Positions 1 through 64,000 of a DNA stretch of 64,000 nt are shown piece after piece (position 1 is the first letter of the stretch; each line of letters starts with the position of its first letter). A program made the position numbers and the translations under genes. Source of the DNA: Pseudo-nitzschia pungens (Eukaryota > Bacillariophyta > Bacillariophyceae > Bacillariales > Bacillariaceae); assembly GCA_037355855.1 (NCBI GenBank), contig CM074767.1, positions 1,302,001-1,366,000 on the forward strand, given 5' to 3'. The notes below the pieces were generated by a model. The model worked only from the letters and a program-made list of their open reading frames with translations, ran no database searches and was not told the origin of the DNA.

Positions 1-148
1 TCACAGGAGGTAAAAAGTAGAACAAATCAATAACCGCTGTTTCTGCAGTCCATAGGCGTTTGGTCAGACAACTTTCTTTTATAAAGTTAGCCGAAACATA
101 GAGCCCAATAACTGAGAATCTGTGCTAAAAAAGAAGTTTGGGCTGACC

Positions 149-1683
149 ATGAGGATACATAACGTTTTTCGCTTGTTGTCGCTTGCGGCATGCATCGCGT
201 GCGGGGAGTCCAGGGATGCCAGCACTACCGAAGGTGTTGCAATTGAAGAGTCTAGTAAGAACGCGAACGATCTTATCGATCCAAACGACAGGAATTTGCA
301 GTACAAATACTCTTATCACTACGGGTATGGCCCGTACTACGAAACCGGGGAACCAACACCACAGCCAACGCACAAGCCTACACCGTACCCATCACCCCGT
401 CCCACACCCCTCCCAACGCATAAGCCATCCCCGATGCCTACGCCTTATCCATCTCCTCGTCCAACCCCGGAACCTACGCAAAAACCGACGATGATGCCCA
501 CTAAACATCCTACGCCAGCGCCTATTCCGTTACCAACGAGAGTGCCGACACCCAATCCTACGCCGGAGCCAACACCGATTCCCACTATCCACCCAACACC
601 ACGACCCACGGAATCGCCGACTTGTGAACCTTCCCCTACGCCTACCAATCTTCCTACACCACGTCCAACACCGTTTCCAACGCAAAGGCCAACACCTCGA
701 CCAACACCTCTTCCGACAACTCGTGAGCCTAGTCATGAACCAACAGAATACCCTAGCGAAGAACCGTCCGAAAATCCTACCGAAAGCGATGAGCCGTCTA
801 TGAATCCAACAATCTCTTCCTCATCCTCTTCCTCGTTTGTTGGACGTCAATCAATTAGTACGTGTGCACAACTTGGACAAATGTTCGTTGCCTTCGACTC
901 TTAAAGAATTTAAATGGCCCAACTCATCTTCTGTTTCACTCTTGCTTTGCAGCTGACATCATTTGTCAAAGTGGTGCCACCCTTGGCGACTTCTGTGATC
1001 TTTTGCTTGCCACAGGCTATGATGCTTTTTTGGACGATTCCTCACAAGGGTTCACTGTATTTGCTCCTTCTAACAACGCCGTCAGCACTTTTATGAACCT
1101 ACTTATAGGTAATAATTTGACCAACGACTTCCGGAATGCCTTCAACTTAGGAAGGAGAAAACTTGTGTCAAACGAGAAGTCCTCAAAATCCGATTCGCTA
1201 ACTACAACGGCTAGAAGCAGGAAGTTGCAGCAAAACAAAAAAATGCCAAATAACAATCCAAATCAAGTGGCAGATGACATAGTGGAAATTCTAAGATTGT
1301 TCGTTCCGTATCACATTGTAACCAGACCATTGAGACTCGGCGACCTCGACTGTGGTGGGTTTGTTGATATGGTCCAATTCTTTAGCACTCGAACAAGATG
1401 CAGCGGTGGTACACGCCCACCAACCGGCCAACGCGGAACTTGCAACGTACCAACTTATACGCCCACAATTATTTTGAAAAATATCCAAGCAGGGAATGGT
1501 GTCATTCATGTTATCGATAGAATCATGATTCCAAGTCCTAATGGAGCACAGAGTACGTGTTCTACTTTTATGGGTAAAATTTTCGATGGATTCCCGGGAA
1601 CCCCGAGGCCAACCGACCAACCGTCCTCTTCGCCAAGTTCTTCTACTACTTGGTGGTCGACGAGTGGACCACCGACTCTTTAA
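149..1683 (+). CDS. Secreted fasciclin (FAS1) protein with Pro-Thr repeat stalk
   Basis: Two exons, 149..857 and 953..1683, joined across a 95-bp intron (donor GTACGT at 858, acceptor TTTGCAG ending at 952; phase 1 on both sides), give 479 aa. The Met at 149 is chosen because it opens a hydrophobic signal peptide (residues 1-19, ending near ACIACG); the in-frame Met at 122 would place charged residues in front. Residues about 65-210 are a degenerate repeat of PTP/PTPxP units with Lys, Arg and His, like extracellular stalks. Exon 2 starts at the beginning of one FAS1 domain ([14 protein letters not shown] near its start, HVIDRIMIP near its end), an adhesion fold. The C-terminus is Ser/Pro rich. 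The role is inferred as cell-surface or secreted adhesion. No GPI or membrane segment is evident. Confidence 0.85.
858..952 (+). other. Intron of the FAS1 gene
   Basis: GTACGT donor and pyrimidine-rich TTTGCAG acceptor. It removes an in-frame stop (TAA at 902-904) and joins the Pro-Thr stalk to the fasciclin domain in phase. Confidence 0.8.
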
Positions 1684-2560
1684 CGTTAATTATTTATGTC
1701 GAACTTGTCTCGAATGCAAGCCATGGAGTATTGTATATTGAATTGTAAAGGGTTTGTGATCCATTTTATCAAACTGAACGAGCATTAAATCCAACGACTG
1801 CTCTGCAGAAATGAATGATTTGCGATTGTTAGTAATTTTCATAGAATCATATTAAGTAAGCTACCACATCATGCAATGAATCTGCTTGGGAGAAGTATGG
1901 ATCTTAAGAAAATAATTGTCGACGGACATTTGCAGTTCAATGTAGACCACCTTTCGTCCGCGCGTTCTCCTTGCAGGAGCATGGTTCAACTCATCGTAAT
2001 TTTAAAACGAACGAACCATCTACTGAGCATCTGGAAACTTCGCTTCAGACTGTTTCTCTATCATAATATGGTACCGTACTCCAACGAAAGATTTGACTGT
2101 TTCCACAAATTTGTTTCTTCCTCACCGATTCTCCGTCACGTTGCAGTCAACACCATAGTTGACAGTGCAAACACTTAGCTCTCTACTTGTCTCAACTATA
2201 GCTGCACAACTTCGTGTCATGAACAAATCACTATTTCATCCGCTACCATACGACTACACGTACAGAGAGTCTTCGTCCGAAGAATCTCTTGTCGATCAAT
2301 GGTTTGCTTGATGTTTTTTGTTCCGTTCGTAGAAATTTGACGTTTTCGATACTAAAGAAGTTAAGTTGTTGTTGGTCAATCTCTGTTATAATATTGACAG
2401 AAGCTAGTCTACGATTCACTGCCGCATGATTACCCTTGGTCACAACACTAGCAATGCGTTATTGCAGAACGAGATTTGATTTTGAGGGTTTGGTGCAGCA
2501 GTGGACAAGTTGGATCTTGGATTCGTTCGGATGGTTGCATAAGAAGCAGTAGCTCGATGC
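1684..2560. other. Intergenic, no gene seen
   Basis: AT-rich spacer between the 3' ends of two convergent genes. The open frame at 1876-2178 has no recognisable domain, signal or composition bias and is not called. Confidence 0.5.
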
Positions 2561-2827
2561 TCATTCTTCCGAGTCGGTAGCCTCGGCCTCCGACGACTCT
2601 GCGTCGTCGCTTTCTGTGGCTGCCGGTGCGGGCGGTTCCTCCTCCTTCTTGCTCCCAAAGTCGGGCAGCCAGCTTGGTTTTTCCAATCCTAGTTCCTTAA
2701 GGAACCCAAATTGAAGCGATGTGGTGGTCACGGCAGTCGATGGGGTGGTCTTGACAGGGGCGAAAGCGTTGGTCGCTCCAGCAGAAAGGAGGAGAAAACC
2801 AACAAGAGCAGAGTGTGAAGGAGACAT
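2561..2827 (-). CDS. Small plastid-targeted protein, function unknown
   Basis: A single-exon, 88-aa preprotein. Residues 1-20 form a signal peptide followed by ATNAFAP. This matches the ASAFAP-type motif with an essential Phe at the signal/transit junction in diatom plastid preproteins. The next ~20 residues are rich in Ser and Thr, as in a transit peptide. The mature part is very short: FGFLKELGLEKPSWLPDFG, then a Lys/Glu/Pro-rich and finally strongly acidic tail. No enzyme motif is present. The compact hydrophobic/aromatic segment plus acidic tail suggests a small stromal or membrane-associated factor, which is inference only. I do not recognise a named family. Confidence 0.75.
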   Translation of the reverse strand: MSPSHSALVGFLLLSAGATNAFAPVKTTPSTAVTTTSLQFGFLKELGLEKPSWLPDFGSKKEEEPPAPAATESDDAESSEAEATDSEE

Positions 2828-4480
2828 GATGCGGGAAGATTACTTTATTGTGCGTGAATACTTGTAGTATGGTTGAGAAAGAAAAAAATGAATTTTGTGA
2901 GAAAGATACCTTCCTGCGGAGGAAGGAGGAAAAACGAGAACCCGTACCGGTACAATCTACGGCATGATCGTGCAAGTTGACGGATTAAAAAAAAAATACT
3001 TGTACTTCGTAATACCGGTACAGTAAATTCTCAAAATAAGAAAGCCTGGAAATGTCTACCGGTACGGTAGTAATCTCACTCGTTTGTTCATACGAGCATA
3101 TGGGATCGTACAAAATCCCGTCCCGTACGATTGATCGTTCGCGATGGTGACCATGGGGAGAAGAACGAAAAAGAAGAACGGAACGAATAGGAGCACCGTA
3201 TTTCCATACAACAACAAAATCAAAACTGTTCGAAGCATTTTACCAATACTGTATACTCGCGCGTGACTCAAGACCTTACTGTACTGTGCTTCGTAGCACC
3301 ACGTCATTTGAAAAAGGATCTGTCCAACTGTTCGGTGTCAGTGTCAAATCAAAAACATGACATCATCAGGAAATAATTTTTGACAGATCCATGCGCCTTT
3401 GGTCAATCCCGCAATTGATAACGAACCGCAGGAAGCCCATGGAGCAAATCTGAGTTTCAAACCAATGTACGAAGTACTGTAAGTTACAAGTAACTTCTCT
3501 TACATTGCCGTACCAGGTAACCTTACTCGTTCTGGTAGTAACTTGTATTGGAAGAGGTATTGTACAAACTTTTTTTCGGGAAAAAAAATAGCTGTTGACA
3601 AAATCAAGCACGTCGAAGCTATCCTCGCCCAGATCACAGTATTTCTCACAAAAGCAATAGCACAAAAGCGACGAATTTCAGCTTCATCACAAAGACTTTC
3701 TGTTGCATTGGGTTGAACGTGCTTTCAGTAGATTATTCCAGTAGTAGTAGTTTTTGGTTTTTGAACCACCATATCGAACAAGAACATGGTCCTTATGCAA
3801 ACATGCCGCCAAAGATTGTACTCACCAGCACTAGTACTAGTAACCTACCTTCGAGTAAGTCAACTTGGATTGTGAATTGCGAAAGTGTTGGAACTTGGTT
3901 TAAATCTTCAATATTCTCAATTCTCAAGAGGGCCGCGAGTTTGTTTTCTGCATTGGTATCGTGCAAAGGTTGGAGACCTCGAGAGTTATACTAAGTAGCT
4001 AATATTATTATGAATAGAACTTTTTCCCTTGACGTACGATCTCAAGGATACCGTAGCATGATTATTGTTGCCGTGTCATGTTCAATGTGTCATGAAAATA
4101 AAAACAACTAGTACGATGCAGTAAGGTTACGTACAGGTAGACGTACCGGTACTAAGATCTTTCATACCGGTACGAACAGGTAAGGTTTTTACTTACCGTT
4201 CAATTTTTGTTTCTGGGTTGTCAGTTGCGCCAAATTTTCCTGAACTGAGAAAAACAATCGTGCATCGTGCATCGTGTATCGTGCACTTGTCCATGGTGCA
4301 TCTGAGTCCTCTACCACCAGGTACAAAGTAAGGTTTAGTACATCGAACATCCATCAGTTTTTAATTGTGGGGCAATGGTATCGCTATCGATTGGTGACTG
4401 CTGCACACGACAGAACACCGCCATCATTCTCCGTTGAAATTCTGCACACCAGTCTCGGAGAGATCAGGATTGTTTCCACC
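2828..4480. other. Intergenic region rich in short dispersed motifs
   Basis: Contains many copies of TACCGGTA-type palindromes (for example about 2946, 3015, 3058, 4145, 4166), ACTTCGTA (3005) and GTAAGGTTAC (4121). A 7-bp tandem (ATCGTGC/T, about 4 copies) sits at 4259-4285, about 200 bp upstream of the oxygenase start. No convincing gene. Confidence 0.55.
4259..4285. repeat. Short tandem repeat, 7-bp unit
   Basis: About four copies of a CATCGTG-type 7-mer, one with a substitution. It lies in the upstream region of the oxygenase gene. Confidence 0.6.
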
Positions 4481-5539
4481 ATGAGATTTGCGCCAACAAC
4501 GTCTTGTATTGGTATCGAAAATCTTTCTGCTGGTGATGGGAGTAGCATCCCCGTTATTGATTTATCGCCGGACCGCGACCAATCCGAAATAGTGACGGAG
4601 CTTCTCGATGCTTTCACCACAATTGGGTTCTGCACCCTCATTCGCCACGGAATATCCTCCGATTTGATCCGCAAGGCCTTTCGAGCCTCCAAGAATTTCT
4701 TCGAATTGCCCATCGAAGCAAAGCTTCGGTACAGATACAAGAATCCTTCCTCGAACCGTGGATATATCCCATACGGGGCAGAAAAACACGACAAGGACAA
4801 CGAAGGGCGCATGCTGGTAAAGGTCACCACTACACCGGATCGAAAGGAAACCATGGACATTGGTTACGACGACCCCGATAGCGATCACAATCCCTTCCAA
4901 AACGAATGGCCACGGGAATTGCCACGATCCGATTTTCGTGACGTTCTCGAACAATATTTCGAGGAAATGGACGCCTTGCACCTGCGACTCATGAAGCTCG
5001 TTGGCAAGGGCCTTGGGTTGCCAGAGGAGGGAGACGATTTGGTCAGCAAGTGCAACGAAAAACACGAGAATTTGCGATTGTTGCACTATCCAAGCACCAC
5101 GCGCTCTGTCACCGATCCCGTGCTTCGCGGGAACGCCCACACGGACTTTGGCACCTTGACATTGCTTGTACAGGACCGGGTTGGTGGTCTGAAGGTGAGA
5201 CGAAACGAAGGAACGTGGATCGACGTTCAACCGGTGGAAGATTCGATCATTGTCAACGTGGGAGACATGCTCATGCGTTGGTCGAACGATCGCCTCAAGG
5301 CAACGCTCCACAAGGTCGAATCACCCGGCGCGACAGTCGCGGGATCAAAATCATTGGAAGGATCGACGTCGTCGACCTCGGAAACAACTGTTCCGGAGAG
5401 GTATTCCATTGCATTCTTTTGCAACGCGAACAAGGATGTCGAGATCAAAAATTTCTTTGAGACCGAACCAGCGCGGTATCCACCCATCAATGCCCATGAC
5501 TATCTCACTCAGCGTCTGGCAGCAACCATTCAAACATAA
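4481..5539 (+). CDS. 2-oxoglutarate/Fe(II)-dependent oxygenase, isopenicillin-N-synthase-like
   Basis: Single exon, 352 aa from the Met at 4481. The open frame extends upstream to 4274, but that part has no family similarity. Residues ~25-130 form the N-terminal DIOX_N region (IPVIDLSP, then GFCTLIRHGI). The core double-stranded beta-helix carries the iron triad H220-x-D222 (HTDFGTLTLL) and H277, and the 2-oxoglutarate-binding R307-x-S309 (RYSIAFFCN). About 20 Ser/Thr/Gly-rich residues are inserted between the distal His and the RxS motif, where the family is usually compact. It probably catalyses hydroxylation or another oxidation of a small molecule in the cytosol. The family is too broad to name the substrate. 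Confidence 0.92.
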   Translation: MRFAPTTSCIGIENLSAGDGSSIPVIDLSPDRDQSEIVTELLDAFTTIGFCTLIRHGISSDLIRKAFRASKNFFELPIEAKLRYRYKNPSSNRGYIPYGAEKHDKDNEGRMLVKVTTTPDRKETMDIGYDDPDSDHNPFQNEWPRELPRSDFRDVLEQYFEEMDALHLRLMKLVGKGLGLPEEGDDLVSKCNEKHENLRLLHYPSTTRSVTDPVLRGNAHTDFGTLTLLVQDRVGGLKVRRNEGTWIDVQPVEDSIIVNVGDMLMRWSNDRLKATLHKVESPGATVAGSKSLEGSTSSTSETTVPERYSIAFFCNANKDVEIKNFFETEPARYPPINAHDYLTQRLAATIQT

Positions 5540-5982
5540 AAAATGGTTGTGAATCCGTAACAAGTACTTCGTATGTCGCAAGGTTATATCATGTTTTGTG
5601 TTACATCAGCCAGAATCAAGACTCATGGGGGAGATAGGAGTAAGCTGCGAAACAAAGTGCTTGACTACAATTGGGGTATGGTTCGATGTGCGAAGTATCG
5701 ACGATCTAAATTGGAAGGACCATGGCGGCGTTTGATCAGCGCTGCGACAAAAATGATTCCTGTAGCATCCAAATTCTATCGGGACCATAAAATACAAATT
5801 TCCCGTTCGTAGGTTCTTTACACATCTTCTCTGAAAGATTTTTCAAACTGTATTTATGACTTCGTGTACCCATTGCGAGTATACAATAATGCTGTAAGAG
5901 CAAGAAGTTGAAAACAAACGCACACGGCATTTCTGTGAAGCAAGCTCATGCAACAAGTCTTCCACCATAGACTTTTCCATTC
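5540..5982. other. Intergenic between convergent genes
   Basis: No gene supported. The open frame 5573-5812 is Lys/Arg-rich without a domain. Confidence 0.5.
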
Positions 5983-7992
5983 TTATTTTTCAGCAGATTT
6001 CATTTCCACATCTTCTGGCTTTACATCTTTCGCATTTTCGTCTCTTTTTTGAGTGCTGTCTGTTGTTAATTTCCCAGTCGCTGCTCGTTTTGGCCCCCAA
6101 TTCTTTTCGGGATTCAAAGGGAACCTGGAGATCTTCTTCTTCTTGTTTCCGTCAGTGGTAGTACCAATATTTTTCAACGACTTTGGAATCGACCAATCGA
6201 CTTCTTTCAGAGTTCGCTCCACGGCGAGAATTTTCTCGGCTGTACTACCTTCAGCCGGTTTCTTTTTCAATGGATTTTTTTCCACCCAATCCCTCATAAT
6301 GTCCCAAACCACGTGACCAGGAGCGTCAGTCTTGATGGCATTCGGTTCCTTATGGTATCCACTCACTCGGTATCCCGCATTCACGATTGCTCCCTTGAAT
6401 TCTTTAAGCGGAGGACTACTGCATCGTAAGGCCTGACACAACCCGGGGATTGTGTAGTAAAGAGGAGTGTCCAACTCCTCCGATACCGAGGTGAGAAGAC
6501 CTTGCAATCTTGTTCGGGTTGCAATCAGCTTCATATCTGGGGATTCACACATTTCGTTTGCAAGACGCTCCAGCGCGATCTTGACGACATCTTGATCGTG
6601 CAACGGGCCCAACCACAACGGTCCACCAACCTTGAAGGGTGCACCCGTTTCTGGACATGTCGAAGGTTCCACCCGTGATGATTGATATCCATTGTTGTTT
6701 TTTCCACCCTTCTGTCCGTGAGGAATCGTCACGAAGGAGCAGCACTGTGTTGATTGGTAAACATTTCCGTTGATCAAGGACAAGTCGCTAACACCCTTTT
6801 TGTCGTTTACAATTTCGACAAAAACCCGAACGTAAAAGTTCATCCCGACACTTAAAATGGGCCTAATAGTCCTTCCGTATTTTGCTGCAGACACCGCAAT
6901 CGAATGAAGCAAAATCCGCAGCGCCAATTCCTGCAGATATTTTGCCGACTGGATAGGGAGACTTGCATAGCGTCCGTAGGCTGTTTCTGGGTGGGATCCA
7001 CCCAGGGCAGCCATATCGGTGCAAGTGATGCACAAAAGGCCGCCATTTTCAGCTGCCTGAACGGCCCCATCCAAAAACGGAGCCGCGCTTCCGTAGGGGT
7101 CGAGATCAATGACGTCCCACATAGGTTGCTGTTTTGCTGCAAGTTTTGTCTTCTCACAGATTATCAAGTTTTGCGGTCTGCGCGACATATACATCTCGTG
7201 CGTCGCATCTCCGTGGTTGACACAAATTCCATAGTTCCGTTCCGCGTTGTCTTCCAGAATCACAGAGGAGTCTACTTTGTTGTTACGGAGATTATCCTTG
7301 GCGCGTTCCACAGCTACTTGCTCCAAATCATTGATCGTGACGTGTTTTACTCCTGGGATTTCTCTCCAATAACGAATCGATCGCAGACCCGAAGCTGCCA
7401 ATGCATCTAAAACGGTGATTCCATCACTGAAATCTTTTTTTTCCTTAGCATCCTTCAACATTTGAGAGCCATCCAGCGATTCCTCATAAGATTTCAGTTC
7501 CTTCTTTAGTTCTTCTTTTGACATCTTTTTTTTATCATCTGTTTCTGCCTGTCGTTTTTTGTTGAGTTCCTTCTTTCTTCGTTGAACTGCACGACGGACA
7601 GCACGACGTTCGGCGTAGAGACTTATCATCAAAATGGAAAGGTCTCTGTTTTGAACTTGTACTGGGTTGTAAAAGACTGCAGATTCCTGGCTTGCCGGAA
7701 AAATCATTACCGCGGACCCCTCGGTGATGCTTGTCGTGCCATTTTTGTCGTCTGGGGTGTTAGCGCTAGCCTCTCCTGTCGCCAACGAGTCCGTCACATC
7801 ATCGTGTTTTCGTTTTTTCGTCATCGCTGCAGAGAACGATGATTTCCTTGGGGGCAATCCGTTCTGGTTCGTTGTGAATGTTGCCCTTCTGTTACTCAGA
7901 TATTTCAAAACAGGATGACGTTCACTCCTGCTGCTATGTTTGACTGCGATAGTTGTTGTTATGGACCTTGCTCTAGCCCCAAAACGAAGCAA
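5983..7992 (-). CDS. TRM1: tRNA (guanine-26-N2)-dimethyltransferase
   Basis: A single exon of 669 aa. It makes m2,2G26 in tRNA using S-adenosylmethionine. The N-terminal THUMP-less Trm1 signature is visible (EGSAVMIFP... then FYNPVQVQNRDLSI). The Rossmann SAM site follows (VLDALAASGLRSIRY, then HVTINDLEQVAVE), with the catalytic motif DLDPYGSAAPFLDGAV and TCTDMAALGG. The C-terminal region is characteristic of the family (VGGPLWLGPLHD, SGYHKEPNAIKTDAP) and ends in a Lys/Glu-rich tail. The first Met starts an Arg/Ser/Thr-rich stretch like a mitochondrial presequence. A second Met (MTKKRKHDD, about residue 57) would give a form starting with a basic, nuclear-type motif. Yeast Trm1 is known to use two starts in this way; here it is inference. 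Confidence 0.95.
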   Translation of the reverse strand: MLRFGARARSITTTIAVKHSSRSERHPVLKYLSNRRATFTTNQNGLPPRKSSFSAAMTKKRKHDDVTDSLATGEASANTPDDKNGTTSITEGSAVMIFPASQESAVFYNPVQVQNRDLSILMISLYAERRAVRRAVQRRKKELNKKRQAETDDKKKMSKEELKKELKSYEESLDGSQMLKDAKEKKDFSDGITVLDALAASGLRSIRYWREIPGVKHVTINDLEQVAVERAKDNLRNNKVDSSVILEDNAERNYGICVNHGDATHEMYMSRRPQNLIICEKTKLAAKQQPMWDVIDLDPYGSAAPFLDGAVQAAENGGLLCITCTDMAALGGSHPETAYGRYASLPIQSAKYLQELALRILLHSIAVSAAKYGRTIRPILSVGMNFYVRVFVEIVNDKKGVSDLSLINGNVYQSTQCCSFVTIPHGQKGGKNNNGYQSSRVEPSTCPETGAPFKVGGPLWLGPLHDQDVVKIALERLANEMCESPDMKLIATRTRLQGLLTSVSEELDTPLYYTIPGLCQALRCSSPPLKEFKGAIVNAGYRVSGYHKEPNAIKTDAPGHVVWDIMRDWVEKNPLKKKPAEGSTAEKILAVERTLKEVDWSIPKSLKNIGTTTDGNKKKKISRFPLNPEKNWGPKRAATGKLTTDSTQKRDENAKDVKPEDVEMKSAEK

Positions 7993-8967
7993 CGAAGAAG
8001 GGGGGAATTGCTTTACGGAAAAAATGATTTCAAAGGGAATACAACAGTCGAAAGATGACGTAAGTTACTTGATACTTTGATACGACGTTTGGAAGAAAGT
8101 CTTGTACGTATCAATCTGGTCGACTCGGACGATAGGGAGTAAACTACTTTGTGAATTGGTCGGTTAACTACTCGTGGTTTGTGAAAGAACGCGGTCCGAT
8201 TTGTTGAGAGAGAGAGACACCATTGACCATCGAACTACTGTATTTTTTTTCATCGGCACTATTTTCTTTCGAATTCACTAAGGTTTACCATACGGGTGCA
8301 GATCCTTTCTTATGGATGGATCTAGAGTTTAGACTATCCATGATGAAGGACAGACTGCGGCGCCGACTTCGCTGTGTCACAAATCACATTAGGCTGAACC
8401 AAGGCATAAGTTACGGTAAGGTAAGATTACGGTACTCGTACGTAAGATGTAAGATTACTGGTTGTAATTTAAAAAAGTTTGTACTCGTACGTGACGTTAC
8501 GCAGTACAAGTAGACGATTCAGCCGCCCTCACATATCCTACCAGAAGAACAAGGAGGCAAATCTTCTACTGTATCTAGGAAGGGTGATTGCGTTGTCAAT
8601 GTTGAAGCAACATCAATACTATTCACTTGGCACTTGGATTGCACAAACAAGCAGATCAAGTTCTATGCTTTCTTGTTACATGAAGATAAAGAACCTATCA
8701 AAAATGTATCCCACTTTCAGTTAACTTGCATTTGAATCAATGCCTGAGAAAATGCTCTGGCTCAATTCCTGGAACATTCATTTCCCTATATTTTTCGATT
8801 TTCGATTATCCTCGGCTATACGAGTTGAAACGACACTTCTAATTCAATGGTTCACTAACAACTCACACTAACACAGAAATAGTAAATAAATAATAATGTA
8901 GCACTGTACACGTTCACAGCAATCCTAACACATAAATTGGCCCACTTCCTGCCACCGTTTAACTTAA
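7993..8967. other. Intergenic between Trm1 and the PLC-like gene
   Basis: About 1 kb with GTAAGGTAAGATTACGG-type motifs around 8415-8500 and no supported gene. The open frames at 8223-8513 and 8479-8724 run through these motifs and show no domain. Confidence 0.5.
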
Positions 8968-11900
8968 TCACGTGACTCGCTTAGCCTTGACAAGTAAACA
9001 TGCATACGCAAATGCTCCGGCCCTGGTACTTTGCTTGTCAAATAAGGGAACGCTGCGATATCCCTCCCGGATACATGAAATAGGCATGGCTGATCCCCCG
9101 ATCAATTCGTCGTCTCCATCAACCGACATGTCCCAAACCGTGAATGTCAGAATTGCCAGTGATGGGCTAGTAGCTTTGAAAATGAATCCAGCCCTATCAT
9201 CGAAAACAGGATTCAGACCATTCCTCTCCACGGTCTTTGTCACATGCTCTCCCTTGCGTTGATCCACGTCGCCCCCGTAAACGTTAATCTTAACGTATGG
9301 ATTTACATACGACATGCTGTTTGTGAGATGTTGCTTAGAATCTGGAGTGGGTAAGCAGCTACCACATAGTACGTTGATTTTCCAGCTCTCAGGTCTCTCC
9401 GGAATAGAGTCGTAGGACCGCAAAAATTCAGGTTTCAGAGTATATCCGCATGATCCGTTACGTCGGAATCGACCATCAGCCTTCAGGAGATGTTCATCGT
9501 ATGTGCTGTAGTTCAAAGCTACTAGTTGACAGCCTAGAGACCACTGGAACAAAGGATCCGAATTAAGGTCAGATGAATTGTCGGCGTGTTTCCAGGAACG
9601 GAAAGTTCGGCATAGATGTGACGAAGTAAACTTCTTCAAGTTGAGCGTATGTTCCTCCTTACTTTTCGCCGTCATGACTTCCAGGACGCCCTCAGCAAAA
9701 CTATGAACATGTGTACTCGGAAGTTGCAAACTCTTTTCCCAATGCTTGTGCTTTGCAGTGTGCAAAAATGTCATGTTCGCTAGTTGTGTCGGAATTGCTA
9801 CCACTCGTTCAGATTTCAGTTTGTACTCTTCCGCACGTTTGACAATACATCGCTTCTCAGTTGCAACAGATTGGGCATAGCGAGCTTCCTCGAGTATATG
9901 CTGCGCCTTTTTACGCGTCGCTCTAGCATTATTCACTGCCAAAAGAGCATTCTGTTCGTCTTGTAATTGGTTCTGTGCAGCCTCTTCGTGTGATATCACA
10001 TGCTTCATAGTATTCGAAAAGACATTATCCGAAGTCTCGTATTGTTTCTTCAACTCCGCTGCTCTTGCGTCTGCCACATTTTGAATCTCCTTCTTTTTCT
10101 CGTATTGTGCAAGGAGCTCGGCTTTTGCTTCCTTTCGTTTCTCTGTGATGGAAAAAATATCTTCGTAACCACTATTCTCGTAGTTTTCATTTGCTTTGGC
10201 CAAGCGATCTGCTTCGTTTCGACTTTTTTCTGCTTCACTGTCTGCTTCGACTGTTGCCCGTTCTGCTTCGGCAAGTTGTGCTTCCAAACCTGCTCTATAT
10301 GAATCTTTTTCTGTAACATGGGATTGTGCTCTATCTCTCGCAACCTTTCTTAGATTTGCTGCCTCTCTCTCTTCTTCCGCGTGCTCTGCAAGATCTTCAG
10401 CTGCATGTGAACTCTTGTCAACGATCCTTCGAAATTTAGCCGCTATGTCTGCTTGACTCTTCCATTGATGCGCTTTCTTTTCAAACGCATCTTGCGACTG
10501 AGTTCGCTCCTTGCTAATTTCACTTATTTCGGTTGCTATCTCATCCATCTTCACGGATACCGCTTTGCGTTCCTCGACCTTCGTTGCATGCTTAGCATGA
10601 ATTTTCCCACTTTTGGCTATAGATTCCTTCTTCTCTTCGCTTGTTTCATCCTCCATTTCCTGTTCTTCTTTTAGATATTGACTGCTGGTTTCGATGAGCT
10701 GAATTTGCTTATTCAGTTTCTCAAACACGTTAGCAGATTTCTGAGCTTCCATTTTCAACTCTTTCTCTCTTCTCGATAGCGCAATCATTTTTTCGTGCAA
10801 AGCCCCGGCCTGTTGCTCTAAAGTTTCCTCCTTCTTAGTTTCTTCCTCAGCACGAGCACGATCTTTTTGCGCAACAGCAGCCGCCCTTGCCGCACGTGCC
10901 TCGGTTTCTGCTGCTCTTTTTTCACTGATTTTCGCCTCGGTCATGGCAGTATTGACGACATTATTCGCGTTGTTTGCGCCAGACTCGCATTCTTCAAGCA
11001 TCTGACGAAGCTTTTCAACTCGACGATGGGCATGGGATGCGATTTCTTGTTTATCCCGCGCAATCTTCGCCGCCTTCTGGTATTTGGATACAACTTTCTT
11101 TCCCTTAACATACGAAGTTTCAAGGAGCTTTTCGGCTTCACGCAGTCGTTCTGTTGCATGATTCAATTTTTGAAGAGCACGATTCGTTTCTTCGGCTGCC
11201 TGTAGAGCGTATTGCTCAGCTTCAGTAGAGGTCAACTTGGCAGATTCAACGGCATCTTCAAAGAAATCTTGTACCTCCACTCCTTCTTCCTGTGTTTTCG
11301 AAAGCATATCCAAGTGACGATCGGGGTCAAAATCTTCACCATTGAGTTGATTCAACAATTCTTCGACAGCTTCATCTGACAAACCAGATTTGCGAATTGA
11401 TGAATCGGCGTACTTTTCTGCTTTGTCTGCTTCCTCTCCCAGAGCAACTGCCTTCATCTCAACTTTTGCCGCTTCGAGTTCCGCAGTCTCTAGCTCTTGC
11501 TTCGCTATGTACAGCAACTCTCCTGGAGAATGTTCGATGACAGTTGTTTTTCTCTATCTCGTTATATACGCGGATGGGCCCCTTGGTATCAAATCCAACT
11601 ACAATTCCTCTTGCCACATCCTCTCCGTCCTCTGAGTTCACATTGGGTACTAATGAATCGGCTTCATCGAAACTTATGTCATTTTCATCATCAAAATCAT
11701 CGTTGATCACCTTCGCACCTTCGGTAATGAGTGATGGTCGTTTTCCCATAATGATAACTCTACCTCTCATCGATGCTGGACTGGGCAGAAGGTCTGACGT
11801 ATCCATTGATTGTGAGCTATCTGGAACGACAATCAGACCAATTGATCCAAGGTCGTCATAAATATAGTCAGCCAGTTTCTCTTGCACCTTGTATGAGCAA

Positions 11901-13866
11901 TGGTTCTCGATATTCATAATAATGGGGAACGAATTTTTGTTGGCAACTAAATACTGTCGAATTGCCTGCAAAGCTACTCGAATACTCACAGAGGGATCAC
12001 TTTCCGATGTTGGTTTCAGTCGGGCAATGACCGGCTCTGGAACAGTATCGAATCCTGACGAGTAACCGTCAAAAATGTCTAATTCCAAACACTTCACTCC
12101 TCGATGCAATGCTGCTAAGTACATTTGCTCGTCCAAAACGGGACGTTCTCGATTCCAGCAGTCCAAGTATGTATCGTGACTCGACATGATCCAATAGCTA
12201 CTCAGGGGATGGCTCATGTCATCCGCAGATTCCACGCCCTTGCGGGGGTCCATCAAATCATTTTCGTCCGAGAGAAGGAAATTCATAAAATCGTCTTTCG
12301 TAAAGCGGCCGTCTCCAGCTGTGATAACGGAAATTTTGTCGTTTTCATCCCCATCTGTCTCCGCTGCCAGATCCTTGAAAGACTTTTGTGACCGTATCGC
12401 CTTGATCACTCCCATAGCGTCCTCCAAATTTGCATTGAATTCTTTTTGCTGGGATCGTATGAAACTCAGCAAAGCAACGGGGGATATTGTCGTGTCGGTG
12501 CTAGCTGATTGGTTGATCGTCTTTGTGCCTGTATTTTTCTTCGAGCCATCTTTGTGGACAGAAGGAACTGGGTCGCTTTCCACTATTTCGTGCCATAATC
12601 GCAATGTTGGATCTTGTTTTGTATACTTCAGTCCCATTGCGGTAGTACTCTGAAAGTGCAAATCCTTTAGCAACTCGGCAACGGCCCAGGCAGGAAGTCC
12701 ACCGTCCAAAAAATCTATTTCTGTACCAAGCTCCTTGCAAGCTCGTTTCAGCTCGTTCTGCATATCTTTGTAGAGGGATTTGATATCTCCCCTTCCAAGT
12801 GGTGTGTTGAGACGATTGCAAAGACTGATCCACTCGGCCGGAGAAATAGAAGAAAGGAGATCCGTTCGGCCCATATCAATCCAGTGATGCTGAAATAATA
12901 GGACTGACCGTTCCATCCATCGCCGTTCCTCGGCGCATAGTTCCAGCAATTCCTCGAGGGTTTCCACTAGTTCGTCGAAATCGCCTTTGTCCGTCACACA
13001 CAAATCCAAGCACTCGTATCCACCGTAATTAGAACAGGAAGACGCAGAGGCTTTCTGCCCTTTGTTCCTTATGTTTTTTCCGGTTGCTACACTGACGCTA
13101 TCATCGCAAGATATGCTGGCACTCGCACTCTTTCGTTCGCTATTCATGTTCAAACTGGAGGCGATACTGGTGCTAATCATGCTGCTGTATGGAAATAAGT
13201 CACCGGACTCGTGCGCCCCTAAGGAAGACGAGGACGACAATCTCTCCGCTTTGGTTTGTCGATACACAATTGTGAAGCAAGTTGCTTTGTTTTCTTCCAA
13301 AAATAAATCCGCATTCGTTGTAAGTTTTCCATCATTCGTCACATACTGGTGGTCGTCTGAGAAATGCTGTTTCATCAAAAATCGGTTACTGAGCTGCCCC
13401 TTGACGATATGATCTATTCGAGACACGTCAATGGCTTTTGTGCTGCTGGGGTCATGCTTGTTCCCCGTTGCTGCTTTGAAGAAACTCTTCAATGATTTGA
13501 CGCGGTTGGTTGTGATCAGCAAGCACCGGTTGTTGGGCGATATGGCCAGCCTCCGTACTTGAAGTTTTCCGTTCTGAGAAAAGGTCGAAAAATGAGATCG
13601 GCATCTTGGGCCAAAGACTGAATCATAGACACATTCCAATCAACCAGACGGGTTGATCCGAATAGCCCGGCACTCACCTTGCTTATTTTGAATGCTTCAA
13701 TCCCACTATTGGGGTCCAATTTGAGTTGTTTGCGGTCGATCCGAAGGTGCGGATTTCGTTTTGCGTCTGCCATGGTCGGACACCGAATCTTTTTATCCCC
13801 CTTGCTACTCTTCACCGAGGGAAGGCCGAGGAGGCCTGCCTGGCCGCACAAGACATTGCTTGCCAT
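8968..13866 (-). CDS. Phosphoinositide phospholipase C-like protein with a giant coiled coil between X and Y (frame break)
   Basis: Exon 1 (13866 or 13773 to 13678) joins exon 2 (from 13573) over a 104-bp intron (GTGAGT, TTCTCAG), completing a PH-type start. Next come an EF-hand-like region and PLC-X (SSHDTYLD, CLELDIFDG, IENHCS, GKRPSL). About 550 residues of Ala/Glu/Lys-rich coiled coil (11.5-9.8 kb) separate this from PLC-Y (WSLGCQLVALN, CGYTLKPEFLR). A C2 domain (NPYVKINVYGG, FTVWD) ends the protein, about 1,597 aa in all. The reading switches frame once at the T5/A5 run 11547-11551: removing one base joins EIEK to TTVIEHSPGELLYIAK. An 85-bp intron ending GGAGAG is a weaker alternative. 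The second catalytic His, expected in YHGHT after EPVI, is absent (EPVIARLKPTSES), so the protein is probably a non-catalytic, PRIP-like phosphoinositide binder. Family call strong; inactivity inferred. Confidence 0.85.
13574..13677 (-). other. First intron of the PLC-like gene
   Basis: On the minus strand the donor is AAG|GTGAGT and the acceptor TTTTCTCAG|AAC, phase 0. It joins FKISK to NGKLQVRRLAIS, a continuous PH-like strand pattern. Confidence 0.8.
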
Positions 13867-15173
13867 GGCTCTTTACTTCGAATTCGAGACGTCGTCTCGT
13901 TTCCTCGTTGTACAAAATTCGTCTGCCCAGATGATAAACGCCAGACAGCCACCCAAACAGAAAAAAATCTTTCTTATTTTTGTTCCAAACGTTGTTGTTT
14001 GCCAGCAATCTGCCGGACGGCCGTCCGCTTTGTTCCCCCTCAATTCGAGATGCAATTCCTGTGTTTGAAACCAGGAACGCAGGTTCTGTAGCTCGTGGAT
14101 GGAGAGTTTCGAAGCAGAATTGTTTGATACGATAGTTCAATTGTTCTACTTCGTATCGGACATACACTATCGTCAGTCTCGATTGTACAGAAGGTCGACC
14201 AGTCGGATGTGATACGACCTTATTTCTTGATCAGGTCTGAACTGATACAAAGAACTTTTCGTTTCTCAAATCTCAGTTCGTAGTGGATGCTTGTACTGAC
14301 GGGCAGGGGCATGAGCACAGAATGGCCAGTGCAATTTTCGTGTGACTTGCCATACCTTGTTGTTAAGCCGATCATAATGTAGGACATGCGTTCTCGCGAT
14401 TTGACTGTCACTCAACCAAAAAATTTGCAAAATTTTTTTTGAAGGACAAATTTCCACGTAGTACTTCGTAATCATCTACCGAGTACATGCGGTTTACGTA
14501 ATGATAATGTCGTCCTCGAAAAATTTGGCACGCCTAACTTTCTTGATCCGTAGTATGATTTTTTGTACTAAAGATTGATCATCGTTCGTCACAAGTAATT
14601 TACGGTACGGTACCGGGTACCGGTATTAAGGTTAACTTACCTTACAAACTTCAAACCTTATGAACTCCCAAAACGACGACTGCTTCGAATAGGACCAGTT
14701 TCAAGTTCGTGACTGGACAACGCATTTATTTTGAGATTTTGAAAAATGCCGCCACTCTTCCGGAACGAGGTACAAGTAAATTAAGGTTTACGATCTGAAA
14801 ATCGATGCACCATGCACCATGCACCATGCACCATGGAATCTATCACAGCATTTTGTGATGATTCTCAATCAAACTCGGCGTTGACACATAAGTAGCGAAA
14901 GGAGATTTGTTGAAAAGGACGGCGTTGGATATGGACTTGGAAGAAGGGAGAAATGATCTGTGTCAACGTAAGTATCGTACACGTACGGAACGAGCGATTG
15001 AAACAGAACCACATGGGTAACAAAATCTACTAATGCCTTCCGTACAGAGCTATCGGTTCCTTGCATACACAAAATATGTTCCACTCAATATGCTCACGAG
15101 TGCTTATGATCCTCAGCGCTTTTGTGTGATGGCGATGGCAGTGGTCTGACTTCGAATCCGAATGTGAAATGCA
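13867..15173. other. Divergent intergenic region (PLC-like and MATE promoters)
   Basis: About 1.3 kb between two divergent genes. It holds a GGTACGGTACCGGGTACCGGTA palindromic cluster around 14605-14630, ACTTCGTA at 14461 and the CACCATG tandem at 14805. No gene supported. Confidence 0.5.
14805..14836. repeat. Tandem repeat, ATGCACC 7-bp unit
   Basis: About 4.5 perfect copies of ATGCACC, ending in CCATGG. It lies about 340 bp upstream of the MATE start. Confidence 0.8.
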
Positions 15174-17172
15174 ATGGCAGCGGTAGCAGCCATAATCAAA
15201 GAAGTGAAGAAACGTTCCAATGATAATTCTTTTTGGGGAGACGAAGCCCATAGCGACGACGACGACGACAGCGGTGATGTTTCGCACGCTTCCTCAAGCA
15301 ATGCGGAATCTGACATAGATTCCTCCCGCTGTCAAGGCACGGGCCAAGAAATTTTATCCATAGCCGTCCCAGCTCTTGCTGGATTAGCCATTGATCCCCT
15401 GATGGTAAGATTCGATGTTGTAAATTATAAAAATGGAAATGTTTTGAAAAATGGAAACGAGAACGAATTTTACTCATAGAGATGAATGCTTCAACCTTGA
15501 CCCAATTGCCTTTTGAAAATTCACGCTCCTTTTCCGAGACAGACCTTGGCCGACACGGCTTTTGTGGGAAGAACCGCAGCAGATGCGGCCGCACTGGCCG
15601 GGATGGGATCCGCTGCCGCGCTCCTCACGTTTGCCTTTTACCTCTTCAACTTTCTGTGCACCGTTACCACACCACTCGTTTCGCAACGTCGAGCAGCTGG
15701 CGAGGACCGCGGAGCGATCGAAATCGGAGGACAGGCGCTGAGCCTCGCGATGCTCCTCGGAATCATCCTTTCCGGCGTTTTGGTTGGCTTTTCGGACCCC
15801 TTGTTGAAAGCAATGGGGACCGGGAAAACGGGAATCGCCGCTCGGTCGTACGCATTGTCCTTTCTCGGTGTGCGAGCAATCGCCGCCCCTGCGGTGTTTG
15901 TCAATTCGGCTTCGACCGGGATTTTGAGAGGATACTTGGACACCAGAACAACCTTCGTGATATTGCTGGGTTCGAACCTGGTCAATATCTCTCTGGACGT
16001 GGTTTTGATTTGGTGGCTTCGCATGGGACCCAAAGGTGCTGCCATTGCCACAACAACCGCCGGTATGTGATGCAATCTATTGTTCTAATCTTTGACTTGC
16101 AGAACAAAATTTAACATTGCTCCTGTTTTTTCGCTACGTGTACGTGTACTCAAATTTGTCAGAATGGATATGTGCGGTGTTGCTGTTGTTGATTTTGGCC
16201 GGCATTTTTCCATCCGTAGATGGAAAGCTCGGAAGTAATCAATTAAGGCGGCATTCGACAACAAGCTGGGAAGTATCCAGAACCACGCAGCAGATTGAAA
16301 TCCTAGAGGAATCCGGCGACTCTGAACGCGAGTCGAAAATTGCTGTGACTCCCGCGCTGAAAATTCCCAGTTGGGAGGAGATACAGCCGCTGGTGGTTGC
16401 TTCGTCGTCCGTATTTGTACGAACTTTTGTGTTGCAGCTGTCTATCGCAGGAGCGGCTGCCATGGCTACGCGGAGTGGACAAGGAACGGGATCCGAGACC
16501 GCTTCCGCTAGCATTGCAGCCCACCAGATCGCTTTGCAACTTTGGTTGTTATGCTCGTTTGTATGTGACGCGTTGGCAGCAGCCTCACAGGCTCTCGTGG
16601 CCGATCGTTTGGGTCGCGAGGATGCAGGTAGGCAATTCTTGGTTGACTCTTATCATTCGTCACGATGTGTTTCTACAGACTTTGACGCCTAACTCGATTT
16701 TTCTTCGAAACGTTTCTTCTCGCGGTTAGTTGGTGTTCGCGATGTAAGCAAAACTATTTTTGCTTATAGTTTTGTACTCGGATTGATTCTAGCAGCGGCT
16801 TTGGGAGTTGGAAATTATTCCGGATTTCTATTGAATTTGTTCACCTCGGATAAATCGACACAAGATGCATTGAAGCCACTATTACTTCTGCTTGTCGGTG
16901 CGCAACCGCTCAATTCGTTCGTCTTTGCAGCTGACGGCGTTCTTCAGGGTGCTTCCCTCTTTGCGTATCAAGCTAAAAGCATGGTTCTTAGTGTGATGAT
17001 AGCATTTGCGACCTTCTTCGGGCTTCACTATGTTAGTGACAACGAATCACACCCAGGGAGTACCCTCATCTACGTTTGGTATTCACTTGTCGTACTACAA
17101 TTGATGAGGGGAATAACATCTTTATGGAAATTGATCGAAAGAAATGGCCCAATAGATATTTTGGAGAGATGA
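15174..17172 (+). CDS. MATE-family transporter (DinF-like), four exons
   Basis: Exons 15174..15404, 15543..16062, 16163..16627 and 16730..17172 splice in phase to 552 aa. All introns are GT-AG (138, 100 and 102 bp). The first junction gives IDPLM|TLADTAFVGRT, the classical start of the DinF-like MATE fold. The second joins TTAG to EWICAVLLLL, and the third REDA to VGVRDVSKTIFAYSF. About twelve hydrophobic segments are present. A 50-residue acidic/Ser-rich N-terminus precedes them, and a hydrophilic loop of ~60 residues (after SVDGKLGSN) separates the two halves. MATE proteins export organic cations, metabolites or citrate in exchange for H+ or Na+; the substrate is unknown here. No clear plastid signal is seen, although plant DinF-like members are often plastidic. 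An upstream exon cannot be excluded. Confidence 0.9.
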
Positions 17173-18650
17173 AGTTCTCGAAAGTCTAAAGATGATTCGA
17201 AGGAGGACAATGTCAAAAAAATTTCATCTGGATTGTGCATCGCCCACTTCCCACTTTATCAGGATTTTCACTGATTCGCAAACTGTCGCCAAAAAATGTG
17301 GACGGATAAGTTAATTACTTTGGTTTTTGCTTGTTTCAGAGTAGATGAGCAAATTTTTGGTGCTAATTCTTTTTCCATATAGATATTATTGTTAGGTGAC
17401 TGAGGCGTTTACGGTCCATGAAAACAGCACTCGCACAGTTGAAGAGGTTTTTTCTCTTGAAGTACGAGGGATCAACTCTGGGCGATAAAGTTCAAGCTTA
17501 CAATTCTGTCAATTAAACTAGCTTAACAAAATACAATAGTTAAGGTGCCATACAGCTCTTTCACATCCAGTTTGAAATCCACAAGCATCATTGTGACGAT
17601 CAGTTGAAAGGATAGTGCATATTGCGCTTGTTGGAGTCACACAGTACTGAGCCCTGTAATCGCTTCGATGAAATAGTGCTGTTTCAGCATAAACTTGGAT
17701 CACAGACAACATAATTCTACCTCTTGAGTTGCTGACATCACACTTTGAACGAAAAAGTTAGATTTCTACTTGTCTTTGAGCATGCTTCTCCTTGTTGCTG
17801 GTGGGATAAGCCACGATTAGCTTCACATGCCAGGATTTGTTCCTTCTTCATTATTTTGTTCATCATTCAGGGCTTGTTGTTCAACTCTGAAGTTGTCTTT
17901 GGTATACGAAATTTTGTATGGTTCTGAGAGGTGTATTGTGATCCTTTCATGCTAACTTTAGGGTCTCAAGCATTTCTTCTCCATTCTCAATCCCACGAGG
18001 AGAGACGCAGTATTTTTTTTTGAAAAATTATTTATTGGACCTCGGGGGTTATCCTTAGTGGAGTTGTATTCCGCCATCATGGCCTCTATTTAGGTAATAT
18101 TAAACTCTATGAAATATGCCAATTGTTTTAAAAAGCGATCAATTAATAAAGCTATTTCTTATTAAAAAGATTTAAAATATCTATTTTCATCAAAAAGAAT
18201 GACACACTTTTTAAGAGTTGAAATCCTACCAGCTGTACGCGTTAAAAACAGTAAATCTCTATTTTTATCAAAACCCGGTTTCTCACACTCTTCCACTTCT
18301 TAAGGAAGTTAAAGTTCCGTTGTAAATCTTACAAGAGTTAAGGATTATTTCTTACAACTCCACCAATTTTTTATCGATGCATACGAATACGTACGATTAT
18401 TGAACAAGATAATTACTGAGTCTCATTTCTTGACTATGGCCCGCCATGCGAGTTGTTGTCAGCTCGAGAAAAAGATCTCTACGATCCAGAACTGTTAAAA
18501 AACATCATGAGAAGTTTTTACTTATCTTGACACAGCGAACGCATTGTGATAGAAAAGAGGAACTCATGCGACCTACAGTGGTATATGTTCCGCTGCATCC
18601 AAAGAAACGAGCTCTATAGACTGCGCTGCCTTATAAGCTTACAACGGATA
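17173..18650. other. Intergenic region with a candidate MITE
   Basis: AT-rich spacer. The part 17.2-18.0 kb has no gene signal. A terminal-inverted-repeat element occupies about 18055-18366. The remaining 280 bp is the upstream region of the BTB gene. Confidence 0.5.
18055..18366. mobile_element. Candidate non-autonomous inverted-repeat element (MITE)
   Basis: Starts TTAGTGGAGTTGTA (18055-18068) and ends TACAACTCCACCAA (18353-18366), which are inverted repeats matching at 13 of 14 positions. The interior (~285 bp) is much more AT-rich than its surroundings, has no coding capacity and contains several TTAAAAAG/CTTTTTAA-like runs. No convincing target-site duplication could be fixed by eye. 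A chance stem of this length is unlikely, but mobility is inference. Confidence 0.45.
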
Positions 18651-19773
18651 ATGGGAGGACGCAAAAGCGACATAGTTCACTTGAACGTTGGTGGAAAATT
18701 GTTTACATCGTCGGTTTCGACGCTTGTGAGTTCCTCCTCTTATTTTGAAAGTCGCCTATCAGAAGGATGGCGAGAGGAGGATATCACTTGCGAAGACCCG
18801 ATATTCATTGACCAAGACCCCAAAGATTTTTCCTGTTCTCCTTACTTACATGCGCATTGGTCATATTGAGGCCAGTGCACTCACGACACCAGTTCTGTTC
18901 CTAGCAATTTTCCTCGGCATGGAGAAACTCTTAGATGCAGTGAAACAGGAGGCGATACGATCAAAGTTCGAAGAGACAAACCTGGCATTATTTCTGGCAG
19001 CTCAGCGTGCTCATTTGATACAACAAAGTGACGTAAGGAAGCAGTATGCATCGTTGTCATTTTACAATCCGGATCACGTGAGTTTCACCGAGAATCGTCT
19101 CCTAATCTATGACTTTGTTGTCAACGTCGAGGTCCTAGGAGAAAATGGAGCGGTGGAACAAATACCCGATTGTGTGACATTTATTGATGGATTAAATGCT
19201 TTGAACAAATTGGGATATGCGAGATACGAGAAAGACAAGCTTGAAACAACAGAGAATTACGAAGGAGTGAAGGCACGCCTGTTTTTCTCGAAGCTCATCT
19301 CGCAGGACGGGGAAAATATGGAAGTGAATTCGAAAAAGCAGTATATTGCACCAGATTCAACAATACTCGCAGAGAATGCACGCAATAGGTATGAATACTA
19401 CCCCAGGCAATTTTGTTGCATGATGATCAAGAAAGATGTCCGAGAGCCGCATGCTCATGAAGATCTAAACACGCTGGAGATAGATATGGGAATGGAATCG
19501 GAATCACGTACTATTAGAATCGATCAAGGGTTGGACCATGGTGGGGTTGGTTGGGGTTATGTTACAAAAAACGTACGAAGTTTTGCTCGGCGTGACCTAG
19601 TTCTAAAGATTGAAAAATACAATTGGATGGAAAGCGAGGGATATATTCAAAGAGAAATCACATTAGCGGAAGCTTACCACAAAGTAGTCCAGTGTCTGAC
19701 TACATTTCCAGACTCAGTCAGAACAGAAATTATGATTTGGTCTCGACCTTTGAAAAACAGTGACTTTGTTTGA
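18651..19773 (+). CDS. BTB/POZ (T1, KCTD-like) protein, one frame break
   Basis: The Met at 18651 begins MGGRKSDIVHLNVGGKLF, the diagnostic start of a T1-type BTB domain. The domain continues through TSSVSTLVSSSSYFESRLS to FIDQDPKDF. The frame then breaks at the T5 run 18827-18831. Removing one T restores PKDFPVLLTYMRIG, exactly the BTB consensus, and the second frame stays open to 19773, giving about 373 aa. After the BTB domain (residues ~7-105) there is a helical linker and a ~230-residue C-terminal region with no family I recognise. T1-type BTB domains oligomerise and often act as cullin-3 adaptors. The perfect resumption of the domain argues against a decayed pseudogene. Confidence 0.85.
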
Positions 19774-20776
19774 ACAATATTGCCCATTATTCTACTTGAT
19801 CGCCGTATTGAGTCAACATCCCACATCCCCAGCCTTTGCTTTGGGTTACATCGTGTCAGACGTTAGTACTACTATTTTTTCTGAACTTATCATCATCATG
19901 TTGTGTGTATTGATAGTCGTGAGTACTTAGTATTGTTTTGCTGGATCGAGAACGTATTCTTGTTATGGTTCAGCAATTTACTACCACTCAAGACGGGAGA
20001 TATCAATCAATGTTGTTCACGGCTTCTTGTGTTCTTCTCAAACTTGAGATTCAGAACTTTTGCAGCAGGGGGGACCTGTCGCACGAGTACGTACAAGTCT
20101 TGCTCAGTAATCGTACGAAAAATATTATTTATTTTTTGGTGCAGTTGTAAAGATGTCCTAAAATTATGTTGAGTACATTGCGACGTAAAACGCCGGCCAG
20201 CCATAAAAGTGAGATACTTACGCTATTTCTACTATTGCCTACCGTTAAGTATGGATTATTACGTGTACCGTACTCTCCTTCCTGGATGATTTTACTATTT
20301 ATTTTTGGGGAAGCATGGACATAAATCTAAGGCTACTCATACTACGTACTAGGGTTCCATTGTAGACTCGTCCACAGGTCTCAGTACAAGTAATTACCAT
20401 ACGTACATACGGTACCCGTAACCTTACTTTTATGAAGGAAATAATTTCTCCTTATGCAACGTAAGCTTATCTACCGTACGGTACCGTACGAAGGAATTAC
20501 TTCCATGGAAGATGTTACCTGTACCGGTAATCGCATTTTACTGTAGTTGCGTGCAATACCACGACTTCGAAACCAAGGAGGGTCACAACGAAGTCATCAA
20601 TTTTTTACTTGTACTACCGTATGTAGAACTCATTTCATTCCATGAACCAAACGCACGTTTTTTCAATGCATCACAACACCTTTCACTAACAAATTGCGAG
20701 AGGAATTGTGCGAGCTGAGAGAGACACTACTGTCGGATAGAAAGGGAAGATACAACACAACTCTGGAACGCTAATC
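19774..20776. other. Intergenic, motif-rich
   Basis: Contains GTAACCTTAC (about 20418) and a strong CGTACGGTACCGTACG palindrome (about 20475-20490), among other motif copies. No gene supported. The last ~60 bp are the decarboxylase leader. Confidence 0.5.
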
Positions 20777-22358
20777 ATGGTTGCAGGCAATAATGGACAA
20801 CTTCATCACAGAACTGTGAGAGACGGTAATGCAGATGCATCCAAACAATCTGTTCTACCGAAGACCAACGTCGCAACACGAACTTCGAACGATAAATCCA
20901 GAAGGCGAATGAACATATTGGATGGAATTTTGACCGGCGGTGGATGGTTTTCGAAGCAGTCTGTCCTCATTCTTTTTGTGGGAACGATGTTGGGGTATGT
21001 GGTTATGCCCATTATAGTGCTCCATACTGCAACCTTGACCCAGTCTGGATCCATTGAGACGAAGTTTGTGAATCAACCATTGCATCAAGATCGCACTCTC
21101 AGCGATGTCATGTCGCGTCTGATCGAAAACAAAAACCTGCTTGCGACTCAATCGCTCCCAACAGATAGGTCGCCCGGCATTATGCAAACTGCCGTTCTCA
21201 GTGATCATCGACGAAAGAAAATCTTGGTGACTGGCGGGGCCGGATTCGTAGGATCTCATTTGGTCGACAAGCTCATGATGGAGGGCCACGAGGTAACGGT
21301 CGTGGATAACTTTTTCACGGGACAGAAGAAAAATGTCGCTCACTGGATGCATCACCCGAACTTTAGGTACGTTTAGAGTTTTCGTTTTTCTTACTGATTC
21401 CTCTTTTCCGCGATTGATCAACAAGGATTTTGTGCACAGGTTTGACGGAGAGATTCGCAAAGGTTGATATCGTTCAGTCAATTCTTTCCATATTTCTAAC
21501 GGCAATGTCCGCGTCAACAATCCAAATTCAGTCTCAAAGTCCACGATGTCACGGAACCACTTACGGTAGAAGTGGACGAAATCTATCATCTTGCTTGCCC
21601 CGCTTCCCCGCCTCATTACCAATTCAACCCTGTCAAGACCATTAAGACTAGCACGATGGGAACTCTGAACATGTTGGGACTTGCAAAACGCGTCAAAGCC
21701 AGAATTTTGCTGACTTCCACCAGTGAAATTTATGGAGATCCTCAGGTTCACCCCCAATCCGAAGGTTATTGGGGAAACGTCAATCCGATTGGTCCTCGCT
21801 CTTGTTACGACGAAGGCAAACGTGTAGCTGAGACGATGATGTACTCTTATAGAGATCAAAGCGACGTTGATGTCCGTGTCGCCCGTATTTTCAACACCTT
21901 TGGACCGAGAATGCACCCCAACGACGGTCGAGTCGTCTCCAATTTCATTATTCAGGCACTCCAGGAGAAACCTCTCACCGTTTACGGCGAGGGAGACCAA
22001 ACGAGATCCTTCCAGTATGTCGATGACTTGGTCAATGGTCTGCATGCATTAATGAACGGTGATTACGACGGACCAGTTAATCTCGGAAATCCAGATGAAT
22101 ACACGATGAAAGAATTCGCGCAATACGTGAAGAAACTCACGAAGTCGAAATCTGAAATCCGCTTCTTGGACAAGACCCAGGATGACCCCTCCTAAGCGCA
22201 AACCTGATATTTCGAGGGCTAAGCAAGAGCTGGGTTGGCAGCCACGCGTGACTGTCGAAGAAGGGCTGGGCAACACGATTAAGTACTTCAAGAAGGTCTT
22301 GGACGAAGCAGGCGAAATTATTCCAACAGGACCCGGCGCCTCCAAACCGCAGAATTAA
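20777..22358 (+). CDS. UXS: UDP-glucuronate decarboxylase (UDP-xylose synthase), Golgi type II
   Basis: Exons 20777..21366 and 21532..22358 (intron GTACGT...AATTCAG, 165 bp) join HPNF to [11 protein letters not shown], the family's expected spacing. About 471 aa. An N-terminal anchor ([21 protein letters not shown], residues ~70-90) after a basic cytosolic tail predicts a Golgi lumen enzyme. The NAD-binding motif is [11 protein letters not shown]. Catalytic Ser/Tyr/Lys appear in LTSTSEIYG and [31 protein letters not shown] and NLGNPDEYT are UXS-type. It converts UDP-glucuronate to UDP-xylose for glycan synthesis. The frame breaks at 22186-22192 (GACCCCTCCTAAG). Skipping one base restores the conserved [15 protein letters not shown] and the C-terminus. 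The break coincides with a stop after TCC, which resembles a +1 frameshift site, but a homopolymer error is simpler. Confidence 0.92.
21367..21531 (+). other. Intron of the UDP-glucuronate decarboxylase gene
   Basis: Donor AG|GTACGT and acceptor AAATTCAG|T, phase 2. An earlier acceptor-like TGCACAG at about 21440 runs into a stop and does not restore the conserved HDVTEP block. Confidence 0.75.
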
Positions 22359-22857
22359 GGTTGATGGAACAGCAAACAGATGCAGCTCGGGGTAACCAAT
22401 GTGACCAAGCTCGCACGATAAATTCCTGTCAGGGAACGGATCAATTGCTTATTGACATCCAGAAACTGTCAGTTGCGTTCTTTCCATCCTTCTGATGATC
22501 AATTGTACATCTATCTCTTTGAAGCTTCATTCTTATTTTATGTCAATTTTCACGACTAATTGAATTTGAAGACCAAATCACATAGTTTTTCATAAAGGCG
22601 ATGTTTCGGTTAATCAAAAAAGAACAGACGAAGAATTCACTTTATGCCTAATAAAAAATATTTTCGAATCTACTTCGACACCCGACACACAAGCAAATAC
22701 TTCGTAGCATTCAACGTGCTCTGTTCGGCGTCAACGGAGAGATTGGATCAAGTCGACCAGCCATTCCGGCGTCACTCAAGCAGCCATTACTTGTTCCTGT
22801 GCAGCCGTGCTTGGTATATGGTACCAGACAAATTAGCCCTTTTAATTTTGGTTAGCG
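22359..22857. other. Intergenic between convergent genes
   Basis: About 500 bp of 3' flanks of the decarboxylase and the LYR gene. ACTTCGTA occurs near 22700. No gene seen. Confidence 0.5.
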
Positions 22858-23499
22858 TTATTTGGCCCATGGCCAGCCGGTTCCGACTCGTCCCCGGGGA
22901 TCGTCGGGATCCTGGATGTTGATCCATGATTCCCCGGTATATTTGTTTGATTGTCCGGTGAATTCTTTCAATTCCTCGAACTGGCGTTGACCTTCCGCTA
23001 GGTTTCTTTTGACGGCAAATGGATCTGTGTCGTGCATGTTGATCCGAAATTCCCTCCGCACCTGCTCCGTTAGGTCGTCTTGGTTGTGCGGCATGCTGTC
23101 GCGTATGCATTTTAGATATGCGCGATACAGAGACAACACAGTGAATCGATGGACGAATTCTTTGTAGGAAGGAACCTTCTTGTCGTCCAGGGACATTCGT
23201 TTCGAGCGACTGCGCCGGGAACGACTGCGGGCAGGAGTGCCGGAGGAAAAGGGGGTCTGCGTGTTTTCTGTGTCACTTCGTTCGCTGTCGTTCTGAGAGC
23301 GGTGGTGGTGTTCGACACGAACCCATCTTTTCGTAACGCCACCAAACGCTGTTGACGATTCCAACATTGATAGACGCCCGTCCTTCATCAAACTCCAATA
23401 ACTTTCTTTGATTCGCATCGGTGGCGACAGCAACCATTGTCGCGTCGGACGAAACGTCGATGTGATAAATTTGTTGGATGTCATGCTCATGCTGATCAT
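22858..23499 (-). CDS. Mitochondrial LYR-motif protein (LYRM2-like) with long N-terminal extension
   Basis: About 213 aa from the Met at 23499. The C-terminal ~90 residues are a Complex1_LYR domain: VPSYKEFVHRF, the LYR tripeptide in VLSLYRAYLK, REFRINMHDTDPF and EGQRQFEELKEF. These match LYRM2-type proteins, which act with acyl-carrier protein in complex I or Fe-S assembly. The extension begins MISMSMTSNKFITSTFRPTRQ, basic, Ser/Thr-rich and without acidic residues, as expected for a mitochondrial presequence. It is followed by a Ser/Arg-rich region. The frame is open further to 23661, but the Met at 23499 best begins a presequence. Typical LYRM2 is under 100 aa, so the Arg/Ser-rich middle part is unusual. 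Confidence 0.8.
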   Translation of the reverse strand: MISMSMTSNKFITSTFRPTRQWLLSPPMRIKESYWSLMKDGRLSMLESSTAFGGVTKRWVRVEHHHRSQNDSERSDTENTQTPFSSGTPARSRSRRSRSKRMSLDDKKVPSYKEFVHRFTVLSLYRAYLKCIRDSMPHNQDDLTEQVRREFRINMHDTDPFAVKRNLAEGQRQFEELKEFTGQSNKYTGESWINIQDPDDPRGRVGTGWPWAK

Positions 23500-24769
23500 T
23501 CGTTTTTCAAAGCTATTTGAGCGTATCCCACTTATTCGCGGACGGCTTTTGTGATCCGACAGAGAATTCCGGGAAGTTAAGCTTCCTTTTCGTATCAACG
23601 AGTTCGCAAGATGGGAGAGGGGTGGTCCCAAATCTATTGATGTGCGAGATCCACAATTCACACCCGAGAATCGAATTCGCTGTGGACCCTGTTTTTCTTT
23701 CTCAACATACCAAAAAAACGCCCTTACTGACTCGACTCGAGCTCAATCATCAATCAATAATCACGTGACCCAAGCCCCAAACCAGGCAACGTTTGTCGGT
23801 CGTAAGAAGGTAAGATTACCAGTAAGATTACAGTCTTGAGAGTCGTCTTGAGAGTCTTGAAAGAGTCTTGATGAGATGAGAATGAGAACGGAATTCATTT
23901 TGGTATGTTCGTATGAAAGAAGTACAGTAAGGTTATATATATTAGGTAAGAAGAAGTTTATTAGCACTAAGTATACTTGTAGTAAACCTTACCATTTAGA
24001 TTTTATTGGAACGTTGAAATCCTTCGCGCATTTTTTCTAACCACGAATGAATGAATCAATCGATATTACTGACCGTCCACATTGTTCTACTTGTAAACTT
24101 ACTCGTAGAAACCTTACTTGAAGAAGGGTTTTTGGTAAAAATAGATAAAGCTGACTGACTCACTCACGCAGAAGTGAACCAGTCCAATCATTCTCGGAAT
24201 TTCATTGTTGTTCGGACTGTGTAAGCGTGACTTGAGAAGAGTAAGGCTAAAAATTAATGTTCATCTTCGCCGACCGAAGTTGTGCTGCTGACGAGTCAGT
24301 CCAACCTCATACAAATCGTCCACGACCAACTCACTCGTTTTTTTAATTCGCCGCAAATTCTGCATCAGATGCCAAACGACCGGTACCGCCGCGTGTCCGT
24401 ACATTATTTATTGTACACTTAAGAATTCCAATGAACACTATCGAAAGCCCTAACAATCGCTGACGCGTTTGCGGAGAACTAACAACAAAGTCAGTCCTCT
24501 AATACTTCCTACCGTATCAACAGAAAAGCAAAGACCGGGGGAAGCACCTCACTCCTCGGCAACGAAGACATTGTCGTCTGCATGTTTCGAGTCGTCGCAA
24601 AGTCAACTGATTGACGCACAGATTAGTTCATTCGTGTTCTTCATCGTCCACCAATCCACCGCATAACATATACACTACGACTCACTTTTCGTAGATTCAA
24701 GTGATCATTCACCGACTCCCTATCATCACCCAGAGCGACTACACAGCGAGGAGCACAAGTTGAAACAAA
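23500..24769. other. Divergent intergenic region
   Basis: About 1.3 kb between divergent genes with GTAAGGTAAGATTACCAG (about 23811), GTCTTGAGA repeats (23835-23870) and many dispersed motifs. No gene supported. Confidence 0.5.
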
Positions 24770-25531
24770 ATGAAATCCGTAACAGAATTGCAGGAAGTAT
24801 CGACATTGTCGCCGCCATCGCCCGCATTGATGCCCATCGTGGCCGACGCCAAGCGATTTCTGGTCTCAAACAGCATCGACAGCGATATCGGAAGTTGCAG
24901 TGACGCCGACGACACGATCGCTTCCTTGGCGATGACAGAGAGCTCAGACGAAGATGACAAAATAGACGATCTTGGCTCGGACGTGGATGGCGAGATTCGT
25001 ACTGAAAGCCGCAGTTGGTGCATCGCGAGCCGGTAACAACGACAACCACTCTGATTCCCGAGACGAAAAAGAGGAGTGTTTCTTTTGGACCCATCCATGT
25101 TCGGCAGTACGAACGAATCGTTGGCGATCACCCCGATACCCGGGTAGGTGTTCCGTTGGGGATAGGTTGGGCCTACAACGAGGAGGAGTGCATGTCGATC
25201 GAACGCTTCGAGGTTGATCGCACGCGCCGGGGAAGGGCGAACTTGCGGTTGACGAGCATCACGCGGAAAAACATGCTGTTGAACTTGTATGGGATTCCCA
25301 AAGAAGACTATTCTGCGGGCCGAGGCAGAGACCGAAAAGTTGCAGAAGCAACGGAAACAATCATTGCGAAATAATTCCTTGTCAGTAAAAACCGAGACGT
25401 TCACGAAAAAGATTGGAAAACGGATGCGCAAAGGCGGAATATCTTTGCTGAAAGGAATGGCGTACGCATCGCAGATCGGGATGTCGGGAGGCGGCAACTC
25501 CTTGTCATCGGCAGCGAAACACGTCTTTTGA
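24770..25531 (+). CDS. Conserved diatom-type unknown protein, two compensating frame breaks
   Basis: Starts MKSVTELQEVSTLSPP. An acidic N-terminal half is followed by a distinctive block (RSVSFGPIHVRQYERIVGDHP, GVPLGIGWAYNEE, RLTSITRKNMLLNLYGIP) and ends in a basic, coiled tail. I associate this block with a repeated family of diatom proteins of unknown function; that is memory, not a search. Two breaks interrupt it. Near 25005-25007 one base seems missing (adding an A to AAA joins RTE to KPQLVHREPV). Near 25305-25310 one seems extra (removing a T joins PKED to ILRAEAETEKLQKQ). With both corrected the length is 253 aa. No catalytic motif or membrane segment is seen. Confidence 0.65.
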
Positions 25532-25863
25532 TCGCATGGCAGGCCGGACTTCGTATATTGTTCTTCTTTTGCTTACATCCGTGATGCATTATAGCACAAG
25601 TTGTTTTATGGGACCTCTGTGGTGTTCTACTCAGAATCCATTGTACCTCGGGACTGCTTCCGAGAAGTGAAGAATAAGTGTAAAGTCTAACATGTATAGA
25701 ATATGAAGTGATAGATATTGTACAACCGATGATGAGGTCATCACACCACGAGCCCAAATGGAAATCGTATACTTTGTATTGGATCGGAAACAATGGATTT
25801 CCATTCCATGAAATTGCAATGCACACACAGTTATAGGTTATAAATTGATGGCTTTATTTATAT
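25532..25863. other. Intergenic between convergent genes
   Basis: About 330 bp without gene signal; ACTTCGTA at 25552. Confidence 0.45.
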
Positions 25864-26816
25864 TCAGTGCACTTCTATTCTTGGATCATACATCACGTCG
25901 CGAATTGAATGCCTGCAACAGATCCTAATTTCGAATACTTCATCGTCTCCGAGTTGACGATGGCGATCAAATCCATTATAGTTCAAGGCTTCCCGAAACC
26001 ACCAATACCAAAGCAGAATGAGTTTTCTTGTCTCTGTCTTCCTCGCAAGGGCAACATAGCCAAAAGGTTCGTAGGCAATACTCAAATCAAAATGACGCAT
26101 CATCATCATCGGCAAATCCAGTGTCGCCAAAGAAGAAATCATGTATCCGCTGAAAGAAGGTTCTCGAGTCCTGTGGAGAAAGATGGTAGGAATAGATATC
26201 ATCCGACTCTCCCAATCCCGTTCGGGTGTACTGGTAATTTGCTCCGGGGCAGTGACTTGCATAACCGTGACAGTCATTCCATTTCTCGCCGTGAACAGAT
26301 TTCCACCATGGGCCATAAATAGCAATTAGAAGAGATACAAAAGTAAAACATGCAAGGATCGCAAGCATACCACTAGAAACAGGCAAAAAACAGAAATTCT
26401 TGTCGTATTCTCCTGTAATGCTCGGTCCTCATTTGGTTGCCGTTATTAAGAATGGTCCTCCCCGGTTCTTCCTCGTCACCGATGTGCTCATAGATTGGAC
26501 GTTTCCAGTAGCAGCACCAACGGCACAAGCGCACAAGTGACAACCGCTTGGCCCTGTATTCCGAAACGATCTCGGTGGCGATAATGTTGAATATCGCCTT
26601 GCCTCGTGGCGGTGGCATCTCGAGAGGAATAATTACTGGAGACGTCTCTAGTTCGATTGCAACGGGCCTCGGGCCTGCATTGCCATCGTTGTGGGTGTTG
26701 CTTTTGTTATTCATATTGCTTTGTTTCCTGAGGAGATCAGAGCGAAGTGTAGAGCCGAAACAGTAAAGGTTGTTTCCAAAACTGTGACTTGCTATTGGTG
26801 TTGTCAGTGTTTTCAA
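25864..26816 (-). CDS. Putative single-pass membrane protein, unknown, two frame breaks
   Basis: Three overlapping open frames on this strand read as one protein of ~316 aa if one base is removed at each of two places. The first is the T6 run near 26386-26391 (EFLF joins LPVSSGML). The second lies at about 26114-26120 (GDTG joins LPMMMMRHFDLS). The N-terminal ~145 residues are hydrophilic, then GMLAILACFTFVSLLIAIYG is a clear transmembrane helix. It is followed by a probably lumenal or extracellular region with two close cysteines (NDCHGYASHCPG). The C-terminal part has an aromatic stretch (LILLWYWWF). No family is recognised. The first junction is well supported by the continuity of the helix, the second less so; the protein could end at FADDDDASF. 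Confidence 0.5.
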
Positions 26817-27618
26817 TGATTGATTCGGATACGGTACTTTGTTGTCTTGCGAGTGTCGTACAGTAAGGTTAGTGCCATTGATTTTAATTAAGCAGAGTCC
26901 CTTTCACAATCTTTTTCAAGGTAATTTACAGGCAAGAGGCAATAATAATACCAAAAAAAAGAGCATACTAGAATAGCAGTTGAAGTACCGTTACTTAACA
27001 GATTGCAACACGTGCTGATGCCGGACACGACTGGATGTTGCTTCGCACGGTAATTACCTGAGCACTGTATTGTAAGTAGAATAAGTCTTACCTGGTATTC
27101 AATACCGTATTCGAAACCAGGAAGATTTGTTACGGTGCAACATCTCTCAAAACAAGAAAATGAGTTCACGAGTAAGCTTTACTCGTACAGTACACGTGCT
27201 GTATCAGTTTTTTGTTTGTAACTTAATCTTACTTTCGTAGTAGATTTTTTAAAAAAAAACATTCATAGAAATAACGTGCGGATTTGAAATACCAACACGT
27301 GGGTATGATCATACCCACGAGTTGGTATTTCTACAGTATCCATCCATACATGATCTTACGCGTACTGGTACACGTCTCATCCACGCGTGGGCAATTCTGC
27401 TAGTTTTTCTATTCGTCTTGAGAAACGAATGAGAATCATTTATCACATTATTCTCATGCCGTCAGTTGGAACAGTATTACTGCTTTGTATTTTCCCCCCT
27501 GTAATTCGACGAAGAAAGACTCGAACCTATTGAACACCAGTCGTTATCATTTGGATCTCAATGAAACAAGCAAAAAACCACTGGAACTAACCAACACACG
27601 ATACAGCAGCAGTGTAAT
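26817..27618. other. Divergent intergenic region with a 44-bp palindrome
   Basis: About 800 bp between divergent genes. Apart from GTAAGGTT motifs it holds the near-perfect palindrome at 27287-27330, listed separately. Confidence 0.5.
27287..27330. repeat. 44-bp near-perfect palindrome
   Basis: The arm AAATACCAACACGTGGGTAT (27287-27306) is followed by the centre GATC and the inverse arm with one mismatched pair. No loop. The arm contains a CACGTG E-box/G-box hexamer. It sits about 290 bp upstream of the saccharopine-dehydrogenase-like start, so it may be a regulatory site for a dimeric factor or a cruciform. Confidence 0.85.
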
Positions 27619-29091
27619 ATGAGCGAGGAATCATCACCTTCGCCATCCAATACGAAGCAACGGGAATGGGATCTTGTGATCTACGGTGCAACTGGCGATG
27701 CCGGGAAGGCGATCGCGTGGTATATCGCCAACAACGTTGACAGCTACCAAAAAAGTGGCCGTCACAGCAACAATCGAGGAGACAGCAACAGCGAAGTGAA
27801 CGGGAGTGATAGTAGCATCTTCCGGTGGGCCATCGCCGGGCGGTCGGGATCAAAGCTGAATGCACTTAGGTCACAGATCATTGTGGGACGCTCGGAACAT
27901 TCCACCGTTGACGAAATCGGCCTCTTGACGGCGGATTCCACTTGCCCCGATGATATGAATCAACTCGCCAAGTCGGCACGGCTCGTTGTGTCGACTGTCG
28001 GACCATACACGCGGCTAGGAGAGAGTATTTATGCGGCATGCGTGGAGAATGGGACGAATTACGTAGATATTACGGGCGAAGTCGACTGGGTGTTGCACAT
28101 GAGAGAAAAGTATGGGGAACGAGCCCGGGAGACGGGATCGACTCTATGCTCCTTTTCTGGTTACGATAGTGTTCCCTCTGACATCACGATGTATGCAGCT
28201 CGAAGGGTACTGGCGGAATGCGATGCTACGGACCTTGGCGATGCAATTGACAACAACGGAGAAGTTTCTCTCTCCTGCGCCGAAACAGTTGTAGAAGTCA
28301 ATAGCGGGGCAATGCCACGGGGAACGATCCGAACCATGATTACAAAATTACCTGACGGACCACAGTTTTGCAGAGATTTGGTTCGCTTTGCTTCCTCCGA
28401 GAAAGAAGGTTCTGAAAGGATGGTTGTGAAGTCGTTGGTGCGGTGGCTTCTTCCTCGGTGGTCAGCCGACTACGGTGCCTTCACGCTTCCGCACTTCATG
28501 GGGTGGTGCAACATTCCCGTCGTTTACAATAGCTGTTCTTCCATCGATTGCACGTATCACGATCGAATAGGAATCCCATTCAGTCAAGGTTGTTTGAGAA
28601 CAGGGTATGGCCTGCTGCAAACCTTGGTTTTGTACCTTTTCCTTCTAGCAACCGCACCATTCTTTTTAATCTTTCAGACCTTTGTCGTGCTTGTTCCGTC
28701 GTTGTCCGAATTCCTGTTGAAGGCATTTGACTCCTTCCAATACCGTGGAAATACCCCCCAAAACCAAAAACTCATGGACAATTCTACTGTCGACGTTTGG
28801 ACATACGCGACGAGCGCGTCTTCAGGCTCACAAGCCAGAGTTCACTTGCACGTAAAAGGCGATGCCGGGATCAAATGCACCGCTCTACTAGCATGTGAAA
28901 CAGCCTTTTCTATTCTGGAGCTAGAGGACGCCAACAAGTTGCCAAGGGGAGTGATCGGGAGTCCGTCAATGATAGCAGGGGACGCTTTGGTAGATAGACT
29001 TCAGGACGAGGACGCAATCGGCGACTTCTGCACCTTGATGGTGACGGTTGTTGATGGAGAGAATGATAACGACACGAAAAAGAAAAAGTAA
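27619..29091 (+). CDS. Saccharopine dehydrogenase-like oxidoreductase (SCCPDH type)
   Basis: Single exon, 490 aa. The N-terminal Rossmann fold opens with WDLVIYGATGDAGKAIAWYI (G-A-T-G-D-A-G nucleotide loop). WAIAGRSGSKLNALR is the usual second segment, and ARLVVSTVGPYTRLGESIYAACVENGTNYVDITGE is the hallmark of the SCCPDH/trans-acting enoyl reductase group, with SGYDSVPSD after it. Residues ~335-370 are strongly hydrophobic (TLVLYLFLLATAPFFLIF), as in lipid-droplet and membrane members. The true lysine-pathway saccharopine dehydrogenase is a different branch; an oxidoreductase acting on a lipid-associated substrate is more likely. The exact reaction is not known. Confidence 0.9.
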   Translation: MSEESSPSPSNTKQREWDLVIYGATGDAGKAIAWYIANNVDSYQKSGRHSNNRGDSNSEVNGSDSSIFRWAIAGRSGSKLNALRSQIIVGRSEHSTVDEIGLLTADSTCPDDMNQLAKSARLVVSTVGPYTRLGESIYAACVENGTNYVDITGEVDWVLHMREKYGERARETGSTLCSFSGYDSVPSDITMYAARRVLAECDATDLGDAIDNNGEVSLSCAETVVEVNSGAMPRGTIRTMITKLPDGPQFCRDLVRFASSEKEGSERMVVKSLVRWLLPRWSADYGAFTLPHFMGWCNIPVVYNSCSSIDCTYHDRIGIPFSQGCLRTGYGLLQTLVLYLFLLATAPFFLIFQTFVVLVPSLSEFLLKAFDSFQYRGNTPQNQKLMDNSTVDVWTYATSASSGSQARVHLHVKGDAGIKCTALLACETAFSILELEDANKLPRGVIGSPSMIAGDALVDRLQDEDAIGDFCTLMVTVVDGENDNDTKKKK

Positions 29092-29462
29092 AAGATGTGA
29101 ATCATTGTAATTCGCTCGTATCCCTGTGATGGTTCAGTTAGGCTGCTATTGACTCCTTCGCAGTAAAGATGTTTTTGTCATGCCAATAGGCATCATGCAA
29201 TCCATATTGCAATTATCGTGGTGAATGCTCTGTCAAAATGTGTTGCAGCAGAGTAAAAATTCTTTCCAATTGTTAGTTTGTCGGTCTTCTTCTGATGCCA
29301 ACATTCATAACGGGTTACAGTAATCTTTGTAAGTTAGTGTTTACAAGGTTTGTTGCAATCTGTGGTATAAATTCATGAAGTTCATGCATCTATGTCTTCC
29401 TACAGAATACTATGTAAGTGTATATATTATATATGTCTTGTGTACAGTGTATTTATGTATTT
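29092..29462. other. Intergenic between convergent genes
   Basis: About 370 bp, AT-rich, with TATATATTATATAT near 29420. No gene. Confidence 0.5.
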
Positions 29463-31326
29463 CTATTCTGCACAACCCATCATTCTGTTGAACATGGCAA
29501 TATCCTCTTGTGTAACCTCTGGTTCTGCTTTGTAGCGGATCTTGAGGTCGTTGATACTAAATTTAGCGCTGATACTATCAGCTACTGCGTCAGCCAGGAG
29601 TTTGGGGATAGCAGCTGGATTACGGTCACGACTTGGTGTGTCATGACAACTTTTGTGAGCTCCGAGGGGATGTGGTTTCCCGTAATAAGGACAGATCTCT
29701 GGTGAGCATTTGCTGAAGATGTTCAGTGCCGCATGCAATTGTAGGTCCTGAGTCGAATAGAGAGAAGAGAGCATCGCATGAAGACCAAAGTTGTCAGAGA
29801 TCATTTGTTGTATTTTTCGTAGAAAAAGTGCGCGGTACAAGAGAAGACACCAATCGTCTGTAAGAACTTACGTTTGTCCATAGATTCGTTGGTTTCTTGT
29901 CTTTTCGACCAAACGCGCAATTGTTGACTGTCGTGCGGTGCAATGCCATTTTCTCAACAATTCTTTTCATCTTCGGCATTTCTGACAACCATCCCACAGG
30001 ATTTTCGATAACGACGATCATGTGATCTTTCTTCTTTTTTGCCCATTCCAAAAACCAGGATATTCGAGCCAGATATTGGTCTTGCTTAAGTGCCTCCCGA
30101 CTCTTGGCAAACTGGTCGTGTTTTGGAGAGCGTTGTTTCGCACCTGCTAGGAACGAGTAATTGAAACACGGGGGAGAGATCCAAATAAAATCTGGAACTG
30201 TTCCGATATTGCTCCATTTCAGTTTCATGAAATCAACCCTATCGGTCGCACGAGAAGCCGGGTCGTTGTCAATGGAACGCGTTCTCCAAAAAGAGCTGTA
30301 GCGATGAAATGCTTCGGAAACAACGGCATCGCCAGCAAATAACTCCAACATATGTAGCTCCCTCCGCTGGAAGTGCTTGGCCCTACCACTATCATCCTTT
30401 CTTTTTATGATACGTTGGACGGCAGTGTCCAAACAATATGGTTGCTTCAACTCTGACAGCACTATTTTCACTTCCTGTTGGGTGAAGCCAACGCGGTTGC
30501 ACAAATCAGTAAATGCTTTATTATAGCAATCAATATCGTCGGGGCGTGATGTACAAATAGGAGTGGTCGAAGTGGTTGAAGCAGGAGGAATACCTTCGAG
30601 TTTTGGATTCACGCTTGCCACATAGTTTGCATGATATTCCTCCAGTTGTTCGCGCGTGAGTTCCTCCTCGTCATTGTCCATGTACCTCACTTTCCACATC
30701 TCGAAATCTTCGTTCTCAATATTGCAGTGTCTCCATTCTGGTTTTGCTGAAACTACTTGTCCGTCGTACCAGAACGTAAACGCCTTTCGTATTTTGTACC
30801 CTTCTTCGATTTCCTTGCCACGATTGTTATTGATGCTGCTGCTTATGCTCTTATCCCGGGGGGTATGAATTTCTTCATTCTCAACATTGGAAGCAATATT
30901 CACACTCGCTTTGTTTCTGAACTCTACAGTGGCCTCTTTTGCATCCATGCAGATATGACCTAGCGGCTGACTATTCTTCCCTCTGCGCTTGGTTCGAGCA
31001 TAAAGCTCTATTAGGTCCCGGAGTCTTGATTGTTGCTTTTGGGATTCCATCTCGTTTACCATGCGGTCTTTTTTTGGATGTTGAACATCACCATTTTCCC
31101 TCTTTTCCCTTGCCCGTTTGCTTTTGCCGTTGTCTAGTGTTACCCGGGTAGACCTGGTGCTAACTCGATCACTAACGTCGTCGTTTGCTGGATTCGCAAC
31201 AAATCTATCTGGCTGTCGTCGCATCCGTTTCCCTTTGGCTGGCTCATACAGAGCGGCTTTGTCAGGAAATGGCGAGCATTCATTGTGTGACTCGAGTTCA
31301 ACAAGTAATCTTCGTTTAGGCGGCAT
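29463..31326 (-). CDS. Tudor-like plus cytosine-5 DNA methyltransferase-like protein
   Basis: Exons 31326..29872 and 29747..29463 (124-bp intron, donor AAC|GTAAGT, acceptor GACTCAG|GAC, phase 0) give 579 aa. The start is MPPKRR; a Met six codons upstream is also possible. Residues 1-120 are basic and disordered. Residues ~180-235 form a Tudor-like barrel (FTFWYDGQVVSA, WKVRYMDNDEEELTREQLE). The methyltransferase-like domain starts at ~325: MLELFAGDAVVSEAF (motif I), SIDNDP (II), FIWISPPCFNYS (Pro-Cys loop, IV) and VIENPVGWL (VI, ENP not ENV). PTNLWTN and a Cys/His cluster (KCSPEICPYYGKPHP) precede AAIPKLLADAV near the end. This arrangement recalls C5-methyltransferase-like proteins of algae and large DNA viruses. 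The Cys nucleophile is present, so activity is possible but unproven. A chromatin role is inferred. Confidence 0.8.
29748..29871 (-). other. Intron of the methyltransferase-like gene
   Basis: Strong donor GTAAGT. The acceptor GACTCAG keeps phase 0 and joins KKPTNLWTN to DLQLHAALNIFSKCSPE. The alternative CTTCAG acceptor at about 29715 is out of phase. Confidence 0.7.
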
Positions 31327-33110
31327 GTTCACCGCTTTTTGCAAGCAACTGAATGATAATTGAACAGAATATAATCAGAATCAGAGAGATTGTGTCCGAT
31401 GTCTGAAAAAAGCAAGGTGCAAACTTGTAATACAGCAGAAAGAAGCTAGAGTGCACGCACGTAAAATACCACTATTCTGTAATAAAATAATGACATACAA
31501 AAAATACTTCGTAGTAATGAATTGGAATGATATTGGGATGATATTGGGATGATCATTGTAATTGTACCGATAGCGTACTTTTATGAGCGCGAGCGAATCG
31601 TTTGTTCTACATTTACAGGATGCAAACATTGGCACGGCGCATCCAGTGTTGACATGTAACTTCAGGAAATTCTCGGTGGGCCTCGTATTACTACAACAAA
31701 AATGACAAGATAAAGTACGTGTTATGAATTTGACTGTTGCCTCCAACATTGAGATTGAATTAATTCTTTACGCGACTAAAAGTTTTGGTTACTTACTTAA
31801 CGTACTTCTATGAATATTTTTTGGTTTAATTAAAATTCGATGTCTCAGCTTTTCTCAAAGAACCTTTCTGGACACCTTTCATCAAACGAGTAAAGTTACA
31901 TTGAAAAGGGGTTAAATGAGCAATTTACAAGAAATGCAGTCCAATAGTATCTGGCCGAGCATGAGGAGTTGCTTTAGGAGTGTGTGACAAAAACTGATCC
32001 ATACACAATACACAAGCATTCATGTGAGTATCCTATGGGATACCCCGACGCCGTCTCGGGTGTACGTGGCTGAGGAGAGAAATAAAGATTTGTTGATCCG
32101 CTCCCACAGGGAACACCACTTCTCATTGTGGTGGGCTTGGTGTTGGCCAAGAGACAATCTGTGCCCGGCAGCGGCTGCGTACCTCGTGCACGGTGCCCGT
32201 CTGCAGTGCGCGCGCTGTCGTCCCTCTCGTGGCACTTACCTACCTATCATTGGGACCTTCCTCACATACTTCGTAGTGCTACTCACGGGGCGTGTCCCCA
32301 CCCGCATCCTGCAGTTGCGGTGACCTGTGTCTTGCCCAACAGAAGCGCACAGTTATTTTGCAACGGAGGAAGTATTCGTCAACGGAAACATGCACTTCGT
32401 AATGTACTGGACCTTCACCTCTAGCACCAGTAAGAGTACGGGTACCGGTACGGAACAGAAATACTGTCTGCAATTAAGCCGTGTTTTCTTCGAGGTGTAA
32501 TTACAACGAACTCGCTGGTGTATGTAATCTACCATGTTAGTGAAACCAGAGACATTACCTAGTAGGGTAAGGTTTACTTATTACGTAGTACTTACTGTAT
32601 TCACATATTTTTTTCCTACGTTCCAACAATAGTTTTATTTTTTACTGTACAGTATGGCAGTTGTGTGACGAAGTTGCAATTAATAGGATCACGAAAGCAA
32701 TAATGAAAACTCTTTTTAGTTATTCTTTTTGTTGATGATTGGAATTCTGAATTGTTCCGACAACAAACTAAATAGATATTCATATCTGAATTACTTTAAA
32801 ATGAAGTGCCTTGCGCGCGCTAACCGATCATCCAAAACTACTCATAAAATCTGTCAAAAACAAAAAAATCGATCGCCAATCTACCCCGTCGCTGAATAAC
32901 ATTCTTCTCTCGCCACATCAGTAGAGATATTCGTTTCAACAAACGAAGTTTGGATCAAAGAATAGTGAGTGTATTTCGACCTGTCGACGTATTGAGAAAA
33001 GTGAGCACGAGCTCAATAGCATCGTATTTCAATCTGAGCTCCAAGAGAGAACAAAAACGACAACGAAGTACTATTGGTAGCTGAATAGTTTGTGATCGCT
33101 ACGTCTTACC
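31327..33110. other. Intergenic region with a GC-rich island
   Basis: About 1.8 kb, mostly AT-rich and motif-rich (ACTTCGTA at 31506, 32269, 32396; GGGTAAGGTTTAC at 32565). A GC-rich segment stands out at about 32030-32330. No gene is supported; the leader of the next gene occupies the last ~150 bp. Confidence 0.5.
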
Positions 33111-34586
33111 ATGATAGGTCCGGGTTCAAGTTCCAATTCCTATAGCCATGCCGTACCTCCAAATTCGAAAGCAGCCGAGGCTGAGTTGATTTCCAGAGCA
33201 ACGCAAACTGCAATTGTTGCAGCGAGATCTATTCTTATGAGCGGAGGTAGCCAGGAAGTTGCATTGAAAACAGCGAAGGCAGCTGCAGAATCAGTTTTGA
33301 ATCCCGTAGCATCAGATAATGACACAGTGTCGGGACGAAGCACACTAGGTGTAAGCACACTAGGTGTTGCTTTTGGAGGGAGAAAGCGCAAAGCAAAACG
33401 ACAAGCTGAGGTTGTTGCATCTATGGCTCTTATGTCTGCAACGTCTGCCCATCCAAGCGGAGGCAGTAGTATGGGCGAAATGTATGGGCGAAATATCATT
33501 ACTGTTCGTCAGGATGAGCCTTCGGTCTTATCTGGATCGATCACTTCACGTCCAAAGATTGGGACGCCTAAATCACTTACATCTCTCAACACAGGCAGTT
33601 TTATGGGGCGTTCACAACAGAGCGAAACAAGAGAAGGTGTTCCAAGTGCACCTGCGCAAAAAGCATCTAGTGGCAATAGAGAATCGATGGTTTCCTCTAG
33701 TAGTCCATTGCATACCTTTACACAGGGTATGCAAACATTCTCCTCAGTTCAGAACAAATTACCGATTTCAAAAAACGATACACAAGACGGAGAGAGTATT
33801 CTTCCTTACGATTCTGGATCACTCAGTCAAAGTAGTACATTGGATTCCCATCTTCAGTCATCTGTGGAGTCTTCTCTTGACGACAGATCGTCGTCAGAGG
33901 ACGAATCTGATACCAGTCACATCATAGATCATGTCGACGATAGGAAGAGATACAAAAAAAAAGAGAGTTCCGAGCAATCACGAACAACATCGTGGAATCT
34001 TGGTGAAGCTTTCCTGCGTCCTGTTACTGCTACGCTGAATCTTATGAGCTGTGGACAGATAGCAAGCGGTGAGGCTGCTGGCGATGTGGACGAACTAGAA
34101 TCTTGCGAAAATAAAAGACGTTCCGGAAGAGGTCGAGTTCGATCTTCCGTGTATGATAGACGAGACGACACATTCGATTACACCGACAAAGGTGGTACCA
34201 GCAAGAAAGGCTCCTACAGAGACCAGGATTTCACCTCGTCTTATTCGGAAAGTTATGTGGGTTGTGAAAGTGATATTACTGATGATGACTCAGAGGGGGA
34301 AATCAAGGTTCGAAGCTCGATACGGGAGACAATGGAAAATCTTGTGACGAAATCAAAGTTGAGCTATATAAAGAGCAAACAAAAAGACGAGAAGAGATGG
34401 GCTAGTTATGAGAGAGCATCTGATACGATTACGTCACCAAGAAAGTCTATTGCCAGTAGTCCTAGAACTGACTATGCGAGTAAACGACCACCAAAATCTG
34501 TTCCGAGTCCGAACAAGAGCAGCAAGGGCCTTAGAAATGTGGGCAGAAAAGGAACCTTCTTCAAGAAAAACAAGGGCCGCCGGTAA
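33111..34586 (+). CDS. Ser-rich disordered protein, unknown
   Basis: Single exon, 491 aa. Residues ~15-60 form an Ala-rich amphipathic helix pair (AEAELISRATQTAIVAARSIL, then EVALKTAKAAAESVL). A basic cluster GGRKRKAKRQAEVVASMALM follows, and the rest is low-complexity Ser/Asp/Arg/Lys sequence with acidic patches (DDRSSSEDESDTS) and a Lys/Arg-rich C-terminus. STLGVSTLGV is a small internal duplication. The helix plus basic cluster resembles segments I have seen in diatom-only proteins, but I do not recognise a family. No signal peptide or membrane helix. A nuclear or cytoskeletal scaffold would fit the composition; this is a guess. Confidence 0.7.
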   Translation: MIGPGSSSNSYSHAVPPNSKAAEAELISRATQTAIVAARSILMSGGSQEVALKTAKAAAESVLNPVASDNDTVSGRSTLGVSTLGVAFGGRKRKAKRQAEVVASMALMSATSAHPSGGSSMGEMYGRNIITVRQDEPSVLSGSITSRPKIGTPKSLTSLNTGSFMGRSQQSETREGVPSAPAQKASSGNRESMVSSSSPLHTFTQGMQTFSSVQNKLPISKNDTQDGESILPYDSGSLSQSSTLDSHLQSSVESSLDDRSSSEDESDTSHIIDHVDDRKRYKKKESSEQSRTTSWNLGEAFLRPVTATLNLMSCGQIASGEAAGDVDELESCENKRRSGRGRVRSSVYDRRDDTFDYTDKGGTSKKGSYRDQDFTSSYSESYVGCESDITDDDSEGEIKVRSSIRETMENLVTKSKLSYIKSKQKDEKRWASYERASDTITSPRKSIASSPRTDYASKRPPKSVPSPNKSSKGLRNVGRKGTFFKKNKGRR

Positions 34587-35527
34587 CCGAATTGATGTTG
34601 TACAATTTTAATTGTATTGATGCACAGCAAAAACGAACAAAACCATCGACCAAAAAGGTAGTAGCAACTGATATTGTTAGAAGGCAAACAAAAAAGTAGG
34701 ACACTCACTCGTTAGTAGTGTTGCAACAATCCAAGAATAACTACCCTACAAACCACACCGCGACAATTTTCAATCCTTTTCCGGAGCCATGGCACTTGTC
34801 ACAATATTTTAAATATTCAAAACAGCAAATGAATGTAGAAGTGAATAAAATCAAGAACTCCACGCGAAAGAAGAATTGGTAAATCATCTAGACTCACCAT
34901 GCTTCCTGCAACTTGCAACGCAAACTAAAAATAATTCCTATCTCACTGTTAGCTACTACAAGTACCCTACCGTACGGTATGAGTTTCCCTGTATCAACGA
35001 ATTGAATATGATCGGTTCACTAGGTTTTCCCGTTCCTGTAACTTAAGGCCTTACTTGTAGTTCGTACGCGGAAGACAGCGGTTCTACAACAGATTAGGTG
35101 ATACGCGTACACTAGCTTTAGAAAGTATTTTACCGGTAGTGCAAGTAATCGTGAGGTTAAGGTTACCGTAAGATCTTACGTCTGCCGCCTCATATTTTCT
35201 GTGTTGGACTGAAATAGTCTTCTCCGCGAACAACTACCTGAGCGGTACGTCACTCGGACGTGTTGGCATGAAGAAGTTGAACCCAATGCCCAATCGGAAT
35301 CGCTTCCACGTGATGTTGGCACACTTTTTCGGGAAAAAAAATCAATAGCAGGATTACCGTACAAGTAAGATTAGACTTACTCCATACTCGTACCTGTTCC
35401 CTAAAAGTTATCGGACGTCGCACACAATCTTGCTTTGGAGGGACCAGATAGCACGGTGCCGAAAGACCAAAGGTGCGAAACAGAGACAGTATCGGGTCAG
35501 CGGAAGTCTTAGGAACAAAAAACTACG
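34587..35527. other. Intergenic, motif-rich
   Basis: About 940 bp with CTACCGTACGGTATG (about 34968) and AGGTTAAGGTTACCGTAAGATCTTACG (35154-35180). No gene supported. Confidence 0.5.
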
Positions 35528-36535
35528 ATGATTCGGTTGTTGACATTGGGTTTTGTGTTGATAGTATTCTCTGCGGAGGCATTCCAGAGCAATCTGGTTG
35601 TATCTACGAAAACAACGACGAAACAATCGTCAGCGACACCACTTTGCACGAAATCAGTCGCCGATGACGAGCTGTCGAACGGAAGCAACAGTGATCGAAG
35701 ATGTTTTCTATCCAAGAGTGCAATTGGGTTCGCCAGTGCAGCTGTCGCAACGTCATCGTTCTTTTCAGGCAAAGCCTTTGCCGCGGAGGAGGAAGAAGAA
35801 TCGTTCGCTTCGATTGCCGCCCGCGCTCAAAAATTGTCGGCCGAAGCCGGAGATCGTGTCGCTGCCACAGCAATAAACAACGGAGGTGGAGATACCCGAA
35901 CAGCATACGATTTTGAGTTGCCCGTGGCAGGAAAATCCGTTCCTTTTCGAGAACTCATTCGACAGGAAGTCGACGTGGAAGGACGTGCAAAATGCAAGGT
36001 CATCCTGGTTACGAACATGAAGGAAGACGACCCCATCGCACGAAAAGACATTCCCGAGTTCATCTCGCTTGCAGCGAAGTACGGACGAGATGGGGAGTTT
36101 GCAGTGATTATGACACCTACTGATCAAGGATACTACGAACCCGATACGTCCCAACTCATTCGCCTCAAGCTCGCCTCCGAATACGGTTACGGAATCAACC
36201 CGGCCACCATCGTCACGGACAAGACGGATATTCTTGGAAAGAAGGCCCTCCCCTTTTGGCGTTGGATGCAGAGCAACTGCCGAACCCCAGCTGGATTGGG
36301 ACGCGTCGAGGGAAACTTTGAAAAGTTTTTGATCGACGGCCGAACCGGAATGCCACTGCGGCGATATCCCCGCAAGTACAAACCAACCAACATCAAAAAC
36401 GATATCGAAGCGATCATTGCGGGACGCCCACTCCCTCCCGCCGGTGCTAACTTTTTGGAGGAATGGAGAACCGCAGCCGTCGAAGCGGAGACCAACACGT
36501 ATCGTTTCCAAAAGGGTCTGAATTATTACGATTAG
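35528..36535 (+). CDS. Thylakoid-lumen glutathione-peroxidase-like protein lacking the catalytic Cys
   Basis: Single exon, 335 aa with three-part targeting: a signal peptide (1-18, SAEAFQ at its end), a Ser/Thr-rich transit region, and a twin-arginine lumen signal (RRCFLSKSAIGFASAAVA, then GKAFAAEEE, an AxA-type site near residue 85). The mature domain follows the glutathione peroxidase fold: ELPVAGKSVPFRELI, VILVTNM, IPEFISLAAKYGRDGEFAVIM, DQGYYEPD, LPFWRWM, EGNFEKFLID and PLRRYPRKYKP. The peroxidatic Cys/Sec site (normally NVASxCG) reads NMKEDDP. The Trp of the usual WNF is Gly (EGNF), while Asn and a Gln remain. It is therefore unlikely to be a peroxidase and may be a structural or regulatory lumen protein. 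Confidence 0.85.
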   Translation: MIRLLTLGFVLIVFSAEAFQSNLVVSTKTTTKQSSATPLCTKSVADDELSNGSNSDRRCFLSKSAIGFASAAVATSSFFSGKAFAAEEEEESFASIAARAQKLSAEAGDRVAATAINNGGGDTRTAYDFELPVAGKSVPFRELIRQEVDVEGRAKCKVILVTNMKEDDPIARKDIPEFISLAAKYGRDGEFAVIMTPTDQGYYEPDTSQLIRLKLASEYGYGINPATIVTDKTDILGKKALPFWRWMQSNCRTPAGLGRVEGNFEKFLIDGRTGMPLRRYPRKYKPTNIKNDIEAIIAGRPLPPAGANFLEEWRTAAVEAETNTYRFQKGLNYYD

Positions 36536-37624
36536 AACGATAATTATAGAACGGGAATAGAACGAACGAAGTGCAGTATTATTATTTGGGAAATTCAAAT
36601 GTGCGATCAAAACATCGCATTGTCAGCATGGATGAATATTTGTCGATGACAAAAGAAGCCAAAATCTCACGATGTTGTTCATGTAGTTTGAAATCCTTCT
36701 CTCAACTAGACATCGTGGCTCTTTTCATCAGTTTATGAATATTGTTCTCTGTTTCGAGTTCGTAACAACTTTCACGTGATATCTGAAAACTCGGTCGCAA
36801 AATGGGGGTCTGGCCTGACATCTGAGTCTACAATAAATACGGTACCTACCTGGTCGGTTGCGACATCGCTATATTTGTGGGTTGGCAGGGGCGACGTAGC
36901 TAGTGATAGTAGTGGATTTGTTTCGTTTGTGTGCATACTCAACACTGCTGTTTTGATTCTAGAGTGAAGGAGATCCCACATCAAACTTTGAAACAGCAGC
37001 AACAAAATTGAGAAAAATATATTACAGCATTAAAGTATTAGGCTTAGTCTTGCTGTCTACTACTAATTATTATTTTTTGACCACACCCAGTTCTAACTCC
37101 GTTCCATCTACCTTACTCAATACGAACTACGATAGGTCCTACGGTATGTAAGGTTACCAAGCTTACCGCTGAGTAGTGATAATTTTAACCATCAGTTTTG
37201 TGCGCACATCGTACTTGTAACCTTACTCCTTTACGGGTACACTAGTAGAACAACTTCCATTGAATTTCCGAAAAACAAGAAAAGCATTTAGATCAACAAA
37301 CAATCTCGAATAACTTCGACGTCGCACTTTAATATTATGACAGATGACAAAGAGTTTTCGTGATTGCTCAACTTCGTACTAATTGAGAAAGTCGAACTTC
37401 CTGTTGGAGTCGACGAACCGTTCAATTAGCCTCGTTTGGTCCATATGTGGTGACGAGGAAGGCGTCTTCGTCTTGGCAATAAAACGGAGAGATCTGAATA
37501 CAAGTTATAGATAGCAGGATCGATATCGCCAACCACGCAAAGGACCCGGAATTCAGTCGAAAACAAAAATACTATATCAACACTACACTACTCGATTTCA
37601 CCGCCATTCATAGTCGTCATCAAC
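36536..37624. other. Intergenic, motif-rich
   Basis: About 1.1 kb with GTAAGGTTACCAAGCTTACC (about 37149) and GTAACCTTACTCC (about 37217). No gene supported. Confidence 0.5.
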
Positions 37625-40054
37625 ATGGCTCGTGGCAACAATGGCGGCGGCCATTCCAATCCGATGCAAGAGCATCACAAAAAAGCTCGCCAAAAGGAAC
37701 TCCAAAAGAACAAAGAGAGAAGAATTAAGGAACGAGACGAGAAGGCGGTCAAGACAAAAACCATGCGACAAGTTCGTGAAGAGATCCAAAAGTTGGAGCG
37801 AGATATGAAACGACACCACGGACAACAGCAACAAAAATCGGCGGCGGAACACAAATTGGCAAGGCTTCGGAAGGAACTCAAACTCATCCAGGAGGCGGCA
37901 GCTGCCGCAAAAGCCAAAGCTGATGCGGATCGGGAAGCATCGCGGATTGCAAATCAATACAGACAACCACAACGACCTCTCACGGAACTGGACGACCCCC
38001 GAAAATCAGTCTATTACAATGAAATTATGAATCCATACGGGGCTCCTCCCCCAGGGAAGCCTCGATTGTATCACAAGAGATTTGGAGGAGTGACAATGAA
38101 CATTCACGAAGCAATCGTTCCAGGAGAGGAGCCGCAAGTTCCGCCGCCACCGCCGCCACCGCCACCTCGCAATTTTAGAGGTGGTCAACAGCATGAACAT
38201 TCCTCCAATTACCAGCAGCATGACCGAAGAGGACCGAACCGCCATCCGCCACAATCCCATACAAATCGACGATCACAACCACAGAAAGAAGAGGGATCGT
38301 CGACTCATCGAACTTCCCACAAACGACAACCATTGCACATGCCACCTGCCAAGCAATCACCAGAGGAAAAAATAGAAGACAACAAAAATGGTAAAGATGA
38401 ATCACCACTGATTACAAGCAAAGGAAATGAATCTTCTGGTGCTGTAAATTCCTCGTCAGTGGACGAAGTTGAGACTTCATTTGCACCACAATCGGGCATA
38501 AATCCCAAGGATGCGACGTCGAAAAAAACAACCTCGTCCTCAGCAACCGTTCCTTCCCTTCCCGCTCCTTCAAAAGCCGTTCAAAGGACCTTACGCGTGG
38601 CGAAACGAAAGGGTAGAGCGGGCGCTCTAGCAGATATCTGGGCCTCGACCGAAGAGGTGGAATACGAACGAGAAACCAACCTTGTGGATCTGGAAGCTGA
38701 CGATATCGGAACCGCCGCTAAGGTGAAAAAGAAACACAGCAAAAAGATGAAGAAGAAAAAACAGAAACCTCCACTGGAATTTTATTACAGAGACAACTCC
38801 GGAGCCGTGCAGGGGCCCTTTTCGAAAGAGCAAATGCGGGGTTGGATCGACGCTGGGTACTTCCCGCTCACCACCAAGGCGAGGACGAACCGAATGGATC
38901 CGGATGGCTGGGTTCCGATGGGAGATTTACCAGCACTCAAGACTACTGTTGCCCAGAATGACAATTCCATTGGGGCTGCCGGGGCTGCTAACGCGACCGA
39001 TAGCGTACAAGATCGAATTGCAGCCTTGAAGGGAAACACAAACGTTAACGATGATGATCACCTCGACTCTTCGATGCAGGCTCGAATCGCTGCCATGAAA
39101 GCCGACTTACAGGCCTCATCGGCGGAGCCAGGTACAAACGACAAGAACAACGATTTCGGAAACGACAGTGTTCAGGATCGAATAGATGCTCTAAGAGCCA
39201 CTTCGAATCACGACGGTGGAGATTTAAGCGTTTCGGACCCTTCAATCCAAGCCCGAATCGCAGCCATGAAGGCCGACCTGGCTGGATCTGATTCCGGTCA
39301 ACCAAAGGACGAATTCAGAAATGGCGACGAAACCGTCGTAAATGACAGTGTGCAAGACCGAATCGCCGCCCTGAGAAGCAATGCTCCCCCACCACCACCG
39401 CCTGCGCCGCCAGCTTATCCATTGAATGATGACGAACACGATGGCGATAGTGGACCTTCTGCATATCCCCTGAATGGCGATGCGTATCCAGAAGTGGCAC
39501 CATATCCAGTGGATGACGACGACAATGCAGGAGCAGCTGCGTATCCCGTCGACATCAACGACAATGGTGCTACGGCAGCTTCCTATCCCGTGAGTGGTTA
39601 TGAAAACAGCGAGGATGGAATGGTGGAATATCCTGTCGGTTACACTGGTGATGAAGACGGAGTAGCAGCATATCCAGTGAGTGGAAACGACAATGATGGC
39701 GAAGACGCAGTTGCACCGTACCCGACGGACGAGCCCTACCCTGGAGCCGCGGATCTGGCTTATCCTGTCACCGACGCCTACCCAATAGACGACCACAGCG
39801 GCGTGTACGATCCTGCCTCGCATGATGCATCCAATACACCAGCCGCACCCGAAAAGAGAGTTGTGAAGGTAGACAAAGTGTTAGTCTCATTCGTTCCTAC
39901 AAATCTGCAGAATAAGAAACGAAAAGTAGAGAAAGAATCAGGCGGAAATATGATACGTGTTGAAGATTCCGAACCGAATAAGAAGGCCAAATCGACTGGG
40001 GAAGATAGAAATGAGGCCTACGACAAATTCATGGGAGAAATCGACGGATTGTAA
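37625..40054 (+). CDS. WBP11/GYF-domain splicing-type protein with repeated SVQDRIAAL modules
   Basis: Single exon, 809 aa. Residues 1-120 are a WBP11-like start (MARGNNGGGHSNPMQEHHKKARQ, then a Lys/Glu coiled coil). RKSVYYNEIMNPYGAPPPGKPRLYHK and a Pro9 run follow. A GYF domain (FYYRDNSGAVQGPFSKEQMRGW, then GYFPLTTKARTN) occupies ~residues 380-440; it binds proline-rich ligands. Five alternating modules come next, SVQDRIAAL and S(M/I)QARIAAMKADL, each separated by acidic spacers. A long acidic tail carries about a dozen (A/P)YPV/YPL units. The C-terminus has LVSFVPTNLQNKKRK and YDKFMGEIDGL, motifs usual in spliceosomal WBP11/GYF proteins. A nuclear role in splicing is inferred. The Pro tract could bind its own GYF domain. 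Confidence 0.82.
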   Translation: MARGNNGGGHSNPMQEHHKKARQKELQKNKERRIKERDEKAVKTKTMRQVREEIQKLERDMKRHHGQQQQKSAAEHKLARLRKELKLIQEAAAAAKAKADADREASRIANQYRQPQRPLTELDDPRKSVYYNEIMNPYGAPPPGKPRLYHKRFGGVTMNIHEAIVPGEEPQVPPPPPPPPPRNFRGGQQHEHSSNYQQHDRRGPNRHPPQSHTNRRSQPQKEEGSSTHRTSHKRQPLHMPPAKQSPEEKIEDNKNGKDESPLITSKGNESSGAVNSSSVDEVETSFAPQSGINPKDATSKKTTSSSATVPSLPAPSKAVQRTLRVAKRKGRAGALADIWASTEEVEYERETNLVDLEADDIGTAAKVKKKHSKKMKKKKQKPPLEFYYRDNSGAVQGPFSKEQMRGWIDAGYFPLTTKARTNRMDPDGWVPMGDLPALKTTVAQNDNSIGAAGAANATDSVQDRIAALKGNTNVNDDDHLDSSMQARIAAMKADLQASSAEPGTNDKNNDFGNDSVQDRIDALRATSNHDGGDLSVSDPSIQARIAAMKADLAGSDSGQPKDEFRNGDETVVNDSVQDRIAALRSNAPPPPPPAPPAYPLNDDEHDGDSGPSAYPLNGDAYPEVAPYPVDDDDNAGAAAYPVDINDNGATAASYPVSGYENSEDGMVEYPVGYTGDEDGVAAYPVSGNDNDGEDAVAPYPTDEPYPGAADLAYPVTDAYPIDDHSGVYDPASHDASNTPAAPEKRVVKVDKVLVSFVPTNLQNKKRKVEKESGGNMIRVEDSEPNKKAKSTGEDRNEAYDKFMGEIDGL

Positions 40055-40350
40055 CATCAATTCTAATTCGGATTCAAACTGTTTTCATTTAGGATTTTGG
40101 TCTTATCTTTGGATTTCTTTTCGATCTATTGTAGACGCGCTTGTCGCGGATGAAAAATTACCCTTAATCTCTAATTTCTCATCGAGGGTAATGACGACCA
40201 AGCCTCCTGATGAAAGGAAATGTCGTGATATTGGCACGTGACGTGATCATGTGATTTCACTTCCATTCCTACAACTTTTGAAAGTACTTTTCGAATGATT
40301 GAAGAGTAACGGCATGGTTTGATTCACAAGACTCGAGAGACATCTACGAT

Positions 40351-42270
40351 TCATTTCAACCAGAACTCCTCAATCTCACTTGGTTTCTTAATCCATGAAC
40401 CAAACAAATCCCGCATAGAATCCTTCCATAATTTCTTGGCTCTCTGATATTGCAGTGCAACAGCTTTGTTCTCCAAGTATGATTTCTTCGCTGCAGATGT
40501 ATTAAGTTTGATGAAGGATTCGAATAGATTCTTCTTGCAAATACGAGATTCTTTGCCATGTTCACGGCGCCCAGTCTTGCCGTCGTACACTTCAATATTT
40601 GAAAAATCGTGTTCAGCCCAATTGTAACACAGCTTTTCCCTCTTCTTTATTTGCTCCAATCTTGATACCTGCAGAGGTGCATGCCTTATTCGAGGGTGTT
40701 TCACCTCAAACGGTGTGTGCAATTCGACGCTAGAGATTTTAAGGGCATAATCAGAACGACAACAAATTGCTCTACATATGTGACCATGAGAATAAACACT
40801 GCCAACGATGACACCCGTGATATAAATTGGGTCTATCAGGCGGGATAAAAGAGCACCTTGAACGCCCAGCACAGACCATTTCGCCAGCTTGTCAGAACAC
40901 GAATGATGTATTACACGATCACCCGATCTCAAGCCGTCCAAGCTCTGTGTGACGCTGCCGTGCGCAAGAGAGCCTTGACTAGCCTCTTTTTTGATTCGAA
41001 ATGATCCGTAATGATGCCCTTCCCAGCACAGTGTCGGACTTGGCTGGTCTCTCGAATATACAGCAGAATCGCCGCATGGGGTCTGGGACGTATAAAACCA
41101 TAAGTAGAATCGAGAGGGCAATCGAAATGGTTTGTCGCTTCCTTCATCGTTTTGTTCAACTATCGATTCTACTCCACCTGCATTCAGGAGTTGAGAGTAG
41201 AGCCAACGTATCAGACTTCTTCGAGCAATTACTTCTGCATGAGAATCATGCACCACAGTTCCATTGCAGGTTAGTTTATCACCTGCAGCAAATTTGGTGC
41301 CAGATCCAATGGCTAGCACCCTTGGAAGATCTGACGTCTTCGATGGGTACTTGTGGGTACCAAGAATGAAACCTGCAACAATATCGCTATTCTTTGCAAG
41401 AGCATTTAGACTTCGATATTTCTTCCATATTGCATCTCCACACTTCTTGGCCCATATTTTTTCGTCCCCATATTCGTCGAGGATGTGATGTTTTGACAAG
41501 GATTCCTGGATTTTTTGTTTTGTTTCAGCATTATGAGGACTTGGCTTTCTGTCATCATTGAGACCCGCTTTCCTGCGTTTACCCAAAGTCTCCTCTGAGC
41601 TATATCGTTGGTCCACAACATCCATTTGCCTCTTGTGTGCGAAGTCTTCGACAACCTGATTCAATTTTTCTTCGTTTTTAAATTTTCGTGAAGAAGAGGA
41701 GATGCTGTTGCTGCTGTTGCTGTTGCTGCTGTCGAATGAAGATGAGCTTTTGTGTTCCGTTGCACCAGTGCTTGACGATTGGATCGTCCAAATGGGCGGG
41801 CAGCTGCTTGACCGTTGGATGACCACGGTGTCCCGTTCTAGCCAATAGAGCATTTTGTTTGTTTGGGCAATCGACTTTCCCAAAAACGCAGCTATGTATG
41901 GGGCGCTCATACCATGCTCTTTTCCGTGTTCCGCCACAATGCGAACTAACTTGTGTTCGTCTTGGGTCAGGGTAGTGCAACCGTCGCTGCCATTGCCAAA
42001 ATCGCAGTTTTCGATGACGACGGTTGAAGCAGCTTCGACAGTGGTTGACCAAAAAGGTGGATTTTCGGGCGTCCGTTCGACTAATCCTCGATCCTGCAAA
42101 GCATAGAGAAGTGAATTCATCTCTTTCTTCTCTGTGCCACCACCAATTACTCCCATCAGTTCGGAAACGCGCATGGGATGATCGGAGTTCGCAAGCGTGA
42201 TAAGTATGAGATCCAAAGTAGTCGTTGTCATTCTGATTTCTATGATTTTGCAACGAAAGCGAAAACGCAA
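40351..42270 (-). CDS. Adenosine deaminase (ADAT1/ADAR family) with two N-terminal Z-alpha domains
   Basis: Single exon, 639 aa; a second Met at 42231 ([11 protein letters not shown]) is an equally good start. Residues ~17-77 are a Z-alpha winged helix with the Z-DNA/RNA contact residues of animal ADAR1: Lys48, Asn52, Tyr56 ([11 protein letters not shown]), Pro71-Pro72 and Trp74. Residues ~101-163 are a second one (Asn138, Tyr142, Pro158-Pro159, Trp161). A Ser/Asn-rich linker leads to the deaminase (from ~275): zinc ligands His344 and catalytic Glu346 ([11 protein letters not shown]), Cys399 (TPCGDS) and Cys458 ([20 protein letters not shown]). This converts A to I, either at tRNA-Ala position 37 (ADAT1) or in dsRNA (ADAR). 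No dsRNA-binding domain is present. The tRNA enzyme is the likelier base, the Z-alpha pair the novelty. Confidence 0.92.
41695..41745. repeat. CTG-type trinucleotide run inside the deaminase linker
   Basis: Imperfect TGCTGTTGCTGCTG repeat encoding the Ser/Asn linker between the second Z-alpha and the catalytic domain. Confidence 0.7.
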
Positions 42271-43165
42271 GAAGTGATAGTTCGAATGCTCTTCAGTGCA
42301 GCTCTTGTGACAAGACCATCAGGAACAACTCATACCGTAGCACCGGACATTGACTTCTTCTCATCCAGCTGCTACCTACAGCAACTCGATACGTGTCTCA
42401 GTTACCGTACGTAAGGTTTACTGGTACTTCGTACATTTCTCTACGAGCCCCTCGAATCAGAAATTTTTCTCTCCACCAATCAGATCACTCCAGTTCAGTT
42501 CCAATCAAAACCTGAAATCTTTTCCGACTACACGTAATCAGTACACGTTGCCCTAGCATGGTATCGTCTCAAAGATACTAATGATGAGTTCATGTCACTA
42601 ACTTTACCATCACATCACATCACGTCACGTCACGTCACCATCCAAGTTTATAGAATGAGCCAATCAATCAATCATGCTGACATTCTAGCATATTGGATAT
42701 GAATTGGCGTACATGCGGGGGGTGATCGATTCTTCCATGCAACCATATCCTTTACGGCGAGAATACTATCGAGATTGAAAATCTGAATCACTGCCTCGGC
42801 TTGGTTTCATCGCTCCCCTCTTTCTCTAGTAAGATGATGCCTTGAATTCTTATCACAAAACTCTTCCAAAGAACCGAAAGATGATTGATTCAATCTATCT
42901 TGGTGTGTGAATATGGCACAAAAAATGAGACTTTTGTTCTTGTTGTTGTTTTGAATCCGGAGACACGCTGTTTCGCGTGCACGGCGCCTTCGTCGACAAA
43001 CTAGACCCAAAAAATGCTCCCCCGGAGTCAGAAAAACAATCGACTCGACTCCCTCACTGTTGCACTTGATTCCTTCATTCATTCATTCATTCCGTTCTGC
43101 TCAACCCCTTTTTTCGTGTCCGTGTGTTTCCGGTACACGTTCACGTGCACGCACGGTATCTCGTG
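42271..43165. other. Intergenic with short tandem repeats
   Basis: Contains CACATCACATCACGTCACGTCACGTCACC (42613-42640) and ATTC tandem (about 43076-43092), and a CGTACGTAAGGTTTAC motif at 42405. No gene supported; strong GC fluctuations mark the start of the microsatellite-rich zone. Confidence 0.5.
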
Positions 43166-44539
43166 CTAACTTCGATCCGCAATGAAGGAACACTCCACGG
43201 GCATCGACAAAGACTCCGCGTGCGGTTGCGAAAATTGATACGGGTAATACTGTCGGGATGGATTCTGTTCGTGTTGCTCGATGATGTCCAGGAGATATTC
43301 CGCCATTTTTCTCCCTCCCTGGCTGCTGGGTTCCACCCGAGCCACGTAGTCTTCCCTCGTCTTTCCATCGAGGACATGAAACAAGGGAACCGGGATGACG
43401 TCCGCTTCCGGTGCTGCCGAGCGGTGGCTATTCCTCTTCGCACCACGCGAACTACTCGTGTTGCTGTTGCTGTTGCAGTTGCTGTTGCTGTCGGAGTTGT
43501 TCGATCGAACGATGCGTATCTTCGAAGTGGCCTCGACAAAGACCCGCCGGATCAGACACTGGAGCGTCTCGGGATTTCGGTCGTACCCGAGGCTCCGGAG
43601 GGCGGGCCCCGCCCAGCTCGGAACGGCGGTCTCGTCGGGATAATAAATCATGCAGACCAGGATCCGCTTGGGCACGGTCTCGGCCGTCAGCTTCTCGATG
43701 TACTTCCGGACCCGCGTTCCGAACAGGTGCGTCGTGTAGCCGAGGCAGGGCGGAAACGCGCAGATGCACGAGGCCATGGCCACCGGCCCGCACCCGCAGC
43801 AGTGCTCGTCGCAGGGCGGCGACGCGCAAACGCACGAGACCGGACCCGGGCACGGACACGGACTCGAACTCGAACCCGATGATGGCGACGACGACGACGA
43901 CGACGACGTCGACTCGAAGCAGGAAACGGGCATGTGCACCAGCGACAGGATCGAACAGATCGTGCACGGCGTCGGCATCATGGCCACGTCGTTGCCACCG
44001 ATGCTCACCACCAGCGTGTCCTCCGGTCCGATGTTGTCGCGCAGAAAGACGTCCTGGGGTCGCAGGCGGTGGGTCCTCTCGTTGATGGTGGTGGCTTCGA
44101 CGGCGGTGTTGATTGCCGCCATGCGAGTGCTTTGGAGCCGGCAAGGCCGCCCTTGTTGTTGTCCTTGTTGTTGTCCTTGTCGTTCTCGCGCTCGCCTCCG
44201 TTTGTCAGCTAGATAATTCAACCAATACGTCACGTCGGCATTCATTCTGGCGGGAGGTTCCAGGACTCGTTGGTAGGCTCCCACGGCGGGTCGGGAATCG
44301 TGGAACCAGTACTTGTTGTCCAGGGAGGAGTCTCCCGCGGTCCAGATCAGAGAGTCCGAGGTTTCTCTCAGGGCTGGCAAGAGAATTTCCAGGTCTCGCA
44401 AGGGATGCCCGTGGTATTCGCCGTAAAAGCTCGAACCCCGGATCATTTTCCGTTCCTTCGTCGCGTCGTTTCGTTTGATTTCGCTTCGCTTCGCTTCGCT
44501 TCGTTGTTGGTTGCAAGGGAGAGTGGACGAAGAGACCAC
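43166..44539 (-). CDS. SGNH-type hydrolase-like protein with atypical block V
   Basis: Single exon, 457 aa; the first 30 residues are encoded by a TTCGC repeat, so the Met at 44446 (MIRGSSFYGEYHGHP) may be the true start. Block I is IWTAGDSSLDNKYW (nucleophile Ser in GDSS). Block III is VVSIGGNDVAMM, with the oxyanion Asn. A Ser-run and a Cys-rich insertion (SCFESTSSSS... then PCPCPGPVSCVCA) interrupt the fold. Near the C-terminus VEPSSQGGRKMAEYL sits where block V (DxxHPSxxG) should be, but neither the Asp-x-x-His pair nor another obvious His is there. Esterase or lipase activity is therefore uncertain. The base composition is GC-rich and repeat-laden compared with other genes. Confidence 0.7.
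   Translation of the reverse strand: MVSSSTLPCNQQRSEAKRSEIKRNDATKERKMIRGSSFYGEYHGHPLRDLEILLPALRETSDSLIWTAGDSSLDNKYWFHDSRPAVGAYQRVLEPPARMNADVTYWLNYLADKRRRARERQGQQQGQQQGRPCRLQSTRMAAINTAVEATTINERTHRLRPQDVFLRDNIGPEDTLVVSIGGNDVAMMPTPCTICSILSLVHMPVSCFESTSSSSSSSPSSGSSSSPCPCPGPVSCVCASPPCDEHCCGCGPVAMASCICAFPPCLGYTTHLFGTRVRKYIEKLTAETVPKRILVCMIYYPDETAVPSWAGPALRSLGYDRNPETLQCLIRRVFVEATSKIRIVRSNNSDSNSNCNSNSNTSSSRGAKRNSHRSAAPEADVIPVPLFHVLDGKTREDYVARVEPSSQGGRKMAEYLLDIIEQHEQNPSRQYYPYQFSQPHAESLSMPVECSFIADRS
44460..44505. repeat. CGCTT tandem repeat
   Basis: About five copies of a TTCGC/CGCTT pentamer at the 5' end of the SGNH-like gene, followed at 44580-44610 by TTTTG/TTCTG pentamers. Confidence 0.75.
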
Positions 44540-45897
44540 GCGATTGCTTCTGTTCGGAATGTTTCTCTTTCAAAATAGAATGTTTTGTTTTGTTCTGTTC
44601 TGTTCTGTTTGGACGTGGCGACTTCGAATCACTTTCCGACTAGGTTATGAAGCGAACCGCAGAAACCGGAAGCAGATAGTATTATCAATTACGAAGTGTG
44701 ATTATTGTTTCGACCTGGGAACCAAAAAATGGGGCACCACAGCTACTAAAATGGGTGCGACAGTTGTTTCATGGACCGAATCAAAAGGAGTCGGTCGGTC
44801 CAATAATGATGATGATGATGATGACAACGATGATACTAAGAATATAATTATTATTTGTAACAAGCTTTGATGGTTTGGACTAGAGTAGCCATTGAGATAA
44901 ACCTTACGAAGACAGCCCGTTCGTTCGAATTTGTATCCATCAATTCAATTTTAAAAAGCACCTTACGGTAATCGTAACTACTTTGCGTACTACGTGTAAA
45001 CCTTACCCCAGTACTTTTACAACTACGAAATTCGTAACAGCTGGCGCGCGGAACCAACGGACAGATGTTAGGAATGCTGTAGTAAGGTTTAATCATTGTT
45101 ATTGAGATCGATTGATTGTTGATCCAGTCTTGTTGCCCCTCCGACACTTCCAATGTTCTGCTACGGCATAAGTCTCGTAGGCACATACCTTTAGCACGTG
45201 CTCCGTCATGTTCGTTAACCAAAATACGTAAGGCTTACTTCGTAATATTCTTGCTGCCCATCGCTTGGGAAAGAAGAGCGCCTCTCTCAAATAATGACAA
45301 TTCTTCTTGTCCAAATTACTTCGCGCTAATTTTTTTGGATTGATTGATTGATTGATTCCGTGTCAACAATGAATCGGAAGCTTCGAACCAAGGAATAAAT
45401 AAGGTTACGGTAGGAACGGAACGTTCGCTGAAGTACAGCATTCCATAGTAGTAGTACCGAGTGCAATAATATTAGTCCTATGATTGTTCCATAAGATTGT
45501 TCTTCCCGTTGCATAATTCCGTAATTTCACCGTGTTTATGTGGTGAGAAGTTTAGAGTCCGTTGTCCGTTGCCGTTGCCGTCGCGTCACCCCAATGAAAA
45601 TTCGAAAGGACGGGGACTGGACCCGGACTGTAACCTTACTTGTACGAGTAAGATTAAATCTTGGTCGGCAACAGTTATACTACGTATCTCTTACTATTAC
45701 TGAACTGGTCGTACATGTAATTACGTTATGTTACTGCATTAGAAAGTAAGGTTACTACGTACTTCTTTTCTGAGTACAAGCACTTCGCATGAGTAAGGTA
45801 AGGTTACGGTACTTTGTTCATCGCGGTTCATAGTATTATGATTGCTTGCGAGCTTGGCACTCGCACGGTACGCGGACCTCGGCCGACCATCCGACCA
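44540..45897. other. Intergenic, repeat- and motif-rich
   Basis: About 1.3 kb between divergent genes. Holds TTTTG/TTCTG pentamers, (GAT)n at 44806-44825, (TTGA)n at 45338-45358, and at least eight copies of GTAAGGTTAC-like motifs between 44990 and 45815. No gene supported. Confidence 0.5.
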
Positions 45898-46341
45898 TGA
45901 ATACCTTCCACAACACAGACGACACAGACGACACAGACGATGTAGTGATGGGAACCGCGGAGGAGCAGGAGGAGGAGGAATGCACCGCGGGTGATGGCAT
46001 GGTGGCAAGGACAATCATCCCTTGCGACGAGCAAACAACGGGAGTGATGACACTGCTGCAACCATCATCTCACGATACCGATCGCAATGCCGACGCTCGC
46101 GCTCGTGTTGGCGCTTGCACCGATGCGGACACCGAGATGACACCGAGTGGCCACGACGAATCCTCGACCGAAGCGCTGCTTTGGAAGACAACGCAAACGC
46201 AAACGCAAGCAACACCTCCGCCCACTTCCAAACGCCGAAAGGTTTCCTTTCGTGCGGGGTATGCAACCGATATTTTCGTAATCCCTTCCTTGACGGACTA
46301 CGACACACGGTGCGACTCCGACTTTAACAACAACAACAATG

Positions 46342-46383
<42 letters not shown>

Positions 46384-47033
46384 ATGGCAACAACAACATA
46401 CGGCAGGACCTCTTTTACACCGACGACGATTACAAACGCTTCCGCGCCAACGAAGAGAGGCGATACCGGAAAATGATCGCCAAGAAACTCCAAAACATGG
46501 TCCGGGAAAAACTCCAGCCCGCCATCAACGAGGCGGTGGCCCGCGGCGCGACGCTGGAGGACGTCGAGGCCATGATGCCGGGGACGCACGAGGAAATGAT
46601 GGCCATTCTGAACGACGACGGCGCTACCGGCAACGGCGAGAGCCTTTCCCGCGCCCTCCCACCGGCGGCGTTTGCGGCCGCCTTTGGTCGCGGGGGGTTT
46701 GGGGGGTCGGCGTCGGCATCGAAAGCACAATCGGCATCACAATCGGCATCACAACCGACATCGACACCGACATCGACATCGGCATCGACATCGACATCGA
46801 CATCGACAGCAACATCGACTACGGGAACCACCACGCCGCGCACCATCCGAACGACGCGATGCTCGGTCACGGCGATCCGGACAGCGGAGAATGAGAATGG
46901 CAGTGGCAGTGGCAGTGGCAATGGAAGCACCGAGGACGGGCTGTCCTCTCGATCGGTGTTGGCAGCGGCAGCGGCAGCGGCGGAACAAGTCGCACGGGAA
47001 GAGGAAGGAGGAGAAGTGGAACCATCGGAGTGA
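45898..47033 (+). CDS. Low-complexity diatom-type unknown protein
   Basis: Single exon, 378 aa from the Met at 45898 (MNTFHNTDDTDD); the frame opens at 45846. A conserved-looking core (KRRKVSFRAGYATDIFVIPSL, then DLFYTDDDYKRFRANEERRYR) is split by an (Asn-Ser)n stretch from a CAACAG repeat. I associate VSF...DLWY-type DDYKRF motifs with many diatom proteins of unknown function. The C-terminal half contains a helical segment (IAKKLQNMVREKLQPAINEAV, EEMMAIL), then Ser-Thr repeats from an ACATCG hexamer and an Ala run. No catalytic site or membrane helix. Expression is likely because the core is intact despite the repeats. Confidence 0.65.
46320..46400. repeat. (CAACAG)n microsatellite in coding sequence
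   Basis: GGCAACAGCAACAGCAAC-type hexamer encoding Asn-Ser runs. Confidence 0.85.
46730..46818. repeat. (ACATCG)n hexamer repeat in coding sequence
   Basis: CATCGACATCGACATCG-type units encoding Ser-Thr repeats, followed by GGCAGT and GGCAGC trains at 46899-46922 and 46963-46982. Confidence 0.85.
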
Positions 47034-47597
47034 GTGACTGGGTGACTGGGTGAGTGACTGGGTGTGCAGCTGGAACCACCAGTGATGATGCGCACGAGTG
47101 CGTGCGCGCACGCAGCAGCAATCCCAACCGTGAGGTTGGATGCAATGGAAGCGCAGCGCAGAGCGGAACTCGATGGATGGAGGGGAAGCAAGGGGATACA
47201 ACAACAACGACAACGACAACAACAATAGTATGCAGTAGTAGATACGGAGACCCGCCACCAGCGGTTCGGGCGCTCCCGGAATTCATCCGTGTTCAATAAT
47301 AAACAATACCACGGACGTCCAATCTGCCACGACCAAACATTCACGATACGACGCTACAAAACGATGAGTTCCGCGGGAAATGGTATCAAACAGCACACGG
47401 GGTCGAAGGGATGGGTTGTACCGAAAACACGGCACAAACACATGGTGTAGCGTTGTCACAACGTTTCGTGGACGAGTCAGTCGGAATTGGTTTCTCCGCT
47501 TTGCGAGTGCGAATGCGAGCAAAAGTACGAGTGCGAATGCGAATGCGAGTTCGAGCACGCGGTACACCACTGACTGACCGGCGGCGTGGTGAGATGG

Positions 47598-47624
47598 TGT
47601 GTGTTTGTGTGTGTGTGTGTGTGT
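47598..47624. repeat. (GT)n microsatellite
   Basis: Imperfect dinucleotide run of about 13 GT units, with one TTT interruption. Confidence 0.9.
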
Positions 47625-47712
47625 TCTCTCGCAGCAGAAGCAGATGCCTCATTTGCGATTGGCTCTGGGGTTCCCAGCGGCAATCGTTGTGGCTTTCGTT
47701 CCAATAGCTACA

Positions 47713-47771
47713 CGGCTAGACTAGACTAGACTAGACTTGACTCGACTGGAATGGGATGGGATGGGATGGGA
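47713..47771. repeat. CTAGA and GGGAT pentamer tandem repeats
   Basis: Three to four CTAGA units decay into TTGACTCGA and then four GGGAT units follow. Confidence 0.85.
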
Positions 47772-49348
47772 CTTGTCTCGACGCGGGTCGCAATGCGGTT
47801 CCCGCCGCAGTATGCTTCTTCGCGACAATCATAATCACTAATCACCGACATTGGCACCTTGCGAAAACTTCTGCGTACCGCACGCAGTACCACGACGATC
47901 CAGAACCATCGACGCTGGCTGCGTAACCTTACCCCAGGATGCTTGTTGTTTCCTTGCATTGCATGGGTGCAAGAAGTACTTTGCACCGCGGGTTTGATGC
48001 GATCGGTTCCGAACGAATGGCCTTTGCCAACCCATTGCCGTTGGGAAGCCAATCATCGGACTTCCTGGTGATGCCTGGACAAGACAGAGAGGAACATTAT
48101 AATGTTATTAATAATGGATATCATTGTATTATTCATAGTATGTAAGATGAACGGCACTACTCGTACGCAATAACAACACTACCGGTAGTAGCTACATGGC
48201 CCATGTGAAAAATCTTTCTTGCAACGATCAACGCAAGTCACCTGGTAAGATTCTTAGTACGTCAACGGAAAAGAAAGTTCCTGTGCGCGACTGATCGCAC
48301 CGTGTGTAGTAAGGTAATACCGGGTACATCCATCGTATTCGCATCGTGCGGTCAGCTTGCCAAAATCATGCTGTGGCTGCGAAGGGCGTCAACGGACGGA
48401 TGGAAGAGGACGGCGCTACCACCGTACTAGCGGGGGTGTCGGACTTGACATGAATGACAAAAGGCACAGCTGCAGATTGTTGTTGTGAATTCACACTCCT
48501 GTGAAGAGTCTGCTGAAAAGCATAAGAACAGGACGAGCTACTAGTAGTAACTTACTACTACTACTACTAGTATCGCCATGCTTCATCTGTTTATAGCTAG
48601 TAGCTGATTGATTGTCTCAGCACCATGATCACTATAATTTTGTTTTTGTCCTCCGAATGGACACTTTGAGTTATGAAATCTGTCGAGCAACAGGTGATGG
48701 ACCACACGAACAAAGTAGTTATTGTTTTGAGGTCATCGACACTCCGACCATCAATTGTAAAATACGAAGTACGTGCAAGTACGGTAGCTGCTAACACGCA
48801 GCGTTACGTGTACGGTAAAACCTTATGTGGAGAGTTGTGTCGCTGATCAATGCGTGCACGTTATTTAGGCGAAGCGAAAAGAGCAGGTTTTTACCATCTC
48901 ATCAAAAAATACCGGTAGTGATGATGGTGATAGTGATTTTGAGAGATTTTTGATGTTTGAAGTGATGGCGGTTTTAGTCGTACCAGGTCGTACGTACTAT
49001 TTCGTACGTCGTTTTGCTCTCAAAAAGCGACAAAGCCTGCCTTAATAAAAAAAATAGTGGTAGGAGTAAGGCTTACTCGTAATTATCTTACTCGTACTGG
49101 GTTGAGGGTAGCAGTACCTGGTATGATTACCTAGTAACCTTGCCCGTCGAACCATTTTTTTTTCGAAAAAAGGTTGTTACCACAAAGCTTCACGAACTGG
49201 CTATGCGAAGGGAAATACCAGTACGATTGATCCACTACAAGTGTTGATAGTGATGATTGAGAGTTAAAAGTTCTTACAGAAACAGAAAGAAGGGCCAAAC
49301 AGATCCGTAGAAGAAGAAGCTACGGGACAGAATTCAGTGAAGTGAAAA

Positions 49349-51460
49349 ATGGGATTTCGAAAGTTATTTCACCGATCCTATGCGAAGGTTCAGCCGACTC
49401 CAAACTCCTTTTCTTTCGACGAAAATAGTGTATCGTCTGATGATCGACAGAAAAGAGGCTCGGCTCGGTTTAAGTGGTCGTATCCTCGCTCAAGGTCAGA
49501 AAATGATAGTAACGGTTGGGGTGAAGAAGCAACCAAAAACAAAACGCGGGAGAATACGCAAAACAATGACAATCACAATGACAATAAGGATGAACGACGT
49601 GGTACTCCTCCTTCACAGCCACCACTTTCACCTTTGGCCTCGCCCGAGCTTACACAGGCACTTCTTTATTTTGAAATCATTCCAGCAACAAATTTTAACC
49701 GAGAATCCGTGAAGAAAAAGTACAAGAGATTGAGTCTCGTTCACCATCCCGATCGCAACGGCAATGCTGAGGAATCGATCCAAGAAATGCAAAGGATCAA
49801 TCATTATTACGATGTATTGGAGGGAGAGTTGAATCGAATCGAAGATGGAGCAGAAGATGACGAAGACGATCTACTCAGTACGCCTCGTAGCAATAGTAGC
49901 AGCAGCAGCAATGGAAATGACTCGAGCAGTGATGATGATGATGACAGGAAGAGGAATGAAGAAGAAAAGGACAAAGAGAGCAGAAAGGGTAGCTGGCGTT
50001 CATCTCGCGGACGTAGTAGTTCTGTTCCTCGACGACACAGAAGCAAGAGTACAAATCCAGACCGTCCGCGGAGACAGCGACGAAGAAGTAAAGAGCCAAA
50101 CGAAAATCGTCGGCGGTGCACCAGTACACAACGCCAACAGGGACGCCAGCAAGAACGTCAGGATATAGGGCAAGAAATGAGGAGAGAACGGGATGAGACC
50201 ATGCAAAAAGTGAACGACTTTCGAAGGAAGCAAAGAAAACTTCGGCTGTTGAACAACCAACGATCTGCCATGGAAAAACTTGATACTGATTGGGGACGCG
50301 ATAAGGCCTTCAATACCTACACGAAACAGGTGCAAATCTATCGGAATCAAATAGAATTGATGAAAGACGTTGATTCCTATAAAATCTCATCAGAACGAAT
50401 CCAAATGCCATTAAAGCCGAATTACACTCTGATGGAGTGCTGCAATGAAGATGCTGTTGTCGCAATGCGACTAAGAGAAACTGGTATAGCGATAGAAATC
50501 GTCCATCAAGAAATAAACAACGCAACACAGGAATGGATTTTGATGAAAATGAGAACATCAACATCGACCAGTGCGGGTCCCGGAGTCTATGAATCTACAT
50601 CGAAAGAAGGCATTTCTGTCAAACCAACCTCGAGTTATTGTAAAAGGATACTTCGGCTTCTGACGCGTCCACTTGACAAGGATGGCAATTCCATCCTGCA
50701 TTACGCCGTTTATATCGAAGACCATGAAATGATTTCCTATCTCATCCAAGTTGCCAGGCAGAACAAAATTTTTGCCAAATTCGTCGGTTACATGAATTAT
50801 CGAAAACTCAACGCGTGTGATTTTACAATTGGGTGTACGTGGGATAATTCTCCTGTTCCATCGTTGATGGCGACATTGACAAAAGAAGCCATTGGAATTT
50901 TGGATGAAAAGCAACGCAGGCGTGCTTCTCGACGCAGACAAGATCGAAGCCTTTATGATCACCCCATCGCGGATTCTGTCTTCAATATATTTATGTGTCT
51001 CGTTGTGGGAAGATATGTGACATGTTCTGGATGGGTTATTTCTTGTGTCATTACTGTTTCGGCCCACTTGGTAGAGCTTTGGAACAAATCTACTCCTGCT
51101 CTTCGCATTTCGAAAGCATGTTTCTTCACTCTCCATACTGGATGGTACCTGTTGGTAGGGATCCTTCTAAGAAGTCGAAACCTCATGCTGACTGTTGGTG
51201 ACAACATCCCCATTCCATGGCAACTACAGATAGTGGGTGTGTTCACCTTGCCTTTCATTGTTAGCTTCCGATACTGGCCAGTGCAATATTTATTGCGTGC
51301 AACTATCCACATTGAAGCGGTTTTGATTGGTGGTTTAGAATGGATAATTTCCCAAAACGGAACTTTCTCGAGCGGGTACACGAAGCATCTCGTCGATTAC
51401 ACTATTTTGTCGGTACCTTTCCTTGCGATTCAACTTTTTTACGCGATGAACCTGGATTGA
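49349..51460 (+). CDS. J-domain co-chaperone with ankyrin-like region and C-terminal membrane helices
   Basis: Single exon, 703 aa. The J domain is at residues ~104-162 (LTQALLYFEIIPATNF, KKKYKRLSLVHHPDRNGNAEE, MQRINHYYDVLEGEL) with the HPD tripeptide at 133-135 that stimulates Hsp70 ATPase. Next is a Ser/Asp and then Arg/Ser-rich disordered stretch (~175-280), a coiled coil, and a short ankyrin-like repeat (DKDGNSILHYAVYIEDHEMISYLIQ). The last ~170 residues contain four or five hydrophobic helices (SVFNIFMCLVVGRYV, CFFTLHTGWYLLVGILL, IVGVFTLPFIVSF). The J domain would face the cytosol if the membrane part is at the ER or an organelle. The architecture is unusual; no named family fits. Confidence 0.85.
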   Translation: MGFRKLFHRSYAKVQPTPNSFSFDENSVSSDDRQKRGSARFKWSYPRSRSENDSNGWGEEATKNKTRENTQNNDNHNDNKDERRGTPPSQPPLSPLASPELTQALLYFEIIPATNFNRESVKKKYKRLSLVHHPDRNGNAEESIQEMQRINHYYDVLEGELNRIEDGAEDDEDDLLSTPRSNSSSSSNGNDSSSDDDDDRKRNEEEKDKESRKGSWRSSRGRSSSVPRRHRSKSTNPDRPRRQRRRSKEPNENRRRCTSTQRQQGRQQERQDIGQEMRRERDETMQKVNDFRRKQRKLRLLNNQRSAMEKLDTDWGRDKAFNTYTKQVQIYRNQIELMKDVDSYKISSERIQMPLKPNYTLMECCNEDAVVAMRLRETGIAIEIVHQEINNATQEWILMKMRTSTSTSAGPGVYESTSKEGISVKPTSSYCKRILRLLTRPLDKDGNSILHYAVYIEDHEMISYLIQVARQNKIFAKFVGYMNYRKLNACDFTIGCTWDNSPVPSLMATLTKEAIGILDEKQRRRASRRRQDRSLYDHPIADSVFNIFMCLVVGRYVTCSGWVISCVITVSAHLVELWNKSTPALRISKACFFTLHTGWYLLVGILLRSRNLMLTVGDNIPIPWQLQIVGVFTLPFIVSFRYWPVQYLLRATIHIEAVLIGGLEWIISQNGTFSSGYTKHLVDYTILSVPFLAIQLFYAMNLD

Positions 51461-52224
51461 TGATCTGTTTTCTATAATACGAGTGATGACTTGATTATCA
51501 TTCAATCTTCCATCCGTTATGTTTCGGCGACCTAAAAATCTTGGCTGAAGAATAGATTCATACAGGTGATAAATTCTTTCAATGATATTCACAACGCGAG
51601 TGCAAGTGTAAGGACACGAACGTTTATCAAGATTTTGAAATATTAGCCATAATGTAGTTTTCGTTGAGACTATGGACGTATATGAAGCTCACCTGTGCCA
51701 GGATCCATATGTGTTTGAAAATGCTAGTCACGCATGTCATTTACCATGGACACCAATGCTGTTAGTTCTTTCATTATTTGTTAATAACACAGATGCTGAG
51801 AAGTTGCTATTCATTGTTGAAGAATGGTTTCGTCTTGACGAAATTGCTCAATACACTATTCGCTTCGACATATATCTGTAACCACGGCACCAGCATTTTC
51901 TTCGTCTCAAAAGATTTGTTGGTCGTTCCACAGCCATGTTACAGGTTGAGAGGCCATTGCAATTCATAGAAGGACACCTCTCTTCTACCATCCCATCAAC
52001 ATCGGTGAAGTCTCGCAAGTAGCATCAGAAAAGGGAAATAATTGAAGATGGAACGGCTCTCTTATACCAATACAACATTGACAAGTCTAAAAAAATTAGA
52101 ATTTGACAACAAAGTTCTAATGAATTATTCCATTCCAGAACAAATATAGTGGGGTAAACATTTGTAGACCCTTCAACGTTTTTCGCATACGATGATACGG
52201 CTTCCATCTTATAGGTTCTCGTTT
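51461..52224. other. Intergenic between convergent genes
   Basis: About 760 bp, no gene signal beyond weak open frames (51672-51881). Confidence 0.5.
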
Positions 52225-55200
52225 TCAAATCATGGCCAAAGTGAAAGTCCCTTTGTCTTCCCTTGCTGACCGTTGCTTATCTGCATGAGTGAGAGCGTTG
52301 GGGCGCTTGATGCGATTGCGAGGCTTCGGTCCTTCCTCTCGATAATTGGTGTACGGCGTTGCTGTCGTCATGTTGCTTCTCCCGAAGTCGTTGGTAGCTA
52401 GACTTCCAAGCTCGACGTCAGGTTTGTCTTCGACGCGGCCGATTTCCTTGTTCAATTTGTTGTCGGTATGTGCCATGAAAGTGGCAAGATCGACTTTTTT
52501 CTCGATTACTTTGTCGGCTTTCTTCTTTTCCAGAGACTCCCTTCCGCAGAGGGGTGGATTGAATGGCCACCCAAGGATGAAAGGGTTCAAAATGATTGGA
52601 ATATAAAAGGCAGAAAGCGCAAGGAATGCAGCAGGTCCAGCAAACAAAAACGTTCCCAAAACCTTATCCCTCACATCTGCTGGCCACTTCTTAAAGGCAA
52701 AACCGTAGTCCTCAAATACTTCAATGTATTCTTGAAAATTCCAACCTGCGTCCTTTGCTACAACAAGGTAGCACATGATCAGCAAATAAATAGAGATGCC
52801 CCACGAACCTGAATTAAAACGAACCATGTCACCGAAGGCAATGCATCGTGTGATCTTAATGGAGTCCTTGTTAGTTGCACCACAGATATTCGGGCGGGCC
52901 ATCAAGTGATCCATCGAACCAAGGAAAAAATAATTACCCATGACTGAATAAAATAAAACTTGAAAATACATGCAATATCGAACCAATCGCCAGCAGAGGT
53001 AAGTCATGCCATGATCACGGTACTCGGGGAAAAGCAATTTGTTGTTGGCCCACTTCATCTTGATCATCGCAAAAAGGAAAGTGGTGTAGCCAATGACATA
53101 ATAGCAAATCACAGAGACCACCAAAACACCAGCACTATTGAAGGCAGAAATCAATTTGACTTCATCGCTGAAGTCAGTAAGTCGTACGACGGCTGCGATA
53201 CTGAAGATCAAGATGTAACATCCACCACTGGTGTATCCAAAGAGATAAGATGTTAGGAAGACCTTGTAATAACCGGGAATGTCCGACCTGAGGAAAGTAC
53301 GGAATAAAGGAGTGAATGGTCCACTTCCGATCCAGCTATTGAAAGAATTAAATATGAGCTCGTGGGCACCAAGGGCAAATTTACGATGACGCCCAGCTTC
53401 TTCGTCAAAAGTACGTGTGATACCCTCTTGAAATTCACAATCCGGATAGTTGACATATCGGCCATTGAAGCCTAAGTTATACAAATGAATCATCAATTCG
53501 AAATCTTCCGAAACGTGAGACTCGGACCAATATTCTGTGCTTCCGTGGTCTTGAAGATTGTAGGATCCAATCTAAAATAAAAAAAGAGAGAACTGACTTT
53601 TTGAGAACAAAGTAGAGTTGATCTCGGTCTGTTATCTTTTCGACGATACTTCAACCTGAGATGTAATATAATTGATGCAACAACTCACCTGCTCCACAGA
53701 CAAAAATGGTAGGCCAATATTCTGCAACCATCGCTGTGCTTTTCGAAGGGTACGAATACGACCCGTCGCTTTGATGGCTTCACTTCGAAGGATTATCGAG
53801 TGGCCGACAAGAGGTGGGTGACATCCGAGAATCGAACTCAATAAAAAGTGTCCCATGTAGAGAGCATCGGTATACGACGAAAGCATATTTATGTAATATG
53901 ATTCCCGTCGCTGATCGTCTAGCGTTTTCGTAGCATGTTGAGTGAATCCCAAGTGCTTGTCGTTCAAGAATTCTGGAACTGTCTTGATGATGACAGATTC
54001 CGCCATACGAGCATCTGCATCATTGATGAGCATGAGGTCGCCTATTTCAATGTCACCCCCAAACATTACAAATCGCGATCCGTCGGAGTTGTGAGAGTTT
54101 TCGATCAGGGCTTCTTCGAAAGTCATTCCGTCGGCGTCCATCAACTGTTTGGCTCCCCATGCTAAGCGCAAATGTGAGTTGAGATTGGATGCTTTTTTGA
54201 ACTTTCCACGTCTATCAAAAGTCGATCTAGCAACGAATCCAATTCTATTGTGGTAATAGTAGAGCATCCGATGGAAGACTTCGTATACGGCTTTGCTGGA
54301 AAGCCCCTTCAAGTGGCGACGAGAGGGTTTCGGTATCTTTTGCAAGAGTTGACTGAGCTTGAAATATTTTCCCTTGGTCGCTACGATTGTCTCCCAAAGC
54401 ATTTCAGCGGCTGCAAAATTATTTTTCAGATATGCCATCATTCCATCGTCGGCGAGGATAATGTTGCATTTGGCACCAGAATTTCTCTCATAGTGATCCC
54501 GTGCTATCATGCACGACTTCAGAGTGGGCATTAATACCTCCTGCAAGCCTTCTTTGTAGACAGGAATTTGGATGCTAACGCTCATCCAATCCGCGTGCTT
54601 TGGTTTGTTTTCGGGAATGACACTGCAATACTTGGTATTAGTTCTGAAAGCCTTGGCAGGGATGAAGCACTTCATGATAGAGGAGACTGTAAAATAAACA
54701 TTCCAAAAGAGACCGATGAAGGCAATAAGTGCCAGGATGATTTCGATCACCGCTCTTCCCCATCCGTTATTATTCCAGATGGCTTCAACCAACAACCAAC
54801 CAACGATAGCAATTGTCAAGAAAAAGGCAAGCTCCGACGTGTATACGGCTATCGAGAGAGGGTCCGATGGACGATTGGTGGCATTCATCGGAGGTTTTGC
54901 CCACGGACTTCCCGCAATTTGATGAACCGCATCGTTCAAGACACCCGTCTAGTTTTGGTCCGTGTTGAAAAAAGAGAATGAGTGAGTGTATCATACTTTG
55001 TCTTATTTTGCAGCATGTAAATATGCTGTAGGATTCGCATCGACGCGCGTACCTTTCTGGGGTCGTTGAATATGTCTAGCTTTTCCCAATCTTCGTTTGA
55101 GTCTTCTCCCGATGGCTCATCGTCAAAAAACTCTTTGAGGTCATCCTGGTCGCGCTCGAAGGGGTCAAAAACGTTTTCAAAATCTACGTAATTCCCGATC

Positions 55201-55313
55201 ATCCCGGCGTTCTGATGATTCTTTCCTCCCCGGCCTCCTTGGTTTCGTTGATTAGTCCGGTACGGAGTATCGTAGACGATTTCCACATCGTTGTCGTCCT
55301 TGTAGCCCGCCAT
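52225..55313 (-). CDS. Family-2 multi-pass glycosyltransferase, three exons
   Basis: Exons 55313..55053, 54948..53689 and 53571..52225 (introns 104 and 117 bp, all phase 0) give 955 aa. An acidic cytosolic N-terminus (~100 aa) precedes two membrane helices (VYTSELAFFLTIAIVGWLL, IEIILALIAFIGLFWNVYF). The GT2 core follows: SVSIQIPVYKEGLQEVL, NIILADDGM (first Asp), MLINDADARM (DxD for the metal-nucleotide sugar) and ESHVSEDFELMI (catalytic ED). The acceptor motif QxxRW of cellulose/chitin synthases is here GRHRKFALGAHE, so Gln, Arg and Trp are replaced. At least six further helices fill the C-terminal half, and a basic tail follows. It probably makes an extracellular or cell-wall glucan or other polysaccharide at the plasma membrane or Golgi. 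The product is unknown. Confidence 0.88.
53572..53688 (-). other. Second intron of the family-2 glycosyltransferase
   Basis: Donor CAG|GTGAGT, acceptor TTATTTTAG|ATT; joins FLSVEQ to IGSYNLQDHGSTEYWSESHVSEDFE. Confidence 0.85.
54949..55052 (-). other. First intron of the family-2 glycosyltransferase
   Basis: Donor AAG|GTACGC, acceptor AAAACTAG|ACG, phase 0; joins IFNDPRK to TGVLNDAVHQIAG. Confidence 0.75.
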
Positions 55314-56729
55314 ACTTGAAGTTGGTTAGCTTCCTAGCTCGCTGCTTGGAGGATTAAAATGAATCGGGTATTTGAAAGATTCGAATAATTCAGGTAATTC
55401 TTTTCGCTCTGCGATTTACCCCTGCCGTTGAAGTTTATTGATCGAGTGGTTTGTGCAAGTTTGGAATGCGTCTTTGATTCAATGCTTTCTATTGATTTTA
55501 TGAAAAATTCTGTGGATGCTCTGAGATCTGAAATCCGACGCTATGACATCGCTCAAGCGCGATGTCGTTGAGGTGAGGTGAACAGGCCAAGCAAAACGTT
55601 GGTGCGGCGGAAAGTTTTTCCGTCCAATACCGGTACGTCCTACCAGTAAACTTGTAGGTCCTACAAGACTTAGTCTACCATGTGAACTCGCGCATTGGAA
55701 TTATGGATACCGTAGGATTGATGTAGCACATGTTTCTTAACGCTTGGAAACAAAAATCCTTTTTTCAAATGTGACTGATCGTCGAAAATAGAGAAGCAGG
55801 ACTCAATTTTAAACGGAATGCTCGTATCGTGAACAACAGCGTGACCCAAATCGACCGTTGAAATGAAAACTACGAAGTAAGCGGCAATGAATAATTAAGG
55901 TTACCACCAAAAAAAAATGATAACTAGGATAGTGCGCATAACACTGAACAAACAATAGTAAAAGTACGAGTTACCGCCCTATTGAATACCATGTATGGTG
56001 ACTTCAAACAATTATTGATCCACGATTCAATCAGCGACACTCCGTCTATTTTTTCCGATGAGCTGATTTGATGAACTGCTGATAGTAGCGGCATGATCAG
56101 TAAGTCTTACCACGAGTACCCTTGGTGCACGTACTTGAACTCTCTCTCTCTGTCTCCCTTCATCGAAACAATAATGATGTATTAGAAGCGCAACATACCG
56201 ACACCTTGTAGGTCGTAGAAAGCTAGAGGAGTCAGTCTTCACGTCGATAGAGTTCAGACTTTCTTCAGGCTTTTCTCAATCAATTATTGCCTGTTTCGTT
56301 GTTTTCGGACTATACTGCCAGGCACAACTATGGCATCTATGTTCTTCGACCCTGGCTAACAAGTATATCAGCTAGCGGGTGCAACAATTGTCGTGGATAT
56401 GTCGAACTACAGGGTGCTTAGTGCATCGTTACGTTATCATTTTTAAGACTTGTGGAGTGAACCGGTAATATTGAAGTTGGGAAATACTTGAGGATGAAGA
56501 CGAATCGAATGGTTCGGACGGACAACTTCATGGATATCAGAATTATTAAAATAATTCCAAGAATAGACTACCCGTACCTAGTACCGTACTCGTCGCAGGA
56601 TTTGATTCCTCAAAGAGGCAAATCGTTGTTGTTTCATTCTTACTGCTGCGCTACACGCATTCAGTTCTTTCTTGTGCAGTATTCAAGGTCTTTCCTTGTC
56701 TCTCTTTCGTGTATCGAGTAGAGAAACAG
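55314..56729. other. Intergenic, motif-rich
   Basis: About 1.4 kb with TACCGGTACGTCC (55629), ACGAAGTA (55870) and TAAGGTTACC (55898). No gene supported. Confidence 0.5.
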
Positions 56730-57759
56730 TCATATTTCTTGCAGACAAAATCTAGACTTGCATGGGTACGGTCCTGTCGTCCAGTGTCTGTTGCAAGTCT
56801 TGTCCGGAAATAGTTCGCTCACCATCGACGCGGTGGTCTCAAAGGCGCTGCCATGCATGCAAATACCACTCTTGTGGTCACGCAAAATAGAAATCATGTC
56901 GTCGCGACAAAATTTCTTGGAATTCGAATGTGTTTCCAGCATGGCCCGGCCACAACCTTGCCTAGAATCCTCATCGTCATCGTCGACAAGGCCTGCTGCA
57001 CCGCCTTCACTAAAGATTGCCGCAAAATCAAATGTCGAGTTTGTTGCGTCCTCACCACCGTCCCACAAACCGGTTTCTTTGGCGTATTCTTGAATGCCAC
57101 GGGAACTAAGATCGAATTGTGTTCGAATAGTCAATCCATTCGAAATGTTTCGCCCACCAGCAGTCCACCTTTGTGCAACCCAGTGGCGACCAGCCGTTTC
57201 CAATACATAGGCTTCAGTGACATCGGCAATCAAAAACGAATTGTGATACGTAAAACTTGGATCGTCTTCTGCACACGGGCCTCCCTGGCCGTATTCTTCG
57301 AGAAGACGGGTGATGATATCTAGCGCTTCTCGGGATGTTTTTCCCCGCTCCAGTCCGAGCCGGACCAGATCCATTCCCAGCAGCAACGTTTTGGGTCGGC
57401 CAGTGTTTTCGTCGGATTCTTCGGGAACCCGGGTCCAAACTGCCTCGTTTCCAATGACAACACCGTGCTCGTTAGCTCCGTGTTCGCACCCCCACATCCA
57501 GCCGATTTGCGAAATCAAGACCGCGTGTGTTTTCGGCGCCTGCGGAATGGAAATGTAGGTGCATTGGACGGCGGAACCCGGTTCATGGTTCGATGCTGGA
57601 TACCTTCGCAGAGGCTGAGATTCCCCGGACGGTCCGATCGCTATTCTTTCCGAACACAACATGTCCCTCGGCAGTGGTGGGCGGGTATGCAACGAACGTG
57701 TCGCAGCCTTTCGGAATGCGTTGTTTTCGCTCTCGGTTTTCTCGATCCGGTCGTGGCAT
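56730..57759 (-). CDS. Secernin (peptidase C69 family), one frame break
   Basis: From MPRPDRENRERKQ (57759) the protein reads KGCDTFVAYPPTTAEGHVVFGKNSDR. The Cys is the expected N-terminal nucleophile region of the Ntn-hydrolase secernins. The frame breaks at about 57630-57636. Dropping one base continues as SGESQPLRRYPASNHEPGSAVQCTYISIPQ. The rest is canonical: WMWGCEHGANEHGVVIGNEAVWT, GMDLVRLGLERGKTSREALD, GQGGPC, NSFLIADVTEAYVLETAGRHWVAQ and LRDHKSGICMHG. About 342 aa (387 if the Met at 57894 is used); human secernins are ~414. The physiological substrate is not established for the family; human SCRN1 is linked to exocytosis. The second frame alone starts at 57950, but its first part is a shadow. 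Confidence 0.88.
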
Positions 57760-58749
57760 CTTGTTGCGGTTGCGGCTGCGGCTGCGGCTGGCGTGACGTT
57801 GATATTGTAGTCTTGGGGAGTAGAGGTGACAGTTGAAACAAAGGGGAGAAGCTGTGATGATCGATGGATTGATATCCACCGGGTGCTCTGACAAAGATCA
57901 GGTGATGCTACCGTAGCCGTAGGAGATCGAACGAAGGAAAGAACTGTCACACACAGAACAGTAAAATCTTATCTTCTCAAGAACTTGTTTTCTTGCGAAC
58001 CTCTCTCAAAACAAAAAGAGGTATCTTTTTCGTAACCTTACGGTAAATTGTTGAATGCTTCGTACGAAGAACTGTAGGAGTACCGTACTCGTAGTGTAAG
58101 TTTTAAGTTAATTGTACCTCTTTTGCTACACGTAACTTACGGTAAATAAACTTTTAAAAAACACAATTTATTTTAGTACTGTGCAGCACGTAATTACTCG
58201 TACGAGTAAGTTACAAGTACCAGTACCGCACTTTCTAAAAGTAACTTATCTACTTTTACGACGTAAGATGTTACGATACGTACTGAGTACGTACATACCA
58301 GTAAGATTTCCCAAAACGGGTACAAACATACTAGTACCACGTACGTACGGTACCCTACCGTACCATATGTACTGAATAAAATCGCGAATGATTTGCAAGC
58401 AAGAAAAAAAATAAAAATACAATGCTTTATGCTTCCATTCTTGTTATCGGAAATCGTCATTTTGACAAGGCGCGAGGCGCGAAGAAAAGGATTAGCGATC
58501 CACCGACAGACCCAAAACGAGAATCAGCATTGACGAAGTTGAGATTGAGAGCATCAGTGTTGCTGTTTTGGGTGTATTCGATACAAAGCCACAGTCGAGA
58601 TCTCGTCAAAGTTTGTACTCTCAACCGATTGAGTCTTTCGCAACCCTACTTTTGCAAACTGCAGAGATCGACAGCAAGGGTATAGGGGGTCATTCTAACG
58701 GTTCAGACAGGAGAGCTCTTCGCCGCTGCAAAACAAAGAATAAGGGACA
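57760..58749. other. Divergent intergenic region, motif-rich
   Basis: Divergent promoters of secernin and the Arf-like gene. Contains GCGGCTGCGGCTGCGG (57770), CGTAACCTTACGGTAA (58031) and a CGTACGTACGGTACCCTACCGTACC palindromic cluster around 58340. No gene supported. Confidence 0.5.
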
Positions 58750-60498
58750 ATGTTCAGCCTCATAAACGGGATATATGATAGCTATCTCGCCCCCACACAA
58801 TTAAATTTGTTGATAGTGGGTGCCCCCGAGTCCGGGAAAACAACGCTTTTGGAACGCTTGAAGGTCACGGAAATTCCGAAACGACCCCGAACGGGGACCG
58901 GGGGAAACCACACCGTTCAGGAACGCATTGGAGCAGAGGAACCCTCGTTGTCCTTAAAGGATGCCCTGGTTGAAACCGGGGCCATGGAGGGGCTTCGGTC
59001 CCGACGTCGGTCCAGTACGCTTTCCCTGTATTCCCGAAACAGCTTGGCTGGTACTGTTGGAAACAACGAATGGGCAACGCCCGGTGATGCTGCCATTTCT
59101 GCGGCATGCAAGGAGGCTACGATCCAAGCAATGAATGCTACTACTCCGCAGACAAAAAATATTGTCCGAACGGGTGCTGGAAATGCCCTGGTAGTGACGG
59201 AAAAGAAGAGTCGGTTCTCCATTTGTCCGGCTCCGGAACGCTACGCATTATCTGCGCAGGATCAAGACGAAGTTTTCATCGACGAAGAGAACGAAAAACT
59301 TTTGTTGGGCGGTAGCGGTGGCGATAAAAACATCGAGAATGTCAGCAACCGAAGCAAAGGCGAATTGCAACACGATCACAACAACGATCCGCCAAGACGG
59401 GTTCGATGCCACTCGAAAGAATTCGACATGGACACGCTGGACTTGATCACCGAAGGCATGGACACTATAGATCTAGTGCCCATCAGAGACGACAATAATC
59501 CCCATGCCAGCATGCAATCAATTGGCTTAAACAGTATCAACGATACCGATGCCAGTAGGCGATCGATTGGCTTGAACAGTAACAACTATAACCTTTCCAG
59601 CATGCGATCGATTGGCTTGGACAGTGCGCACCCAACAGTACACGTCACACACAAAGCGCTTCAACCGAAATCGGAACCATTGCCGGCTTCGATTACTTTG
59701 CCTCTAGAACAGGGTCCACTCTTGCACCAAACGACCTCAGAGGAATACCACCGAAAGCCAACGGCAAAAATGCTTCCACTGAGATTGATTCGGCCTACAA
59801 GTGAGTAAAGTTGGAGCTCCCTTTTTTGAATCATTGAACTATAGATCGCGCAGAATGATTTTGATGTAGGCGCCCTCGTACCCGTATACTCATGTTTCTC
59901 TCAATTTCTCTTGTCGTATCGTGGTGTCTCCCATTTTGGTTTCAAATATTCGAATCAATCACACAACTCAGTTGGGACCAATCTCGCAAAAATAGACATG
60001 TACGGCGCCAAGTGCCACATATTCGATGTGGGGGGTAAGATGCAAAACCTGTGGGAACGATATTACGATGACTGCGACGCCGTGATTTTTTGTTGGAAAC
60101 TAGGAGAAGATCCAGACAAACCCCCACGAGAGCCCGATAGCGATGATGACAGTGACGCCGAAGAGGATGATCCACGAGAGACTATTTACAAAAAGCAACA
60201 AGACATGCTCAACACGGTGAGGAAGTCCGTCCCGGACGACGTTCCCTTTTTGATTCTGGGTCACGTGTTTGGAAACGCGAACATTGAAATCGTTGACAGA
60301 ATGTACAATACTGATCTATTACTGCCGCGGTACCACAATCCCATGACAGGATTTTGCTGCTTGTCGGCAAAGACGGGAGCTGGGGTGCAGTCCGCAATGG
60401 AATGGTTGATCCCGCTCGCAAAGAGGCAACTACGGGAACGGATCGCCTCTAAAAAAGAGTTGGATGTGATGCTGGAAGAACAAGGAAAGACGATATGA
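58750..60498 (+). CDS. Arf-like small GTPase with a ~300-residue insertion between G1 and switch I
   Basis: Exons 58750..59800 and 59972..60498 (171-bp intron, GTGAGT, CAACTCAG, phase 1) give 525 aa. The P-loop is LLIVGAPESGKTTLLERL (residues ~20-38). Then come ~300 residues of Ser/Asp/Asn-rich, probably disordered sequence with three IGLNS/IGLDS repeats. The G domain resumes as RPTIGTNLAKIDMYGAKCHIFDVGGKMQNLWERYYDDCDAVIFCW: switch I PTIG, switch II DVGGK. Arf proteins have Gln where this has Lys, so intrinsic hydrolysis may be altered. NKxD is absent (ILGHVFGNANIE), while CCLSAKTG resembles G5. It is closest to the ARFRP1/Arl group, which works at Golgi membranes. No obvious N-terminal Gly for myristoylation (MFSLING). 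Confidence 0.85.
59801..59971 (+). other. Intron of the Arf-like GTPase gene
   Basis: Donor ACAA|GTGAGT and acceptor CACAACTCAG|TTGGG join RPT to IGTNLAKI, restoring the Arf switch-I motif PTIG. Confidence 0.85.
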
Positions 60499-60829
60499 CA
60501 TCAGGATAAACTTTTCACAGCAAAGATATCGCTAAGACTGAATGTGATGTTGTTTTCATGCGGTAGCAATAGATGAGCTACATCACCAACTTTGCGATAA
60601 ATCGTAGAAACAAAAAATCATTGAACTGAAAACACAGTAATACTATTATACAGTATGCCAAAGAAATTCGACAGGGTTGAACAAGGAATATGCGTCAAGA
60701 AGACATTATTTCTGACCGAATACTTGTTCATCCGAGAATTGCTTCAGGAAGTTGTAACGGAGGTTTTCTCCTCGGAATTCCTTGATTTCTAATATTATAT
60801 TGCATGAAGAGAATGATCTCGAAGGAATG
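60499..60829. other. Intergenic between convergent genes
   Basis: About 330 bp, AT-rich, no gene. Confidence 0.5.
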
Positions 60830-62695
60830 CTACCTCATCGTGGCACCAGAAACTCGCCTGCTAGCTTCAAGTCGATTTTTTATTCGCAAGGGATGAGACG
60901 CTTTTCGTAACCGAGGAACAACATCTGACATTCGTGGCCGAACCACGTTCTTAAGCAACTTTCGTCTCACTATTTTGCGGACCATATCAAACCTCTTCGC
61001 TGCGATTTCGTTGTGCACAATTTTCGCTAAAATTTCGTCGTCGTTGCCTCCCGTTGCGTGGCACCGGAGAGCAATCTGCAGTGTTGGAGAAGCATATTTC
61101 ATTATGAACACCCAGTCAGCTGTCGCCCTCCGACTGCAGTACATGCTCTCTTCAACGAGCCATGCTGTCTCGATCTCCATCGGATTCAGAATAATTTCTT
61201 GTGGATCGACGGGATACCAATAATTTGGATCAGTGGAAGCAACTTTGCTGGCTGTACTGTCAGAGACATAACATGGCTCAGCATTACTCGCGGTAAGCTC
61301 TAAGCTTTTCGTTACGTTGATTCGGTTGTCAGCACCGTTTTGTTTTCGTCTTAAATTGTAAACCTTATCCAGTAAAGCATGGCATGGTACCGTGGGGGCT
61401 TTGTTCGCTGCGCTTTCCGAGGTGAGCGCTACATTGTTGCTTGTTGTGACAACCCTACATTCGGACCTTTTCTTCCTCGCATTGTTTTGTGGACCCAATA
61501 ATGCGTGAGAAAAATTAGGTCCCTCCTTCGTTTGATTACTATTTCCCGATTTTGTTATGCTGGACTTTAAATCGACTCTGAAATCACGAGACGAATGTTC
61601 ATCACTTACAAATCTCCTTAGTTGAGATAGGGAAGGCTGTTCGGTTGTTGTGTATGATATCTTTTCTTCCTTTTCTCCCTGCCCAAAACTAGGTATTGAT
61701 ACAGTGGTGCTTGACTTTCTTCCTCTCTGGTTTCCGTTCCCACTTATTGAAATTGATACAATTTTGAAGTCTTTTGATCGAAGTCGATGGTACAAATCGT
61801 TTCTGCATTTCTCAGGAAGAATGGCGTTGTTAGCTTTTCGGCCAATTCCATGATGCTGAGTTGGATTGGTTAGTTTGACAAAACTTTTGTTTTTGCCCTT
61901 CAAGATTGGATTGCTGGAATCACTTCTCTTTTGATTCATATTCATGATCTCAGAATTCATCACCAAATCATTGGCCACAACAACATTACCGAGTTTCGAA
62001 CTATTAGTCTCGAATGACTTTTTCTCATATCTGTATCCCGCTAATATGTTCTCTGAGATGGTTAGGCATGCGTGAATCTTACTTTTCAATGATGAATCTT
62101 CCGAAATTCCAATAAAGTCCCACTCAAGGATTTTCATACAGGTGGCTGCTCGAGCTATGAAAAGAATACATTGGAAAAATCGAGCTTGGTTCTGCCTGAA
62201 CAGCGAGGTATCTTCGCACCGTGTCAAATGGGGATATTTGGATTTTAACTTCCATCGACTCAAAGCGTCTCTTACAATATTCCAGAGGTCTAGATCCTTG
62301 ATGATCAACTTCAGCATTTGAACACTGCTGCGAGCAATGCGGTTGTCCTGGAGACACATGAGCAGCAAATCATTCTCAAGTTTACCACAGTTTTTGCCCT
62401 GTATGAAGCCTTCGGACCAATCACATCCGTAGAGAATGCCTGAGGTCGAAATAAAGTGAGCTGTTTTACTAATGACTTTGGCTCGTTGTTGTCCGAATAC
62501 TTCGATGGCCTCCTTAGAGGGACTTTGGCGTTGCCTTCGGAATGAGGAACCAAGGCCTTGTTCGGGATCCATCAGCGACTGTGTATATTCGAAGAGATGT
62601 TCTCCGACTTCGGCGCTTGCGTTACATTTGTAAGGCGATTCTGTAATCATTTCAATCGATGAAATGTCTGCGCTGAGTATGATTCCGCGACTCAT
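60830..62695 (-). CDS. Unknown protein, 621 aa
   Basis: A single open frame from MSRGIILSADISSIEM, long enough to be a real gene. The N-terminal ~230 residues look globular and alpha-helical (GKLENDLLLMCLQDNRIARSS, then LFRQNQARFFQCILFIARAATC). The middle (~240-440) is Ser/Lys/Asn-rich and disordered. Residues ~490-590 are again helical (EIETAWLVEESMYC, DDEILAKIVHNEIAAKRFDMVRKIVRRKLL) with a very basic C-terminus suggesting nucleic-acid contact or a nuclear signal. No domain, signal peptide or membrane helix is recognised. An upstream exon at 62722-62991 was considered and rejected. Confidence 0.65.
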   Translation of the reverse strand: MSRGIILSADISSIEMITESPYKCNASAEVGEHLFEYTQSLMDPEQGLGSSFRRQRQSPSKEAIEVFGQQRAKVISKTAHFISTSGILYGCDWSEGFIQGKNCGKLENDLLLMCLQDNRIARSSVQMLKLIIKDLDLWNIVRDALSRWKLKSKYPHLTRCEDTSLFRQNQARFFQCILFIARAATCMKILEWDFIGISEDSSLKSKIHACLTISENILAGYRYEKKSFETNSSKLGNVVVANDLVMNSEIMNMNQKRSDSSNPILKGKNKSFVKLTNPTQHHGIGRKANNAILPEKCRNDLYHRLRSKDFKIVSISISGNGNQRGRKSSTTVSIPSFGQGEKEEKISYTTTEQPSLSQLRRFVSDEHSSRDFRVDLKSSITKSGNSNQTKEGPNFSHALLGPQNNARKKRSECRVVTTSNNVALTSESAANKAPTVPCHALLDKVYNLRRKQNGADNRINVTKSLELTASNAEPCYVSDSTASKVASTDPNYWYPVDPQEIILNPMEIETAWLVEESMYCSRRATADWVFIMKYASPTLQIALRCHATGGNDDEILAKIVHNEIAAKRFDMVRKIVRRKLLKNVVRPRMSDVVPRLRKASHPLRIKNRLEASRRVSGATMR

Positions 62696-64000
62696 TTTTC
62701 TGGTGTTTCGAGTATGTGTTCCTAGCGGCCAGCGTCGTATTGCGCAAAGAGGTTTTCAGTGTTTGAGACAGACCTTCTGTTAGTAAGCGGGAAGCATGTA
62801 TCTCGCAATCGAATAGAAGTATTCAACTTCTTCCTCTGTATTTTGTACGGAAATGGTTCCAAAGTACCGTATGGTACCGGTACGTGTGTCAAGCGCTCGT
62901 CGTTCAATTCAACAATAGTTCTGCATAGATAATTACGTAAGAGTACCTTTCGATCCATCAAGTAAGGCGGAAGTGGTTCGTTTCCTGGCACGAAATGCGG
63001 AACTTATGAAGACCTACCTGTCCCATACAATGACACCATGTATTATGGATGAGCATGAATATCATTCGTGAATGCATTTTTATTATCTTGATACAATTTT
63101 AAAAGTTCAGTTGGGGGCATTATACTTAAGCAATCGGCACAATTACATGGAATTCCCAAGATCAGTGTCCCATTTTCTGTGTCGATTGTTCGAACTTATT
63201 ATTCAACGTAGAAAAGGACAACAGCTGTTCGTAATGATTTACTACGTAAATCGGTAAAGTTTCGAGTCTTTTTGTCTTCCATCCCCAACAAGCATTTGTC
63301 AATCAATCATCGTTTGGTCCACTCATTAAGCTGCGTTAAGTACTACTTGAGCTGAAATTAGCGATGCACTGTAATTTAAGATTACGTAGGTAAGGTATGT
63401 TACGCACAACGAACTCTTTGATTATTTCGGGAACAAAACACGTATCGATCGATGATTTATGGTTCTATATTTGAATTATGATGACTCACTATTTCGTAAA
63501 CTTAACGGGTTTACGAGGAATATTGTTCACTCGATAAGTAAATTTCTACCTGGACATTGACTTTGGCAAAGGCATACTTCCTAAAAACAATTGGCAGTAC
63601 GGGTACGAGTTTTAGGTGTTAGCGGCACAATCGTGGCGCCGGTTCAAAAATGAACGGATGGGAAATAATTAAAATTACTTAAAATGTCCACCATCAACAA
63701 CATTTGTTGCGTGAATCAAAAATTCGAGTCCCACCATTCACTCTGACTCAGATTCACACCTAAACTGGCACACTTGTACTTCTTATCTTTCTCTGGCATT
63801 CATTACCATCTCAGATGAATTATTTTCAGGTCATGGGGTAAGATTACTTCCCACTTGTGAGCTACAAGTAATTTACCGCATGTGCTTTTTGCTAGGGTAC
63901 AGTAAAGACTGTTTCTTGAGAGCCTTCCGTGACTAGTAGTTTTCCATGCTGATTGTCTTGTTCTGATTGTTGGTACTCGTACCAGTAGTAAAATTGATTA
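62696..64000. other. Intergenic to the window end, motif-rich
   Basis: Contains ACCGTATGGTACCGGTACGTG (about 62865), GTAGGTAAGGTATG (about 63387) and GGTAAGATTACTT (63838). No gene supported; a neighbour may start beyond 64000. Confidence 0.5.

Follow-up and report, generated by a model that had tools for sequence, protein, structure and literature searches.

The genome of the diatom Pseudo-nitzschia pungens encodes a 626-residue protein in which two tandem N-terminal Za winged helices, each with the Asn, Tyr, Pro-Pro, and Trp residues that contact the Z-form in ADAR1, are joined by a low-complexity linker to a complete deaminase of the ADAR branch. A Pfam search of the protein found no dsRNA-binding domain (dsRBD; Pfam dsrm), which bears out the first-pass annotation of this DNA, and the base-flipping position of the deaminase, E488 in ADAR2, is occupied by glutamine. 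We consider it reasonably probable that this is an editor recruited to Z-prone duplexes by its two Za domains, which would replace dsRBDs, with Gln419 compensating. The gene lies within the analyzed window, i.e., the whole stretch of 64,000 nucleotides (G000:C10:1302001-1366000) from an assembly of 66.9 Mb in 28 contigs, and has the following features.

40351..42231, minus strand: Za-Za-ADAR coding sequence, a single open frame of 626 aa plus stop
42040..42222, minus strand: Za1 winged helix, residues 4–64 (N39, Y43, P58, P59, W61), from Pfam z-alpha at 9–66 and the contact residues
41779..41970, minus strand: Za2 winged helix, residues 88–151 (N125, Y129, P145, P146, W148)
41446..41778, minus strand: Ser-rich low-complexity linker, residues 152–262, with a basic KRRK at 218
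40354..41487, minus strand: ADAR-type deaminase, residues 249–626 (Pfam A_deamin 307–617)
41233..41241, minus strand: H331-A-E333, ADAR2 H394 and E396 positions, identical in 28 of 28 rows of alignment A2
41074..41076, minus strand: C386, ADAR2 C451 position, identical in 28 of 28 rows
40975..40977, minus strand: Gln419, base-flipping position, ADAR2 E488, from alignment to 5ed1 (ADAR2 E488Q)
40897..40899, minus strand: C445, ADAR2 C516 position, identical in 28 of 28 rows

The frame runs from the ATG at 42231 to a stop codon that ends at 40351. Between this ATG and the upstream in-frame stop lie 29 codons with no other ATG among them, and hence 626 aa was adopted as the protein length; the gene had been placed correctly in the first pass, on what is the minus strand, but the length of 639 aa given there belongs to a reading that opens at TTG. 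The nearest protein found, P0002 from a Pseudo-nitzschia pungens transcriptome (MMETSP1060, TAXON_ID 37318), matches the query along its whole length (100%) at 88% identity, starts identically, and contains both Za domains, so in a relative's transcriptome the Za region and the deaminase are encoded together. This match also agrees with the earlier reading of the genome as a diatom's. The neighboring gene at 37625–40054 (plus strand), with GYF, Wbp11, and NpwBP domains, is convergent with the Za-ADAR gene, the stop codons being about 300 bases apart, and the GC3 values of the two are similar (0.465 and 0.447, respectively).

Profile search and alignment agree on a tandem of Za domains with Asn, Tyr, and Pro-Pro-x-Trp, as had been proposed from the letters of the sequence. 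The Pfam z-alpha model matches the protein with an E-value of 2.3e-11 (44 bits, above the curated cut-off of 21); with a cut-off of 10 it delineates both Za1 and Za2, and with 0.001 just Za1. By this model the Za2 of the window is a weak match on its own; in some relatives (P0008, P0015), Za2 is the better stretch. A profile built from the family retrieves ADAR1 Za chains from PDB for both helices (1qbj on Za1, E = 4.7e-10; 1qgp on Za2, E = 1.2e-9), as well as PKZ and viral Za domains, and the ADAR1 and PKZ chains fit Za2 as well as Za1. Equivalents of Asn173, Tyr177, Pro192, Pro193, and Trp195 are present in both winged helices; the two lysines at the K169/K170 positions are absent from Za2, which has I121 and A122 instead.

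In a fold comparison, the top-ranked structure for Za2 is a Za. In the case of Za1, AlphaFold2 predicts helices at 5–15, 22–29, and 35–47 and strands at 51–53 and 61–63 (block pLDDT 71–91 over residues 1–60), and the fold comparison is led by bacterial transcription regulators, including the MarR family, in rows less than 1 Z apart that are to be read as ties. Since the ranking is led by these regulators, the Za1 call rests on sequence. A Foldseek search with the N-terminal model ranked multi-winged-helix proteins first (an RNA polymerase III subunit, ScpB, YceH, and TFIIIC); with rmsd values of 12.6–18.8 over 150–176 columns in the top rows (ten rows under E 0.001), it was judged not meaningful.

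An alternative reading is that the protein is a duplex-RNA editor of the ADAR branch whose winged helices are no longer Z-readers but ordinary domains binding nucleic acids or proteins. We regard this as rather unlikely for two reasons. Firstly, the columns of the five Z-contact residues rank among the best conserved in both Za domains: in 16 tandem rows (alignment A1 minus Cymbomonas and the near-copy P0002), the Asn/Tyr/Pro-Pro/Trp set is kept at 94–100%, versus an average of 51–57% for the remaining columns. Secondly, the equivalents of N173 and Y177 kept here are absent from bacterial domains that fail to bind the Z-form, according to the available part of PMC11298590. The same part reports that some verified Za domains flip DNA and not RNA. 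We thus favor Z-form readers, with binding by Za1 and Za2 as a prediction from these residues.

The C-terminal domain is a complete A_deamin domain (Pfam E = 2.2e-73, the whole profile 1–329 covered), with the His-Ala-Glu, Pro-Cys-Gly, and Cys-Ser-Asp-Lys motifs all present and the predicted fold of a deaminase. In a phmmer search of PDB sequences, human ADAR1 is the best match (9b83, E = 4.8e-59), followed by ADAR2 and further ADAR chains; the family profile matches the ADAR1 deaminase chain with an E-value of 7.8e-121. The ligands originally numbered H344, E346, C399, and C458 in the 639-aa frame are H331, E333, C386, and C445 in the 626-aa protein and are retained throughout alignment A2. 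By their ADAR2 counterparts, we take the His and two Cys residues to be zinc ligands and E333 to be the proton-shuttle glutamate. In the linker that precedes the domain, pLDDT is below 50 over residues 153–231, and mean pairwise identity is 15% over residues 155–262 versus 41–51% in the domains.

Two protein searches, with about 8,000 candidates scored in each, gave 140 and 131 matches, the best 120 of each being listed. Among the matches listed are at least 25 close relatives (P0002–P0026), P0002 being the one with a readable species name; the green alga Cymbomonas tetramitiformis (P0028) is more distant. Alignment A2 comprises 28 proteins, namely, the window protein, P0002–P0026, Cymbomonas, and the ascidian P0032. 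Pfam assigns A_deamin to all of them, z-alpha to 23, and dsrm to one, P0032 according to its precomputed list; the window's clade (26 rows) is free of dsrm. The precomputed domain lists of P0006, P0007, P0013, P0014, and P0025 lack z-alpha; all five are short at the N-terminus, P0013 and P0025 retain 14 residues that align with Za2, and some of the five may be truncated sequences. One Za is found in P0010, P0012, P0020, and P0021, and two in 17 rows including the window. These 17 of the 26 clade rows, selected for carrying both Za domains, form alignment A1 together with Cymbomonas; in P0026, Za1 is cut at the start.

An acid at the 488-equivalent position is found in none of the 26 clade rows versus 20 of 20 animal-type rows; two Leu and one Met are the non-polar residues within the clade. 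In human ADAR2, the E488Q substitution speeds up catalysis. By alignment, Gln419 is the “hyperactive” E488Q-like state, an observation that is new here. The single Met belongs to P0009; according to the available part of PMC9989829, Met also occupies this position in nematodes (ADR-2), with a shifted editing motif, and target-sequence preference may accordingly differ between family members. The available part of PMC4333395 states that the isolated ADAR2 domain with E488Q still binds unmodified duplex weakly, as the wild type does. Cymbomonas, with Glu at this position though Pfam finds no dsrm, is an exception to the proposed compensation by Gln419.

The label “ADAT1/ADAR” initially given to the deaminase was narrowed to ADAR by phylogenetic analysis. 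In a quick tree of 67 rows, the window's clade holds together (support 100); seven proteins in which the HAE motif was not found were left out (P0044, P0077, P0082, P0100, P0119, P0121, P0131), so that ADADs are not covered. The careful tree (70 rows, 335 columns) drops the diverged third A_deamin gene of the genome (own_C3_L003, a long branch), P0122, P0126, and P0129, and adds seven diatom ADAT1s; P0046 and P0051 were relabelled from ADAT1 to animal-type ADAR after the quick tree. Animal names are carried by seven of the 20 animal-type rows (P0030, P0031, P0032, P0037, P0039, P0045, P0050), the other 13 being assigned by domains and place in the tree. The ADAR side, with 26 clade rows, 20 animal-type rows, and Cymbomonas, is separated from the ADAT1 side, with 15 plant or animal and eight diatom rows, at 100/98. 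The 26-row clade (100/100, on a stem of 0.59) stands beside rather than within the animal-type rows, and Cymbomonas is placed beside four animal-type ADARs (80/89). For groups defined after the trees had been seen, the AU test rejected a clade uniting the window's group with diatom ADAT1 (p = 0.0049) and did not reject animal-type ADARs as one clade without Cymbomonas (p = 0.17). By deaminase descent, the protein is placed on the ADAR branch as ADAR-like; because dsrm is absent from it, it does not have the domain architecture of an animal ADAR.

The genome contains three A_deamin genes: Za-ADAR, an ADAT1 on contig C1, and a diverged gene on C3. The C1 gene (G000:C1:1965491-1966324; L002:1201-3000, plus), with relatives in named diatoms, has its best A_deamin stretch at profile positions 1–199 of 329; it is one of the eight diatom rows on the ADAT1 side and joins the other seven, all ADAT1s, with 100/100 support. 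The 706-aa C3 product (G000:C3:7410410-7411372; L003:1057-3177, plus) is 24–31% identical over longer stretches to its best fetched relatives, mostly ADAT1s, and has the motif PCGN, whereas C1 and the window have PCGD. None of the three proteins was matched by NCBIfam, a set of bacterial and archaeal models. That Za-ADAR itself is an ADAT1-type deaminase of tRNA-Ala A37 with a decorated N-terminus is highly improbable: the A_deamin domain is common to ADAT1 and ADAR, but the placement on the ADAR side, the rejection of diatom-ADAT1 descent (p = 0.005), and the separate C1 gene discard an ADAT1 identity. For the same reasons, tRNA-Ala A37 is an unlikely target, and the editing of tRNA suggested in the first pass is disfavored.

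The trees also bear on the earlier view of an independent link between Za and deaminase. With the deaminase on the ADAR side, descent from diatom ADAT1 rejected, and the Za-ADAR order found in a green alga and animals, a diatom-private fusion is disfavored, and an old Za-ADAR fusion, or transfer, would fit better. Diatoms and animals occur on both sides of the tree, which implies either a duplication older than their split or transfer of one ADAR line. We tentatively suggest, with some reserve, that the fusion predates animals: a dsRBD-free editor recruited by Z-RNA, its base-flipping loop naturally of high activity, would be an early form of ADAR, surviving in diatoms and further lineages, while animals would have added dsRBDs and fixed the acid at 488 as a curb on activity.

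Alternatively, and compatibly with the favored function, an animal ADAR1-like gene might have been transferred and lost its dsRBDs, the fusion being of animal origin. We think this unlikely, as the clade forms a 100/100 group on a stem of 0.59 outside the animal-type rows and dsrm occurs in 0 of its 26 rows. It would, nevertheless, account for a patchy distribution: among the named matches listed, no Za-ADAR was seen for P. multistriata, Nitzschia inconspicua, Cylindrotheca, Seminavis, Fistulifera, Mayamaea, or Psemu1 (a label we take to mean P. multiseries), and ADAT1 was found for each of them. The ortholog survey called for at the outset thus yielded P. pungens P0002 and, among the matches listed, no Za-ADAR from other named diatoms. 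Transfer is also favored by P0035, an animal-type ADAR with dsrm in which sequence inspection shows two Za domains, each with Asn, Tyr, Pro-Pro, and Trp, and by a survey of Ectocarpus giving no ADAR homologue in the available part of PMC4513859. Viral origin was rejected, as the family alignment gave 20 pattern matches among viral contigs (IMG/VR) and no relative by tblastn.

If recruitment by Za is the correct reading, the two N-terminal domains would serve as substrate-recruiting modules instead of dsRBDs. They would capture, and perhaps induce, left-handed segments in RNA (or, at transcribed sites, in DNA), while the C-terminal domain, on its flexible linker, would edit the neighboring right-handed duplex, the E488Q-like Gln419 offsetting the missing dsRBDs. 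Likely substrates would be long or Z-prone duplexes of convergent transcripts, retroelements, and RNA viruses, in the nucleus or cytosol. PIWI, endonuclease V, and RNase III were found in the genome, so that parts of a duplex-RNA pathway are present, along with a candidate inosine-RNA nuclease, as we presume endonuclease V to be. A six-frame, exon-by-exon search of the 66.9 Mb for dsrm (PF00035) gave no match, with three candidates scored, though split or diverged dsRBDs could escape it; the same search finds matches in nine of 14 control genomes. A z-alpha profile search of the genome has its match at the Za-ADAR locus only and detects Za1 only, so a weak Za elsewhere would escape.

We count against the recruitment model the missing lysine pair of Za2, its failure at the Pfam cut-off of 0.001, the structural ranking of Za1, the Leu and Met residues at the base-flipping position, the Glu of Cymbomonas, the weak duplex binding of the E488Q domain, and the verified Za domains that flip DNA and not RNA. 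Further, the available part of PMC8584189 reports that an ADAR1 p150 whose dsRBDs were mutated and whose Za was intact failed to edit any site in mouse cells without ADAR1 and ADAR2, so Za alone need not suffice. The diatom enzyme would either overcome this insufficiency, through two intact Za domains and Gln419, or recruit by other means. An organellar role, as for the ADAR-like proteins located in paradinid mitochondria by immunostaining (PMC11946409, available part), offers a precedent but is very unlikely here, as Za1 begins about five residues past the only candidate ATG; this argument weighs little, because the FC901 paradinid protein was also not predicted to be mitochondrial by its authors (same source). 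An editing survey of Phaeodactylum, in which C-to-U and A-to-I calls together account for about 80% (PMC11857586, available part), is not taken as evidence of ADAR, since RNA reads were mapped there to the reference genome.

In animal ADAR1, recruitment by Za is hard to isolate because dsRBDs bind duplex RNA too; in a natural Za-ADAR that has no dsRBDs, the two contributions would be distinguishable. The family also bears on the timing of dsRBD gain (PMC4333395 discusses a late one) and on whether A-to-I editing of mRNA started with animals, the view given in PMC9989829, each as far as its available part goes. Judging by the relatives, the pairing of Za and deaminase may not have begun with animals. 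Were the reading of a pre-animal, Z-recruited editor true, A-to-I editing of diatom nuclear transcripts would be Z-directed. A non-acidic residue at 488 throughout a natural clade provides a biological context for a much used engineered ADAR mutation.

Za-ADARs were known before. In its available part, a 2024 survey places Za in ADAR from sponges onward, states that p150, the Za-bearing form, can be detected in Symbiodinium and Octopus as well as in many further clades, and includes diatom folds related to Za in a figure about p15-type proteins (PMC11293857); other non-animal Za domains occur in a p15 protein of phytoplankton and in a ligase of Symbiodiniaceae (PMC11298590, available part). 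In the main texts of the open-licence literature, we found no description of a Za-ADAR in diatoms, and the diatom variant appears to be new. ADAR-like candidates have been proposed in Symbiodinium (PMC5357065, available part), and ADAR-like proteins without dsRBD are reported for 24 protist species, Phaeodactylum being named, with “several other domains” in Fig. S6 and a moderately supported clade whose sister relation to animal ADARs is not well supported (PMC11946409, available part). The main text of the latter contains “z-alpha” and “z-dna” 0 times; diatom members with Za may nevertheless be among its proteins. Sharing an ADAR-type deaminase and the absence of dsRBD with the Symbiodinium, paradinid, and Phaeodactylum proteins, it probably belongs to the same wider family.

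Among individual proteins, ADAT1/TAD1, represented by the C1 gene, has the A_deamin core in common but lies on the other side of the tree and has no Za. Cymbomonas CYMTET_49821 (P0028) is alike in its ADAR deaminase without dsrm; Pfam finds one Za in it and alignment adds another, N-terminal Za, and each of the two has Asn, Tyr, Pro-Pro, and Trp. It differs in coming from a green alga, in its Glu at 488, and in its place beside four animal-type ADARs. Vertebrate ADAR1 p150 likewise has Za N-terminal to an ADAR deaminase with the same Zn/Glu active site, and at the ADAR2 R455 position it shares Ala with the diatom protein, as do 10 of 20 animal-type rows. However, p150 is built as Za-Zb-three dsRBDs-deaminase, whereas the diatom protein, 626 aa long, has no dsRBD; human Zb has Ile335 for Tyr (PMC11298590, available part), whereas both diatom winged helices keep Asn and Tyr; and the base-flipping residue is Glu in p150 and Gln in the diatom protein.
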